Assembly: GCF_000799075.1 (NCBI RefSeq)
Contig: NZ_JTLI01000072.1
Location: forward strand, 1-45,235
Length of the DNA stretch: 45,235 nucleotides
Direction: 5' to 3'
Source: Cetobacterium sp. ZOR0034
GTDB lineage: Bacteria; Fusobacteriota; Fusobacteriia; Fusobacteriales; Fusobacteriaceae
The position numbers and the translations under genes are program-made. The notes beneath the pieces are model-generated. The model was given only the letters and a program-made list of their open reading frames with translations. It was not told the DNA's origin and made no database searches. Shown piece after piece: positions 1 through 45,235 of the stretch (positions are counted from its first letter, which is position 1; every line of letters begins with the position of its first letter).

Positions 1-84
1 ATTTTTTTAAAAAATTCTAAAAAATATTTTAGAAAAAACAAAATTATATACTTGACTTCATATAGTTAGTCTCATAAAAATAGT

Positions 85-112
85 CGTATACTTCATAAGT
101 CAATACTGTCAA
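85..112 (-). promoter_or_regulatory. Possible leftward promoter at the window edge
   Basis: On the minus strand a TTGACA box (107-112) is followed after 16 bases by TATACG (85-90). It would transcribe a gene that lies left of the window. The region 1-138 holds no gene. A 7-bp inverted repeat (TTGACTT at 53-59, AAGTCAA at 97-103) overlaps the site and could be an operator, or just overlapping promoter boxes. Confidence 0.35.
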
Positions 113-138
113 AAAAGAAAAATCCTTTTATAAAAATA

Positions 139-660
139 TTATTTTTTTTGTTGATAAGTTTCAAAGAATTCATGATTAGCAATTCTATAGATTTCAGAGT
201 AATCTAAGGGTGAAACTAAGAAATCATTCTCTTTTACTATCATTTTTTCTCCCCACGGTGCAATAATGAAAAATTCCTCTTTATTTTTAACTTTTATAGC
301 TTTTATCTCTCCGATTGGTTTGAAAACATTCCAAGTAGAGTTTTCTTTTTTTAAGAACACATATCTTTTATCAAATTTATCTTTTGGAACAATGTACTCC
401 TCTTTAGCTTCCGTTGTATTTTTAACTATGTAGCTTGGAACAGTAACGGTATTAGTTGTTTCTAATCCATCTTTAGTAAAGGTTTGAATAGTTTCACCTA
501 ATACAGCTTCTCTAGCTAAAATTGGTTTGAATTTTTCAAAAACAACACTTGTCTCTAAATTCGGTAGAAGTTGATCTTTTAATTGAGATTGATTGATAAC
601 TCTAGTATTTGCATAAAGCAATGAACTAAATAGTAATCCTGTAAATATAAATTTTTTCAT
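139..660 (-). CDS. Secreted protein of unknown function (173 aa)
   Basis: I do not recognise this family. The first 17 residues form a short signal peptide: Lys-Lys, then a hydrophobic run ending LLYA, with likely cleavage before NTRVINQ. There is no lipobox Cys, so the product is probably periplasmic. The rest is soluble and rich in Lys and Glu, with a PWGEKMIV stretch near residues 134-141. The start is supported by a GGAGG site a few bases upstream of the ATG. The gene stands alone, divergent from the flavodoxin gene, and no clear terminator was seen after it. It is probably a small lineage-specific envelope protein. Confidence 0.75.
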   Translation of the reverse strand: MKKFIFTGLLFSSLLYANTRVINQSQLKDQLLPNLETSVVFEKFKPILAREAVLGETIQTFTKDGLETTNTVTVPSYIVKNTTEAKEEYIVPKDKFDKRYVFLKKENSTWNVFKPIGEIKAIKVKNKEEFFIIAPWGEKMIVKENDFLVSPLDYSEIYRIANHEFFETYQQKK

Positions 661-738
661 TTTTCCTCCAAAAAGTGATATTCATAAAAATAGTTATTGA
701 TAGCTTAACATATTTTTTTCTAAAAAACATTAGAAAGA

Positions 739-767
739 TTGAAAAAGAAAATTAAAAATAGTATACT
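739..767 (+). promoter_or_regulatory. Promoter of the flavodoxin/DUF309 pair
   Basis: TTGAAA (739-744) and TATACT (762-767) are separated by 17 bases, close to the sigma-70 consensus. The GGAGGTG ribosome site of the flavodoxin gene follows about 15 bases downstream. Confidence 0.7.
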
Positions 768-797
768 TAAGTTGTATAAATGGAGGTGCATTAATTT

Positions 798-1307
798 ATG
801 ATTGGAGTATTTTATAGTAGTCAAAGAGGAAAAAGTGAGTTTGTTACAACTTTAATTAAGGATAGATTAAAAGAAAAGTGTGGTGTATATAAAGTTTCGG
901 ATGAAGATTTAGTTGAGAAAGTAAATGGATACAACAAGTTAATTTTTATAATTCCAACATATGGTTTTGGAGTTCCTCACCAAGACTGGATAAATGTAAT
1001 TGAAAAATTAAGAGGGATAGATTTTAGTGGAAAAGATGTGGGATTAATAGGAAGAGGAAATCAGGGTTTTTATGCAGTTACTTTTGTTAATGGAATGAAA
1101 CCTATTTATGATGTATTATTAGAAAAAAGTGCTAATATAGTTGGAGAAACTTCAATAGAGGGATATGATTTTGTGAAGAGTACAGCTGTAGTGAATGGCA
1201 AATTTATAGGATTAGTTTTAGATGAGATGTTTATGTTAAATGAGATAAAAGATAGAGTGAATAGTTGGTTGATAGAAAATTTTGAAGAGGGTTTAAATGA
1301 AGAATAA
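798..1307 (+). CDS. Flavodoxin-like FMN protein
   Basis: A single-domain flavodoxin fold of 169 aa, the usual length of long flavodoxins. The N-terminal strand and phosphate loop (VFYSSQRGKS, residues 4-13), the 50s loop (IPTYGFGVP, 52-60) and the 90s loop (GRGNQGFYA, 85-93) match the FMN phosphate and isoalloxazine contact loops. The GxGNQGFYA loop is reminiscent of the NrdI group of flavodoxins, but no nrdEF genes are nearby, so NrdI is only an alternative. It probably acts as a cytosolic one-electron carrier. Its 3' end overlaps the next gene by 11 bases, so the two are likely translated together from the promoter at 739-767. Confidence 0.8.
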   Translation: MIGVFYSSQRGKSEFVTTLIKDRLKEKCGVYKVSDEDLVEKVNGYNKLIFIIPTYGFGVPHQDWINVIEKLRGIDFSGKDVGLIGRGNQGFYAVTFVNGMKPIYDVLLEKSANIVGETSIEGYDFVKSTAVVNGKFIGLVLDEMFMLNEIKDRVNSWLIENFEEGLNEE

Positions 1308-1656
1308 AAAGAGATATTTAAAGTTTATAGAAGTTTTCCAAAATGAGAGAGATTTCTTTGAGTGTCATGAGATTTTAGAAGATGTTTGGGTAGAGGAAAC
1401 AAAGTGTGAAACAAGAAAACACGTAGCGATAAATTTGCTGCTAATTTCGGTTGGATTGCTTCATTGGAGAAATAAAAACTTTAAGGGCGCAGTTCAAGTT
1501 TTAGAAAATTCACTTAATAACTATGAAGAGGTTTCATTTTTGATAGAAGAACTAGGGATAGATTCAAAAGAGTTAAAAGATATGATTCAAGATACAATAT
1601 CAAAAATTAAAAAGCAAAGAACTTACGAAGAGATTTATCTTCCTTTGTATAAATAA
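1297..1656 (+). CDS. DUF309 family protein
   Basis: A small helical protein of 119 aa with the DUF309 signature FFECHEILEDVW at residues 20-31 (the HExLE/DxW core) and a second helix with LLHWRNKNFKGA near residues 54-65. The biochemical function of DUF309 is not established. The conserved His and Glu residues suggest a metal or ligand site, which is inference. It overlaps the flavodoxin gene by 11 bases and ends at a strong terminator, so the pair forms a two-gene operon. Confidence 0.8.
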   Translation: MKNKKRYLKFIEVFQNERDFFECHEILEDVWVEETKCETRKHVAINLLLISVGLLHWRNKNFKGAVQVLENSLNNYEEVSFLIEELGIDSKELKDMIQDTISKIKKQRTYEEIYLPLYK

Positions 1657-1657
1657 T

Positions 1658-1692
1658 AAACTACCCTGCTATAAATAGCAGGGTAGTTTTTA
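1658..1692. terminator. Bidirectional terminator between DUF309 and nitroreductase genes
   Basis: A perfect 14-bp stem (AAACTACCCTGCTA paired with TAGCAGGGTAGTTT, loop TAAA) is flanked by a T run on one side and an A run on the other. It sits between two convergent genes and can serve both. Confidence 0.9.
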
Positions 1693-1694
1693 AA

Positions 1695-2213
1695 TTATTC
1701 TTCTATAGAACAATATTTTTCACAATGAACTTTAGACTCATCATATCTATCTATAAATTTATTTTCCTCTTCTGAATATCCAAATGACACAACACCAAAT
1801 GGGATTATATGTTCTGGTAGATTAAAATATTTTTTTATTTTTTGAACTCTTTCAACTTCAGGATAGAATCCAAGCCAAACACCACCTAATCCTTCTTCAA
1901 CAATCTGAAGTAGCATATTTTGAATAGCTGCTCCTAAATCTTGCTGTAGCCACATATCATCTTTTTCTATTAATTTTGAATTTCCTAAAACAACAATAGA
2001 AATTTTTGATTTTCCAGCTGGCGTTGCATGAGGGCTCATTAAAGAGATTTCTTTTTTCTTTTCATCACTTTCAACAATTATAAATTCCCACGGCTTAAAA
2101 TTATGAGCTGATGGTGCTTGCATAGCAGCTCTTAAAATACGCTCTATTTTTTCACACTCGACATCTTTATCAGTAAAATTTCTAATACTTCTTCTATAAA
2201 AAATTGAATTCAT
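1695..2213 (-). CDS. Nitroreductase family FMN oxidoreductase
   Basis: An NAD(P)H-dependent FMN enzyme of the nitroreductase fold (172 aa), likely to reduce quinones, nitroaromatics or similar electrophiles. The N-terminal FYRRSIRNF is the canonical FMN-phosphate contact (RRSxRxF). It is followed by MQAPSAHNFKPWEF (FMN and dimer contact) and by GGVWLGFYP near the C-terminal third. I chose the ATG at 2211-2213 because GAAGGAG lies 6 bases upstream of it. The ATG at 2226-2228 overlaps the stop of the preceding gene and has no ribosome site. It forms an operon with the Old Yellow Enzyme gene and is likely controlled by the divergent HxlR regulator. Confidence 0.85.
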   Translation of the reverse strand: MNSIFYRRSIRNFTDKDVECEKIERILRAAMQAPSAHNFKPWEFIIVESDEKKKEISLMSPHATPAGKSKISIVVLGNSKLIEKDDMWLQQDLGAAIQNMLLQIVEEGLGGVWLGFYPEVERVQKIKKYFNLPEHIIPFGVVSFGYSEEENKFIDRYDESKVHCEKYCSIEE

Positions 2214-2228
2214 TTTAAACTCCTTCAT

Positions 2229-3338
2229 TTATTTTTTTAAGTTAAAAATACATCTTTTTCCTGGTGTAAAGTAGCATTTATTACACGATACACATTTAGG
2301 TCTTTTTAAATCTCCAGACATCCAGATATTAACTAAATCAGGTTCGCAAGTAAGTGGTCTAGATAAAGAGAAATACTGCACTTTAGAAGAATTTAAAATA
2401 TCTTCCATAACATCCACATGTCTATTTCCACCGATTAAAATAATAGGAGTTTCTATCTCTTCTGCTAATTTTTTAGCATAGTTTTTAAAGTATGATTCAT
2501 TTTCTTTTGAAACAATAACCTTTGTTCTTGCAGCACCCAAATTATTTTCTCCAACCTCTTTTATCGACTCATTTCCACCAGTAACCTCTATTGCATCGAT
2601 TCCAAGTTCAGACAACTTTTTAGCTACAAACATACTATCTTCTTCTGTAAGACCTCCATCTTTAATGAAGTCAGCAGAATTTAATTTTATCCAAATAGGA
2701 AACTCTTTTCCTACAGCCTCTCTCATTGCTGTAAAAATTTCAAAAATGATTCTTCCTCTATTTTCGATACTACCACCATACTCATCTTCTCTTTTGTTGT
2801 AGTACGGAGATAAAAATTGACTTAATAAATATCCATGTCCTCCATGTATTTCAACACCATCAAATCCAGATTTTTTAACTCTTAATGCAGCATCAGCAAA
2901 TGCTTTAACTAAGTATTTAATCTCCTCTTTAGAGATCTCTTTAGCCCAAGTTCCTGTATTTTCATTTTGCATAGTTGATGGGCCCCAAATAACTCTATCT
3001 CCAACTTTATAGTTTGTCATAAATCCACCATAAACTATTTGCATGATAATATTAGCTCCATATTTGTGGATTTTATCAGTAAATATTTTGTATTCATCTA
3101 TAAAACTATCATTATATATTCCCATCATTCCAGGGTTAGGTTGTTCATCTTCAGTAACAAAAGCATATCCAGTTATAAGAGTTCCTGCTCCACCTGCTGC
3201 TAGCTCTTCATATATAGCTGAAAGCTCAGGAGTCATATGACCTTTTTCATCTGCTAAATCTTCCCAAAGTGCTCCTCTTATTATTCTGTTTTTCATTTCT
3301 AAATTACCTAATTTTGTTTTATCAAAAATACTTTTCAT
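2229..3338 (-). CDS. NADH:flavin oxidoreductase, Old Yellow Enzyme family
   Basis: A TIM-barrel FMN ene-reductase of 369 aa. HGGHGYLLSQFLSP (165-178) carries the His pair that binds the substrate carbonyl, and YGGSIENRGR (187-196) is the family hallmark; IGGNRH near the C terminus fits the FMN phosphate loop. The last 25 residues hold a Cys cluster (CVSCNKC then RC). It resembles the Fe-S motif of larger 2,4-dienoyl-CoA reductase relatives, but the extra flavin domain is absent. It is the first gene of an operon with the nitroreductase. The promoter is at 3381-3409, next to an operator that is likely bound by the divergent HxlR protein. Confidence 0.88.
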   Translation of the reverse strand: MKSIFDKTKLGNLEMKNRIIRGALWEDLADEKGHMTPELSAIYEELAAGGAGTLITGYAFVTEDEQPNPGMMGIYNDSFIDEYKIFTDKIHKYGANIIMQIVYGGFMTNYKVGDRVIWGPSTMQNENTGTWAKEISKEEIKYLVKAFADAALRVKKSGFDGVEIHGGHGYLLSQFLSPYYNKREDEYGGSIENRGRIIFEIFTAMREAVGKEFPIWIKLNSADFIKDGGLTEEDSMFVAKKLSELGIDAIEVTGGNESIKEVGENNLGAARTKVIVSKENESYFKNYAKKLAEEIETPIILIGGNRHVDVMEDILNSSKVQYFSLSRPLTCEPDLVNIWMSGDLKRPKCVSCNKCYFTPGKRCIFNLKK

Positions 3339-3380
3339 GGTTTCTCCTTCTAACTATTTATAAATTTATATTATATGTGG

Positions 3381-3409
3381 ATTATAATTTATTTTTTTAT
3401 TTCAAACAA
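3381..3409 (-). promoter_or_regulatory. Promoter of the OYE-nitroreductase operon
   Basis: Read on the minus strand: TTGTTT (3404-3409), a 17-base spacer, and a perfect TATAAT (3381-3386). The -35 box lies 10 bases from the inverted repeat at 3419-3442. Confidence 0.7.
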
Positions 3410-3418
3410 GTAGGCACA

Positions 3419-3442
3419 TTTTTGTAAGGTTAGTTACAAAAA
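3419..3442. promoter_or_regulatory. Candidate HxlR operator
   Basis: A perfect inverted repeat with 9-bp arms (TTTTTGTAA and TTACAAAAA) around a 6-base centre. It sits between the divergent promoters of the reductase operon and the HxlR gene, directly upstream of the reductase -35 box. Its length and dyad symmetry suit a dimeric winged-helix regulator. Confidence 0.6.
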
Positions 3443-3504
3443 AGTAAGAATTGTGTAAAGTAAGCTATAATAGAACGAAAAATATTTTGAAATTATTTTA
3501 TAAT

Positions 3505-3532
3505 TTGACATTATTGATTGAAATGTTAAAAT
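3505..3532 (+). promoter_or_regulatory. Promoter of the HxlR regulator gene
   Basis: TTGACA (3505-3510) and TAAAAT (3527-3532) with a 16-base spacer. The AAAGGAG ribosome site and ATG follow within 35 bases. Confidence 0.6.
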
Positions 3533-3564
3533 GAAAAAAGAATTATAAACTGAAAGGAGATGAA

Positions 3565-3903
3565 ATGTTAAATTATAAAGATAAAAACTATTTTTGCCAA
3601 TTAGATTTAGGATTGGAGTTTATTCGTGGAAAATGGAAAGGCCTTATTATTTGTCATTTAAAAAATGAACCTGTAAGATTTTTGGAGCTTCAAAGAAGAA
3701 CGAAGGGTATTACTCAAAAAATATTAAATGAACAATTGAAAGCACTAGAAGAAGAAGGAATTGTTGAAAGAATTGTTTATCCAGAAGTTCCACCAAGAGT
3801 TGAATATAAGCTTACACAAAAAGGATTGGCTCTTTTACCAGCTTTAGAAATGATTGAAAAATGGGCTGAAAACTATTTAGATTCTTGTGACATTGGAGAT
3901 TAA
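3565..3903 (+). CDS. HxlR/YodB-family winged-helix regulator
   Basis: A 112-aa MarR-like winged helix of the HxlR family: LGLEFIRGKWKGLIICHL (16-33) is the family's N-terminal signature. The recognition helix and wing follow in RRTKGITQKILNEQL and VPPRVEYKLTQKG. A single N-terminal Cys (Cys11) occupies the region where YodB-type members carry their redox-sensing Cys. It is divergent from an ene-reductase and a nitroreductase, the kind of genes YodB-like repressors control in response to quinones and diamide. A thiol- or quinone-sensing repressor of that operon is therefore the best inference. The start has a good AAAGGAG site. Confidence 0.85.
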   Translation: MLNYKDKNYFCQLDLGLEFIRGKWKGLIICHLKNEPVRFLELQRRTKGITQKILNEQLKALEEEGIVERIVYPEVPPRVEYKLTQKGLALLPALEMIEKWAENYLDSCDIGD

Positions 3904-3908
3904 ATAAA

Positions 3909-3938
3909 AAAGTGGAGTTATAAAGATAACTCCACTTA
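3909..3938. terminator. Terminator between HxlR and lipoprotein genes
   Basis: A 12-bp stem (AAGTGGAGTTAT paired with ATAACTCCACTT, 4-base loop) lies between two convergent genes. The flanking A and T runs are short. Confidence 0.75.
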
Positions 3939-3956
3939 AAAGTTTATGAGTATTTT

Positions 3957-4982
3957 TTAGGGAGTAATTAAGTTATTTAAATCATAACGAATAATATTTG
4001 AGAACTTATCTTCTAAAATATCTTTAATTATATCTCTTTCGTCATCATAAAAAGTTGAATGGTCATAACTTCTTACTCTAATAGTATAATTTTCACTGAA
4101 GTCAAAATATTTTGTAAATGTTTTTCTATTCGGTGAATAAATTTTGTAAAATCCACTTATTGTAACTCTTTTATTAGCAATAAATATTTTATTTTTATCT
4201 TTTATCTCTTCTCTTGTTTCAAGTGTTCTAATATATACATTTGAGAAATTAAAATCAATAAAATAATTTTTAGATGTAGGTGTTATTGAACTTGAAAAAC
4301 CTTTAAAGATGGTATAATTTCCAAGATTTCTATTAATATTCATATCAGAGGCATGAATTAATGCGTTTGTAACTAAGTAGTCTAATTTAGAAAATCCTCT
4401 GAAAGATGAAGAGATATATAGGTTGATAGTAACATCTCTTTCAAGACTCTGAATAGCACTATTTATTATATAACTATTTATATATTTATTTAAAGTTTTA
4501 TAATAGTTAATATTTTGTATTTTTTGATTTCTTTGAATGTAGATTTTCTCATCTTTTAAAACAAAATCTTCAAATATCTTAGTAATTTTTAACTTTGAAG
4601 AGTTAAAATCATTGTAATCAATTTTAACTGTAGGAAATTTAGAATGTATTTTTCTAAACTCTTCAACAGTGAGTAGATATAGATTTAATGAGTTCAGATT
4701 TTGTTTTGAAAAATATTTGTTTTGAAGCAATTTATTTTTTATGGATGTAATTTCAGAGTATTGTTTTTGATATTGAGCTATACCAACACCTGAATCAGGT
4801 GAATAGTTCAACCCAGATATTAAATCAAGGGTTCCTTCAGAGGTCAATCCTCTCGAATAGTAGATCTTAATGGAATTATCAATCTTACTGTTTCCAATAG
4901 AGGTCATAATAGCACTACAACTGGTTAAAAATAATATCGAAAAAAATATTAGAGCGATTTTAAAAAAAGAATATTTTTTCAT
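3957..4982 (-). CDS. Lipoprotein of unknown function (341 aa)
   Basis: I do not recognise the family. The N terminus is a lipoprotein signal: Lys-Lys, a hydrophobic stretch, then the lipobox LTSC with the lipidated Cys at residue 22. The mature part is Asn-, Tyr- and Ser-rich, with alternating hydrophobic stretches that suggest mostly beta structure with helical segments. No catalytic motif stands out. I chose the ATG at 4980-4982 because AAAGGA lies about 8 bases upstream. A second in-frame ATG at 4998-5000 would place the ribosome site inside the gene. An extended -10 (TGTTATAAT) lies upstream at 5018-5023. The gene is monocistronic. Confidence 0.75.
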   Translation of the reverse strand: MKKYSFFKIALIFFSILFLTSCSAIMTSIGNSKIDNSIKIYYSRGLTSEGTLDLISGLNYSPDSGVGIAQYQKQYSEITSIKNKLLQNKYFSKQNLNSLNLYLLTVEEFRKIHSKFPTVKIDYNDFNSSKLKITKIFEDFVLKDEKIYIQRNQKIQNINYYKTLNKYINSYIINSAIQSLERDVTINLYISSSFRGFSKLDYLVTNALIHASDMNINRNLGNYTIFKGFSSSITPTSKNYFIDFNFSNVYIRTLETREEIKDKNKIFIANKRVTISGFYKIYSPNRKTFTKYFDFSENYTIRVRSYDHSTFYDDERDIIKDILEDKFSNIIRYDLNNLITP

Positions 4983-5069
4983 AATTGAGGATCCTTTCAT
5001 TATTAATATAATAGCTAATTATAACATAGATTTCAAAAAAATAATAAGTATATATTTTTCACAAGGTTA

Positions 5070-5098
5070 TTGAACTTTACATACAAATATGGTATTAT
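5070..5098 (+). promoter_or_regulatory. Promoter of the guanine-riboswitch operon
   Basis: TTGAAC (5070-5075), a 17-base spacer and TATTAT (5093-5098) preceded by TGG. The transcript would start about 7 bases downstream, just before the riboswitch aptamer. Confidence 0.75.
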
Positions 5099-5109
5099 AA
5101 TCAATAAAA

Positions 5110-5186
5110 GTTTACTCGTATATTTTGGAAATAAGGTCCAAAAGTTTCTACGTCCTAACCACAAATATGGATGCTATGGGTAGAGA
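5110..5186 (+). ncRNA. Purine (guanine-class) riboswitch aptamer
   Basis: The three-stem purine aptamer is visible. P1 is TTTACTC against GGGTAGAG. P2 is TTTTGGA/TCCAAAA, with GG in its loop. J2/3 is the near-invariant GTTTCTAC. P3 is CGTCC/GGATG, with CC in its loop available for the kissing contact. J3/1 reads GCTATGGG. The base at the specificity position is C (position 5174), which pairs with guanine or hypoxanthine; adenine riboswitches have U there. It precedes a terminator and a probable guanine deaminase and purine permease. Confidence 0.92.
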
Positions 5187-5229
5187 TTATACTAAAAATC
5201 TCTTAAAAATCTATTTTAAGTGGTAATTG

Positions 5230-5270
5230 AGTGTAAATTCTATCCTAGATTAGAGTTTACACTTTTTTTA
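5230..5270 (+). terminator. Intrinsic terminator of the guanine riboswitch
   Basis: A 13-bp stem with one G-U pair (5230-5242 with 5251-5263, 8-base loop) is followed by a run of T. It lies between the aptamer and the deaminase ribosome site and is the expression platform. The 5' P1 strand TTTACTC (5111-5117) can also pair with GAGTGTAAA (5229-5237), with a 2-base bulge. That would offer an antiterminator when P1 is open. Confidence 0.85.
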
Positions 5271-5291
5271 TTATTTAATCGGAGGTTTTTT

Positions 5292-6662
5292 GTGAAACAA
5301 ATTTTAATAAAGAATGCATATATAGTTTCTATGAATGCAAAAAGAGAAATTTTTAACAACGGTTCTATCTTAATCGAAAATGATAGAATAAAAGAGATTG
5401 GAAAAATAGATGAGAAAAAGTTATTAGCAGATGTAGAAGTTTTAGATGCAAAGGGGAAAATTGTATTACCAGGATTTGTAAATACTCATGTTCATTTATC
5501 TCAGCAACTAGGAAGAGGGATTGCAGATGATGTGGATCTTTTAACTTGGTTAAGAGAGAGAGTTTGGCCATATGAAAGTAGTTTTGATTATGAAAGTTCT
5601 TTAATATCATCAACAGCTTGTTGTGTTGAGATGATAAAATCTGGAGTTACAACATTTTTAGAATCTGGTGGACAATATGTGGATGCTATGGTTGAAGCGG
5701 TAAAAACTACAGGAATTAGAGCAGCACTTTCAAAATCAGTTATGGATGAGGGCGTTGGACTTCCAGAAAACTGGATAAAAACAGCGGATGAAGAGATTGC
5801 AACTCAAAAAGATTTATATGATAGATTTAATAATACCGCAGATGGAAGAGTAAAAATATGGTTTGCATTGAGAACTATATTTAATAATTCGGATGAGTTA
5901 ATATTAAAAACAAAAAAGATTGCAGACGAGTTAAATACAGGAATTCATATGCATATAGCAGAGATAGCAGCAGAGAATGATTATGTAAAAGCGAATAGAG
6001 GAGATTCAACAGTAGAGCATCTACATAAATTAGGTGCTTTAGGACCAAATTTATTAGCGGTTCATACAGTTTGGCTAACTGATAGAGAGATAGATCTGTT
6101 TAGACTATATGATGTAAAAGTATCACATAATCCAGCAGCAGCAATGAAAGTTGTTTTAGGATTTGCAAGAATTCCAGAGATGTTAGAAAAAGGATTGAAT
6201 GTTTCTATAGGAACAGATGGAGCACCTTCTAATAATAGAATGGATATGATGAGGGAGATGTATTTAACATCACTTATTCATAAAGGAAGAACTTTAAATC
6301 CAAAAGCTGTTCCAGCAGAGCAAGTATTAGAGATGGCAACAGTTCACGGAGCTAAATGTGCACTATTAGATAAAGAGATAGGAAGTTTAGAGGTTGGAAA
6401 AAAAGCTGACTTAATAGTTTTAAATCCAAATACACTTCACTCATTACCACTTCATGACCCTATAGCTAATATAGTTTATACAATGTCGAGTGAAAATGTT
6501 GAATCGACGATGTGTAATGGTCAGTGGTTAATGAAAAATAGAGAGATTTTAGTTTTAGATGAAGCTGATTTAATTGAAAAATTAAAAATCAAGGCAGAAG
6601 AGATAAAAAAGAAAGCAAAGATTGAGTTACCAAATAGATTTCCAGTAGTGGACATAATATAG
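5292..6662 (+). CDS. Amidohydrolase, probable guanine deaminase
   Basis: A zinc- or iron-dependent aminohydrolase of the AtzA/TrzN/SsnA superfamily (456 aa), which hydrolyses an amino group from a heterocycle. The metal ligands are visible: HVH (66-68), HIAE (221-224), the AVHTVWL His (258) and GTDGAPSNN (307-315). Substrate is inferred: a guanine riboswitch upstream and a purine permease 11 bases downstream favour guanine to xanthine. Methylthioadenosine/S-adenosylhomocysteine or 5'-deoxyadenosine deamination is possible in the same family. I chose GTG 5292 because GGAGG lies 6 bases upstream; the open frame from 5220 runs through the terminator hairpin and is not translated. Confidence 0.85.
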   Translation: MKQILIKNAYIVSMNAKREIFNNGSILIENDRIKEIGKIDEKKLLADVEVLDAKGKIVLPGFVNTHVHLSQQLGRGIADDVDLLTWLRERVWPYESSFDYESSLISSTACCVEMIKSGVTTFLESGGQYVDAMVEAVKTTGIRAALSKSVMDEGVGLPENWIKTADEEIATQKDLYDRFNNTADGRVKIWFALRTIFNNSDELILKTKKIADELNTGIHMHIAEIAAENDYVKANRGDSTVEHLHKLGALGPNLLAVHTVWLTDREIDLFRLYDVKVSHNPAAAMKVVLGFARIPEMLEKGLNVSIGTDGAPSNNRMDMMREMYLTSLIHKGRTLNPKAVPAEQVLEMATVHGAKCALLDKEIGSLEVGKKADLIVLNPNTLHSLPLHDPIANIVYTMSSENVESTMCNGQWLMKNREILVLDEADLIEKLKIKAEEIKKKAKIELPNRFPVVDII

Positions 6663-6673
6663 TGGAGGATAAA

Positions 6674-7981
6674 GTGAGCACATTAACAGATAAATTAAAT
6701 AGATTTTTTAAGATAGAGGAGAGAGGAAGTTCTGTTAGAACAGAGGTTTTAGGCGGACTTACAACGTTTTTAACAATGGCATATATAGTATTCGTTAATC
6801 CAGCAATACTATCAGCTACTGGAATGGATAAAGGAGCACTAATAACAGTTACATGTTTAGCGACAGCGATTGGTACTGGAATAGCTGCACTGTGGGCAAA
6901 TGCACCATTTGCTTTAGCACCAGGAATGGGATTGAATGCATTCTTTACTTATACACTAGTTTTAGGGCAAGGAGTTTCTTGGGAGGATGCATTAGGTGTT
7001 GTATTTATATCAGGACTATTCTTCTTGCTTATGACACTAGGTGGAATAAGAGAAAAGATAGCAAATGCTATTCCATCAGTTGTTTCAACAGCGGCGACAT
7101 CAGGAATTGGATTATTTATAGCATTCATAGGACTTAAAAATATGGAGGTAATTGTAGCCAATCCAGCAACTTTTGTAGGATTAGGAAAGTTCTCTTTACC
7201 AACTGTTTTAGGAATTTTAGGATTGGCTATAATGGCTGTTTGTGAGATAAAAAGAGTTAGAGGTGGAATTTTAATAAGTATAGCAATAACAACTATAATT
7301 GGTATGTTTTTAGGAATAGTAGATGCACCAACAGCAATAGTTTCAATGCCACCGGCAATAACACCGATCTTTATGAAGGTTAATATTTTAGGAGCTTTAA
7401 AAATATCATTAATAGGATCGATTTTCTCGTTTATGTTTATAGATTTATTTGATTCTTTAGGATTTATGATGGCTTGTTATAAAAATATGGGACTAGTTCA
7501 AGGGGATGAAGGAGCAAAAGGTTTAAAAAGAATGCTTCAAGTAGATGTATCTTCAACTTTAATCGGAGCTGTTTTAGGAACGAGTACAGTAACATCGTTT
7601 GCTGAATCAGCAGCTGGAATAGCAGCTGGAGCTAGAACAGGATTAGCTTCATTAGTTACAAGTGGACTATTTTTATTAGCGTTACTTTTCACTCCTTTAG
7701 TAGGAGTAGTTCCAGGGTACGCATCAGCACCAGCATTAGTACTAGTTGGAGTATTTATGTTTAAATCTATAGGAAATATAGATTTTACAGATATGAAGTT
7801 AGCTGTTCCAGCATTTATAACTATAGTTATGATGCCGTTAACTTACAGTATTAGTATTGGATTAAGCTTTGGATTTGTTGCTTATATAATAACTCACGTA
7901 GCTGCGGGAGAGATAAAGAAAATAAATTTAACACTTTGGGTAATCGGTGCATTATCAGTTTTAAATTTGGTTGTATCTTAA
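6674..7981 (+). CDS. NCS2/AzgA-type guanine-hypoxanthine permease
   Basis: A polytopic membrane purine:H+ symporter of about 435 aa with some 12-14 hydrophobic segments. Family marks include FLTMAYIVFVNP, PGMGLNAFFTYT near residue 85, DLFDSLGFMMA, and the TSFAESAAGIAAGARTG stretch typical of the AzgA/PbuG branch. I chose GTG 6674, which has GGAGG 5 bases upstream. It follows the deaminase directly under the same riboswitch, so the pair imports and deaminates purines. Confidence 0.88.
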   Translation: MSTLTDKLNRFFKIEERGSSVRTEVLGGLTTFLTMAYIVFVNPAILSATGMDKGALITVTCLATAIGTGIAALWANAPFALAPGMGLNAFFTYTLVLGQGVSWEDALGVVFISGLFFLLMTLGGIREKIANAIPSVVSTAATSGIGLFIAFIGLKNMEVIVANPATFVGLGKFSLPTVLGILGLAIMAVCEIKRVRGGILISIAITTIIGMFLGIVDAPTAIVSMPPAITPIFMKVNILGALKISLIGSIFSFMFIDLFDSLGFMMACYKNMGLVQGDEGAKGLKRMLQVDVSSTLIGAVLGTSTVTSFAESAAGIAAGARTGLASLVTSGLFLLALLFTPLVGVVPGYASAPALVLVGVFMFKSIGNIDFTDMKLAVPAFITIVMMPLTYSISIGLSFGFVAYIITHVAAGEIKKINLTLWVIGALSVLNLVVS

Positions 7982-7993
7982 TCAATAACTTTG

Positions 7994-8026
7994 AAAGAGA
8001 GAATTTATTTCTCTCTTTTTTTTTAA
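7994..8026 (+). terminator. Terminator after the purine permease
   Basis: Stem AAAGAGAGAA/TTTCTCTCTTT with a short loop, followed by a run of eight or more T. It closes the riboswitch operon. Confidence 0.85.
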
Positions 8027-8103
8027 GAAATTTTTCAAAGGAATTGAGAAAATTCCGAGGAAAATGTATAATGTAAATTGACAAAACTAATTTGGAGGAA
8101 GAT

Positions 8104-8664
8104 ATGGACACGTTATCACTAGTATTAATATCTATAGGATTGGCTATGGACGCATTTGCAGTTTCATTGACAGAGGGATTGGCAATGAAGAGATTAAAAA
8201 AAAGGAACATATTTAGAATTGCACTTGTTTTTGGAGGATTTCAGGCTTTGATGCCGTATATTGGATGGAGAATAGGTGGAGTTTTTGCAGAAAAAATATC
8301 GCAGTATGATTATATTGTAACAACAATACTATTATTATTTGTTGGTGGGAAAATGATTTATGATGGATGGCAGGAGCAAGAGTGCGAAGAGAAAGGTAAA
8401 TGCGATATGGTGTCGAATTTACTTTTATTAGGGTTTGCTACAAGTATTGATGCTTTGGCTATTGGATTTTCATTCTCATTGGTTCCAAATTTAGATATAT
8501 ATTATTCGATAGAAATAATTGGAATAATAACTTTCTTTATAGCTTCAATTGGAGTTTTCTTAGGACATAAGATGGGGCATCTAATAAGTTATAAAACAGA
8601 ATATCTAGGTGGAGGAATTTTAGTTTTAATGGGGTTGAAAGCTTTCGTAAGTCACTTTATCTAA
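8104..8664 (+). CDS. mntP: Manganese efflux pump MntP
   Basis: A six-helix membrane protein of 186 aa, the usual MntP length (about 188). The two internal repeats each carry the conserved acidic motif: GLAMDAFAVSLTEG near residues 14-27 and ATSIDALAIGFSFSL near 113-127. A loop with EQECEEKGKCD lies between them. It exports Mn(II). The ATG at 8104 has GGAGG 5 bases upstream. No yybP-ykoY riboswitch is seen in the short upstream gap. The metallophosphoesterase gene follows after 13 bases; Mn-dependent enzymes are often of that type, but a functional link is only suggestive. Confidence 0.9.
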   Translation: MDTLSLVLISIGLAMDAFAVSLTEGLAMKRLKKRNIFRIALVFGGFQALMPYIGWRIGGVFAEKISQYDYIVTTILLLFVGGKMIYDGWQEQECEEKGKCDMVSNLLLLGFATSIDALAIGFSFSLVPNLDIYYSIEIIGIITFFIASIGVFLGHKMGHLISYKTEYLGGGILVLMGLKAFVSHFI

Positions 8665-8677
8665 AGAGGAGAGATCT

Positions 8678-9649
8678 ATGGAACGATTGTTTTTAGTAAA
8701 TTTTATGTTTTTATTAGCAATTTTACCAATTATATATTTAAGACGTAGTTATTTTAGAAGAAATATTTTTTTAGGAAGATTTTTGGGTAACTATATTTTT
8801 ATAACTCACTATATATTTTTTCTATTGATTATACTAGGAGTTGTAAATCATTTTTACAACTTAACTAAATTTGATATGTTAACTGTAGCTTTTATAGTTT
8901 TACCGATATTTTTTGTTTTTTCTTATTACAACTTTTCAGTTGCTAGAGTAATAAAAATGGAGATTCATTTAAAAAATCATAATATAGGTAAAAAGTTGAG
9001 AATAGCTTTTATATCTGATGTTCATCTATCTGCATTAACTAATAAAAAAAATATAGAGCGTTCGTTAGAGCGAATGTTTGAAGAGGAACCAGATATTCTT
9101 TTGATAGGTGGAGATTTAATAGATTATAGTTGTAGAGATATAAAATCGAATTTTTCAAATAGTTTTAGAAGGGTAACGCCTAAATATGGTATTTATGCTA
9201 TTGTTGGAAATCATGAATATCAAGGCGGAGTTGAATCTAATATAAAATATATTGAAAACTTGGGGATAAAAATTTTAAGAGATGAAGTTTTAACAGTTGA
9301 TGGAGTAAATATAATTGGAAGAGATGATGTTACAAATAAAAGAAGAAAAAAAATTGCGTATTTAACAAAAAAAATAAATACTGATTTACCAACAATCCTT
9401 CTAGATCACAATCCGAATTCAATAGAGGAAGCAATTTTAAATAAAATTGATTTAGAGCTTTGTGGACACACACATAGAGGACAGTTTTTTCCATATAATT
9501 TAATTGTAAAAAAAATGTATAAGAATTATCATGGATATAAAAAATTTGAGGAAACTCATACACTTGTGAGTGCTGGATTTAGCTCATGGCTTATACCGTA
9601 TAGAGTTAACAGTACGAGTGAGATAAATATTATAGATTTATATTATTAA
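8678..9649 (+). CDS. Membrane-anchored metallophosphoesterase (YkuE-like)
   Basis: Three N-terminal hydrophobic segments (about residues 4-20, 38-58 and 69-86) precede a calcineurin-like phosphoesterase domain. The dimetal motifs are all present: SDVHLS (113-118), GGDLID (144-149), GNHE (177-180), a His in LLDHNP (about 244) and GHTHRG (263-268). The closest known group is YkuE-type phosphoesterases, with proposed roles in envelope-lipid or UDP-sugar turnover; the actual substrate is unknown. The start follows an AGAGGAG site. It is co-oriented with mntP. Confidence 0.85.
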   Translation: MERLFLVNFMFLLAILPIIYLRRSYFRRNIFLGRFLGNYIFITHYIFFLLIILGVVNHFYNLTKFDMLTVAFIVLPIFFVFSYYNFSVARVIKMEIHLKNHNIGKKLRIAFISDVHLSALTNKKNIERSLERMFEEEPDILLIGGDLIDYSCRDIKSNFSNSFRRVTPKYGIYAIVGNHEYQGGVESNIKYIENLGIKILRDEVLTVDGVNIIGRDDVTNKRRKKIAYLTKKINTDLPTILLDHNPNSIEEAILNKIDLELCGHTHRGQFFPYNLIVKKMYKNYHGYKKFEETHTLVSAGFSSWLIPYRVNSTSEINIIDLYY

Positions 9650-9652
9650 ATT

Positions 9653-9690
9653 AAAAGCCTAGCAAAAATACTTTTTGCTAGGCTTTTGTT
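9653..9690. terminator. Bidirectional terminator
   Basis: A 16-bp stem (9653-9668 with 9672-9687, loop TAC) with A and T runs on either side. It separates the convergent metallophosphoesterase and permease genes. Confidence 0.9.
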
Positions 9691-10788
9691 TTAGATGAAA
9701 AATATAAATAGACTTCCTAAAAGAATTAGAATTGCAAAATTTAAAATTGAAAAAATCTTAAAATATTCTTTTTTATCTTCAGGATATTCATCAAGATATA
9801 GTTTATACGATATTAAACTAGCTAACGATGCGATTAAAGTTCCAAGACCACCAATATTAACTCCTATAAGAAGAGGTTTCCATTCTGCTGTGAAACCAGA
9901 AATAAGAATTGCAGCAGGAACATTACTGATAATTTGACTCATAAAGATTCCAGTTAAATATATTCCTAAATCAGTTGCCAGTAAATTTGTCATTATCTCT
10001 TTTATAAAAGTTATATTAGAAAGATTACCAACAAATATAAAGAAGCTGACAAAAGTAGCCAAAAGAATCCAATCTAATTCTTTTAAAATATTTTCTTTTC
10101 TTAAAATAAGATAAGTTAGATTTAAAAGAGTTATATAGGTTATTGGAAATTTAAAAAATATATTCATCAAAACTAAAATAAAAATAGTTGATGAAAATAA
10201 AACATTTAAATTTTTATTCAAAATAGGTATGTCTAACTCAAAATATAGCTGATCCTTTGGTGTAAAAAAATTAATAACTAAAAGAATAATTAAACCTAAA
10301 GATGATATTCCAATTGTAATTTTAAAAAACTCTATAGCTGAAGGTGCAAATTTAGAAAATATAAAAATATTTTGAGGGCTTCCCATAGGGGTTAAAGCAC
10401 TTCCTAAATTAGCAGCAATAGTTTCTAAAATAACAATTTTTAAAGTTGAAAAATTTGATTTTTTTCCAATTATTATAGTTAGAGGTACAAAAGTTATAAG
10501 TGCCACATCATTAGTTAAAAACATACTAAAGAAAAAAACTAAAAATATTAGAGCAGCACATATAACTCTTTGATTATTATACTTTTTTAAAAAACTGATA
10601 GCTATAAAATCCAAAATACTCTCTTTTTTGTAGAGTTCAACAACAACCATCAGATTAAAAAGTATCATCAATACATGAGTATCAATATATGAAAATTTTG
10701 GTAATGAAATAAAACTGCTCAAGGCAGCAAAAAGGGTCGCTATAAGAAATAGCGACTCAGATTTTAATCTATTAAATAACTCTTTCAA
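9691..10788 (-). CDS. ArsB/NhaD/SLC13-superfamily permease
   Basis: A membrane protein of 365 aa with about ten hydrophobic helices. Two motifs place it in the ion-transporter superfamily of ArsB, NhaD and citrate/SLC13 carriers: FLTNDVALITFVPL (about 94-107) and the hairpin ANLGSALTPMGSPQN (about 125-139). It is shorter than typical SLC13 members. It is the last gene after hutU and hutG, so a role in importing or exporting an organic anion of histidine breakdown (urocanate, formamide-side products or glutamate) is plausible but unproven. It starts with TTG, with AGAGGA 6 bases upstream. Confidence 0.75.
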   Translation of the reverse strand: MKELFNRLKSESLFLIATLFAALSSFISLPKFSYIDTHVLMILFNLMVVVELYKKESILDFIAISFLKKYNNQRVICAALIFLVFFFSMFLTNDVALITFVPLTIIIGKKSNFSTLKIVILETIAANLGSALTPMGSPQNIFIFSKFAPSAIEFFKITIGISSLGLIILLVINFFTPKDQLYFELDIPILNKNLNVLFSSTIFILVLMNIFFKFPITYITLLNLTYLILRKENILKELDWILLATFVSFFIFVGNLSNITFIKEIMTNLLATDLGIYLTGIFMSQIISNVPAAILISGFTAEWKPLLIGVNIGGLGTLIASLASLISYKLYLDEYPEDKKEYFKIFSILNFAILILLGSLFIFFI

Positions 10789-10808
10789 AATTTATCCTCT
10801 CCAGTATA

Positions 10809-11753
10809 CTATTCAAAATGACAGAGAATAAGTTCATATATTATGTTTGCCATCAATCGAGATGTTCTATCATCATAGTCGAATGTAGGATTGATTTCAG
10901 CAACATCAATTGTTAAATTTTTAGAATATCTAGCAATTGTTTTAAGTAGTGGTAAGGCATTTCTAGGATTTACACCAAAAGTTTGAGGTGCACTAACTCC
11001 TGGTGCAGATGTAATATGAAATACATCAGTACATAAAGTTAGATGAATATAGTCATTCCTATTTAAAATAGAGTAAAGTTCATCGTTAGGAATTGTTCTT
11101 ATCTCTTCTGCAAAATAGTATTTTACACCAAGATGATCAGCTCTATCAAAAAGCCTTTTTGTGTTAGAGAATTTTTGAATTCCAAAAACATTGTAATCAA
11201 AATTAAGGTTCTTTTCTTTACATATATCAGCTATTTGTAAAAACATAGTTCCTGAATTTCTTCCGTTAGAGTACTCTCTCATATCAAAGTGGGCATCAAA
11301 GTTTATGATTCCAATTTTAGGGGTTGTATTTTTTTCTAAAGCGTATTGTAAAATACCACTATAGTTAGCAAAGGCTATATCATGTCCACCGCCTAAAAGA
11401 ACAACTAAGAAATTTCTCTTCTTAAGTTCTGCAACAATATTAGCTAATTCAGTATGTGCAGATTCAAGATCATGCCCAACAACTTCAATTGGAAACTTTA
11501 AATCATAAAATTTTAGATTCTCTTTAAATATAGGAAAGCCTGACAAAGCTTTTTTAACTTGAATCCATCCATCTTTAGCTCCCAATCTTCCAGAGTTTCT
11601 TCTCACACCTTCATCCGAGTTAAAACTAACAAAACATACTTTTTTTTCATCGAAGTCCACATTAACTAACTCTTCAAGAGTCATAATTTTAACAACTTGA
11701 TGAATTCTAAGAACATCTAACTCTTCACCGTCTACTCTTCCATTCCAGTACAT
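10809..11753 (-). CDS. hutG: Formimidoylglutamase
   Basis: An arginase/ureohydrolase-fold enzyme of 314 aa that splits N-formimidoyl-glutamate to glutamate and formamide, the last step of one histidine-degradation route. Mn ligands are visible in GGGHD (about 121-125), NFDAHFD (about 150-156) and LCTDVFH (about 238-244). The CxD form followed by APGVSAPQTFG is typical of HutG and distinguishes it from arginase, which has DxD. It lies 12 bases downstream of hutU with an AGGAG site. No hutI (imidazolonepropionase) is in the window. Confidence 0.9.
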   Translation of the reverse strand: MYWNGRVDGEELDVLRIHQVVKIMTLEELVNVDFDEKKVCFVSFNSDEGVRRNSGRLGAKDGWIQVKKALSGFPIFKENLKFYDLKFPIEVVGHDLESAHTELANIVAELKKRNFLVVLLGGGHDIAFANYSGILQYALEKNTTPKIGIINFDAHFDMREYSNGRNSGTMFLQIADICKEKNLNFDYNVFGIQKFSNTKRLFDRADHLGVKYYFAEEIRTIPNDELYSILNRNDYIHLTLCTDVFHITSAPGVSAPQTFGVNPRNALPLLKTIARYSKNLTIDVAEINPTFDYDDRTSRLMANIIYELILCHFE

Positions 11754-11765
11754 AACTCACTCCTG

Positions 11766-13784
11766 TTATTTATCTAATAGTTTATTAATTAAGTCTTCAC
11801 TAGCAATATATGGTAGTGTGATGTGATCAGTTCCAAGATTATTGTTATTAAACTCGATAACTGTTTCAATAGAGTGTGGGTTTCTTGCCCAAGCTCTTCT
11901 TGCAACCCCTCCCATAACATCCCAAGGCATAGCTGTAGATAAGATCTCATCTACTCTCTTGCTTCCATCTAGGACCATTCCAAATCCACCATTGATAGAT
12001 TTCCCTATCCCTACTCCTCCACCATTGTGAAGAGCAATCATAGTCATTCCTCTAGCTGCATTTCCGGCAAAACATTGAGTTGCCATATCAGCCATGATAT
12101 TACTTCCATCTTTAATGTTTGAAGTTTCTCTGAATGGAGAATCAGTTCCAGATACATCATGATGATCACGTCCTAACATAACAGGACCAATCTCTCCTTT
12201 TCTAACCATGTCATTGAATTTTAAAGCTATAGCAGTTCTACTCATAGCATCTTGATAGAATATTCTAGCTTGAGTTCCAACAACAAGGCCATTTTCGTCG
12301 GCATCTTTAATCCAAACATAGTTATCTCTGTCTTGGTATCTTCTATTTGGATCAACTAACTCTAGAGCGGCAGCATCAGTTTTAAGTAAATCCTCTTTTT
12401 TTCCAGATAAACAAACCCATCTAAAAGGACCATATCCATAATCGAATAATTCAGGACCTAAAATATCTTCAACGTATGATGGGAATATAAATCCACCTTT
12501 ATCGTCTCTTCCATTTTTTGAAATCTCTTTAATTCCTATATCATATATAGATTTTAGGAAGCTATTACCATAATCAAAGAAATACACACCTTTACTAGTT
12601 AAACTTTTAATAACATTATAGTGTCTTTCTAAAGTTTCATCAACTAATTTTCTAAATGTTTTTCTGTCTTCAGCTAGAAGTCTAGTTCTCTCTTCAAATG
12701 TTATTCCAACAGGACAATATCCTCCATCGTAAACAGCATGACAAGAAGTTTGATCAGATAGAAGATCTATATGAATGTTGTTTTTGTCAGCGTATTCTAA
12801 TAAATCTACAATATTACCCTGATAAGCTATGGCATATGGAGTTTTAGAATTCATTTTCTCTTTTGCTAAAGTGAAAACTTCAGCTGGAGTAGAAAGGAAT
12901 TTGTTTATCCATCCTTGTTCTAATCTAGTTTGAATTCTAGATAGATCTACTTCTGCAATAATAGAAACCCCTTTAGCAATTACAGTAGCTTTTCCTTGAG
13001 CTCCACTCATTCCACCAAGACCTGACGTAACAAAAAGTTTTCCTCTTAAGTCACCATCAGCAGGAACTCCACAGAAAAGTCTACCAGCGTTTAAGATTGT
13101 TGAATAAGTTCCATGAACAATTCCTTGTGGACCGATATACATCCATCCACCTGCTGTCATCTGTCCATAATTAGCAACTCCAAGGGCAGCTCCTCTAGCC
13201 CAGTTATCATAGTCATCAAAAGCTCCAATCATAAGACCATTAGTTATTATAACTCTAGGAGATGAAGGATGAGATTTAAAAAGTCCAGTCGGGTGACCTG
13301 AAGCTACAACAAGAGTTTGATCCATTGTTATATTTTCAAGATACTTTTTAATTAATCTATATTGCATCCAGTTTTGACAAACTTGTCCTGTTTCACCATA
13401 AGTAACAAGTTCATAAGGATAAAGAGCGATGTCAAAATCAAGGTTATTATCAATCATAACTTGGATAGCTTTAGCATCGGTACAGTTTCCTTTGTATTCA
13501 AATATAGGTTTACCATAGATATTTCCAGTTGGTCTAAATCTATACCCATATATTCTCCCATAAGTCTTAAGTTCATCTAAAAACTCAGGAGCAAGCATTT
13601 CATGAAACTCCTCAGGAATATATCTAAGAGCATTTTTAAGAGCAAGTGCAATTTCATCTTTTTCTAAGTGAACAACTCTTTTAGGAGCTCTTCTTATTTT
13701 AGGATCAAATTTTTGAATCTCTAAAGGAATATCAGCAGCAGTTAATTTAATAGTCATCGCATTGAAAATTTCTTGATTTAACAT
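11766..13784 (-). CDS. hutU: Urocanate hydratase, long form
   Basis: An NAD+-dependent urocanase that converts urocanate to imidazolone propionate in histidine catabolism. At 672 aa it is about 115 residues longer than the Pseudomonas/Bacillus type. Recognisable blocks are VVASGHPTGLF, GWMYIGPQGIVHGTY, TSGLGGMSGAQGKA (NAD-binding Gly-rich), DQTSCHAVYDGGYCPVG, GYGPFRWVCLSG and HNGGGVGIGKSINGGFG near the C terminus. It is first in the hutU-hutG-permease operon, with GGAGGAG upstream of the ATG. Histidine ammonia-lyase and imidazolonepropionase are not in the window. Confidence 0.92.
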   Translation of the reverse strand: MLNQEIFNAMTIKLTAADIPLEIQKFDPKIRRAPKRVVHLEKDEIALALKNALRYIPEEFHEMLAPEFLDELKTYGRIYGYRFRPTGNIYGKPIFEYKGNCTDAKAIQVMIDNNLDFDIALYPYELVTYGETGQVCQNWMQYRLIKKYLENITMDQTLVVASGHPTGLFKSHPSSPRVIITNGLMIGAFDDYDNWARGAALGVANYGQMTAGGWMYIGPQGIVHGTYSTILNAGRLFCGVPADGDLRGKLFVTSGLGGMSGAQGKATVIAKGVSIIAEVDLSRIQTRLEQGWINKFLSTPAEVFTLAKEKMNSKTPYAIAYQGNIVDLLEYADKNNIHIDLLSDQTSCHAVYDGGYCPVGITFEERTRLLAEDRKTFRKLVDETLERHYNVIKSLTSKGVYFFDYGNSFLKSIYDIGIKEISKNGRDDKGGFIFPSYVEDILGPELFDYGYGPFRWVCLSGKKEDLLKTDAAALELVDPNRRYQDRDNYVWIKDADENGLVVGTQARIFYQDAMSRTAIALKFNDMVRKGEIGPVMLGRDHHDVSGTDSPFRETSNIKDGSNIMADMATQCFAGNAARGMTMIALHNGGGVGIGKSINGGFGMVLDGSKRVDEILSTAMPWDVMGGVARRAWARNPHSIETVIEFNNNNLGTDHITLPYIASEDLINKLLDK

Positions 13785-13919
13785 AATCTCCTCCAGTAAA
13801 TAAAATATATTTAAGAACAGTAATTTATTACCTCATAAAGTCATAAAAATAAAATATATTCTATATAGAATTAGAATTAAAAAAATATACTGTATAAATA
13901 AAAATAAAAATAAAAAAAG

Positions 13920-13935
13920 TGAAAAAATTTTTTCA
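13920..13935. promoter_or_regulatory. 16-bp palindrome upstream of the arg leader promoter
   Basis: TGAAAAAATTTTTTCA is a perfect palindrome ending 8 bases before the arg leader -35 box, in the divergent region shared with hutU. It resembles an ArgR-type TGAA..TTCA box but is 2 bases longer than the E. coli consensus. It could also be an A-tract UP element. The rest of 13785-13919 is A/T-rich with no recognised feature. Confidence 0.35.
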
Positions 13936-13943
13936 AAAAAAGA

Positions 13944-13973
13944 TTGACATTTTCACATCAAATCTGATATTAT
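13944..13973 (+). promoter_or_regulatory. Promoter of the arginine leader
   Basis: TTGACA (13944-13949), an 18-base spacer and TATTAT (13968-13973). The leader-peptide ribosome site begins about 20 bases downstream. Confidence 0.75.
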
Positions 13974-14006
13974 CATTTCAAATAAAAAATTAAAGGAGGA
14001 AAGCAG

Positions 14007-14108
14007 ATGACTATGAGAAGGATTTTAAGGACACAAACTAGAATTAACAAAAAGAATATATTTTTGTGTGCCCTAAAAAACAATCTCATTAATGTTGTTA
14101 TGCTATAG
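14007..14108 (+). CDS. Arg-rich leader peptide (33 aa), putative attenuator
   Basis: A small frame with a very strong ribosome site (AAAGGAGGA, 7 bases from ATG). The peptide begins MTMRRILRTQTRINKKN and holds four Arg codons among residues 4-12 (AGA, AGG, AGG, AGA). It ends in TAG 37 bases before an intrinsic terminator. The downstream genes are an amino-acid binding protein and argG, so arginine-dependent ribosome stalling is the natural reading. Within the leader, AGGACACAAA (14028-14037) can pair with TTTGTGTGCCCT (14063-14074), and the first arm covers the third Arg codon. A clean antiterminator was not found by eye. Confidence 0.65.
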   Translation: MTMRRILRTQTRINKKNIFLCALKNNLINVVML

Positions 14109-14145
14109 ATTTTTTATTATTCTATAAAGTTACAATTGTATTTTG

Positions 14146-14176
14146 AGTCAGTGTTTTGATAGCACTGACTTTTTTT
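14146..14176 (+). terminator. Attenuator terminator before the arginine genes
   Basis: A perfect 8-bp stem (AGTCAGTG paired with CACTGACT, 9-base loop) followed by seven T. It lies after the leader peptide and before the binding-protein gene. TGCTAT at the end of the leader frame (14101-14106) can pair with ATAGCA (14159-14164) in the loop and 3' arm, a weak possible competitor. Confidence 0.85.
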
Positions 14177-14225
14177 ATACTCAAAAATAAAATATATAAA
14201 AAATAAAAATTAGGAGGTAAGTATT

Positions 14226-14939
14226 ATGAAAAAGATGTTATCAGTAGTTTTATTTTGTATTATGGGAGTTTTAGGTTTTGGAAATGATGTTTTATATGTG
14301 GGAACAAATGCGGAGTTTGCACCATTTGAATATATGGAAAATGGTGAGATAGTTGGATTTGATATTGATTTAATAAATAAGGTCGGAGAAAAAATAGGAA
14401 AGGAGATAAAAATAAAAAACATAACATTTGATGGACTGCTTCCAGCACTTCAGACAAATAAATTGGATTTAGTCATTGCTGGAATGACTATGACAGCTGA
14501 AAGAGAAAAGTTTGTAGATTTTTCAGATGATTATTTTGTAGCTAATCAAGTGATAATAGTACCTGAAAAGGATTCAACTATTGCAAATCTAGATGCATTA
14601 AAAGGGAAAAAAGTGGGAGTAGTATTAGGATATACGGGAGATTTGATGGTTTCAAAAATTGAGGGTATAGATAAAATCCAATACAATTCAGCACCGGGTG
14701 CAATCATGGCTTTAAGTTCTGGAAAGATAGACGCTATGATTCTTGATTCAGCACCAGCAGGAAGCTATATATCACAAAATAAAGGGTTGAAAGTTGTAAA
14801 AATTGATGCAGAAGAGGAGAAGTATGCTATAGCTGTTGCTAAAGGGAAAAAAGAGCTTGTAGAATCGATAAATAAAGCTTTAAAAGAGATAAAAGAAGAG
14901 GGAACTTACGACAAACTTATTATAAAATATTTTAACTAG
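14226..14939 (+). CDS. Amino-acid ABC transporter substrate-binding protein
   Basis: A periplasmic binding protein of the polar/basic amino-acid class (SBP_bac_3), 237 aa. A signal peptide covers about residues 1-19 without a convincing lipobox. The ligand fold shows [25 protein letters not shown] (split across residues 25-49), [17 protein letters not shown] and the hinge motif [12 protein letters not shown]. The Arg-rich leader and argG downstream suggest arginine or another basic amino acid. No permease or ATPase gene is adjacent, so it must share components encoded elsewhere. It sits 11 bases upstream of argG in the same operon. Confidence 0.85.
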
Positions 14940-14950
14940 GGAGGATATTA

Positions 14951-16153
14951 ATGAAAGAAAAGGTTATTTTAGCGTACTCTGGGGGATTAGACACATCGGT
15001 TATAGTACCTTGGTTAAAGGAAAATTATGATTACGAGGTTATAGCTGTTGCTGTGGATGTTGGACAAAAAGAGGATTTTAAAGCCATTGAAGAGAAAGCT
15101 TATGTGACAGGAGCATCAAAATTTTATTTGGTGGATAAAGTAGAGGAGTTTGTAAATGATTATATATTTCCAACTCTGAAAGCTGGTGCAATATATGAAA
15201 ATAAATACCTATTAGGAACCTCTATGGCAAGACCAGTAATAGGAAAAGCCTTAGTAGAGATAGCACACAAAGAAGGAGCGAAATATATTTCGCACGGGGC
15301 AACAGGAAAAGGAAATGATCAGGTTAGATTTGAATTAGCTATAAAGGCTCTTGATCCATCTTTAAAGGTAATAGCACCGTGGCGTATTTGGGATATAAAA
15401 TCTAGAGAGGAGGAGATAGAATATTTAGAGAAAAAAGGGATAACTCTTCCATTTCATAAAAAATCTCCATACAGTAGAGATGAGAATCTTTTTCATGTGA
15501 GTCACGAAGGGTTTGATTTGGAATATCCATCAAAAGAGCCAAATTTTGAAAATGTTTTACAGTGGGTAAAAACTTTAGAAGCTGCAAACGAGAAGAGTGA
15601 ATATATAACTTTAGAGTTTATTAAAGGAGTTCCAGTAGCTTTAAATGGAGAGAAGTTATCAGGTGTTGAAATCATAAAAAAACTTAATAAAATAGGATCA
15701 GAGCATGGAATTGGTGTTTTAGATATGGTTGAAAATAGACTGGTTGGAATGAAATCTAGAGGAGTCTATGAAACGCCAGGAGGAACAATTTTATACTTTG
15801 CACATGAAGAGTTAGAAAGATTGTGTTTAGATAAAGATACCTACCAAGAGAAAGTAAAACTTTCTCACGATTTTTCAAAATTAGTTTATAATGGACAGTG
15901 GTTTACAACTTTAAGAGCAGCTATTTCAGCTTTTGTAGATGTTACACAGGAGTTTGTGACAGGTGAAGTGAAATTAAAATTGTATAAAGGAAATATAATT
16001 TTAGCAGGAACAACATCACCATTTTCATTGTACTCAGAGGAGTATTCAACGTTTGAAAAAGATAGTGTTTACAACCAACAAGATGCAGAAGGATTTATAA
16101 ATCTATTTGGTCTACCAATTAAGATTGAAGCCTTACTAAGAAAAAAGTTTTGA
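14951..16153 (+). CDS. argG: Argininosuccinate synthase
   Basis: Joins citrulline and aspartate with ATP to form argininosuccinate, the penultimate step of arginine synthesis. At 400 aa it has the normal length. The N-terminal ATP-pyrophosphatase loop SGGLDTS is at 10-16. [14 protein letters not shown] and [14 protein letters not shown] are further family signatures, as is [13 protein letters not shown] in the C-terminal half. It follows the binding protein under the putative arginine attenuator. argH is not in the window. The stop codon overlaps the -35 box of the lysine-riboswitch promoter, and no terminator separates them. Confidence 0.95.
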
Positions 16154-16178
16154 CATTCTAAAAAAAAAATGATATTCT
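16150..16178 (+). promoter_or_regulatory. Promoter of the lysine-riboswitch operon
   Basis: Consensus TTGACA (16150-16155), a 17-base spacer and TATTCT (16173-16178). The -35 hexamer contains the argG stop codon TGA. Confidence 0.8.
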
Positions 16179-16194
16179 ACCTTAAATTAATATT

Positions 16195-16360
16195 TTGATA
16201 GAGGTTGCGAAATTCAAAAGTAAACAAACTAAGATTTAGTAGGTCAGAGAGGTTTGTTGAAAGGGAAGTTCGCCGAAGTTCAACTTTTTCTACTAGAAAG
16301 ATGAGCTGGGTGTATAAAGAAGATTTATACAACTGTCACCGAAATGGTGTTGTGCTATCG
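16195..16360 (+). ncRNA. Lysine riboswitch (L box)
   Basis: The conserved L-box blocks appear in order: GATAGAGGTTGCGAA at the 5' side of P1/P2, an AAAAGTA block, GAGAGG, AAGGGAAGTTCGCCGAAG, GAGCTGGG, CTGTCACCGAAATGG and TGTGCTATC closing P1. Binding of lysine is expected to stabilise P1 and allow the downstream terminator. It controls lysC-asd-patA-like, the aspartate/lysine branch. Confidence 0.95.
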
Positions 16361-16405
16361 TAGATTATTATTTTAAGCTAACATAGTTGAAATGAGTTTT
16401 TCAGG

Positions 16406-16438
16406 CGATAGTTATTTTTTTGACTATCGTTTTTTTTA
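16406..16438 (+). terminator. Expression-platform terminator of the lysine riboswitch
   Basis: Stem CGATAGT (16406-16412) with ACTATCG (16423-16429), followed by a T run. The 3' strand of riboswitch P1 (CTATCG, 16354-16359) is complementary to the 5' arm. This gives the expected mutually exclusive antiterminator, active without lysine. Confidence 0.9.
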
Positions 16439-16464
16439 TTATAATGTCATCGGAGGAGGAACTA

Positions 16465-17667
16465 ATGAGAGTAGTAAAAAAATTTGGTGGAAGTTCAGTT
16501 GCAACAACAGAAAAAATAAAAAATATAGCTATGGATATAGCTAAAAATTATAAAGAGGGTGATGAAGTTGTAATTGTAGTTTCAGCAATGGGTAAGACAA
16601 CGGATGCACTTATAAAGTTAGCTAAGGAGATATCGGATACCCCTGATGTAAGAGAACTAGATTCTCTTTTATCCACAGGAGAGCAGCAAACAACATCTCT
16701 TTTGAGTATGGCTTTAAAAGAGCAGGGGTGTAAGGCAATATCTTTAACAGGAGCTCAAGCAGGAATTAGAACTGGTGGAGTTCATACAAAAAATAAGATA
16801 GAGAGCATAAAGATAGATAGAATAGAAAAACATCTAAAAGATGGAAAAGTAGTTATAGTTGCGGGGTTTCAAGGTATAAATGATAATGGTGATGTAACAA
16901 CTCTTGGAAGAGGAGGATCAGATACGAGTGCTGTAGCTTTGGCAGCAGCTTTAAAATGTGATTGTGAGATTTATACAGATGTTACCGGAATATTTGGAGT
17001 AGATCCTAGAGTTTATAAAAATGCAAAAAAACTAGAAAAAATTTCATACGAGGAGATGATGGAGATGGCAAATTTAGGAGCTGGTGTAATGGAGACAAGA
17101 GCGGTTGAGATAGGAAAAAAGTATGGAGTTAGAATATATGTTGGGCAAACTTTAGGGGTTGAAACAGGTACATATATTTGTGATAGCAATGAGATAATAG
17201 AGAAAAAAGCTGTGACTGGAATATCTATAAATAAAAATGTTATAATGGTAAATCTAGAGAATTTTTCAGGAGTACCTAAAAATGTAGCTACTGTTTTTAA
17301 TAATCTAGCAAAGCATAGTGTAAATGTAGATATGATATCACAAAATGAGGTTCAGAATATAAAAGGAAGTATAGGATTCACTTGTCCTTTAACAGATGAT
17401 CACTTTCTAAATAACTCATTAGAGGATATTAGAAAAGAGATTCCTGCAATAGAAGTTACAAAAAGAACGGGAGTTGTAAAAATATCTTTAGTAGGAATAG
17501 GAATGATAAGCAACTTTGGAGTAGCAGCAAAAGTATTTGAAGTTTTAGCAGATATAGATGCAGCGTTTTATCAGTGTACAACATCAGAGATTTCAATATC
17601 GTTAATCATAAAAGAGGATGAAGCGGTAAAAGTAGTAGAAAGACTAGCAGAAGTATTTTCAATATAA
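16465..17667 (+). CDS. lysC: Aspartate kinase
   Basis: Phosphorylates aspartate, the first step to lysine, threonine, methionine and diaminopimelate. It has 400 aa: an amino-acid kinase domain starting KKFGGSS (5-11), with TLGRGGSDTSAVALA (about 150-164) and a C-terminal pair of ACT domains from about residue 265 (two FGVAAKVFEVL-like repeats). The length matches single-function, lysine-sensitive enzymes. I chose ATG 16465, which has GGAGGAGGA upstream. The frame extends back to 16420 only by reading through the terminator. It is the first gene under the lysine riboswitch. Confidence 0.93.
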   Translation: MRVVKKFGGSSVATTEKIKNIAMDIAKNYKEGDEVVIVVSAMGKTTDALIKLAKEISDTPDVRELDSLLSTGEQQTTSLLSMALKEQGCKAISLTGAQAGIRTGGVHTKNKIESIKIDRIEKHLKDGKVVIVAGFQGINDNGDVTTLGRGGSDTSAVALAAALKCDCEIYTDVTGIFGVDPRVYKNAKKLEKISYEEMMEMANLGAGVMETRAVEIGKKYGVRIYVGQTLGVETGTYICDSNEIIEKKAVTGISINKNVIMVNLENFSGVPKNVATVFNNLAKHSVNVDMISQNEVQNIKGSIGFTCPLTDDHFLNNSLEDIRKEIPAIEVTKRTGVVKISLVGIGMISNFGVAAKVFEVLADIDAAFYQCTTSEISISLIIKEDEAVKVVERLAEVFSI

Positions 17668-17682
17668 TAGGAGGATAAAGCA

Positions 17683-18666
17683 ATGTATAATATAGCGATA
17701 GTTGGAGCGAGTGGATTAGTTGGAGGAACATTTTTAAAAGTTTTAGAGGAGAGGGATTTACCGATAGATAATTTATATCTATTTGCATCAGCTCGTTCAG
17801 CAGGAAAAGAGGTTATTTTTAAAGGAAAAACTTTAGTTATAGAGGAGCTAACTGAAAATAGTTTCGATAGGGATATAGATATAGCACTATTTTCAGCAGG
17901 AGGAGATATTAGTAAAAAATTTGCGCCTATTGCGAGTGAAAAAGGTGTAGTTGTGGTTGATAATAGTAGTGCTTGGAGAATGGATAAGGATGTTCCTTTA
18001 GTTGTACCAGAAGTAAATCCTGAGGATATATTTAAAAATAAAGGTATAATAGCTAATCCAAATTGTTCAACGATTCAATCGGTTGTTCCTTTAAAAGTGA
18101 TTAATGATCTTTATGGAATAAAAAGAGTTGTTTATTCAACTTATCAAGCTGTATCTGGAAGTGGAATAAAAGGCATAGAGGATTTAGAGAGAGGACTTAA
18201 AGGAGAGGCACCAAAAACTTATCCTCATCCAATAGTGAATAACTGTTTGCCACAGATAGATTCTTTCCTAGAAAATGGGTACACAAAAGAAGAGGAGAAA
18301 ATGATAAACGAAACTCGTAAAATTTTAGGTAATTGGGAGCTTCCTGTGACGGCAACTTGTGTTAGAGTTCCAGTTATGAATGGGCATTCTGTATCTATAA
18401 ATGTTGAGTTGGAAAGAGAACCTAATATAGAGGAGTTAAAAGCTAAATTTAGAGAGTTTGATGGAATAATTTTAGAGGATGATGTACAAAATAGTATTTA
18501 TCCTTTAGCTGCGTCAGCAACAGGAAAAGATGATGTTTTTGTTGGACGTATCAGAAAAGATTTTAGTATCCAAAATGGATTAAATCTTTGGGTTGTAGCT
18601 GATAACATAAGAAAAGGAGCAGCAACGAATGCAATTCAGATTGCAGAGGTTTTAATGAAAAAGTAG
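17683..18666 (+). CDS. asd: Aspartate-semialdehyde dehydrogenase
   Basis: Reduces aspartyl phosphate to aspartate semialdehyde with NADPH. At 327 aa it is of normal length. The NADP loop GASGLVGG is at 8-15 and the catalytic Cys128 lies in ANPNCST. QAVSGSGIKG and the RVPVMNGHS segment, which includes the catalytic His, are also present. It starts 15 bases after lysC with an AGGAGG site and is co-transcribed from the lysine-riboswitch promoter. Confidence 0.94.
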   Translation: MYNIAIVGASGLVGGTFLKVLEERDLPIDNLYLFASARSAGKEVIFKGKTLVIEELTENSFDRDIDIALFSAGGDISKKFAPIASEKGVVVVDNSSAWRMDKDVPLVVPEVNPEDIFKNKGIIANPNCSTIQSVVPLKVINDLYGIKRVVYSTYQAVSGSGIKGIEDLERGLKGEAPKTYPHPIVNNCLPQIDSFLENGYTKEEEKMINETRKILGNWELPVTATCVRVPVMNGHSVSINVELEREPNIEELKAKFREFDGIILEDDVQNSIYPLAASATGKDDVFVGRIRKDFSIQNGLNLWVVADNIRKGAATNAIQIAEVLMKK

Positions 18667-18680
18667 TTCGAGGAGAAAAT

Positions 18681-19832
18681 ATGTTAAAAGTAAATCCAAA
18701 TTTAGATAAAATAGAGATATCTGTTATTAGAAAAATAGCAGAAGCGTGTAGAGAGTATGAAGGTGGAGAGAAAGAGCTTATCAATTTAACAATTGGTGAG
18801 CCGGATTTGCCTCAGCCAAAAGAGGTTATAGATGGAACTATAGAGTATATGCAAGAGGGGAAGTTAGGTTATCCGCAACTTGGTGGGATGATAGAGCTAA
18901 GAGAAGAGATTGCAAAATTTTATAGAGAGAAGTATAAAGTTGATGTAAAATCAGATGAGATAATCATAACAGTTGGAAGTACAGAGGGATTATCAACGGC
19001 AATTAGAACTGTTATTTTACCAGGTGATGAGGTTATTGCACCTCTACCAGTATACCCAGGGTATGAACCTCTGATAAATTTAGCAGGAGCTAATTTAGTA
19101 AAAGTAGATACTTCGAAAGACAACTTTGAATTGACAGTGGAAACTTTAAAAAAATATGTCACTTCAAAAACAAAAGCCATAATTTTAAACTATCCATCAA
19201 ATCCTTCAGGAGTTGTTATATCAAAAGAAAATAGAGATGAAATTTTAGAGTTTGTAAAAGAAAATCATATCTACATAATAAGTGATGAGGTTTATAGTGA
19301 GCTTGTTTTTGATGTAAATCACAATACGTTTTTAGATGATAGATACAGAGAGAATGTAATTTTAGTAAATGGATTCTCAAAGTCTCATTCATTGACAGGA
19401 TGGAGAGTTGGTTATATTATAGCTCATAAAAAATTGAGAGATTATCTTGTTAAAGTTCATCAATATGCGGTGACATCACCAAGCATTATATCTCAAAGAG
19501 GAGCTCTTATTGCTGCTAGAAAATGTCAGGATATATCGGAACAGGTAGGAATTTATAAACAGCGTGCTCAGTTAGTATATAGAAAATTGAAAGAAGCAAA
19601 TATATCTGCAATAGAACCGAAAGGAGCTATATATATATTTATTTCATTGGATGGAATAACTGAGTTAGGTTCTTTAGAGTTTGCTCAAAAACTTTTAGAA
19701 GAAGAGAGGGTTGCTGTTGTTCCTGGAGTTGCGTTTGGAATGGATAACTATATCAGAATATCTTTGGTTAAGGATAAAGAGATTTTAAATGAGGCTATTG
19801 ATAGGTTTATAGATTTCATCAGTAAAAATTAA
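18681..19832 (+). CDS. PLP aminotransferase, probable N-acetyl-LL-diaminopimelate aminotransferase (PatA-like)
   Basis: A class I/II fold-type-I aminotransferase of 383 aa. PLP contacts are visible: YPSNPSG (171-177), SDEVYSEL (201-208) and the Schiff-base Lys234 in GFSKSHSLTGWRVGY, with an Arg near residue 360 (YIRISLV) for the substrate carboxylate. Similar proteins include aspartate aminotransferases and PatA. Third place under a lysine riboswitch after lysC and asd favours a diaminopimelate-pathway role (PatA or LL-DAP aminotransferase). dapA, dapB and dapD are not in the window, so the exact substrate is inferred. Confidence 0.85.
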   Translation: MLKVNPNLDKIEISVIRKIAEACREYEGGEKELINLTIGEPDLPQPKEVIDGTIEYMQEGKLGYPQLGGMIELREEIAKFYREKYKVDVKSDEIIITVGSTEGLSTAIRTVILPGDEVIAPLPVYPGYEPLINLAGANLVKVDTSKDNFELTVETLKKYVTSKTKAIILNYPSNPSGVVISKENRDEILEFVKENHIYIISDEVYSELVFDVNHNTFLDDRYRENVILVNGFSKSHSLTGWRVGYIIAHKKLRDYLVKVHQYAVTSPSIISQRGALIAARKCQDISEQVGIYKQRAQLVYRKLKEANISAIEPKGAIYIFISLDGITELGSLEFAQKLLEEERVAVVPGVAFGMDNYIRISLVKDKEILNEAIDRFIDFISKN

Positions 19833-19861
19833 TAATCAAATTGAACTTTTAAAGGTAGAGG

Positions 19862-19901
19862 AAAAAAAGAGGTTGACCATTTTGGTCAGCCTCTTTTTTT
19901 A
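19862..19901. terminator. Bidirectional terminator between the lysine operon and nanE
   Basis: A 17-bp stem with one G-U pair (19862-19878 with 19884-19900, loop ATTTT), flanked by A and T runs, between convergent genes. Confidence 0.9.
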
Positions 19902-19903
19902 TT

Positions 19904-20551
19904 TTAGAAATTAACTTTGTTTATTTCATCGCTGAATTTTTTAGCGATTAGCTGAGGTCTAGTTATAGCTCCACCTACAACAACAGCATATGAACCCATC
20001 TCCATAGCAGACCTAGATTTTTCAGGTGTATCAAAATTCCCTTCAGCAATAACAGGTTTTTTACATTTAGCTATAAGTTCTTTTAAAACATCAAAGTTAT
20101 TTAATCCTTTAGAATGCTCGGTATAACCAACTAAAGTTGTTCCAATAAAATCAAACCCTAACTCTTCGGCACGAATCCCCTCTTCAACAGTTGAGATATC
20201 CGCCATAAATTTTTGATTTGGATACTTTATTTTTAAAGATTTTAAAAGCTCAATATCAGCATTTATAGTTGCATCAAGAGCGATAACATCTATATCAGTT
20301 GCAATTAAAGCTTCTAATTCTTTTTCTGTTGGAGTGATATATGAAACCATTCCTTCGTAATCTTTTTTTATAATTCCAATGATAGGAAGATCAACTAATT
20401 TTTTTATTTCTAAAATATCCTCTACGCCATTAGCTCTAATCCCAACTGCTCCGCCCATTTCAGCGGCAACAGCCATTCTTCCCATAATAAAAGAACTATG
20501 TAGTGGTTCACTCTCTAACGCTTGACATGAAACAATAAGACCTTTATTCAT
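19904..20551 (-). CDS. nanE: N-acetylmannosamine-6-phosphate 2-epimerase
   Basis: A TIM-barrel epimerase of 215 aa that converts ManNAc-6-P to GlcNAc-6-P in sialic-acid and N-acetylmannosamine use. Family blocks include [34 protein letters not shown] (catalytic Lys region), [27 protein letters not shown] and [10 protein letters not shown]. It lies 16 bases downstream of a PTS EIICB gene, suggesting that the permease delivers a phosphorylated amino sugar. nanA, nanK and nagA/B are not in the window. Confidence 0.92.
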
Positions 20552-20567
20552 TTTCTTGATTTCCTCC

Positions 20568-22058
20568 TTAATTATTTTCTATGATTTCGTTTATTTTTTG
20601 TTTTATAGGATCAGCCATTGCTCCAAAAATAGCTTGTATTCCACCTTGAACTTCTAAAACACCAGTTGCTCCTAAATTCTTAATCTTGATTTTATCAACT
20701 TTAGAAACATCTTTGACAGAAACTCTAAGTCTAGTTATACAAGCATCAATATCGTCAATATTTTCCTTTCCACCAAGAGCAGCTAAAATCTCTTTAGATG
20801 TCTCATATAAAGAATCTTTAGTGATAATTTTAATTTCTTGGTCATCACCTTCTCTTCCAGGTGTCGCAATATTAAAACGTTTTATTAAGAATGAAAAAGT
20901 AAAATAGTATAGAGCAAACCAGAAGGCTCCAACGATTAAAACATAAATCCAGTTTGTAGTAGCATTACCTTGTAAAACTCCGAAAAGAGTGAAGTCTATT
21001 AATCCACCTGAGAAAGTATTTCCGATAGATATATTTAATAAATCAGCTACAAGGAAAGATAATCCATCAAAGAAAGCATGAACACCATATAGCCAAGGAG
21101 CAACAAATAAAAACATAAATTCAATAGGTTCTGTTATTCCTGTTATGAAAGATGTAATTGCACCACTAAGGAATAATCCCCCAACAGCATTTTTTTTATT
21201 TTGAGGAGCACACTTATACATAGCAAGACAAGCACCAGGAAGACCAAACATCATAGTAGCAAAACGTCCAGCAAAGAATCTAGTTCCTTCTGTAAATAAA
21301 CCAGTGTGATTTGGATCAGCTAATTGTGCAAAGAAAATATTTTGTGCTCCAACAATAGATTTACCAGCGATTTCAGCAGTACCACCAAGTTCAGTATACC
21401 AAAATAGGGGATAAATCATATGGTGTAAGCCGATAGCACCACTAAGTCTTAAAAGAAAACCATAAAGAAATGTTCCTAAAATTCCTAAACTTGCAATAGA
21501 TTTACCAGCAAAAGTTAACCAGTTTTGAAAAGTTGGCCAAGTCAGGAAGAATAGTATTCCGATACCTATTGCAGTAAAAGATGAGATAATTGGAACAAAT
21601 CTTGAACCACCGAAGAATCCTAATACTGCAGGCAATTTTACATTACTATATCTATTATGTAAAAAGGCAACAATAGAACCAATAACAATAGAACCGACAA
21701 CTCCAGTATCAATTGAGACTACAGAAGGATTGAAAGCTGTAATTAATCCTTTTATAGATGCATTCATAACAAGAAAAGCAACAGCTCCAGCTAAACAAGC
21801 AGTTCCTTTGTCTTTTTTTGCTAAACCGATAGCTAAACCAATACACATTATTAGTGCTAAGTTTGCAAAAATAACTTCTCCAGAAGCTGACATGACTTTT
21901 AAAATTCCTTGTAAAAAAGGAATGTTTAAAAATGGATATGCATTAACAGTATTTGAATTAGAAAGAGCTCCACCTATACCTAGTAGTAATCCCGCAGCAG
22001 GTAAAATAGCGATAGGAAGCATAAACGATTTACCAATTTTTTGTAAATTTTTAAACAT
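20568..22058 (-). CDS. PTS EIICB permease of the glucose/N-acetylhexosamine family
   Basis: A phosphotransferase transporter of 496 aa. The EIIC membrane domain starts [22 protein letters not shown] and contains the family hallmarks [20 protein letters not shown] and [23 protein letters not shown]. After a linker ending [11 protein letters not shown] comes EIIB, with its phosphorylated Cys in [14 protein letters not shown] is not encoded here. Its neighbour nanE suggests N-acetylmannosamine or a related amino sugar, but sequence alone cannot fix the sugar. I chose ATG 22056-22058 with AGGAGGG upstream; the open frame upstream to 22178 has no ribosome site. Confidence 0.85.
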
Positions 22059-22102
22059 GATAACCCTCCTGAAAATTTTTTTGAATATATTGATGAAAAA
22101 AT

Positions 22103-22115
22103 GAAAATTATTTTC
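22103..22115. promoter_or_regulatory. Palindrome near the PTS-nanE transcription start
   Basis: GAAAATTATTTTC is a perfect 13-base palindrome just downstream of the predicted start of the PTS-nanE transcript. It may be an operator for a sugar regulator; an RpiR-family gene lies at 27420-28214. Confidence 0.3.
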
Positions 22116-22128
22116 TAGTGTATGCAAT

Positions 22129-22158
22129 AAATATAACATATAACTAAAAAAAATACAA
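22129..22158 (-). promoter_or_regulatory. Promoter of the PTS-nanE operon
   Basis: On the minus strand: TTGTAT (22153-22158), an 18-base spacer and TATATT (22129-22134). Confidence 0.5.
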
Positions 22159-22210
22159 TAGTAATAAAAAAAATACATATAATTATTTTTTAAAAAAAAT
22201 TAAAAAAATA

Positions 22211-22239
22211 TTGACATTTGAGAGAGATTGATATAGAAT
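22211..22239 (+). promoter_or_regulatory. Promoter of the ilv leader and operon
   Basis: Consensus TTGACA (22211-22216), a 17-base spacer and TAGAAT (22234-22239). The leader-peptide ribosome site begins about 15 bases downstream. Confidence 0.8.
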
Positions 22240-22267
22240 CTATAAAAAATTAAAGAAGGAGGAGCTC

Positions 22268-22330
22268 ATGAACAAATTTAAAAACATGTTAACTATAATT
22301 ATAATAATATGCTTTTGGGTTTGGATTTGA
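22268..22330 (+). CDS. ilv leader peptide (20 aa)
   Basis: A small frame with a strong GGAGGAG ribosome site. The peptide is MNKFKNMLTIIIIICFWVWI: Leu8, five consecutive Ile (10-14, codons ATA ATT ATA ATA ATA), Val18 and Ile20, then TGA. This is the expected composition of a branched-chain amino-acid attenuator peptide. It is followed by alternative stems and a terminator, and then by ilvDBNC. The final codons (22317-22328) form the first arm of the alternative-stem series. A ribosome finishing the peptide would mask them, whereas one stalled at the Ile run would not. Confidence 0.85.
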   Translation: MNKFKNMLTIIIIICFWVWI

Positions 22331-22389
22331 TGAGTTATATCTCTGAAAATATTCAAGCCTTATTTTGTTATAAAAATAAAGGCTTGAGC
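22317..22389 (+). promoter_or_regulatory. Alternative stems of the ilv attenuator
   Basis: Three mutually exclusive pairings can be drawn by eye. Stem 1:2 pairs 22317-22328 with 22349-22360 (G-U pairs and one mismatch). Stem 2:3 pairs TCAAGCCTTATTTT (from 22353) with the AAAATAAAGGCTTGA arm ending at 22387. Stem 3:4 pairs AGGCTTGAGC (22380-22389) with GCTTAAGTCT (22411-22420), which is the 5' arm of the terminator. A stalled ribosome permits 1:2, then 3:4, which blocks termination. A completed leader permits 2:3, then the terminator. Confidence 0.7.
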
Positions 22390-22406
22390 AAAAGGTATGA
22401 AGTTTT

Positions 22407-22442
22407 AAGAGCTTAAGTCTATAGATTTAAGCTCTTTTTTTT
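22407..22442 (+). terminator. ilv attenuator terminator
   Basis: A 13-bp stem AAGAGCTTAAGTC (22407-22419) with GATTTAAGCTCTT (22424-22436), loop TATA, followed by about nine T. It lies 30 bases before ilvD. Confidence 0.92.
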
Positions 22443-22472
22443 TATAAATTTTTAAAACTGAGGGAGGCCAAA

Positions 22473-24128
22473 ATGAGAAGCGAGATTGTAACAAAAGGAT
22501 TAAGTAGAGCACCACATAGAGCACTTTTTTATTCAATGGGATTAACAGAGAGAGAGCTAGAGCTTCCCAAAGTGGGAATCGTAAATTCATATAATGAGAT
22601 TGTTCCAGGTCATATTCATTTAAAAAATCTTGTCGAGGAGGTCAAAGCTGGAATAAGAATGAATGGAGGAGTTCCGATGGAGTTTAATACAATAGCTATT
22701 TGTGATGGAATTGCTATGGGGCATGAGGGGATGAAGAACTCTCTTCCGACAAGAGAACTTATTGCAGATTCAATAGAAGCAACAGCATACGCAATGCCCT
22801 TTGATGCGCTTGTTTTTATGCCTAGTTGTGATAAAGTTGTACCAGGAATGTTGATGGCAGCTGTAAGATTAAATCTACCATCAATTTTTATAGGTGGAGG
22901 ACCAATGTTGGCTGGAAAATTTAAAGGAAAAAAAGTGGGGATTTCAGATCTGTTTGAATATGTTGGAAAAGTTCAAAGTGGAGAGATGTCAGTAAATGAA
23001 TTGAATGAAGCGGAGCACGAGACTTGTAAAACATATGGATCATGCTCAGGAATGTATACTGCAAATACGATGAATTGCTTAACAGAAGCGTTGGGAATAG
23101 CACTTCCAAAGAACGGAACGGTACCCAGTGTATATTCAGAAAGAAAAAGATTAGCCAAAGAATCCGGATTTCAGGTAATGGAATTATTTAGAAAAAATAT
23201 TAGAGCGAGAGATATTATAAATGAAAAAAGCTTATATAACTCAGTTCTTGTTGACATGGCACTTGGAGGGTCGACAAATACAACTCTTCATTTACCAGCA
23301 ATAGCTTATGAGTGTGAGGTAAAACTGAATCTAGATATGTTTGATGAAGTGTCAAAAAAAACAAAGCAGATAGTTAAATTATCTCCAGCAAATTCACATT
23401 TTATAGAGGAGTTTGATGAAGCCGGGGGAGTAAGTGCTGTTTTAAAAATTTTAAAAGAAAAAGATTTGTTGAAATCTAATCAGACAGTTTTACTAAAAAA
23501 TATATTAGAGATTGCAGAAAAAGCAAAAATATTAGATAAAGATATAATTAGAGATTTTGAATCTTCATATTTTGATACAGGTGGAATCTCTATACTGAAA
23601 GGAAATTTAGCTCCGAAGGGTGCAGTTGTAAAATCAGGAGCGGTTCATGAAAGCATGTTAGTACATAAAGGGGAAGCAAAAGTTTTTAATTCTGAAGAGG
23701 AAGCTTATGAAAGTATTTTGAGCGGAAAAATAAAGAAGGGGGACGTAATAGTCATTCGTTATGAAGGTCCAAAAGGTGGGCCTGGAATGAGGGAGATGTT
23801 ATCACCAACAGCAGCTTTAGTAGGTATGGGATTAGATATGTATTGTGCTTTACTAACAGATGGAAGATTTTCTGGTGGGTCTAGAGGGGCTGCTATAGGT
23901 CATATATCACCAGAAGCTTCGGATGGAGGACTTATAGCTTATGTAGAAGATGGAGATTGTATAGAGATAGATATTCCTAAAAATAGAGTTGAGCTTTTGA
24001 TATCAGAGGAGGAGATAGAAAAAAGAAAAGCGAGTACAACACTTTTAAAAAGAGATATAAAAAATAGAATGCTTCAAAAATATGTAAAATTAGTTTCAGA
24101 TTCATCTGAAGGAGCAGTAACTAGATAG
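22473..24128 (+). CDS. ilvD: Dihydroxy-acid dehydratase
   Basis: An Fe-S dehydratase converting dihydroxy acids to 2-keto acids in valine and isoleucine synthesis; 551 aa, within the family range. Candidate cluster ligands are Cys119 (MPSCDK) and Cys191 (YGSCSGM). Other signatures are [25 protein letters not shown] (76-87), [26 protein letters not shown] and [10 protein letters not shown]. The ATG has a GAGGGAGG site. It is first in ilvDBNC, behind the leader-peptide attenuator. Confidence 0.95.
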
Positions 24129-24137
24129 GAGGAGAAA

Positions 24138-25802
24138 GTGGAAAAAATATCGGGAGCAAAAATAGTTTTAGAGACACTAAAATATTTAGGGGTTACAGAT
24201 ATTTTTGGATATCCAGGGGGAGCCGTAATTCCTATTTATGATGCATTGTATGATTTCAAAGGAATAAATCACTATATGGCAAGACATGAGCAAGGAGCAG
24301 TTCACAGTGCAGATGGATACGCAAGAACTAAAAAAAATCCAGGAGTTTGCCTAGCCACATCAGGACCAGGAGCAACAAATTTAGTCACAGGTATTATGAC
24401 AGCACACATGGATTCGATTCCGATTTTGACAATAACAGGTCAGGTAGGAACTGCAGCTTTAGGGAAAGATTCTTTTCAAGAAAGTGATATTATTGGAATA
24501 ACATCACCAATAACAAAAAATAACTATTTAGTAAGGAGTCTGTTTGAGTTACCTAAGGTATTGAAAGAAGCGTATGAATTATCTAAGCACGGAAGACCAG
24601 GGCCGGTGTTAGTAGATATCCCAAAAAATATTCAAGAGCAGGAGATGGAGTATTCTCAATTTGAAGAACTTTTAAAAATTGAAGTGGAGAGTATTAAAAA
24701 ATTTAAATCGTTATACACAGAGAAAGAGATTTTCGACTTTGAAAAATATTTGAAGAATTCTAAAAAACCAGTTTTGATTGTAGGAGGTGGAATTTTAAAT
24801 AGTAGATGTGTCGATGAGGTTAGAAAGTTTGCAAATAGAATAAAAATTCCTATAGTTTCCACTCTTATGGGATTAGGAATATTTAATAGAAGTGATGAGG
24901 AGTATCTTGGAATGATTGGTATGCATGGATTAAAAGAAGCTAATAGAGCTGTTGATGAATGCGATCTGCTTATAGCTATTGGAATGAGATTTGATGATCG
25001 AATTGTAGGAGATAAAACAAAATTTTCACCGAATTCAAAAAAAATTCATATAGACATAGATAGAGCTGAGATGAATAAAAATATAGTTGTAGACTTACCT
25101 ATTATAGGGGATGCAAAGGAGGTATTGGAAAGAGTTTTAAAATTAGATTTAAAAGAGAATTTTCAAGAGTGGCGAACGACTTTAAAAAGAGATGAATTTA
25201 TAGAAAAAGAGTGCTTGAATCAACTAGCAGTTTTAAATGTTTTAAACGAAGTTATAGATGAAAATTATATAGTGGTTACAGATGTAGGACAACACCAGAT
25301 GTTTACAGCTCAGTGTCTAGATATAAAAAAACCATTTCAATTTTGCACATCAGGTGGAGCAGGAACCATGGGATATGGACTTCCGGCTGCAATAGGGGCA
25401 CAAGTGGCAAACAGAGATAAAAAAGTGATACTGATTGTTGGAGATGGTGGTTTTCAGATGAATCAACAGGAGTTAATTTTATTAAGACAATATAATCTGC
25501 CTGTAAAAATATTGATATTTAATAATGGGGCTTTAGGAATGGTTAAACAATGGCAAGAGCTTTTCAATAACAGAAGATATTCGAGTGTGATTTTGGACAT
25601 AAATCCAGATTTTGTTAAATTGGGAAATGCTCATTTCGTGGATGGTGAAAGGATAGATAATCTAAAAAAATTAAAAAATATTAAAAAGTTTTTAGAAAAT
25701 GATAAACCATACCTTTTGGACATTAAGATGTCATATGATCATAATGTTTATCCAATAATACCAGCAGGAAAATCTTATGAGCACACAATCGGAGGTGAGT
25801 AA
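24138..25802 (+). CDS. ilvB: Acetolactate synthase, large subunit
   Basis: A ThDP-dependent acetohydroxyacid synthase of 554 aa. GASIxx-type N terminus (SGAKIVLETLKYLGV), then FGYPGGAVIPIYDAL with RHEQGAVHSADGYAR (catalytic Glu), and TSGPGATNLVTG. A central FAD/nucleotide-like domain follows. The C-terminal ThDP motif begins GDGGFQMN and ends in FNNGALGMVKQWQ. The start is GTG with AGGAGGAG upstream, 9 bases after ilvD. The regulatory subunit follows directly, which supports biosynthetic AHAS rather than catabolic AlsS. Confidence 0.95.
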   Translation: MEKISGAKIVLETLKYLGVTDIFGYPGGAVIPIYDALYDFKGINHYMARHEQGAVHSADGYARTKKNPGVCLATSGPGATNLVTGIMTAHMDSIPILTITGQVGTAALGKDSFQESDIIGITSPITKNNYLVRSLFELPKVLKEAYELSKHGRPGPVLVDIPKNIQEQEMEYSQFEELLKIEVESIKKFKSLYTEKEIFDFEKYLKNSKKPVLIVGGGILNSRCVDEVRKFANRIKIPIVSTLMGLGIFNRSDEEYLGMIGMHGLKEANRAVDECDLLIAIGMRFDDRIVGDKTKFSPNSKKIHIDIDRAEMNKNIVVDLPIIGDAKEVLERVLKLDLKENFQEWRTTLKRDEFIEKECLNQLAVLNVLNEVIDENYIVVTDVGQHQMFTAQCLDIKKPFQFCTSGGAGTMGYGLPAAIGAQVANRDKKVILIVGDGGFQMNQQELILLRQYNLPVKILIFNNGALGMVKQWQELFNNRRYSSVILDINPDFVKLGNAHFVDGERIDNLKKLKNIKKFLENDKPYLLDIKMSYDHNVYPIIPAGKSYEHTIGGE

Positions 25803-25805
25803 TTA

Positions 25806-26288
25806 TTGGAAGCAAAAAGAATTCTTTTGATTATGAAAAATAAACCCGGTGTTTTGAATAAAATATCTGGATTGTTTCAGAAAAGGGGAATAAATATTGA
25901 AAATATAACTGCAGGAGAGGGATATCCAGAAGAAACAGTTCGAATGACAATAACAGGTTTTTGGGATGAGTATACATTGAATCAAGTAATTGTACAAGCT
26001 GAAAAATTATTTGATGTTGAATTTATAAAAGCATTTTGTAAAGAGAGTGTTTTTAGAGAGTTGGTTTTAATAAAGGTCAAAGTTGATTCTAAAAGTCGAC
26101 AAGAGTTACTTCAAATTTTAGATATTTATAGAGGATCAGTAGTAGATGTTGGACTTCATAGTTTGATTTTAGAGTTGACAGGGGATATAGGAAAAATAGA
26201 TGGGTTTTTAAAATTGATTAAAAACTTTGAAATATTGGAGCTCGCCAGAACAGGTGTTTCTGGAATGACTAGAGGGATTGAGATTTAA
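25806..26288 (+). CDS. ilvN: Acetolactate synthase, small regulatory subunit
   Basis: The valine-sensing partner of IlvB, 160 aa as usual. An N-terminal ACT domain (ILLIMKNKPGVLNKISGLFQ, then RGINIENITAG) is followed by the C-terminal AHAS-small domain (RELVLIKVKVDSKSR through ELARTGVSGMTRG). It starts with TTG; its GGAGGTGA site lies within the end of ilvB, 3 bases before, indicating translational coupling. Confidence 0.93.
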   Translation: MEAKRILLIMKNKPGVLNKISGLFQKRGINIENITAGEGYPEETVRMTITGFWDEYTLNQVIVQAEKLFDVEFIKAFCKESVFRELVLIKVKVDSKSRQELLQILDIYRGSVVDVGLHSLILELTGDIGKIDGFLKLIKNFEILELARTGVSGMTRGIEI

Positions 26289-26321
26289 AATAAAAAATAA
26301 AATTTTGAGGAGGAGAGTTAT

Positions 26322-27272
26322 ATGAGTTTATCAGGAAAAAAAGTTGTGGTATTTGGATATGGATCTCAAGGGCATGCACACGCACTAAATTTAAAAGAGT
26401 GTGGATATGATGTCAGTGTAGCTTTAAGAGAGGATAGTGGAAGTTGGGATAAAGCAGAGAAAAATGGATTCCAAGTTTTAAATTTGAAAAATGGAGCGGA
26501 AGTTGCAGATGTAGCAATGCTTTTAGTACCTGATGAAAATCAACCGGAACTATATAAAAATTATTTAAAAGACGGACTTAAAGAGGGTGCCTTTTTAGGA
26601 TTTGCTCACGGATTTAATATTCATTACTCACAAATTAATCCAAGAGAAGACTTAAATGTTTTTATGGTTGCCCCAAAATCTCCAGGGCACAAAGTTAGAG
26701 AGAAATTTTTAGAAAAAGAGGGAGTTCCAGCTTTAATCTCAATTTATCAAGATCCATCAAAAGAAACCTTGCAGTTAGCAAAAGATTGGGCAAAAGGCGT
26801 TTGTTTAGATTTAGGAGTTTTAGAAACTACTTTTAAAGAGGAGACTGAAACAGATTTGTTTGGAGAGCAAGCTGTTTTGTGTGGAGGATTAGTAGAACTT
26901 ATGAAAGCAGGGTATGAAACTCTTTTAAATGCAGGGTATGATGAGAAGTTAGCATACTTTGAGTGTGTTCATGAGATGAAGTTAATAGTAGATTTGATTT
27001 ATTCGAAGGGATTTGCGGCAATGAGAGAATCAATCTCTAATACGGCTGAGTATGGAGATTATGTAACTGGTAAAAAAATTGTTACAAAAGAGAGTAGAGA
27101 AAATATGAAAGAGGTTTTAGAGAATATTCAGAATGGAAGATTTGCAAAAGATTTTATCTTGGAAGGTCAGACTGGATATCCAGTTTTAAAAACGATGAGA
27201 AATAGATGTAAAACTGATAAGATCGAGTTAGTTGGAAATGAATTGAGAGATATGATGTTTTCGAAAAAATAG
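26322..27272 (+). CDS. ilvC: Ketol-acid reductoisomerase
   Basis: A class I NADPH-dependent isomeroreductase that makes dihydroxy-isovalerate and dihydroxy-methylvalerate. It has 316 aa. The dinucleotide loop FGYGSQGHAHALNL is at 11-24. The C-terminal knotted domain keeps the metal and substrate residues: ETDLFGEQAVLCGG, YFECVHEMKLIVDLIY and SISNTAEYGD. Relative to common KARIs of about 330 aa it lacks the first 14 or so residues (the usual YYDKDAD segment). The ATG has GAGGAGGAG upstream and no in-frame extension is apparent. It is the last gene of the ilv operon. Confidence 0.94.
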   Translation: MSLSGKKVVVFGYGSQGHAHALNLKECGYDVSVALREDSGSWDKAEKNGFQVLNLKNGAEVADVAMLLVPDENQPELYKNYLKDGLKEGAFLGFAHGFNIHYSQINPREDLNVFMVAPKSPGHKVREKFLEKEGVPALISIYQDPSKETLQLAKDWAKGVCLDLGVLETTFKEETETDLFGEQAVLCGGLVELMKAGYETLLNAGYDEKLAYFECVHEMKLIVDLIYSKGFAAMRESISNTAEYGDYVTGKKIVTKESRENMKEVLENIQNGRFAKDFILEGQTGYPVLKTMRNRCKTDKIELVGNELRDMMFSKK

Positions 27273-27358
27273 TAAAAATTTGAAAATGTAAACAAAATGA
27301 AGTATGAATTTAAGGATAAAGAGTTTGTAATGGGGTGGAAAAAATCATAAACTGAAGA

Positions 27359-27392
27359 AAGACCAGATCATGAAAATGATTCGGTCTTTTTT
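27359..27392. terminator. Terminator between ilvC and the RpiR gene
   Basis: Stem AAGACC-A-GATCAT with ATGATT-C-GGTCTT around a GAAA loop (27359-27391), with a T run after it and an A run before it, between convergent genes. Confidence 0.85.
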
Positions 27393-27419
27393 CATAGATA
27401 CTTCAATTATTTAAAGTTT

Positions 27420-28214
27420 TTACTTTAAAATTGCTTCAATGGTAAGTTGCATTTTCTCTCTTAGATTTGAATCCTCTAATAAAATAGTCGAAATTAAATC
27501 AAAGAGATACATAGTTGAGAATTGTGTATTTATAAAATCTCTTTTATTTATAAAATTAGATGCACAGATTAGAATTAAATTATCAGAAAAATCTTTTAAG
27601 CTACTATTAGGTAAACTAGTGACTCCAATTGTTTTAGCACCATTTTTTTGAGCTACTCTAAAAGAATTCACAAGTTCTTTAGTTTCTCCAGAGATAGAGA
27701 TTCCAATAACAAGATCACTTTCTTTTAAAATGGCACTATTTATAATCATCATATGTGAATCCGTGATAGAAGAGACATTGAATCCCATTCTTAAAAGTCT
27801 TTGCATAAACTCTTGGGCACTTAAACCAGAACTCCCAACTCCATAGATATATATTTTTTTTGCGTTTTTAATATCTTCAATAACTTTTAGAATGAGTTCT
27901 TTATTAAGAAGTTGATTTGTTTTTTCAACAACCTCTGTATAATAATCGTGAACAGCAGAAAAGATATCCTCCTCTTTATTAGAAGAGTTTGCAGATTGAG
28001 TATTCAGCTTCATCTTCATTTGAACGAAACTCTCACAATTTATTTTTTTTGAAAATCTTGTAATAGTTGAGGTTGAAGCTCCAATAGCTTTTGATAAATT
28101 TGTGATAGATATATTTTCAATATTATTTTTATTTTCTAGGATATAGTTAGCAATCTCTTTTTCTTTAGAGGAAAAACTATTGTATTTTTGTTTTATTTCA
28201 TAGATTACATCCAA
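27420..28214 (-). CDS. RpiR/MurR-family transcriptional regulator
   Basis: A 264-aa regulator with an N-terminal HTH_6 domain (about 1-75; ITNLSKAIGASTSTITRFSKKI is the helix-turn-helix, given here as 22-residue span within residues 37-58) and a C-terminal SIS sugar-phosphate-binding domain (YIYGVGSSGLSAQEF, then VIGISISGETKE). RpiR proteins sense phosphosugars; the ligand is unknown here. nanE and a PTS gene 6 kb away are possible targets. I chose TTG 28212-28214, since GGGAGGT lies 6 bases upstream; the ATG at 28227-28229 would include that ribosome site in the gene. It is divergent from the WYL gene. Confidence 0.85.
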   Translation of the reverse strand: MDVIYEIKQKYNSFSSKEKEIANYILENKNNIENISITNLSKAIGASTSTITRFSKKINCESFVQMKMKLNTQSANSSNKEEDIFSAVHDYYTEVVEKTNQLLNKELILKVIEDIKNAKKIYIYGVGSSGLSAQEFMQRLLRMGFNVSSITDSHMMIINSAILKESDLVIGISISGETKELVNSFRVAQKNGAKTIGVTSLPNSSLKDFSDNLILICASNFINKRDFINTQFSTMYLFDLISTILLEDSNLREKMQLTIEAILK

Positions 28215-28250
28215 AAAAGTACCTCCCATGGAACATGATAATATAATAGT

Positions 28251-28290
28251 ATCACAAATATTTATTTAAAAAAACTGTTATTTGTATGAT
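28251..28290. promoter_or_regulatory. Inverted repeat between RpiR and WYL genes
   Basis: ACAAATA (28254-28260) and TATTTGT (28279-28285) form 7-bp arms, 18 bases apart, within longer imperfect arms (ATCACAAATA and TATTTGTATGAT). The right arm runs into an extended -10 (TGATATAAT, TATAAT at 28290-28295) serving the WYL gene. It may be an operator for either regulator. Confidence 0.35.
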
Positions 28291-28327
28291 ATAATTATTT
28301 TTGAGAAAGATTCTATTGGAGTGATTT

Positions 28328-29170
28328 ATGGAAAAGAAAATAAGAGTAACATTACCAAAAAGAATAGCTGAAATATTAGAGAGTGATATTGAAGAATTTT
28401 TTATAAAAAAAAATACATTATTGAATTATCTATATGAAGAGTATGCAAAAGAGGATTATACAAAGCTAGAAGTTGAGGTTGATAAAAATGAAACTTCAGT
28501 TATACAGTTCAATTTAAACAAAAAAAATCTTAGAGGATATTATAACTTTTTAGAGGAAAACAGGATTCAAAATGAATCAGAATTTTTTAGAGAGATTTTA
28601 ACTGATTACTCTGAAAATTGTAAAAAGAAAAGAGAGCTTTTCCTTTTTAAGGAAAAAGTGGAGAGAATTAATGATTCTATTGCCGAGAGAAAATTGATAA
28701 AAGTAAACTTCAGAGATGGTAAGAGCATTGAGGTTGAACCATATTTGATTGAGAGTTCTAAGTTAGAGGTTGCAAATTATCTGTTTTGTTATAATTTAAA
28801 AGAAAAATTGTGGAAAAATTATAGAATAAAATATATAGATTCAGTTTATACAAAAAATAGCAATTTTAAAATAAGAGATATCGATTTTGTTCAAAGGATG
28901 AAAGAGGATTTCGATCCATTTATTTCTTTTGGGAAAAAAGTAAAGATAAGATTAACAAACTCTGGAGAAAATCTGTTTAAAGAGCTTCAAACAAATCGGC
29001 CTAAAGTTATTCAAAAAAATTTAAATGAATATATCTTAGAGTGCTCTGAAGAGAAAGCTAAAAGATACTTTAGTTTCTTTTTAGATGAGGTAGAGATTTT
29101 AGAGCCGATTGAATTGAGAGAGTGGTTTAAAAATAAATACGAGAAAGCTTTAGAGCAGTATAAAAAATAA
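28328..29170 (+). CDS. WYL-domain protein with ribbon-helix-helix-like N terminus
   Basis: A 280-aa probable transcription regulator. The first 45 residues (KKIRVTLPKRIAEIL, then helices) look like a ribbon-helix-helix DNA-binding unit. A second short copy may occur around residues 60-95 (SVIQFNLNKKNLRGYYNFL). From about residue 117 there is a WYL domain: AERKLIKVNFRDGK, VEPYLIESSK, YLFCYNLKEKLWKNYRIKYIDSV. A C-terminal extension from about 200 resembles the WCX region. WYL domains sense nucleotide- or DNA-derived ligands in several regulators. No defence genes are nearby. The start has a TTGGAG site. Confidence 0.75.
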   Translation: MEKKIRVTLPKRIAEILESDIEEFFIKKNTLLNYLYEEYAKEDYTKLEVEVDKNETSVIQFNLNKKNLRGYYNFLEENRIQNESEFFREILTDYSENCKKKRELFLFKEKVERINDSIAERKLIKVNFRDGKSIEVEPYLIESSKLEVANYLFCYNLKEKLWKNYRIKYIDSVYTKNSNFKIRDIDFVQRMKEDFDPFISFGKKVKIRLTNSGENLFKELQTNRPKVIQKNLNEYILECSEEKAKRYFSFFLDEVEILEPIELREWFKNKYEKALEQYKK

Positions 29171-29211
29171 AGGAACCACGCTGAAAAAATTTCAGCAGGT
29201 TCCTTTTTTTA
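29170..29211. terminator. Terminator between WYL and ArsC-like genes
   Basis: Two-tier stem: AAGGAACC/GGTTCCTT outside and CTGAAA/TTTCAG inside, with a T run. It lies between convergent genes. Confidence 0.88.
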
Positions 29212-29224
29212 TTAAAATTTAAAA

Positions 29225-29557
29225 TTAAGACATTTTTTTTAGTTCGTCAAGAGAATAACCTAAAGAAACACCTTTATCCCATCTAATAATAGGAGTTTTA
29301 AATAGAACAGGACTTTCTAAAAGAAGTTCCTCAGTATCATAAACCATGTATTCTAAGTTTCTTTTTTTATATTCATTACTAGATTTATCTAATAGCTCTT
29401 CGATATCAAAATATCTTAAAAAAGTTTCTAATTCTTTTTTAGAAGGGGCTTTTTCAATAAGATCAATAAATTGAAACTTGATTCCTCTCTCTTTAAAAAA
29501 TCTTTGAACTTTTTTAGTTTCATTGCAGTTTTTTCTACCAAAAATTTGTATTATCAT
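29225..29557 (-). CDS. ArsC/Spx-family thioredoxin-fold protein
   Basis: A 110-aa ArsC-fold protein (typical length 110-120). The active-site loop is GRKNCNET: Cys11 is followed by Thr14 (CxxT), so it lacks the CxxC switch of Spx. The cis-Pro loop and Arg are in FKTPIIRW. Such single-Cys members include YffB-like and putative reductases of unknown substrate. The gene starts 1 base after the MATE stop codon, so the two are coupled. Confidence 0.82.
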   Translation of the reverse strand: MIIQIFGRKNCNETKKVQRFFKERGIKFQFIDLIEKAPSKKELETFLRYFDIEELLDKSSNEYKKRNLEYMVYDTEELLLESPVLFKTPIIRWDKGVSLGYSLDELKKMS

Positions 29558-29558
29558 A

Positions 29559-30902
29559 TCACACCTCTATATATCTCCATTTTCCCTGTCTAAATCTGTA
29601 TAAACAAGCAATTCCTCTGTAAGTTAAATCTATAATCATAACCATCCAAGCACCATTCAATCCAAAGTTAAATACATAAAGGAAAAGATATGTCATAGGG
29701 ATTCTTATAAGAAACATTCCTAAAGATGTTATCCAAAGAACAGATTTAGTGTCACCAGCACCTCTTAAAGCACCGCTTAAGACCATAGATACTGCAAGTA
29801 TCGGTTGAGCTATTGAAACTATTCTAAGTGCAGAACTAGCCATAGGAACAATGTTTTGTTCTTTTGTAAACATAGATATAACAAATTTAGGGAATACCAT
29901 AAAGATAAATCCAAATGCAGTCATAACAAACATAGCTAAAAACATGTTTAGATAACCAGCTTTTTTAGCATCTTGGTATTTTTTAGCTCCAAGATGTTGA
30001 CCAACAAGAGCAGTTCCAGCAACTGAGAATCCCAATCCTAAATTGAAAGAGAATGATTCAGCTGTAAGGGCAATTTTATGTGCTGCATACTGAAGTGTCC
30101 CTAAGTTTATAACCATAGCTTCAAATATAAGCATTCCAATTCTAAATATACTTTGTTCACCAGCTGATGGCAACCCAACTTTTATAAGTCTTTTGCAAAC
30201 CTCTTTTTTTATTTTGAAATCTTTTTTAGTTAAAGCAATGCAATAGTTTCTCTTATATATAATAAGGAAAGAGAAAATAAGTGTAACTACTCCTCTTGAT
30301 ATTGTAGTTGCAATTCCAGCTCCCAAAACTCCAAGATTTAATACAAAAATAAATATGTAGTTAAGAAGGATATTAGAGAAAATACTTATAGTGTTGTTAA
30401 TCATTGGAATCTTCGATTTACTTATAGATCTAAACCCATAAGAGAAAATGATATTGAAACATAGGAATGGAATTCCTAAAGAAACAACTTTTAAGTAACT
30501 TAAAGCATCACCAATAGGTTGGTTTTTACTGATAAGTTCTAAAATGTTTTTTCCAAAAATGATAAATGCAACTGTGACAATAAGAGCGGCAGGAATTCCT
30601 AAAATTAAACTTTGACTCATGCCATCTCGAGCCTCAGAGTAGTTTTTAGCTCCGTATGCTCTACTAACCATAGCTGTAGTTCCAACACTTATAGCAAAGA
30701 ATATTGGTATTACAGTTAAGATAGGTGCAGTTCCAAGTCCTACTGAAGCGATTGCTTCGGGACCTAGTCTTCCAACCATGATTAAGTCGAAGAAGCCAAG
30801 TAATGTTTGTACGAACATATCGACAATAGTAGGTAAAGCAATTGTAAAAATTGATAAAATCTCATTTTTGTTTTCTCTCCATAAAGAGCGAAGTTGTTTC
30901 AA
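29559..30902 (-). CDS. MATE-family efflux transporter
   Basis: A 447-aa membrane exporter with twelve predicted helices in two homologous halves; the N-terminal half begins IFTIALPTIVDMFVQTLLGFFD and the halves share GLPSAGEQ/ALPTIVD-type openings. It is a cation-driven drug or metabolite exporter (NorM/DinF-like branches), substrate unknown. It starts with TTG, with GGAGGG 6 bases upstream. It lies downstream of thiY without a visible terminator between them, so it may receive some read-through from the TPP operon. Confidence 0.88.
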   Translation of the reverse strand: MKQLRSLWRENKNEILSIFTIALPTIVDMFVQTLLGFFDLIMVGRLGPEAIASVGLGTAPILTVIPIFFAISVGTTAMVSRAYGAKNYSEARDGMSQSLILGIPAALIVTVAFIIFGKNILELISKNQPIGDALSYLKVVSLGIPFLCFNIIFSYGFRSISKSKIPMINNTISIFSNILLNYIFIFVLNLGVLGAGIATTISRGVVTLIFSFLIIYKRNYCIALTKKDFKIKKEVCKRLIKVGLPSAGEQSIFRIGMLIFEAMVINLGTLQYAAHKIALTAESFSFNLGLGFSVAGTALVGQHLGAKKYQDAKKAGYLNMFLAMFVMTAFGFIFMVFPKFVISMFTKEQNIVPMASSALRIVSIAQPILAVSMVLSGALRGAGDTKSVLWITSLGMFLIRIPMTYLFLYVFNFGLNGAWMVMIIDLTYRGIACLYRFRQGKWRYIEV

Positions 30903-30951
30903 AATAATCCCTCCAAATTTTCATTCTAAAGGGTATTATATATTAAAAAAA

Positions 30952-31935
30952 CTAAAATTGATATATAAAATTTTTAGCAGGTAATTTTCTTTGAATAATA
31001 CCATTTTCATATAACCAGTTTATATTATTTTCCCAAATATTTTCATTTTGATCTAAGAATTTGGCATTTTCAGTTTCCATAATTGGCAACAGAATCTCTA
31101 AGCTTTCTTTCTCAACAGTTTCACTCAGAGGAAACTGTTCTACAGCTTGTTTTGAAAGTAAAAGTTTTAAAGCTTCTTCGGGGTTGTTTTGCACGTCGTA
31201 GAATCCTTTTCTCATAGCCTTTAAAACTTTTTCATAGCTGTCTTTGTTTTGATTTAAAAGTTCTTCATTTGCAACTAAGATGAGTTCATAAGCTTGAGGA
31301 ATACCAAAATTATCTATTAGGAAGTAATTTATATCAATTCCCTTCTCTTTTATAACAGGAACCTCGTGATTAACCATATTTCCGATTGTAAAATCAACTC
31401 TATTTGTTATCATTGCAGTTAGAAGTTCAAAGCCAACATCGATTATTTTTAGAGATTTAGGGTCTAAGTTTTCAAATTTCATCATAGAGTTAAGGTATGT
31501 TTCGGACAAGATACCACCGCTTGTTCCAGCAATTTTATTTTCAAAATCTTTAGGAGATGTTATATTTTTTTCTTTTAAAGAGATAACTGTATTTACAGAT
31601 CTTTGAAGAACAGCTCCAAAAGATTTTATAGGAACATCTTCGTTTGTTTTCGCTATAACGACACTATTTAGATAAGATATTCCAATATCAGCTTTTTTTG
31701 CAGCTGGTAAAGTTAGAGAATCAGATGGCGAAGATGGATATATAATATTAAGTTTTATTCCTTCCTCTTCAAAATATCCCTTTTCAATTGCAGTATATAA
31801 AAAAGAGTGAACAGCATTAGGATACCAATCTAAAATTATAGAAACTTCTTTCAAATTTTTAGTTTTTTCTGAATTTTTTGAGTTACAACTTAAAAATAGA
31901 GTTGTTAAAATAAATAAAGTCAGTAGTTTTTTCAT
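30952..31935 (-). CDS. thiY: Thiamine-pyrimidine ABC transporter, substrate-binding lipoprotein (ThiY-like)
   Basis: An NMT1/THI5-like binding protein of 327 aa. The signal ends in the lipobox LFLSC (Cys about 17), so it is membrane anchored. VSIILDWYPNAVHSFLYTA is the family's ligand-binding N terminus, followed by the IYPSSPSDSL and GTSGGILSETYLN regions. It likely binds formyl-aminopyrimidine or hydroxymethylpyrimidine. I chose ATG 31933-31935, overlapping the permease stop (TAATG), with GGAGGAG upstream. It is the last gene of the TPP-riboswitch operon. Confidence 0.87.
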   Translation of the reverse strand: MKKLLTLFILTTLFLSCNSKNSEKTKNLKEVSIILDWYPNAVHSFLYTAIEKGYFEEEGIKLNIIYPSSPSDSLTLPAAKKADIGISYLNSVVIAKTNEDVPIKSFGAVLQRSVNTVISLKEKNITSPKDFENKIAGTSGGILSETYLNSMMKFENLDPKSLKIIDVGFELLTAMITNRVDFTIGNMVNHEVPVIKEKGIDINYFLIDNFGIPQAYELILVANEELLNQNKDSYEKVLKAMRKGFYDVQNNPEEALKLLLSKQAVEQFPLSETVEKESLEILLPIMETENAKFLDQNENIWENNINWLYENGIIQRKLPAKNFIYQF

Positions 31936-32675
31936 TATTTTCTCCTCCAATGTAAAATTTTGTTTTCTAAGCTAGTAATCATTCTAACCAAAATAATTGC
32001 TAAAAGAGAGATGATTACAATAGGAGCAAATACTCCAGCTCCATCAAGTTGAGACATCATTCTTTTACTGAAATATCCAAGTCCAGAAGTAGCTCCAAGC
32101 CATTCACCAATTGCAGATCCTATTAAAACTAAAGGAACACTCATCTTTAAAGCTGAGAAAAAATTTGGAAGTGCTCTAGGTAGTTTCAGTTTGAAGAAAA
32201 TCTGTATTTTTGTAGCTTTTAAGCTTTTGAAATAATTAATCTCATCTTTTTCGATGTTTTGGAATCCGTTGTATATAGTTATGGTTATTGGGAAAAATGA
32301 GATTATTACAGAAACAATAACTTTACTCCAAATAGAATAACCAAACCATAAGATGAAAATAGGTGCTAAAGCTGTGATTGGAATAGTTTGACTCGTGACA
32401 ATCAAAGGATAGATTGAGTCATAAACTATCTTATTAAAATCCATAGCAATAGCCAAAGTAACTCCTAATATTAAAGTCAAGATAGATGCAGTAACGGCTA
32501 TTGTTAAAGTAGCGGGTAGATGAGTTAAAAAAAGACTCTCTTTTAAAGTCCATATTTTAATAAGAATATTTAAAGGAGTTGGAAGAATATATGCTTTATT
32601 TATAGCTTTTCCTAAAACCTCCCAGCACATAAAAAATATTAGTATAGACAGTGTTCCAGGATTAAATTTTTTCAT
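31935..32675 (-). CDS. thiX: Thiamine-pyrimidine ABC transporter, permease (ThiX-like)
   Basis: A 246-aa ABC permease of the SsuC/TauC/ThiX type with six hydrophobic segments. The coupling loop appears near residues 140-165 as YFKSLKATKIQIFFKLKLPRALP, an EAA-like motif. I chose ATG 32673-32675 with GGGAG 6 bases upstream, so the gene overlaps the ATPase gene by 14 bases. It is part of tenA-thiZ-thiX-thiY. Confidence 0.87.
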   Translation of the reverse strand: MKKFNPGTLSILIFFMCWEVLGKAINKAYILPTPLNILIKIWTLKESLFLTHLPATLTIAVTASILTLILGVTLAIAMDFNKIVYDSIYPLIVTSQTIPITALAPIFILWFGYSIWSKVIVSVIISFFPITITIYNGFQNIEKDEINYFKSLKATKIQIFFKLKLPRALPNFFSALKMSVPLVLIGSAIGEWLGATSGLGYFSKRMMSQLDGAGVFAPIVIISLLAIILVRMITSLENKILHWRRK

Positions 32676-33375
32676 TGTCAACTCCCTTCACAGATGTTAG
32701 AATCTCTTTTTTTAACTTTGCTTTTTCCTCAAATGTCATATTTTTAGGAACTGTAAACTCATCAAATGATGAAATTGGTTTTTCCTTACAAACTAATATA
32801 CGATTAGATAAAAACATAGCCTCGTCAATATCATGAGTAATAAAGATCATACTTTTTTGAAGAGTAGTTAGACTATTTAGAAGCCACTTTTGTAAATCTT
32901 CACGAGTGATGGCATCAAGAGCAGAAAATGGCTCATCTAAAAGTAAAAGCTCTCCTTTGTTCATAAGAGTTCTTATTAAAGATATACGCTGTTTCATTCC
33001 ACCAGAAAGTTCATCTGGATAGTTGTCAGCATAGGATAAAAGATTAAATCTTTTTAAAAGATTTAAAGCGTTTTCTTTTTCTTTAATCAGATCACCCTTT
33101 TCAATCTCAATTGGAAGAAGAATATTTTGAAGAATGGTTCTCCAAGGTAGCAAAGTATCCGACTGAGGCATGTACGAGATACTATTTATAGATATATCTC
33201 CGTTAGTTGGAGTTTCAATATTTGCTAAAAGTTTTATGATGGTTGATTTTCCACAACCACTGCCACCAACTATACTGATAAGTTCGTTATTCTTAACATT
33301 AAATGATAGATTTTTTAAAATCGGAAGTTCATCATTATAATTAAAAGTAAGATTGCTAACATTAAGAATATCCAT
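32662..33375 (-). CDS. thiZ: Thiamine-pyrimidine ABC transporter, ATPase (ThiZ-like)
   Basis: A 237-aa ABC ATPase of the SsuB/TauB/ThiZ group. Walker A GGSGCGKST (37-45), Q-loop region YMPQSDTLLPW, signature LSGGMKQR (123-130), Walker B LLLLDEPFSALD and switch His in FITHD are all intact. It starts 1 base after the tenA stop and energises pyrimidine uptake with ThiX and ThiY. Confidence 0.9.
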   Translation of the reverse strand: MDILNVSNLTFNYNDELPILKNLSFNVKNNELISIVGGSGCGKSTIIKLLANIETPTNGDISINSISYMPQSDTLLPWRTILQNILLPIEIEKGDLIKEKENALNLLKRFNLLSYADNYPDELSGGMKQRISLIRTLMNKGELLLLDEPFSALDAITREDLQKWLLNSLTTLQKSMIFITHDIDEAMFLSNRILVCKEKPISSFDEFTVPKNMTFEEKAKLKKEILTSVKGVDNEKI

Positions 33376-33376
33376 T

Positions 33377-34030
33377 TTAATGAGACCCCTTATATGACAT
33401 ATCCCAGAATTTATACTCGTAGATACTACAGTTGATAAATATAGTTTTTAGATGCTCTTTCTCCTCTTCAGAGATATTTGCACAATATTTTTCAACAATT
33501 TCAATATTCCAATTTGTAAGTTCTTCATAGGTAGATGATGAATATGTTTTAATCCAATCCCCATAAAAATCTTGCTCGATTCCATAAAGTTCCTTTAATT
33601 TATCACCAATCATTTTATAACTCCACATACATGAAAGAGCAGCAACAGCAATCTCTTTTATATCTCCACAATGTGAAACTGAAAGCATATAACTAGTGTA
33701 AGATACATTATCTAAAGTTGGTTTCACTCTCGAAATATCCTCTTCAGTAATGCCTAATTTTTTCATATAAACTCTATGTATTCCCATCTCAGAGTTTAAG
33801 ATTCCATCTGTAAGTTTTGCAAACTTTTTCATATCATTTTCATTTTTACTTTTTATAACCCCTAGAGCAAAAAGTTTTGCATATTCTAAAAGGTATAGGT
33901 AATCCTGAATAATATAAAACTTAAATTTTTCTTTGTCTAAACAGTTTTCTCCAATCTCTTTTACAAATGGATGCTCGTAGTAGCTATCCCAGATATCTTT
34001 TGCACTTAAATATAACTCTTTTGAAAACAT
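33377..34030 (-). CDS. tenA: Aminopyrimidine aminohydrolase TenA
   Basis: A helical TenA/thiaminase-II-family enzyme of 217 aa that hydrolyses aminopyrimidine breakdown products of thiamine to HMP for salvage. Marks are FYIIQDYLYLLEYAK (about 38-52), the catalytic Cys in VAALSCMWSY (about 128-137) and FYGDWIKTYSS (about 155-165). It is the first gene behind the TPP riboswitch, and the neighbouring transporter supports salvage. thiD, thiE and thiM are absent from the window. Confidence 0.92.
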   Translation of the reverse strand: MFSKELYLSAKDIWDSYYEHPFVKEIGENCLDKEKFKFYIIQDYLYLLEYAKLFALGVIKSKNENDMKKFAKLTDGILNSEMGIHRVYMKKLGITEEDISRVKPTLDNVSYTSYMLSVSHCGDIKEIAVAALSCMWSYKMIGDKLKELYGIEQDFYGDWIKTYSSSTYEELTNWNIEIVEKYCANISEEEKEHLKTIFINCSIYEYKFWDMSYKGSH

Positions 34031-34054
34031 AAAATCCTCCTGTAAAATTCTTTA

Positions 34055-34098
34055 AAATAAAAAAAGCTATTTTCCAAAAAATTAGGAAAATAGCTTTT
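34055..34098 (-). terminator. Expression-platform terminator of the TPP riboswitch
   Basis: Read on the minus strand: a perfect 14-bp stem (AAAAGCTATTTTCC arm at 34062-34075, partner at 34085-34098, 9-base loop) followed by a T-rich tract. It lies between the aptamer and tenA. Confidence 0.9.
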
Positions 34099-34129
34099 AG
34101 AACACAATTATAGAAGATAAATGTGTGTT

Positions 34130-34208
34130 AAGACTACTTCCCTACGCTAGTATTAACTAGATCAGGTTCTAAGGGTAAAATCTCAGCCCGAAGGCACCCC
34201 TAGTAGTT
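34130..34208 (-). ncRNA. TPP riboswitch (THI box)
   Basis: On the minus strand the conserved blocks read in order: ACTACT (P1), AGGGGTGCC, GGGCTGAGA, ACCCTTAGAACCTGATCTAG, TACTAGCGTAGGGAAGT, then AGT closing P1. These are the pyrimidine-sensing CTGAGA loop and the pyrophosphate-sensing GCGTAGGGAA. With TPP bound, the terminator at 34055-34098 should form and silence tenA-thiZXY. The aptamer begins only about 20 bases after the ssb stop codon. Confidence 0.96.
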
Positions 34209-34225
34209 TATAAATTATTTAATTA

Positions 34226-34651
34226 TTAGAACGGGAATTCGTCCTCATCGAAAGATGATCCACCGAAGTCATCTTTTGATGGTGCCTCAGCAGCTCTTGG
34301 TGCTGAGTATGATGGTGTTGGTGCGAAGTCGTTTGATGGAGAAGCCTCTCCTCTTCCTTCAACAAACTCCATACTTTCAACTAGTACATCGTAACTAGTT
34401 CTTTTTTCTCCATTTACTTCATATCTATTCATTTGAAGTCTACCGTTAACAGCAACTTTTCTTCCTTTTCTTAGGTACTCACCAATAAGTTCAGCTGTCT
34501 TTCCGAAAGCGACACAGTTGATGAAATCTGCTTCACCTTTAGAAAAAGGTCTGTCAACAGCTAAGCTAAATCTTGAGTAAGCTTTACCACTTTGTCCAAA
34601 TTTAAGTTCAGGATCTCTAGTTAAACGTCCGATTAATACAACTAGATTCAT
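34226..34651 (-). CDS. ssb: Single-stranded DNA-binding protein
   Basis: An OB-fold SSB of 141 aa: MNLVVLIGRLTRDPELKF at the N terminus, FSLAVDRPF, FINCVAFGKTAELIGEYLRKGRK and VNGRLQMNRYE. A Pro/Ser/Ala-rich linker and the acidic C-terminal tip DEDEFPF follow; the tip recruits replication and repair partners. It stands alone, not next to rpsF/rpsR. An extended -10 (TGTTATAAT, at 34685-34690 on the plus coordinate) lies upstream. Confidence 0.95.
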   Translation of the reverse strand: MNLVVLIGRLTRDPELKFGQSGKAYSRFSLAVDRPFSKGEADFINCVAFGKTAELIGEYLRKGRKVAVNGRLQMNRYEVNGEKRTSYDVLVESMEFVEGRGEASPSNDFAPTPSYSAPRAAEAPSKDDFGGSSFDEDEFPF

Positions 34652-34753
34652 AAATACCTCCTATATTTTAGTTTATACATTCAAATTATAACAGAAAAAT
34701 AGAAAAAATAATATTTATTTATAAAATAATTTTTTTTATAAAGGTAGTCTGTA

Positions 34754-34762
34754 TGGTATAAT
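34754..34762 (+). promoter_or_regulatory. Extended -10 promoter of the polA operon
   Basis: TGGTATAAT (34754-34762) is a TGn-extended, perfect -10 box about 38 bases upstream of polA. No convincing -35 box was seen. Confidence 0.5.
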
Positions 34763-34799
34763 AATATGAAAAATGTAAAAAGAATGAAAGGGGATAAAG

Positions 34800-37547
34800 A
34801 TGAAAAAAGCAGTTTTATTAGATGTAAGTGCAATAATGTACAGAGCTTTTTATGGAAATCTTAATTTTAGAACTAAAAATGAGCCGACAGGAGCAGTTTA
34901 TGGATTTATAAATACACTATTAAGTGTAATAAACCAGTTAGAACCTGATTATATAGGAGCTGCGTTTGATGTTAAAAGAGCGACTCTAAAAAGAAGTGAG
35001 ATGTTTAAGGATTATAAAGCAAAAAGAGATGCAGCCCCTGAGGATTTAGTAGTTCAAATTCCAAGAATAGAGGAACTTTTAGATTGTTTTGGAATAAAAA
35101 AATTTAAAATAGATGGCTATGAAGCAGATGATGTACTTGGGAGCTTGGCTAAAGATTTAGCAGCGAAAGGAATTGAGTCGTATGTGATAACAGGAGATAA
35201 GGATTTATCTCAAATTTTAAACGACCATGTAAATATAGCTCTTTTAGGAAAGGGAGATGGCGGAGGTTTAAAAATACTTAGAACTGAAGCAGATGTAATC
35301 GAACAGCTAGGTGTAAAACCAGATATGATACCTGATCTGTTTGGATTAATTGGAGATACGAGTGATGGAATACCGGGTGTTAGAAAGATAGGGTCAAAAA
35401 AAGCTATACCTATGTTAGAAAAATATGGTCATTTAGAGGGAATATATGAAAATATAGATTCGTTAACAGAACTTCCGGGGATTGGAAAATCATTAATAAA
35501 TAATTTAATTGAAGATAAAGAGATGGCGTTTTTAAGTAGAGAGTTAGCTACTATCCAATATATACATTTGGATTTAAAAGATGAAGAGTTAGAATATAAA
35601 AGAGATAATGTAAGATTGCTGGAGTTCTTTAAGATGTTAGAGTTCAAATCTCTGATAAAAAAGTTAGGGCTTGAAAATCTAGTAAATACAGAAAATTCAC
35701 AAATCTTATCTGAAGAAAAAACTGAACCACAAATGACATTGAATATAGAGCCAGAGAAAGAGAAGGTTGTAGCTTCGACTCCGGTAAGCGGCGGAATGCA
35801 GTTAGGATTATTTAATTTTACAGCTCCAGCCCAAACAACAGTTTCGGATGAAAAAGGATTTTTCGTTTTAAAAGGTGAAGAAATTTTTAAAAAGTTATCT
35901 TCTAATGAGAAAGTAGCAATCTATCTAGGAGATAAAGGAGTAGCAGCTTCTTTAAAGAGTAGAGATTACTATTTACCACTAGATGATAGTGAGAGTATTG
36001 ACTCGTTTAAAAAACTATTAGAATCAGATACTCAATTTATATCTTACGGATTTAAGAATATTTTAAGAAAAGGTTACTCTATAAAAAATATGGAGTTTGA
36101 TACAATGTTAGCCTATCATCTTTTGACATCTCAAACTAGAGAAGAGATTGAGGTTATGTTAAGAAATGTTATAGAGGAAGATGTTGAGAAATATTCAGAT
36201 GTATTTGGAAAAACCAAAATAGATGAGATATCAAATGAAGAGTATGGGAAATTTTTAGCTAAGAGAACTCGAGGAATGTTATTAGCATATCCAGAGCTTT
36301 TAAAAGAACTAAAACATAATAATCTATACGAAGTACTGAAAGAAACAGAGATGCCTCTAATAAAAGTATTAGCAGCTATGGAGATAGAGGGAATAAAAAT
36401 ATGTCCAGAATATTTTGCAGAGTATAGCTCTGAATTAGAAAAAAAATTAGAAGGTTTAACTGATAAAATATATGAGGAAGCAGAAGGTGAGTTTAATATT
36501 AACTCTCCAAAACAATTGGGCGAAGTTTTATTTATCAATCTAAATATCCCACCTGTAAAGAAAACAAAAACAGGATTCTCAACAGATAGTGAAGTTTTAG
36601 AAAAATTAGATGAACAAGGTTATCCAATAGCTAAATATATTTTAGAATATAGAAAGTTAAGTAAGTTAAAATCGACATATGTAGATCCACTTCCTAAGAT
36701 GGCAGATGAGAACAATAGATTACATACAACATTTAATCAAACAGGAACAGCAACAGGAAGATTGTCATCATCAGATCCGAATCTTCAAAATATACCTGTT
36801 AGAACAGAAGAGGGAATGAAGATAAGAGCTGGTTTTGTAGCTAAAGATGGCTGCGTACTTTTAGGTATAGATTACTCTCAAATCGAATTAAGAGTTTTAG
36901 CGGAGATATCACAGGATGAAAACTTGATAAAAGCTTATGCTGAAAACTTAGATTTACACAGTTTAACCGCTAGAAAACTCTTCCAATTGTCAGATGAAGA
37001 GAGTGTATCGAGAGAGCAAAGAGATGCCGCGAAAACAGTAAACTTTAGTATAATATATGGAAAAACAGCATTTGGATTATCTCAAGAGTTAAAGATAACT
37101 CCGAAAGAAGCTTCTGATTATATCAGTAGATATTTTGAGCAATATCCTTCAGTGAAGCATTTAGAAAAAGAGATTATATTGTCTGCTGAAGAAAATGGAT
37201 ATGTTGAAACATATTTTAAAAGAAAAAGAATAATAGATGGAATCAATTCAAACAATAGAGTTATAAAAAGTCAGGCTGAAAGAATGGCTGTAAATACAGT
37301 TATCCAAGGAACGGCTGCTGAGGTTTTAAAAAAGGTTATGATAAATTTATACAATCTTTTAAAAGATAAAAATGATATTCATATGTTACTTCAAGTACAC
37401 GATGAACTTATATTTGAAGTGGAAAAAGATAAAGCCTTAGAGTATAAAACTGAAATAGAGAAAATAATGAGAGAAAGTATAAAATTCTCTAAAGTAAAAC
37501 TAGAGGTAAATAGCTCTATAGGACAGAATTGGTCTGAAACAAAGTAG
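34800..37547 (+). CDS. polA: DNA polymerase I
   Basis: A 915-aa PolA for Okazaki-primer removal and repair synthesis. The 5' nuclease domain is at about 1-290 (LLDVSAIMYRAFYG, DGYEADDVLG, TGDKDLSQ). A proofreading-like domain follows at about 350-500, and the polymerase domain from about 540 has motif A DYSQIELRVLAE (about 690), motif B around RDAAKTVNFSIIYG and motif C QVHDELIFE. The exonuclease domain looks inactive: the DxE of motif I is replaced in VAIYLGDKG, and the third Asp is missing around AYPELLKEL, while FDTMLAYHLL persists. It heads the operon with whiA, ribF, scpA and a methyltransferase. Confidence 0.95.
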   Translation: MKKAVLLDVSAIMYRAFYGNLNFRTKNEPTGAVYGFINTLLSVINQLEPDYIGAAFDVKRATLKRSEMFKDYKAKRDAAPEDLVVQIPRIEELLDCFGIKKFKIDGYEADDVLGSLAKDLAAKGIESYVITGDKDLSQILNDHVNIALLGKGDGGGLKILRTEADVIEQLGVKPDMIPDLFGLIGDTSDGIPGVRKIGSKKAIPMLEKYGHLEGIYENIDSLTELPGIGKSLINNLIEDKEMAFLSRELATIQYIHLDLKDEELEYKRDNVRLLEFFKMLEFKSLIKKLGLENLVNTENSQILSEEKTEPQMTLNIEPEKEKVVASTPVSGGMQLGLFNFTAPAQTTVSDEKGFFVLKGEEIFKKLSSNEKVAIYLGDKGVAASLKSRDYYLPLDDSESIDSFKKLLESDTQFISYGFKNILRKGYSIKNMEFDTMLAYHLLTSQTREEIEVMLRNVIEEDVEKYSDVFGKTKIDEISNEEYGKFLAKRTRGMLLAYPELLKELKHNNLYEVLKETEMPLIKVLAAMEIEGIKICPEYFAEYSSELEKKLEGLTDKIYEEAEGEFNINSPKQLGEVLFINLNIPPVKKTKTGFSTDSEVLEKLDEQGYPIAKYILEYRKLSKLKSTYVDPLPKMADENNRLHTTFNQTGTATGRLSSSDPNLQNIPVRTEEGMKIRAGFVAKDGCVLLGIDYSQIELRVLAEISQDENLIKAYAENLDLHSLTARKLFQLSDEESVSREQRDAAKTVNFSIIYGKTAFGLSQELKITPKEASDYISRYFEQYPSVKHLEKEIILSAEENGYVETYFKRKRIIDGINSNNRVIKSQAERMAVNTVIQGTAAEVLKKVMINLYNLLKDKNDIHMLLQVHDELIFEVEKDKALEYKTEIEKIMRESIKFSKVKLEVNSSIGQNWSETK

Positions 37548-37558
37548 GAGGAAAGATT

Positions 37559-38461
37559 GTGTCGTATACTTATAAAGTAAAAAATGAGATACTTCATAGG
37601 TGTGAACTATCAGAAGATGAAAAGTACGCTGAAATAAGAGCGATACTCTTATTGAAACACGCCATAAATGAGAATAGTATAGAGTTAAAATTAGAAAACA
37701 AAGAGATAGCAGAAAGAATATATTCAATGCTGAGAGAGTTAACAAAGTTAAAGATATTTATAAAGTTCTCTAAAAGTAAAAAATTTGGAGAGCATAATAC
37801 ATATGTAATAAATATACCATCTCAACCGGGTGTAAAAAAATTTGTAGATGATTTAGATAAATATAGTTTACACAGTGATAACACAGATGAAACAATAGAA
37901 AAAGGATTTATAAGAGGAATGTTTTTGGGATGTGGATATATAAAATCTCCTGAGAAAGAGTATGCTTTAGATTTTTTTGTAGATAGTGATGAGTTAGCTG
38001 ATGACCTGTATAATCTTTTAATAAAAATGGAGAAAAGAGCATATAAAACCATCAAAAGAAATAAACCTTTAGTTTATATGAGAAATGCCGAAGATATTAT
38101 GGATATAATAGTTTTGATAGGATCGATGAAAGAGTTTTATAACTATGAAGAAACTACTATGATTAAAGATTTAAAGAATAAAACCATCAGAGAGATGAAC
38201 TGGGAAGTTGCTAATGAAACGAAAACATTAGACACAGCTAGAAAACAGATAAAAATGATAAATATAATTGGAAATAGGATGGGATTAAATAATCTTAGTC
38301 CTGTTCTTGAAGAGATTGCCTTTTTGAGATTGGAAAATCCAGAGGCTTCTTTACAAGAGTTAGCAGAAATAATAGGAATATCTAAATCTGGAATAAGAAA
38401 TAGGTTTAGAAGATTAGAAGAGATACATAATGAACTTTTAGAAAAAGAGAGAGAAGCATAA
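37559..38461 (+). CDS. whiA: WhiA-family DNA-binding protein
   Basis: A 300-aa protein with an N-terminal LAGLIDADG-like fold (EIRAILLLKHAI, then KGFIRGMFLGCGYIKSPEKEY at about 118-138, split here as a motif of about 20 residues) and a C-terminal helix-turn-helix (SLQELAEIIGISKSGIRNR). WhiA controls sporulation in actinomycetes and cell division or chromosome segregation in Firmicutes. It starts with GTG, with AGGAGG upstream, 11 bases after polA. The usual yvcJ-yvcK neighbours are absent. Confidence 0.9.
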   Translation: MSYTYKVKNEILHRCELSEDEKYAEIRAILLLKHAINENSIELKLENKEIAERIYSMLRELTKLKIFIKFSKSKKFGEHNTYVINIPSQPGVKKFVDDLDKYSLHSDNTDETIEKGFIRGMFLGCGYIKSPEKEYALDFFVDSDELADDLYNLLIKMEKRAYKTIKRNKPLVYMRNAEDIMDIIVLIGSMKEFYNYEETTMIKDLKNKTIREMNWEVANETKTLDTARKQIKMINIIGNRMGLNNLSPVLEEIAFLRLENPEASLQELAEIIGISKSGIRNRFRRLEEIHNELLEKEREA

Positions 38462-38471
38462 GGGGAGTACT

Positions 38472-39431
38472 ATGAAGATAATAGACGATATTTTGCTAAC
38501 TGAAGAAAAATTTGGAGATGTTTATGTTGCTATAGGAGCTTTTGATGGGATTCATATGGGTCACAGAGAGTTGATATCTAAAGCTGTCGAAAAAGCAAAA
38601 GAAAAGGGAGGGAAATCGGTAGTATTTACCTTTTTGAATCATCCTTTAGAGATTACAAATAGCATTAAAGCACCTAAATTGATAAGTTCTTTAGATGAAA
38701 AGATTCATATAATAAAATCTTTAGGTGTAGATTATTTAATTTTACAACCTTTTACTAAAGAGTTCTCAAGTATGAGTCCTGAGCAATTTGTAAAAACAGT
38801 TCTTAAAAATACTTTGAATACAAAAGAGATTTATGTGGGATTCAATTTTTCTTTTGGAAAAGGTGGAAGAGGAACAGTTGGGAATTTAAAAGAGTTTGCT
38901 AAAGTTTTGGATATTGAAGTAAATGTTATAGAACCTGTAAAATTAGAGGAACAGATAATAAGTTCGACTTTTATAAGAGAGATGTTAGCGACTGGGAATC
39001 TAGATATCGCTAATAGATGTTTAGGGCAGCCATTTTTGATTATTGGCGAGGTTGTTCACGGAAGGAAGTTGGGGAGAATTATGGGGTTCCCAACAGCTAA
39101 TTTGAAAATTCTAAATAAAATATATCCTCCGTTTGGAATATATGGAGGTAGAGTTAGAATAGAAGGTGAAGAGAGTAGTTGGAATGCTGTTATCAATATC
39201 GGAAAAAATCCAACACTGAAACCTGATGAGAGAAGTATCGAGGTACATATATTGGACTTTGATAGAGATATATATGGGAAAAGAATATATGTATCGTTAA
39301 TGGAGTTTTTAAGAGAGGAAAAAAAATTTAATTCGATGGATGAGTTAAAAGAAACAATAAAAAATGATGTTCTGAATTGGAGAGCTAAGGTTAAGGTAAT
39401 AGAGGATGGAGATAGTATTAAAGATAGATAA
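38472..39431 (+). CDS. ribF: Bifunctional riboflavin kinase / FAD synthetase
   Basis: Makes FMN and FAD from riboflavin; 319 aa, normal length. The N-terminal adenylyltransferase half has AIGAFDGIHMGH (HxGH-type nucleotide motif), and FNFSFGKGGRGT and SSTFIREML follow. The C-terminal flavokinase half starts near residue 185 with HGRKLGRIMGFPTANL, and ends with EVHILDFDRDIYG. It lies 10 bases after whiA and overlaps scpA by 26 bases. Confidence 0.95.
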   Translation: MKIIDDILLTEEKFGDVYVAIGAFDGIHMGHRELISKAVEKAKEKGGKSVVFTFLNHPLEITNSIKAPKLISSLDEKIHIIKSLGVDYLILQPFTKEFSSMSPEQFVKTVLKNTLNTKEIYVGFNFSFGKGGRGTVGNLKEFAKVLDIEVNVIEPVKLEEQIISSTFIREMLATGNLDIANRCLGQPFLIIGEVVHGRKLGRIMGFPTANLKILNKIYPPFGIYGGRVRIEGEESSWNAVINIGKNPTLKPDERSIEVHILDFDRDIYGKRIYVSLMEFLREEKKFNSMDELKETIKNDVLNWRAKVKVIEDGDSIKDR

Positions 39432-40086
39432 TTTTGAAGGACCGTTGGACCTTTTATTACATCTTATAGAGAAGAAAAAAATGAAAATATCTGAAATAAA
39501 AATATCTCAGATTATAGATGAGTATCTTCAATTTATAGAAAAAGCACAGAGTGACAATTTAGGTATAAAGGTAGAATTTTTAGAGATCGCTTCAGAACTC
39601 TTAGAAATAAAAGCTGTATCGATATTGAGTGTAAATAAAGAGGAAGAGAAAGAAAAGGATTTAAAAAGAAGACTAGAGGATTATAAAGTATTTAAAGAAG
39701 TAGCAACAGTTATAGCAACTATAGAGTGTGAATACAATATAGCTTATACAAGAGGAGAGGGAAGAAAAATCACCAAAAATATCCCGAAAGAGTTTGATTT
39801 GACAACTTTGAAACTCCAAGATGTTTTCAATAGCTATGTTAAGTATCTTCCTAAAGATGAGGAATATTTAGAGATTGAAGTAGAGAAAAGATACTCTTTA
39901 AAAGAGGAGATGGATAGAATAAAGGTGATACTTTATTCAGCAGAGAAAACTGTAGTAGATCTTTTTAGAAGAGCAGAGAATAGGACACATTTAGTTTATA
40001 TATTTTTAGCGATATTAGATTTATATAGAGATGGAATTATATCAATAGAGGGTGAAGGTAGCTTAAAACTCTTTAGGAGGGACTAA
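39406..40086 (+). CDS. scpA: Segregation and condensation protein A
   Basis: The kleisin subunit of the SMC-ScpAB condensin, 226 aa. FEGPLDLLLHLIEKKKM (9-25) is the hallmark SMC-neck-binding N terminus. A central acidic, coiled stretch follows (ELLEIKAVSILS), and the C-terminal winged helix ends TVVDLFRRAENRTHLVYIFLAILDL. It starts within the 3' end of ribF, so translation is probably coupled. scpB, which often follows, is replaced here by a methyltransferase gene. Confidence 0.92.
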   Translation: MEIVLKIDNFEGPLDLLLHLIEKKKMKISEIKISQIIDEYLQFIEKAQSDNLGIKVEFLEIASELLEIKAVSILSVNKEEEKEKDLKRRLEDYKVFKEVATVIATIECEYNIAYTRGEGRKITKNIPKEFDLTTLKLQDVFNSYVKYLPKDEEYLEIEVEKRYSLKEEMDRIKVILYSAEKTVVDLFRRAENRTHLVYIFLAILDLYRDGIISIEGEGSLKLFRRD

Positions 40087-40087
40087 G

Positions 40088-41626
40088 TTGGAATATAATT
40101 ATAAAATATATACTCCGGAGCGGTATGCTTTAAGTATGGCAAAAGTATCGCTAGAAAAATGTTTAGAAAAAATTTCGAATGAGAATTTTTTAGATATAAA
40201 AATAGTGGATATCTCTTGTGGATCAGGAAATCTTCTTTTAGCTATGTTAGAAGAGTTGTTGAAAACTTCTAAAAAGATATTTGGAGAATATAGATATAGC
40301 GAAAAGTGGTTAACAGGGTATGATATAGACTCAAAAGCATTGAATATATTAAAGAAAAGAGCGGAGGCTCTTTTCTTTAAATATGGAATAGATGGAGAGT
40401 TAAACTTAAAAGAGTGTGATTCACTTTATGAGATTATAGATGAAAAGTATGATATTGTTATTGGAAATCCACCATATTTAGGCGAAAAAAACCACAAAGA
40501 AGTTTTTCATACAATAAAAGAAACAGATTTTGGAAAAAAATATTATAAACCCAAAATGGATTACTTCTATTTTTTTATTGAAAAAGGAATAGATATTTTA
40601 AAAGAGGATGGGATTTTAGTTTATTTGACAACAAATTATTGGTTGAAGGCTGATAGTGCTGAAGGTTTGCGAGAAAAGTTGAGGCTAGAGGGAGAGTTTT
40701 TTAGAATTGAAAACTATAGTCACTCTATATTTAAGGATGCGATAGGACAACACAATATCATATTTTATTGGCAGAAATCTAAAAGAAATAGCGAAGTTTT
40801 TATACAAGATGATGAAATAGAATATACGATTGAGCAGAATAATATTTTTGCCCAGGAGCACAGTAAAATAATTTTAATACCACCGTTTTGTAAAAAAAAT
40901 ATCGAGAAGATAAGAGGCAACAGTAATAAAACATTGGGAGAGTTATTGAATGTAAATCAAGGTATAGTTAGTGGAGCAGATAGAGTTTTTGTTTTTAATG
41001 AGTACAAAGAGGAGTTTAAAAAATATTTAAAACCTTTTTACAAAAATAAAGATATAGGAAAATATGAGGTTTCTAAAAAACCACCGTTTTGGATAATATA
41101 TTTGAATGGAAAATCAGAGCTCGATGATAAATTGATGAACTATCTTTTAGAATATAAAGGTAAATTATCTTTAAGAAGAGAGGTTGTCAATAATAGAATA
41201 AATTGGTGGGAGCTCCAATGGGCAAGAGATGAGGAGATATTTTTAAAACCCAAAATTGTTGTTAGACAAAGATGTAAAACAAATAACTTTGGATATACAG
41301 AAGATCCTTTTTATAGTAGTGCTGATGTATATTATTTGACGGCTAAAAATCCAGAGATAAATTTATTTTATATTCTTGGTTATTTAAACTCGAAAGTTTT
41401 TTATTATTGGTTTAATTATATCGGTAAGAAAAAAGGAAAGAATTTAGAGTTTTATTCAACCCCTTTAAAAGAGTGTCCGTTGTATTATCCAAATGAAGAG
41501 AGTGAGATCAAGGTGATTGTTGATTTAGTTAGAAAACAACTTGAGAGTTATAGTGAAGATATTCAAAAAGAGATAGATCTTTATTTTAGTAAGATTATGA
41601 ATATAGATATAAGGGAGGAGCAATGA
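40088..41626 (+). CDS. N6-adenine DNA methyltransferase (TaqI/Eco57I-like)
   Basis: A 512-aa gamma-class amino-methyltransferase. YTPERYALSMAK (8-19) resembles motif X. Motif I is DISCGSG (41-47), binding S-adenosylmethionine. The catalytic motif IV is NPPY (127-130), and YLTTNYWLK is consistent with motif VI. The C-terminal 200 residues resemble a TaqI-type target-recognition domain (ILGYLNSKVFYYW, then YSTPLKECPLYYP). No nuclease motif or restriction gene is adjacent, so it looks like a solitary methyltransferase. It starts with TTG one base after scpA; its GGAGG lies inside scpA. Methylation of an rRNA or other substrate cannot be excluded. Confidence 0.8.
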   Translation: MEYNYKIYTPERYALSMAKVSLEKCLEKISNENFLDIKIVDISCGSGNLLLAMLEELLKTSKKIFGEYRYSEKWLTGYDIDSKALNILKKRAEALFFKYGIDGELNLKECDSLYEIIDEKYDIVIGNPPYLGEKNHKEVFHTIKETDFGKKYYKPKMDYFYFFIEKGIDILKEDGILVYLTTNYWLKADSAEGLREKLRLEGEFFRIENYSHSIFKDAIGQHNIIFYWQKSKRNSEVFIQDDEIEYTIEQNNIFAQEHSKIILIPPFCKKNIEKIRGNSNKTLGELLNVNQGIVSGADRVFVFNEYKEEFKKYLKPFYKNKDIGKYEVSKKPPFWIIYLNGKSELDDKLMNYLLEYKGKLSLRREVVNNRINWWELQWARDEEIFLKPKIVVRQRCKTNNFGYTEDPFYSSADVYYLTAKNPEINLFYILGYLNSKVFYYWFNYIGKKKGKNLEFYSTPLKECPLYYPNEESEIKVIVDLVRKQLESYSEDIQKEIDLYFSKIMNIDIREEQ

Positions 41627-41650
41627 GCTCCTCCCTTCAGTTTTATTTTA
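41611..41650 (+). terminator. Terminator overlapping the methyltransferase stop codon
   Basis: A perfect 11-bp G/C-rich stem (AAGGGAGGAGC with GCTCCTCCCTT) whose 5-base loop AATGA contains the gene's stop codon. It is followed by TTTTATTTTA after a CAG. It ends the polA-whiA-ribF-scpA-methyltransferase operon. Confidence 0.85.
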
Positions 41651-41659
41651 TGATTTTAA

Positions 41660-43135
41660 TTATAATGCTTTTATGTCATTAGCGATAAATTGTGCTTTAG
41701 CACCAAATATAGCTTGAACTCCATTTTGTCCAACTTTTAAAACTCCAGAAGCTCCTAATCTTTTTAACTCAGCGTCATTAACGATTGAAGAATCTTTAAC
41801 TTCAAGTCTTAATCTTGTGATACAAGCATCAACAGAGATTATGTTTTCTTTTCCACCAAGAGCAGCAAGAACTAAAGCAGCTAATTCGCTTCCTTCAGCT
41901 TTTGGTGCATCATCAAGATCAGATCCAACTTCTCTTCCAGGAGTAGCTAAATTGAACTTTCTAATGAAGAATCTGAATCCGAAGTAGTAAATAACAGAGA
42001 ATCCTAATCCAACAACGATAACCATTGGCCAGTTAGTTTTGAATCCTTCAGTTCCAGGTAAAACACCGAACATTATATAGTCAATAACTCCACCAGAGAA
42101 TGTCATACCAATTCTAACTTTAAACATATTCATTAACATGAATGATAATCCTGCGAATACACAGTGAATTCCATAAAGGATTGGTGCAACGAATAGGAAC
42201 GAGAACTCTAAAGGTTCAGTTATTCCAGTTAAGAATGAAGTAAGAGCAGCAGAGAATAGAATTCCAGCAGCCATTTTCTTGTTTTCAGACTTAGCTTCGT
42301 GATACATAGCAAGAGCAGCAGCAGGTAATCCAAACATCATGAATGGGAACTTACCAGTTAAGAACTTACCAGCTCCAGCGTAAGTAGCTGAATCGAATGA
42401 GTGAACTCCATCTTTAAACATTGCGAACCAAATTGCTTGGTCTCCGTTAACAATTTGTCCAGCAGCATTTGTATATTCCCCAAATTGGTACCAGAATGGT
42501 GAGTAGAAAATGTGGTGTAATCCGAATGGGATTAACGCTCTTTCTGTTATACCAAATAGTAATGTAGAAATATTTGTATTTGTCTCATTAGCTAAGAAAG
42601 AAAGTTGAGCAAGTCCAGCTTGAACTGGTTGCCAGATGTAAGGCATTGCTAAACCTACTAAGAAAGCAAGAACAGCAGTCATAATAGGAACTAATCTTTT
42701 ACCAGCAAAGAATCCTAAGAAAGCAGGTAATTCTGTTCTATAGAATTTTTTGTAACAGATAGCAGCGATGATACCAGCGATTAATCCTCCGAAAACTCCA
42801 GTTTGAAGAGTAGGGATTCCTAAAACTTCAGCGAAAGCTGGGTTTCCAGCAGCGATTCCATTAGCGGCATCTGTAAGTGATCCCATAGTTGTGTTCATTA
42901 TTAATAAAGCAACAATAGCAGCAAGTGCAGCGATTCCGTCTCCTCCAACAAGACCGATAGCAGCTCCTACAGCAAATAATAGTGGTAAGTTACCAAATAT
43001 TATTCCCCCAGCTTGCTCCATTAAAGGTATTCCTAATTTGTTTCCAGCAGCAAGGAATATACCAGCAGCTGGTAGAATTGCAACCGGTGTCATTAAAGCT
43101 TTACCGATTTTTTGAACTTCAGCAAATAATTTCAT
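41660..43135 (-). CDS. PTS EIICB permease, glucose/N-acetylglucosamine type
   Basis: A 491-aa phosphotransferase permease, paralogous to the one at 20568-22058. EIIC opens with [21 protein letters not shown] and carries the [31 protein letters not shown] and [19 protein letters not shown] hallmarks. The linker [12 protein letters not shown] precedes EIIB with phospho-Cys in [11 protein letters not shown]. The FWYQFGE region fits PtsG/NagE/MalX-like carriers; glucose or GlcNAc is the likely sugar. EIIA must come from another gene. It is monocistronic with a strong promoter. Confidence 0.88.
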
Positions 43136-43188
43136 AAAACTCCTCCATATATTATATTGTGATAATAAAGAATCATTAAGTCACTAAA

Positions 43189-43217
43189 AGAATACATTTT
43201 ATTTTGAAAAAAGTCAA
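43189..43217 (-). promoter_or_regulatory. Promoter of the PTS EIICB gene
   Basis: On the minus strand: TTGACT (43212-43217), a 17-base spacer and TATTCT (43189-43194), near consensus. The leader to the ATG is about 45 bases, with AGGAG before the start. Confidence 0.75.
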
Positions 43218-43304
43218 GAAAATTATCAAAATAAATGAGCCTTTTTTTTACGCATCATTTGTGTTATAATTTAACAAAAGAATTTAAAAGGGAGTAAGTT
43301 GGGT

Positions 43305-44366
43305 ATGCAAACGGATGAAAAAAATAGAAAATATAAGATACTTGAACCCTTTTTTAAGAAGGAGAAAAAGCTTAGAGATATAGAGAAAGAAACTCAAATA
43401 TCTTATGCAACACTTAAAAGATGGGTAAGTCAGTACAAGGATTCTGGAGAAAAAGGATTGACCAAAAAAATAAGAGCTGATAAGAACACATTTAAGAAGG
43501 TTAACGAAGACGTTTTAGTTCATTTGAAGGCTCTATATAAGGAGTATCACTCTTTACCAGTTACAAAGTTATATGAAAAAGCTAAAAATACTCTTAATTC
43601 ATATAATAGTATGATAAGTTACCCAACCTTTTTTAGAATAATAAATAACTTAGATGAGAATATAAAACAAAACTCTATAAAATCTGTAAAAAAAGATCAA
43701 GTATATGAATATGCTATTATACAAAAAGCAGTACCTATTCCTTTTTTTAATAATAAAAATAAGATTTTTTACCTAACAATATTTTACAATAAAGAAAACT
43801 ATAAGATGATTAATTTTCTTTTTGAAGAAAAAAAAAGAGATTTAAAAAATCTATTTAATTTTATAAGAGAAAGTATTATAATTGAAGGAGCCTATCCTAA
43901 AAATATATCTTTAGATTTTAAGATAGATGGTGTATCGAAGAGTTTATTAAGAAGTGTATTTTTTGAAACAAAAATAAATATTATTCAAGAGGAAGCAGAT
44001 GAAAATATGCTTGGTTTTGTAAGGTATATAGATACAGATATTTTAAAAGAGTTCAATAGAGAAAAATTAATAACTTTAGACAAAATAAGTAGCTTTATAA
44101 AAAAGTATCTTTTTATAGAGATAAATGAAAATAAAAAACTTTTACCAGAAGATATAAATAAACTTTTATATTTTTTAAATAAGTATAAAAGAAAAATATA
44201 TAATAATGGAGTAAGAGTGAAAAATAACTTATATAATAGCCCAACTTTAAAAGAGTACGAAGGAAGTATAGTAGATGTTTTTTATAATGAATTTTTAAAG
44301 GAAAGTGTAGATATATATCAAAAGGATAAGTTTATAGATAGTGCTAAATTAATAAAAGAATACTAG
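43305..44366 (+). CDS. Degenerate Mu-type transposase-like protein
   Basis: A protein of about 353 aa with three recognisable parts. The N terminus (about 15-55) is a transposase-like helix-turn-helix (KLRDIEKETQISYATLKRW). The middle (about 135-245) follows the pattern of an integrase/DDE core. The C terminus (about 290-345) has a Mu-C-like beta barrel (NGVRVKNNLYNSPTLKEYEG, then VDVF). By eye the catalytic triad reads Asn, Asp, Arg instead of Asp, Asp, Glu, so it is probably catalytically dead. No terminal inverted repeats or IstB/MuB partner are seen. The start may be ATG 43305 or TTG 43299; an extended -10 (TGTTATAAT) ends at 43270. It could be a domesticated DNA-binding regulator. Confidence 0.65.
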   Translation: MQTDEKNRKYKILEPFFKKEKKLRDIEKETQISYATLKRWVSQYKDSGEKGLTKKIRADKNTFKKVNEDVLVHLKALYKEYHSLPVTKLYEKAKNTLNSYNSMISYPTFFRIINNLDENIKQNSIKSVKKDQVYEYAIIQKAVPIPFFNNKNKIFYLTIFYNKENYKMINFLFEEKKRDLKNLFNFIRESIIIEGAYPKNISLDFKIDGVSKSLLRSVFFETKINIIQEEADENMLGFVRYIDTDILKEFNREKLITLDKISSFIKKYLFIEINENKKLLPEDINKLLYFLNKYKRKIYNNGVRVKNNLYNSPTLKEYEGSIVDVFYNEFLKESVDIYQKDKFIDSAKLIKEY

Positions 44367-44374
44367 GAGAGATT

Positions 44375-45118
44375 ATGGTAAAGAATTTTTTAAAAGGAAT
44401 TGTAATAGGAATAGCTAATGTGTTACCGGGAGTTTCAGGAGGTACATTAGCAGTAGTGTTAGGAATTTATGATAAATTGACAGAAGCGGTGGGAAACTTT
44501 TTAACAGCTTCAATGGAGAAAAAGATAGAATATGCCAAATTTTTAGCTCAAATAGGAGCAGGAGCGGTTTTAGGAATAGTTGCTTTTGCAGGAATTATTT
44601 CTAAGATGTATGAGTTATATCCTAAAGGAACAACAGTAGCGTTTTTATTTTTAATTCTACCATCAATTCCAGTTATTTTAAAAGGAGAGAAATTTTTTAA
44701 AAAAGAAAATTTAATAGCCTTCTTTAGTGGAGTTGCTTTTACAGGAATTTTTATGTTTTTAACAAAAACATTAGCAGGAGAGGAAGTTGTTAGAACAGCT
44801 CAGACAGCTTTTACAGCAGGGTATGGAGTGAAACTATTTTTCTGTGGTATAGTAGCTGCTGGAGCAATGGTAATTCCAGGAATTTCAGGTTCACTACTAT
44901 TAATATTGTTAGGAGAGTATTATAATGTCTTGGGATATATAAAAAGTTTTGCAATATTACCACTGATATTTTTTGCTGCTGGAACAGGAATTGGATTAGT
45001 TTTAGTTGCGAAAGGAATAAATATTCTTTTAAATAAATATAGAAGTTATACATTAAATTTCATTGTTGGAATAATAGTAGTATCATTGATTGAAATTATC
45101 CAAACGTTATTCATATAA
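44375..45118 (+). CDS. DUF368 membrane protein (undecaprenyl-phosphate translocase family)
   Basis: A 247-aa polytopic membrane protein. The family's twin re-entrant motifs are both present: NVLPGVSGGTLAVVLGIYDKL (about 17-37, given as its 21-residue span) begins PGVSGG, and the second copy is MVIPGISGSLLLILLGEY. Members were recently shown to recycle undecaprenyl phosphate across the membrane (PopT). It follows the transposase-like gene by 8 bases with AGGAGAG, so the two are probably co-transcribed. Confidence 0.88.
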   Translation: MVKNFLKGIVIGIANVLPGVSGGTLAVVLGIYDKLTEAVGNFLTASMEKKIEYAKFLAQIGAGAVLGIVAFAGIISKMYELYPKGTTVAFLFLILPSIPVILKGEKFFKKENLIAFFSGVAFTGIFMFLTKTLAGEEVVRTAQTAFTAGYGVKLFFCGIVAAGAMVIPGISGSLLLILLGEYYNVLGYIKSFAILPLIFFAAGTGIGLVLVAKGINILLNKYRSYTLNFIVGIIVVSLIEIIQTLFI

Positions 45119-45168
45119 AAAAAGCCTCATTCAAATATATTTTTATATTTTGAATGAGGCTTTTTTAT
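45117..45168 (+). terminator. Terminator after DUF368
   Basis: A stem of about 17 bp (AAAAAGCCTCATTCAAA with TTTGAATGAGGCTTTTT, A/T-rich loop) with a T run. Confidence 0.92.
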
Positions 45169-45235
45169 TATATAAGGAAACTATAGAAAAAATTTATCCA
45201 AAAAATATTGAAAAATTTGAACTCAAGGAGTAAAA
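45169..45235 (+). promoter_or_regulatory. Leader and ribosome site of a gene beyond the right edge
   Basis: The last 67 bases contain no gene. AAGGAG at 45225-45230, five bases from the window end, is a good ribosome site and implies a plus-strand start just outside. Confidence 0.45.

Follow-up and report, generated by a model that had tools for sequence, protein, structure and literature searches.

The DNA upstream of the ilvDBNC operon of Cetobacterium sp. ZOR0034 carries a leader that is best read as a ribosome-mediated transcription attenuator. It would sense charged tRNA-Ile, and through one codon also charged tRNA-Leu, and in this way gate ilvDBNC. The probability of this reading is put at roughly 0.9. 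Very probably, the switch reads the isoleucine supply through the speed of the ribosome over five isoleucine codons. The type of mechanism is known; in the phylum Fusobacteriota it is apparently undescribed. In what follows, the window is the whole stretch of DNA that was analysed, 45,235 nucleotides long.

The leader region is flanked by ilvDBNC and by a PTS gene that runs divergently, both assigned with Pfam, and all its features are on the forward (+) strand. The sigma-70-type promoter is TTGACA-N17-TAGAAT at 22211-22239. As an earlier sequence-only reading had noted, this is close to consensus, with 11 of 12 matches, and it is kept in 7/7 congeners. By a consensus scan alone it is not significant (4 promoter-like sites, 3.7 expected). 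The leader ORF starts with the ATG at 22268, ends at 22330, and consists of 20 codons plus TGA; it encodes MNKFKNMLTIIIIICFWVWI and is kept in 7 congeners. Its Shine-Dalgarno sequence, AAGGAGGAG at 22256-22264, is kept in 19 family members. The control codons Ile10 to Ile14 (ATA ATT ATA ATA ATA) occupy 22295-22309. Between this ORF and ilvD sits the intrinsic terminator that the same reading had proposed, with 13 pairs at 22407-22436 followed by a U tract (1 terminator-like site, 0.1 expected). The putative first regulated gene is ilvD (22473-24128, dihydroxy-acid dehydratase; PF00920, PF24877). It is followed by ilvB (24138-25802) and ilvN (25806-26288), the large and small subunits of acetolactate synthase, and by ilvC (26322-27272, ketol-acid reductoisomerase), all three assigned with Pfam. 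The window also holds three riboswitch aptamers above gathering score: purine at 5096-5196 (+), lysine at 16191-16365 (+) and TPP at 34122-34211 (-).

The sequence-only reading had divided the leader into five segments; folding points to six, A to F. Segment A (22258-22285) covers the Shine-Dalgarno and start region and the first codons, and is the partner of B in untranslated RNA, as suggested by folding, shuffles and a compensatory change. Segment B (22312-22344, core 22317-22326) contains the last codons of the ORF and its stop. With C (22351-22366) and D (22373-22389) it corresponds to segments 1, 2 and 3 of the earlier scheme. Segment E (22407-22421) is the 5’ arm of the terminator and has D as its alternative partner. 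Segment F is the 3’ arm (22422-22436), and with the U tract it extends to 22443.

The three alternative stems of the earlier scheme are found where it had placed them. B:C (1:2) pairs 22317-22326 with 22351-22360, C:D (2:3) pairs 22352-22366 with 22373-22388, and D:E (3:4) pairs 22380-22389 with 22411-22420. What that scheme lacked is A:B, between 22258-22291 and 22305-22344. Single helices were scored against dinucleotide shuffles. The A:B duplex is matched by 7/2000 shuffles, C:D by 11/2000, D:E by 1/2000 (13/2000 if all of 22332-22404 is shuffled) and E:F, stem 4:5 in the same numbering, by 0/2000. B:C is unremarkable in the window alone, at about 210-220 of 2000 shuffles, or some 1 in 10. 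Its weight therefore rests on conservation. The whole leader folds with z = -4.89, and 0/200 shuffles are equally stable.

The effect of the ribosome was modelled by folding only the RNA that is free downstream of it, for each codon and for several transcript lengths. The leading edge was set about 12 nt beyond the start of the A-site codon. Treating the ribosome as an unpaired mask, with pairing allowed across it, proved misleading, and downstream-only folding was used instead. Without a ribosome, the leader in the window has 22.6 expected pairs in A:B, 14.4 in C:D and 0 in D:E. For a transcript that reaches segment E, a ribosome at Ile11-13 gives an expected 6.1-9.6 pairs of D:E. With the ribosome anywhere from Ile14 to the stop the value is 0, and C:D has about 14.5 pairs. 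Put differently, with the modelled ribosome at Leu8 to Ile13, B:C and D:E compete with C:D, and from Ile14 onward there is only C:D. In these computed folds the antiterminator helix is exclusive with the terminator and depends on where the ribosome is on the control codons.

The result has the same direction in 7/7 ilvD leaders. At the level of predicted folds, this agrees with the earlier proposal that a stalled ribosome leads to read-through and a finished peptide to termination. All seven untranslated RNAs form A:B (22-27 expected pairs) and C:D, with at most 1.2 pairs of D:E before F is present. At Ile10-13, D:E makes up only part of the equilibrium ensemble; in three leaders (L084, L086, L087) it falls to about 1.4-3 of 10 pairs when the ribosome is at Ile10-11. 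A generic arm-opening statistic is weak for single Cetobacterium ilvD leaders (4-43 of 200 shuffles). In the complete leader at equilibrium, C:D and E:F are always preferred. Because the finished leader prefers the terminator, read-through would require that D:E forms first and persists until RNA polymerase has cleared the U tract.

From these folds we infer that ribosomes stall on the leader, that this decides between termination and read-through, and that the leader responds to amino acids. In untranslated RNA, A:B would form and leave C to pair with D, so that E stays free for the E:F terminator and the operon is off. This means that an untranslated leader is predicted to terminate, because A pairs with B. 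If isoleucine is scarce, a ribosome would wait at Ile10-13, covering A and leaving B free. B:C would then form, and D would take E as it emerges, which pre-empts the terminator; the operon is on. If isoleucine is plentiful, the ribosome would reach the stop codon and cover B, giving C:D and E:F, and the operon would be off again.

Where the ribosome has to wait is constrained by segment B. In 19/19 elements, B stays free up to and including a codon close to where the Ile/Leu run ends, at most two codons before that point or one codon beyond it, as checked for ribosome-edge offsets of +10 to +16 nt. In the model, the sensing codons are Leu8 and Ile10-13, and only these. The sequence-only reading had also listed the later Val and Ile codons of the peptide, Val18 and Ile20; these two cannot serve read-through, because a ribosome there covers B.

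Among congeners, the leader unit is found directly upstream of ilvD in 7/7 genomes where ilvD was found. The window’s leader is 89-92% identical to theirs; four-fold sites in ilvD give 0.47-0.54. The Ile run is invariant at the nucleotide level in 7 species. For comparison, ilvD uses the same codon in all 7 at just 3 of its 20 universally conserved Ile positions. Conservation begins with the promoter, since the DNA further upstream differs among the loci that were read in this orientation. A loss of the peptide or of the pairings in related genomes had been named as grounds for abandoning the attenuator; the element is kept in all seven. Beyond the RNA, the peptide itself is not conserved. In L082 (UBA6069), K5E and W17R jointly convert the pair A22280-U22316 to G-C, a compensatory change. 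In L083 the peptide stops early, at Val19, and the RNA pairing is kept. Four congeners (G008, G012, G013 and G014) are without an ilvD or ilvE match and without the attenuator.

The element is not confined to ilvD. A sequence model built from 7 leaders was used to search 98 Fusobacteriota genomes, and further elements were found in this genus only. Two weak chance matches, L158 in G046 and L159 in G044, were dropped as unrelated DNA. The genome of the window itself holds two paralogous elements that the sequence-only reading, confined to its own stretch of DNA, had missed. L165 (G000:C25:14053-14264) is upstream of ilvE, which is followed by a CstA-like gene, and its peptide is MNTKLKFGFLLALIIIILSSSV. 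L166 (G000:C69:1106-1317) is upstream of a BASS-family transporter gene and encodes MNTNKKTLAALILIIIIICSVV. The ilvE assignment is above cut-off for NF005146 and TIGR01122. For the transporter, TIGR00841 matches best, ahead of PanS, and neither reaches its cut-off. An L-LDH-family gene follows the BASS gene in the relatives G010 and G004.

The ilvE copy is present in 8/8 congeners with ilvE, and a DNA pattern search did not find the element in the 4 congeners without it. The BASS-gene copy is present in 4/4 cases whose upstream DNA can be read; one more such gene is cut by a contig end. G010 has no ilvD, yet keeps the elements at ilvE and the BASS gene. When folded without a ribosome, the ilvE members form A:B in 8/8 cases, with 0-3 D:E pairs. 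In 3/4 BASS-gene members the six-segment alternation with a terminating untranslated RNA is not reproduced, and D:E is predicted wherever the ribosome stands. The switch is therefore less clear at the BASS genes.

Probably, the three paralogous elements form a three-operon regulon that responds to branched-chain amino acids. A wider reading is that one six-segment attenuator was duplicated within Cetobacterium onto the ilvDBNC, ilvE/CstA-like and BASS (with or without L-LDH-like) operons, and that the BASS and LDH-like proteins salvage branched-chain 2-oxo and 2-hydroxy acids for IlvE. We would give this even odds. The LeuA dimerisation domain had no match in the genome of the window, while the same search was positive in 14/14 control genomes. 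Leucine may therefore come from an imported precursor or from uptake.

Covariation was assessed on an alignment of 19 elements, using a shuffle control that ignores relatedness. For C:D and E:F together, 27 cells carry a change in both partners, where shuffles have 9.3 (0/500), and the covariation score is 0.147 against 0.089 (0/500). The number of pairs bearing two-sided changes, which is 5, is no excess over shuffles (124/500). As most of these changes fall between the three paralog groups, they represent few events. D:E is paired in 188/190 cells. Segment E differs across whole paralog groups at two positions that face D, and both pairs are still allowed. B:C and D:E have no covariation beyond shuffles, because both barely vary.

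Other explanations of the leader have been weighed. The leader peptide has a strongly hydrophobic character, and the ilvD leaders hardly vary in its C-terminal residues CFWVWI. It is therefore conceivable that the nascent chain IIIIICFWVWI itself halts the ribosome upon binding a ligand, instead of the ribosome being slowed by Ile decoding. The W17R change in L082 and the early end at Val19 in L083 speak against this, since both keep the RNA pairing. The paralogs moreover end differently (LSSSV, SSMVWC, CSVV), yet retain both the Ile/Leu run and segment B. Such an arrest peptide is considered highly unlikely. A ligand-binding riboswitch or a T-box could also control the terminator, with the ORF being incidental. 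A biosynthetic operon leader under terminator control would suit this, and T-boxes do exist in some Fusobacteriota, with matches in 20/98 genomes. However, no T-box (RF00230) match was found in the genome of the window or in its congeners. The fusobacterial T-boxes that were inspected precede asparagine synthetase-like, aminoacyl-tRNA-synthetase-like and trpE-like genes (named by eye), and none precedes ilv. No Rfam match in the leader is above gathering score; among the amino-acid leader families the best is the RF04312 trpB motif, at 30.2 bits where 59 is needed. The Shine-Dalgarno sequence, the ORF and the Ile/Leu run are, on the other hand, kept in 19 elements. This explanation is regarded as extremely improbable.

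A further alternative is a small expressed protein followed by a partial terminator that is not regulated, with Ile codons that reflect a membrane peptide and AT-richness. ATA and ATT are indeed the common Ile codons in this genome, and short Ile-rich ORFs do arise by chance in AT-rich DNA. An unregulated terminator does not account for the alternative segments, or for where the run sits with respect to B in 19/19 elements. Nor does it account for D:E being maintained while E:F covaries, for a run that is invariant down to the nucleotide, or for analogous leaders of other sequence in other genera. It too has a very slim chance of being right. Ribosome-mediated attenuation is supported as by far the best reading of this leader.

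These other genera are of the same family. An Ile/Val/Leu-rich ORF with a Shine-Dalgarno sequence and a terminator precedes ilvD in L119, L120, L121, L127, L094, L095, L122 (Fusobacterium gastrosuis) and L130. None of these leaders matches the Cetobacterium model. By sequence they are unrelated to its element, yet analogous in kind. For L119, L120, L121 and L130, folding predicts that upstream RNA holds the terminator arm as long as the ribosome is within the run, and that the arm is free with the ribosome at the stop. The stall-minus-stop difference is reached by 0/200, 1/200, 0/200 and 1/200 shuffles respectively. L095 has 0/200 for the stalled state alone, L127 is weaker (10/200), and L094 and L122 have no switch by this arm-opening method. 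The ORFs of these leaders are mostly longer than that of Cetobacterium. Their layout is apparently simpler, with a segment just past the run pairing with the terminator arm. L095, from G046, has two consecutive GCTAAC-type hairpins with T-runs after its leader ORF, perhaps tandem terminators.

Attenuation by leader peptides is not new. In E. coli the ilvGMEDA, ilvBN and leu operons, all for branched-chain amino acids, are controlled in this way. To our knowledge, these leaders are not close paralogs, although they share one cell. They also differ from the present leader in peptides and segment numbers. The his operon leader has segments A to F, in which A:B, C:D and E:F terminate and B:C with D:E reads through. 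The Cetobacterium element has the same off and on sets. It likewise has an additional hairpin, placed after that of the ORF and before the terminator, and is predicted to terminate when untranslated. Unlike the enteric his leader, it would sense Ile (and Leu) rather than His, has another sequence, phylum and operon, and is known from computed folds. For the E. coli and Salmonella his leader, the additional hairpin has been discussed as what keeps basal read-through low; the three branched-chain leaders of E. coli named above are listed in the same work (PMC1183508).

The sequence-only reading had also held that Proteobacteria use ribosome-stalling ilv attenuators and Firmicutes T-boxes. This is too simple, as Listeria and Staphylococcus aureus have leader-peptide attenuators before ilvD (PMC5864092, PMC5794164). 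Rli60 of Listeria monocytogenes is a ribosome-mediated attenuator that was tested by mutation. Like the present leader, it has branched-chain codons in its peptide and a terminator directly before ilvD. Its start-codon mutants are super-attenuators, which matches what is predicted here. It differs in having a terminator (segments 3:4) against one antiterminator, with CodY on top (PMC5864092). The S. aureus attenuator, proposed with genetic support, also combines a leader peptide with a terminator before ilvD. It is however Leu-rich and Leu-responsive, and has another antiterminator scheme, in whose model the terminator stem stays intact (PMC5794164). In Actinobacteria there are candidate ilvB leader peptides (PMC1262725) and a Corynebacterium uORF (PMC10272879). 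These resemble the present case in having a short ORF with an Ile/Val/Leu run upstream of ilv genes. Their runs, in contrast, overlap the candidate terminators, and the mode of regulation in Streptomyces is not clear (PMC1262725). The earlier reading knew of no well-described case in Fusobacteria. Searches on attenuation in Fusobacteria and Cetobacterium, which covered the openly accessible literature, found no description of leader-peptide attenuation in Fusobacteriota there.

The leader suggests that branched-chain synthesis in Fusobacteriota is subject to classical attenuation by ribosome stalling, and that a his-type six-segment layout has been put to use for isoleucine. As two sister copies sit at other genes, one old mechanism would here make up a small regulon. 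Because sister copies precede a transporter gene, the element also predicts a testable function for that gene, namely the uptake of branched-chain precursors. The unrelated sequences that appear to do the same trick in other genera may be useful for learning how attenuators arise and spread.
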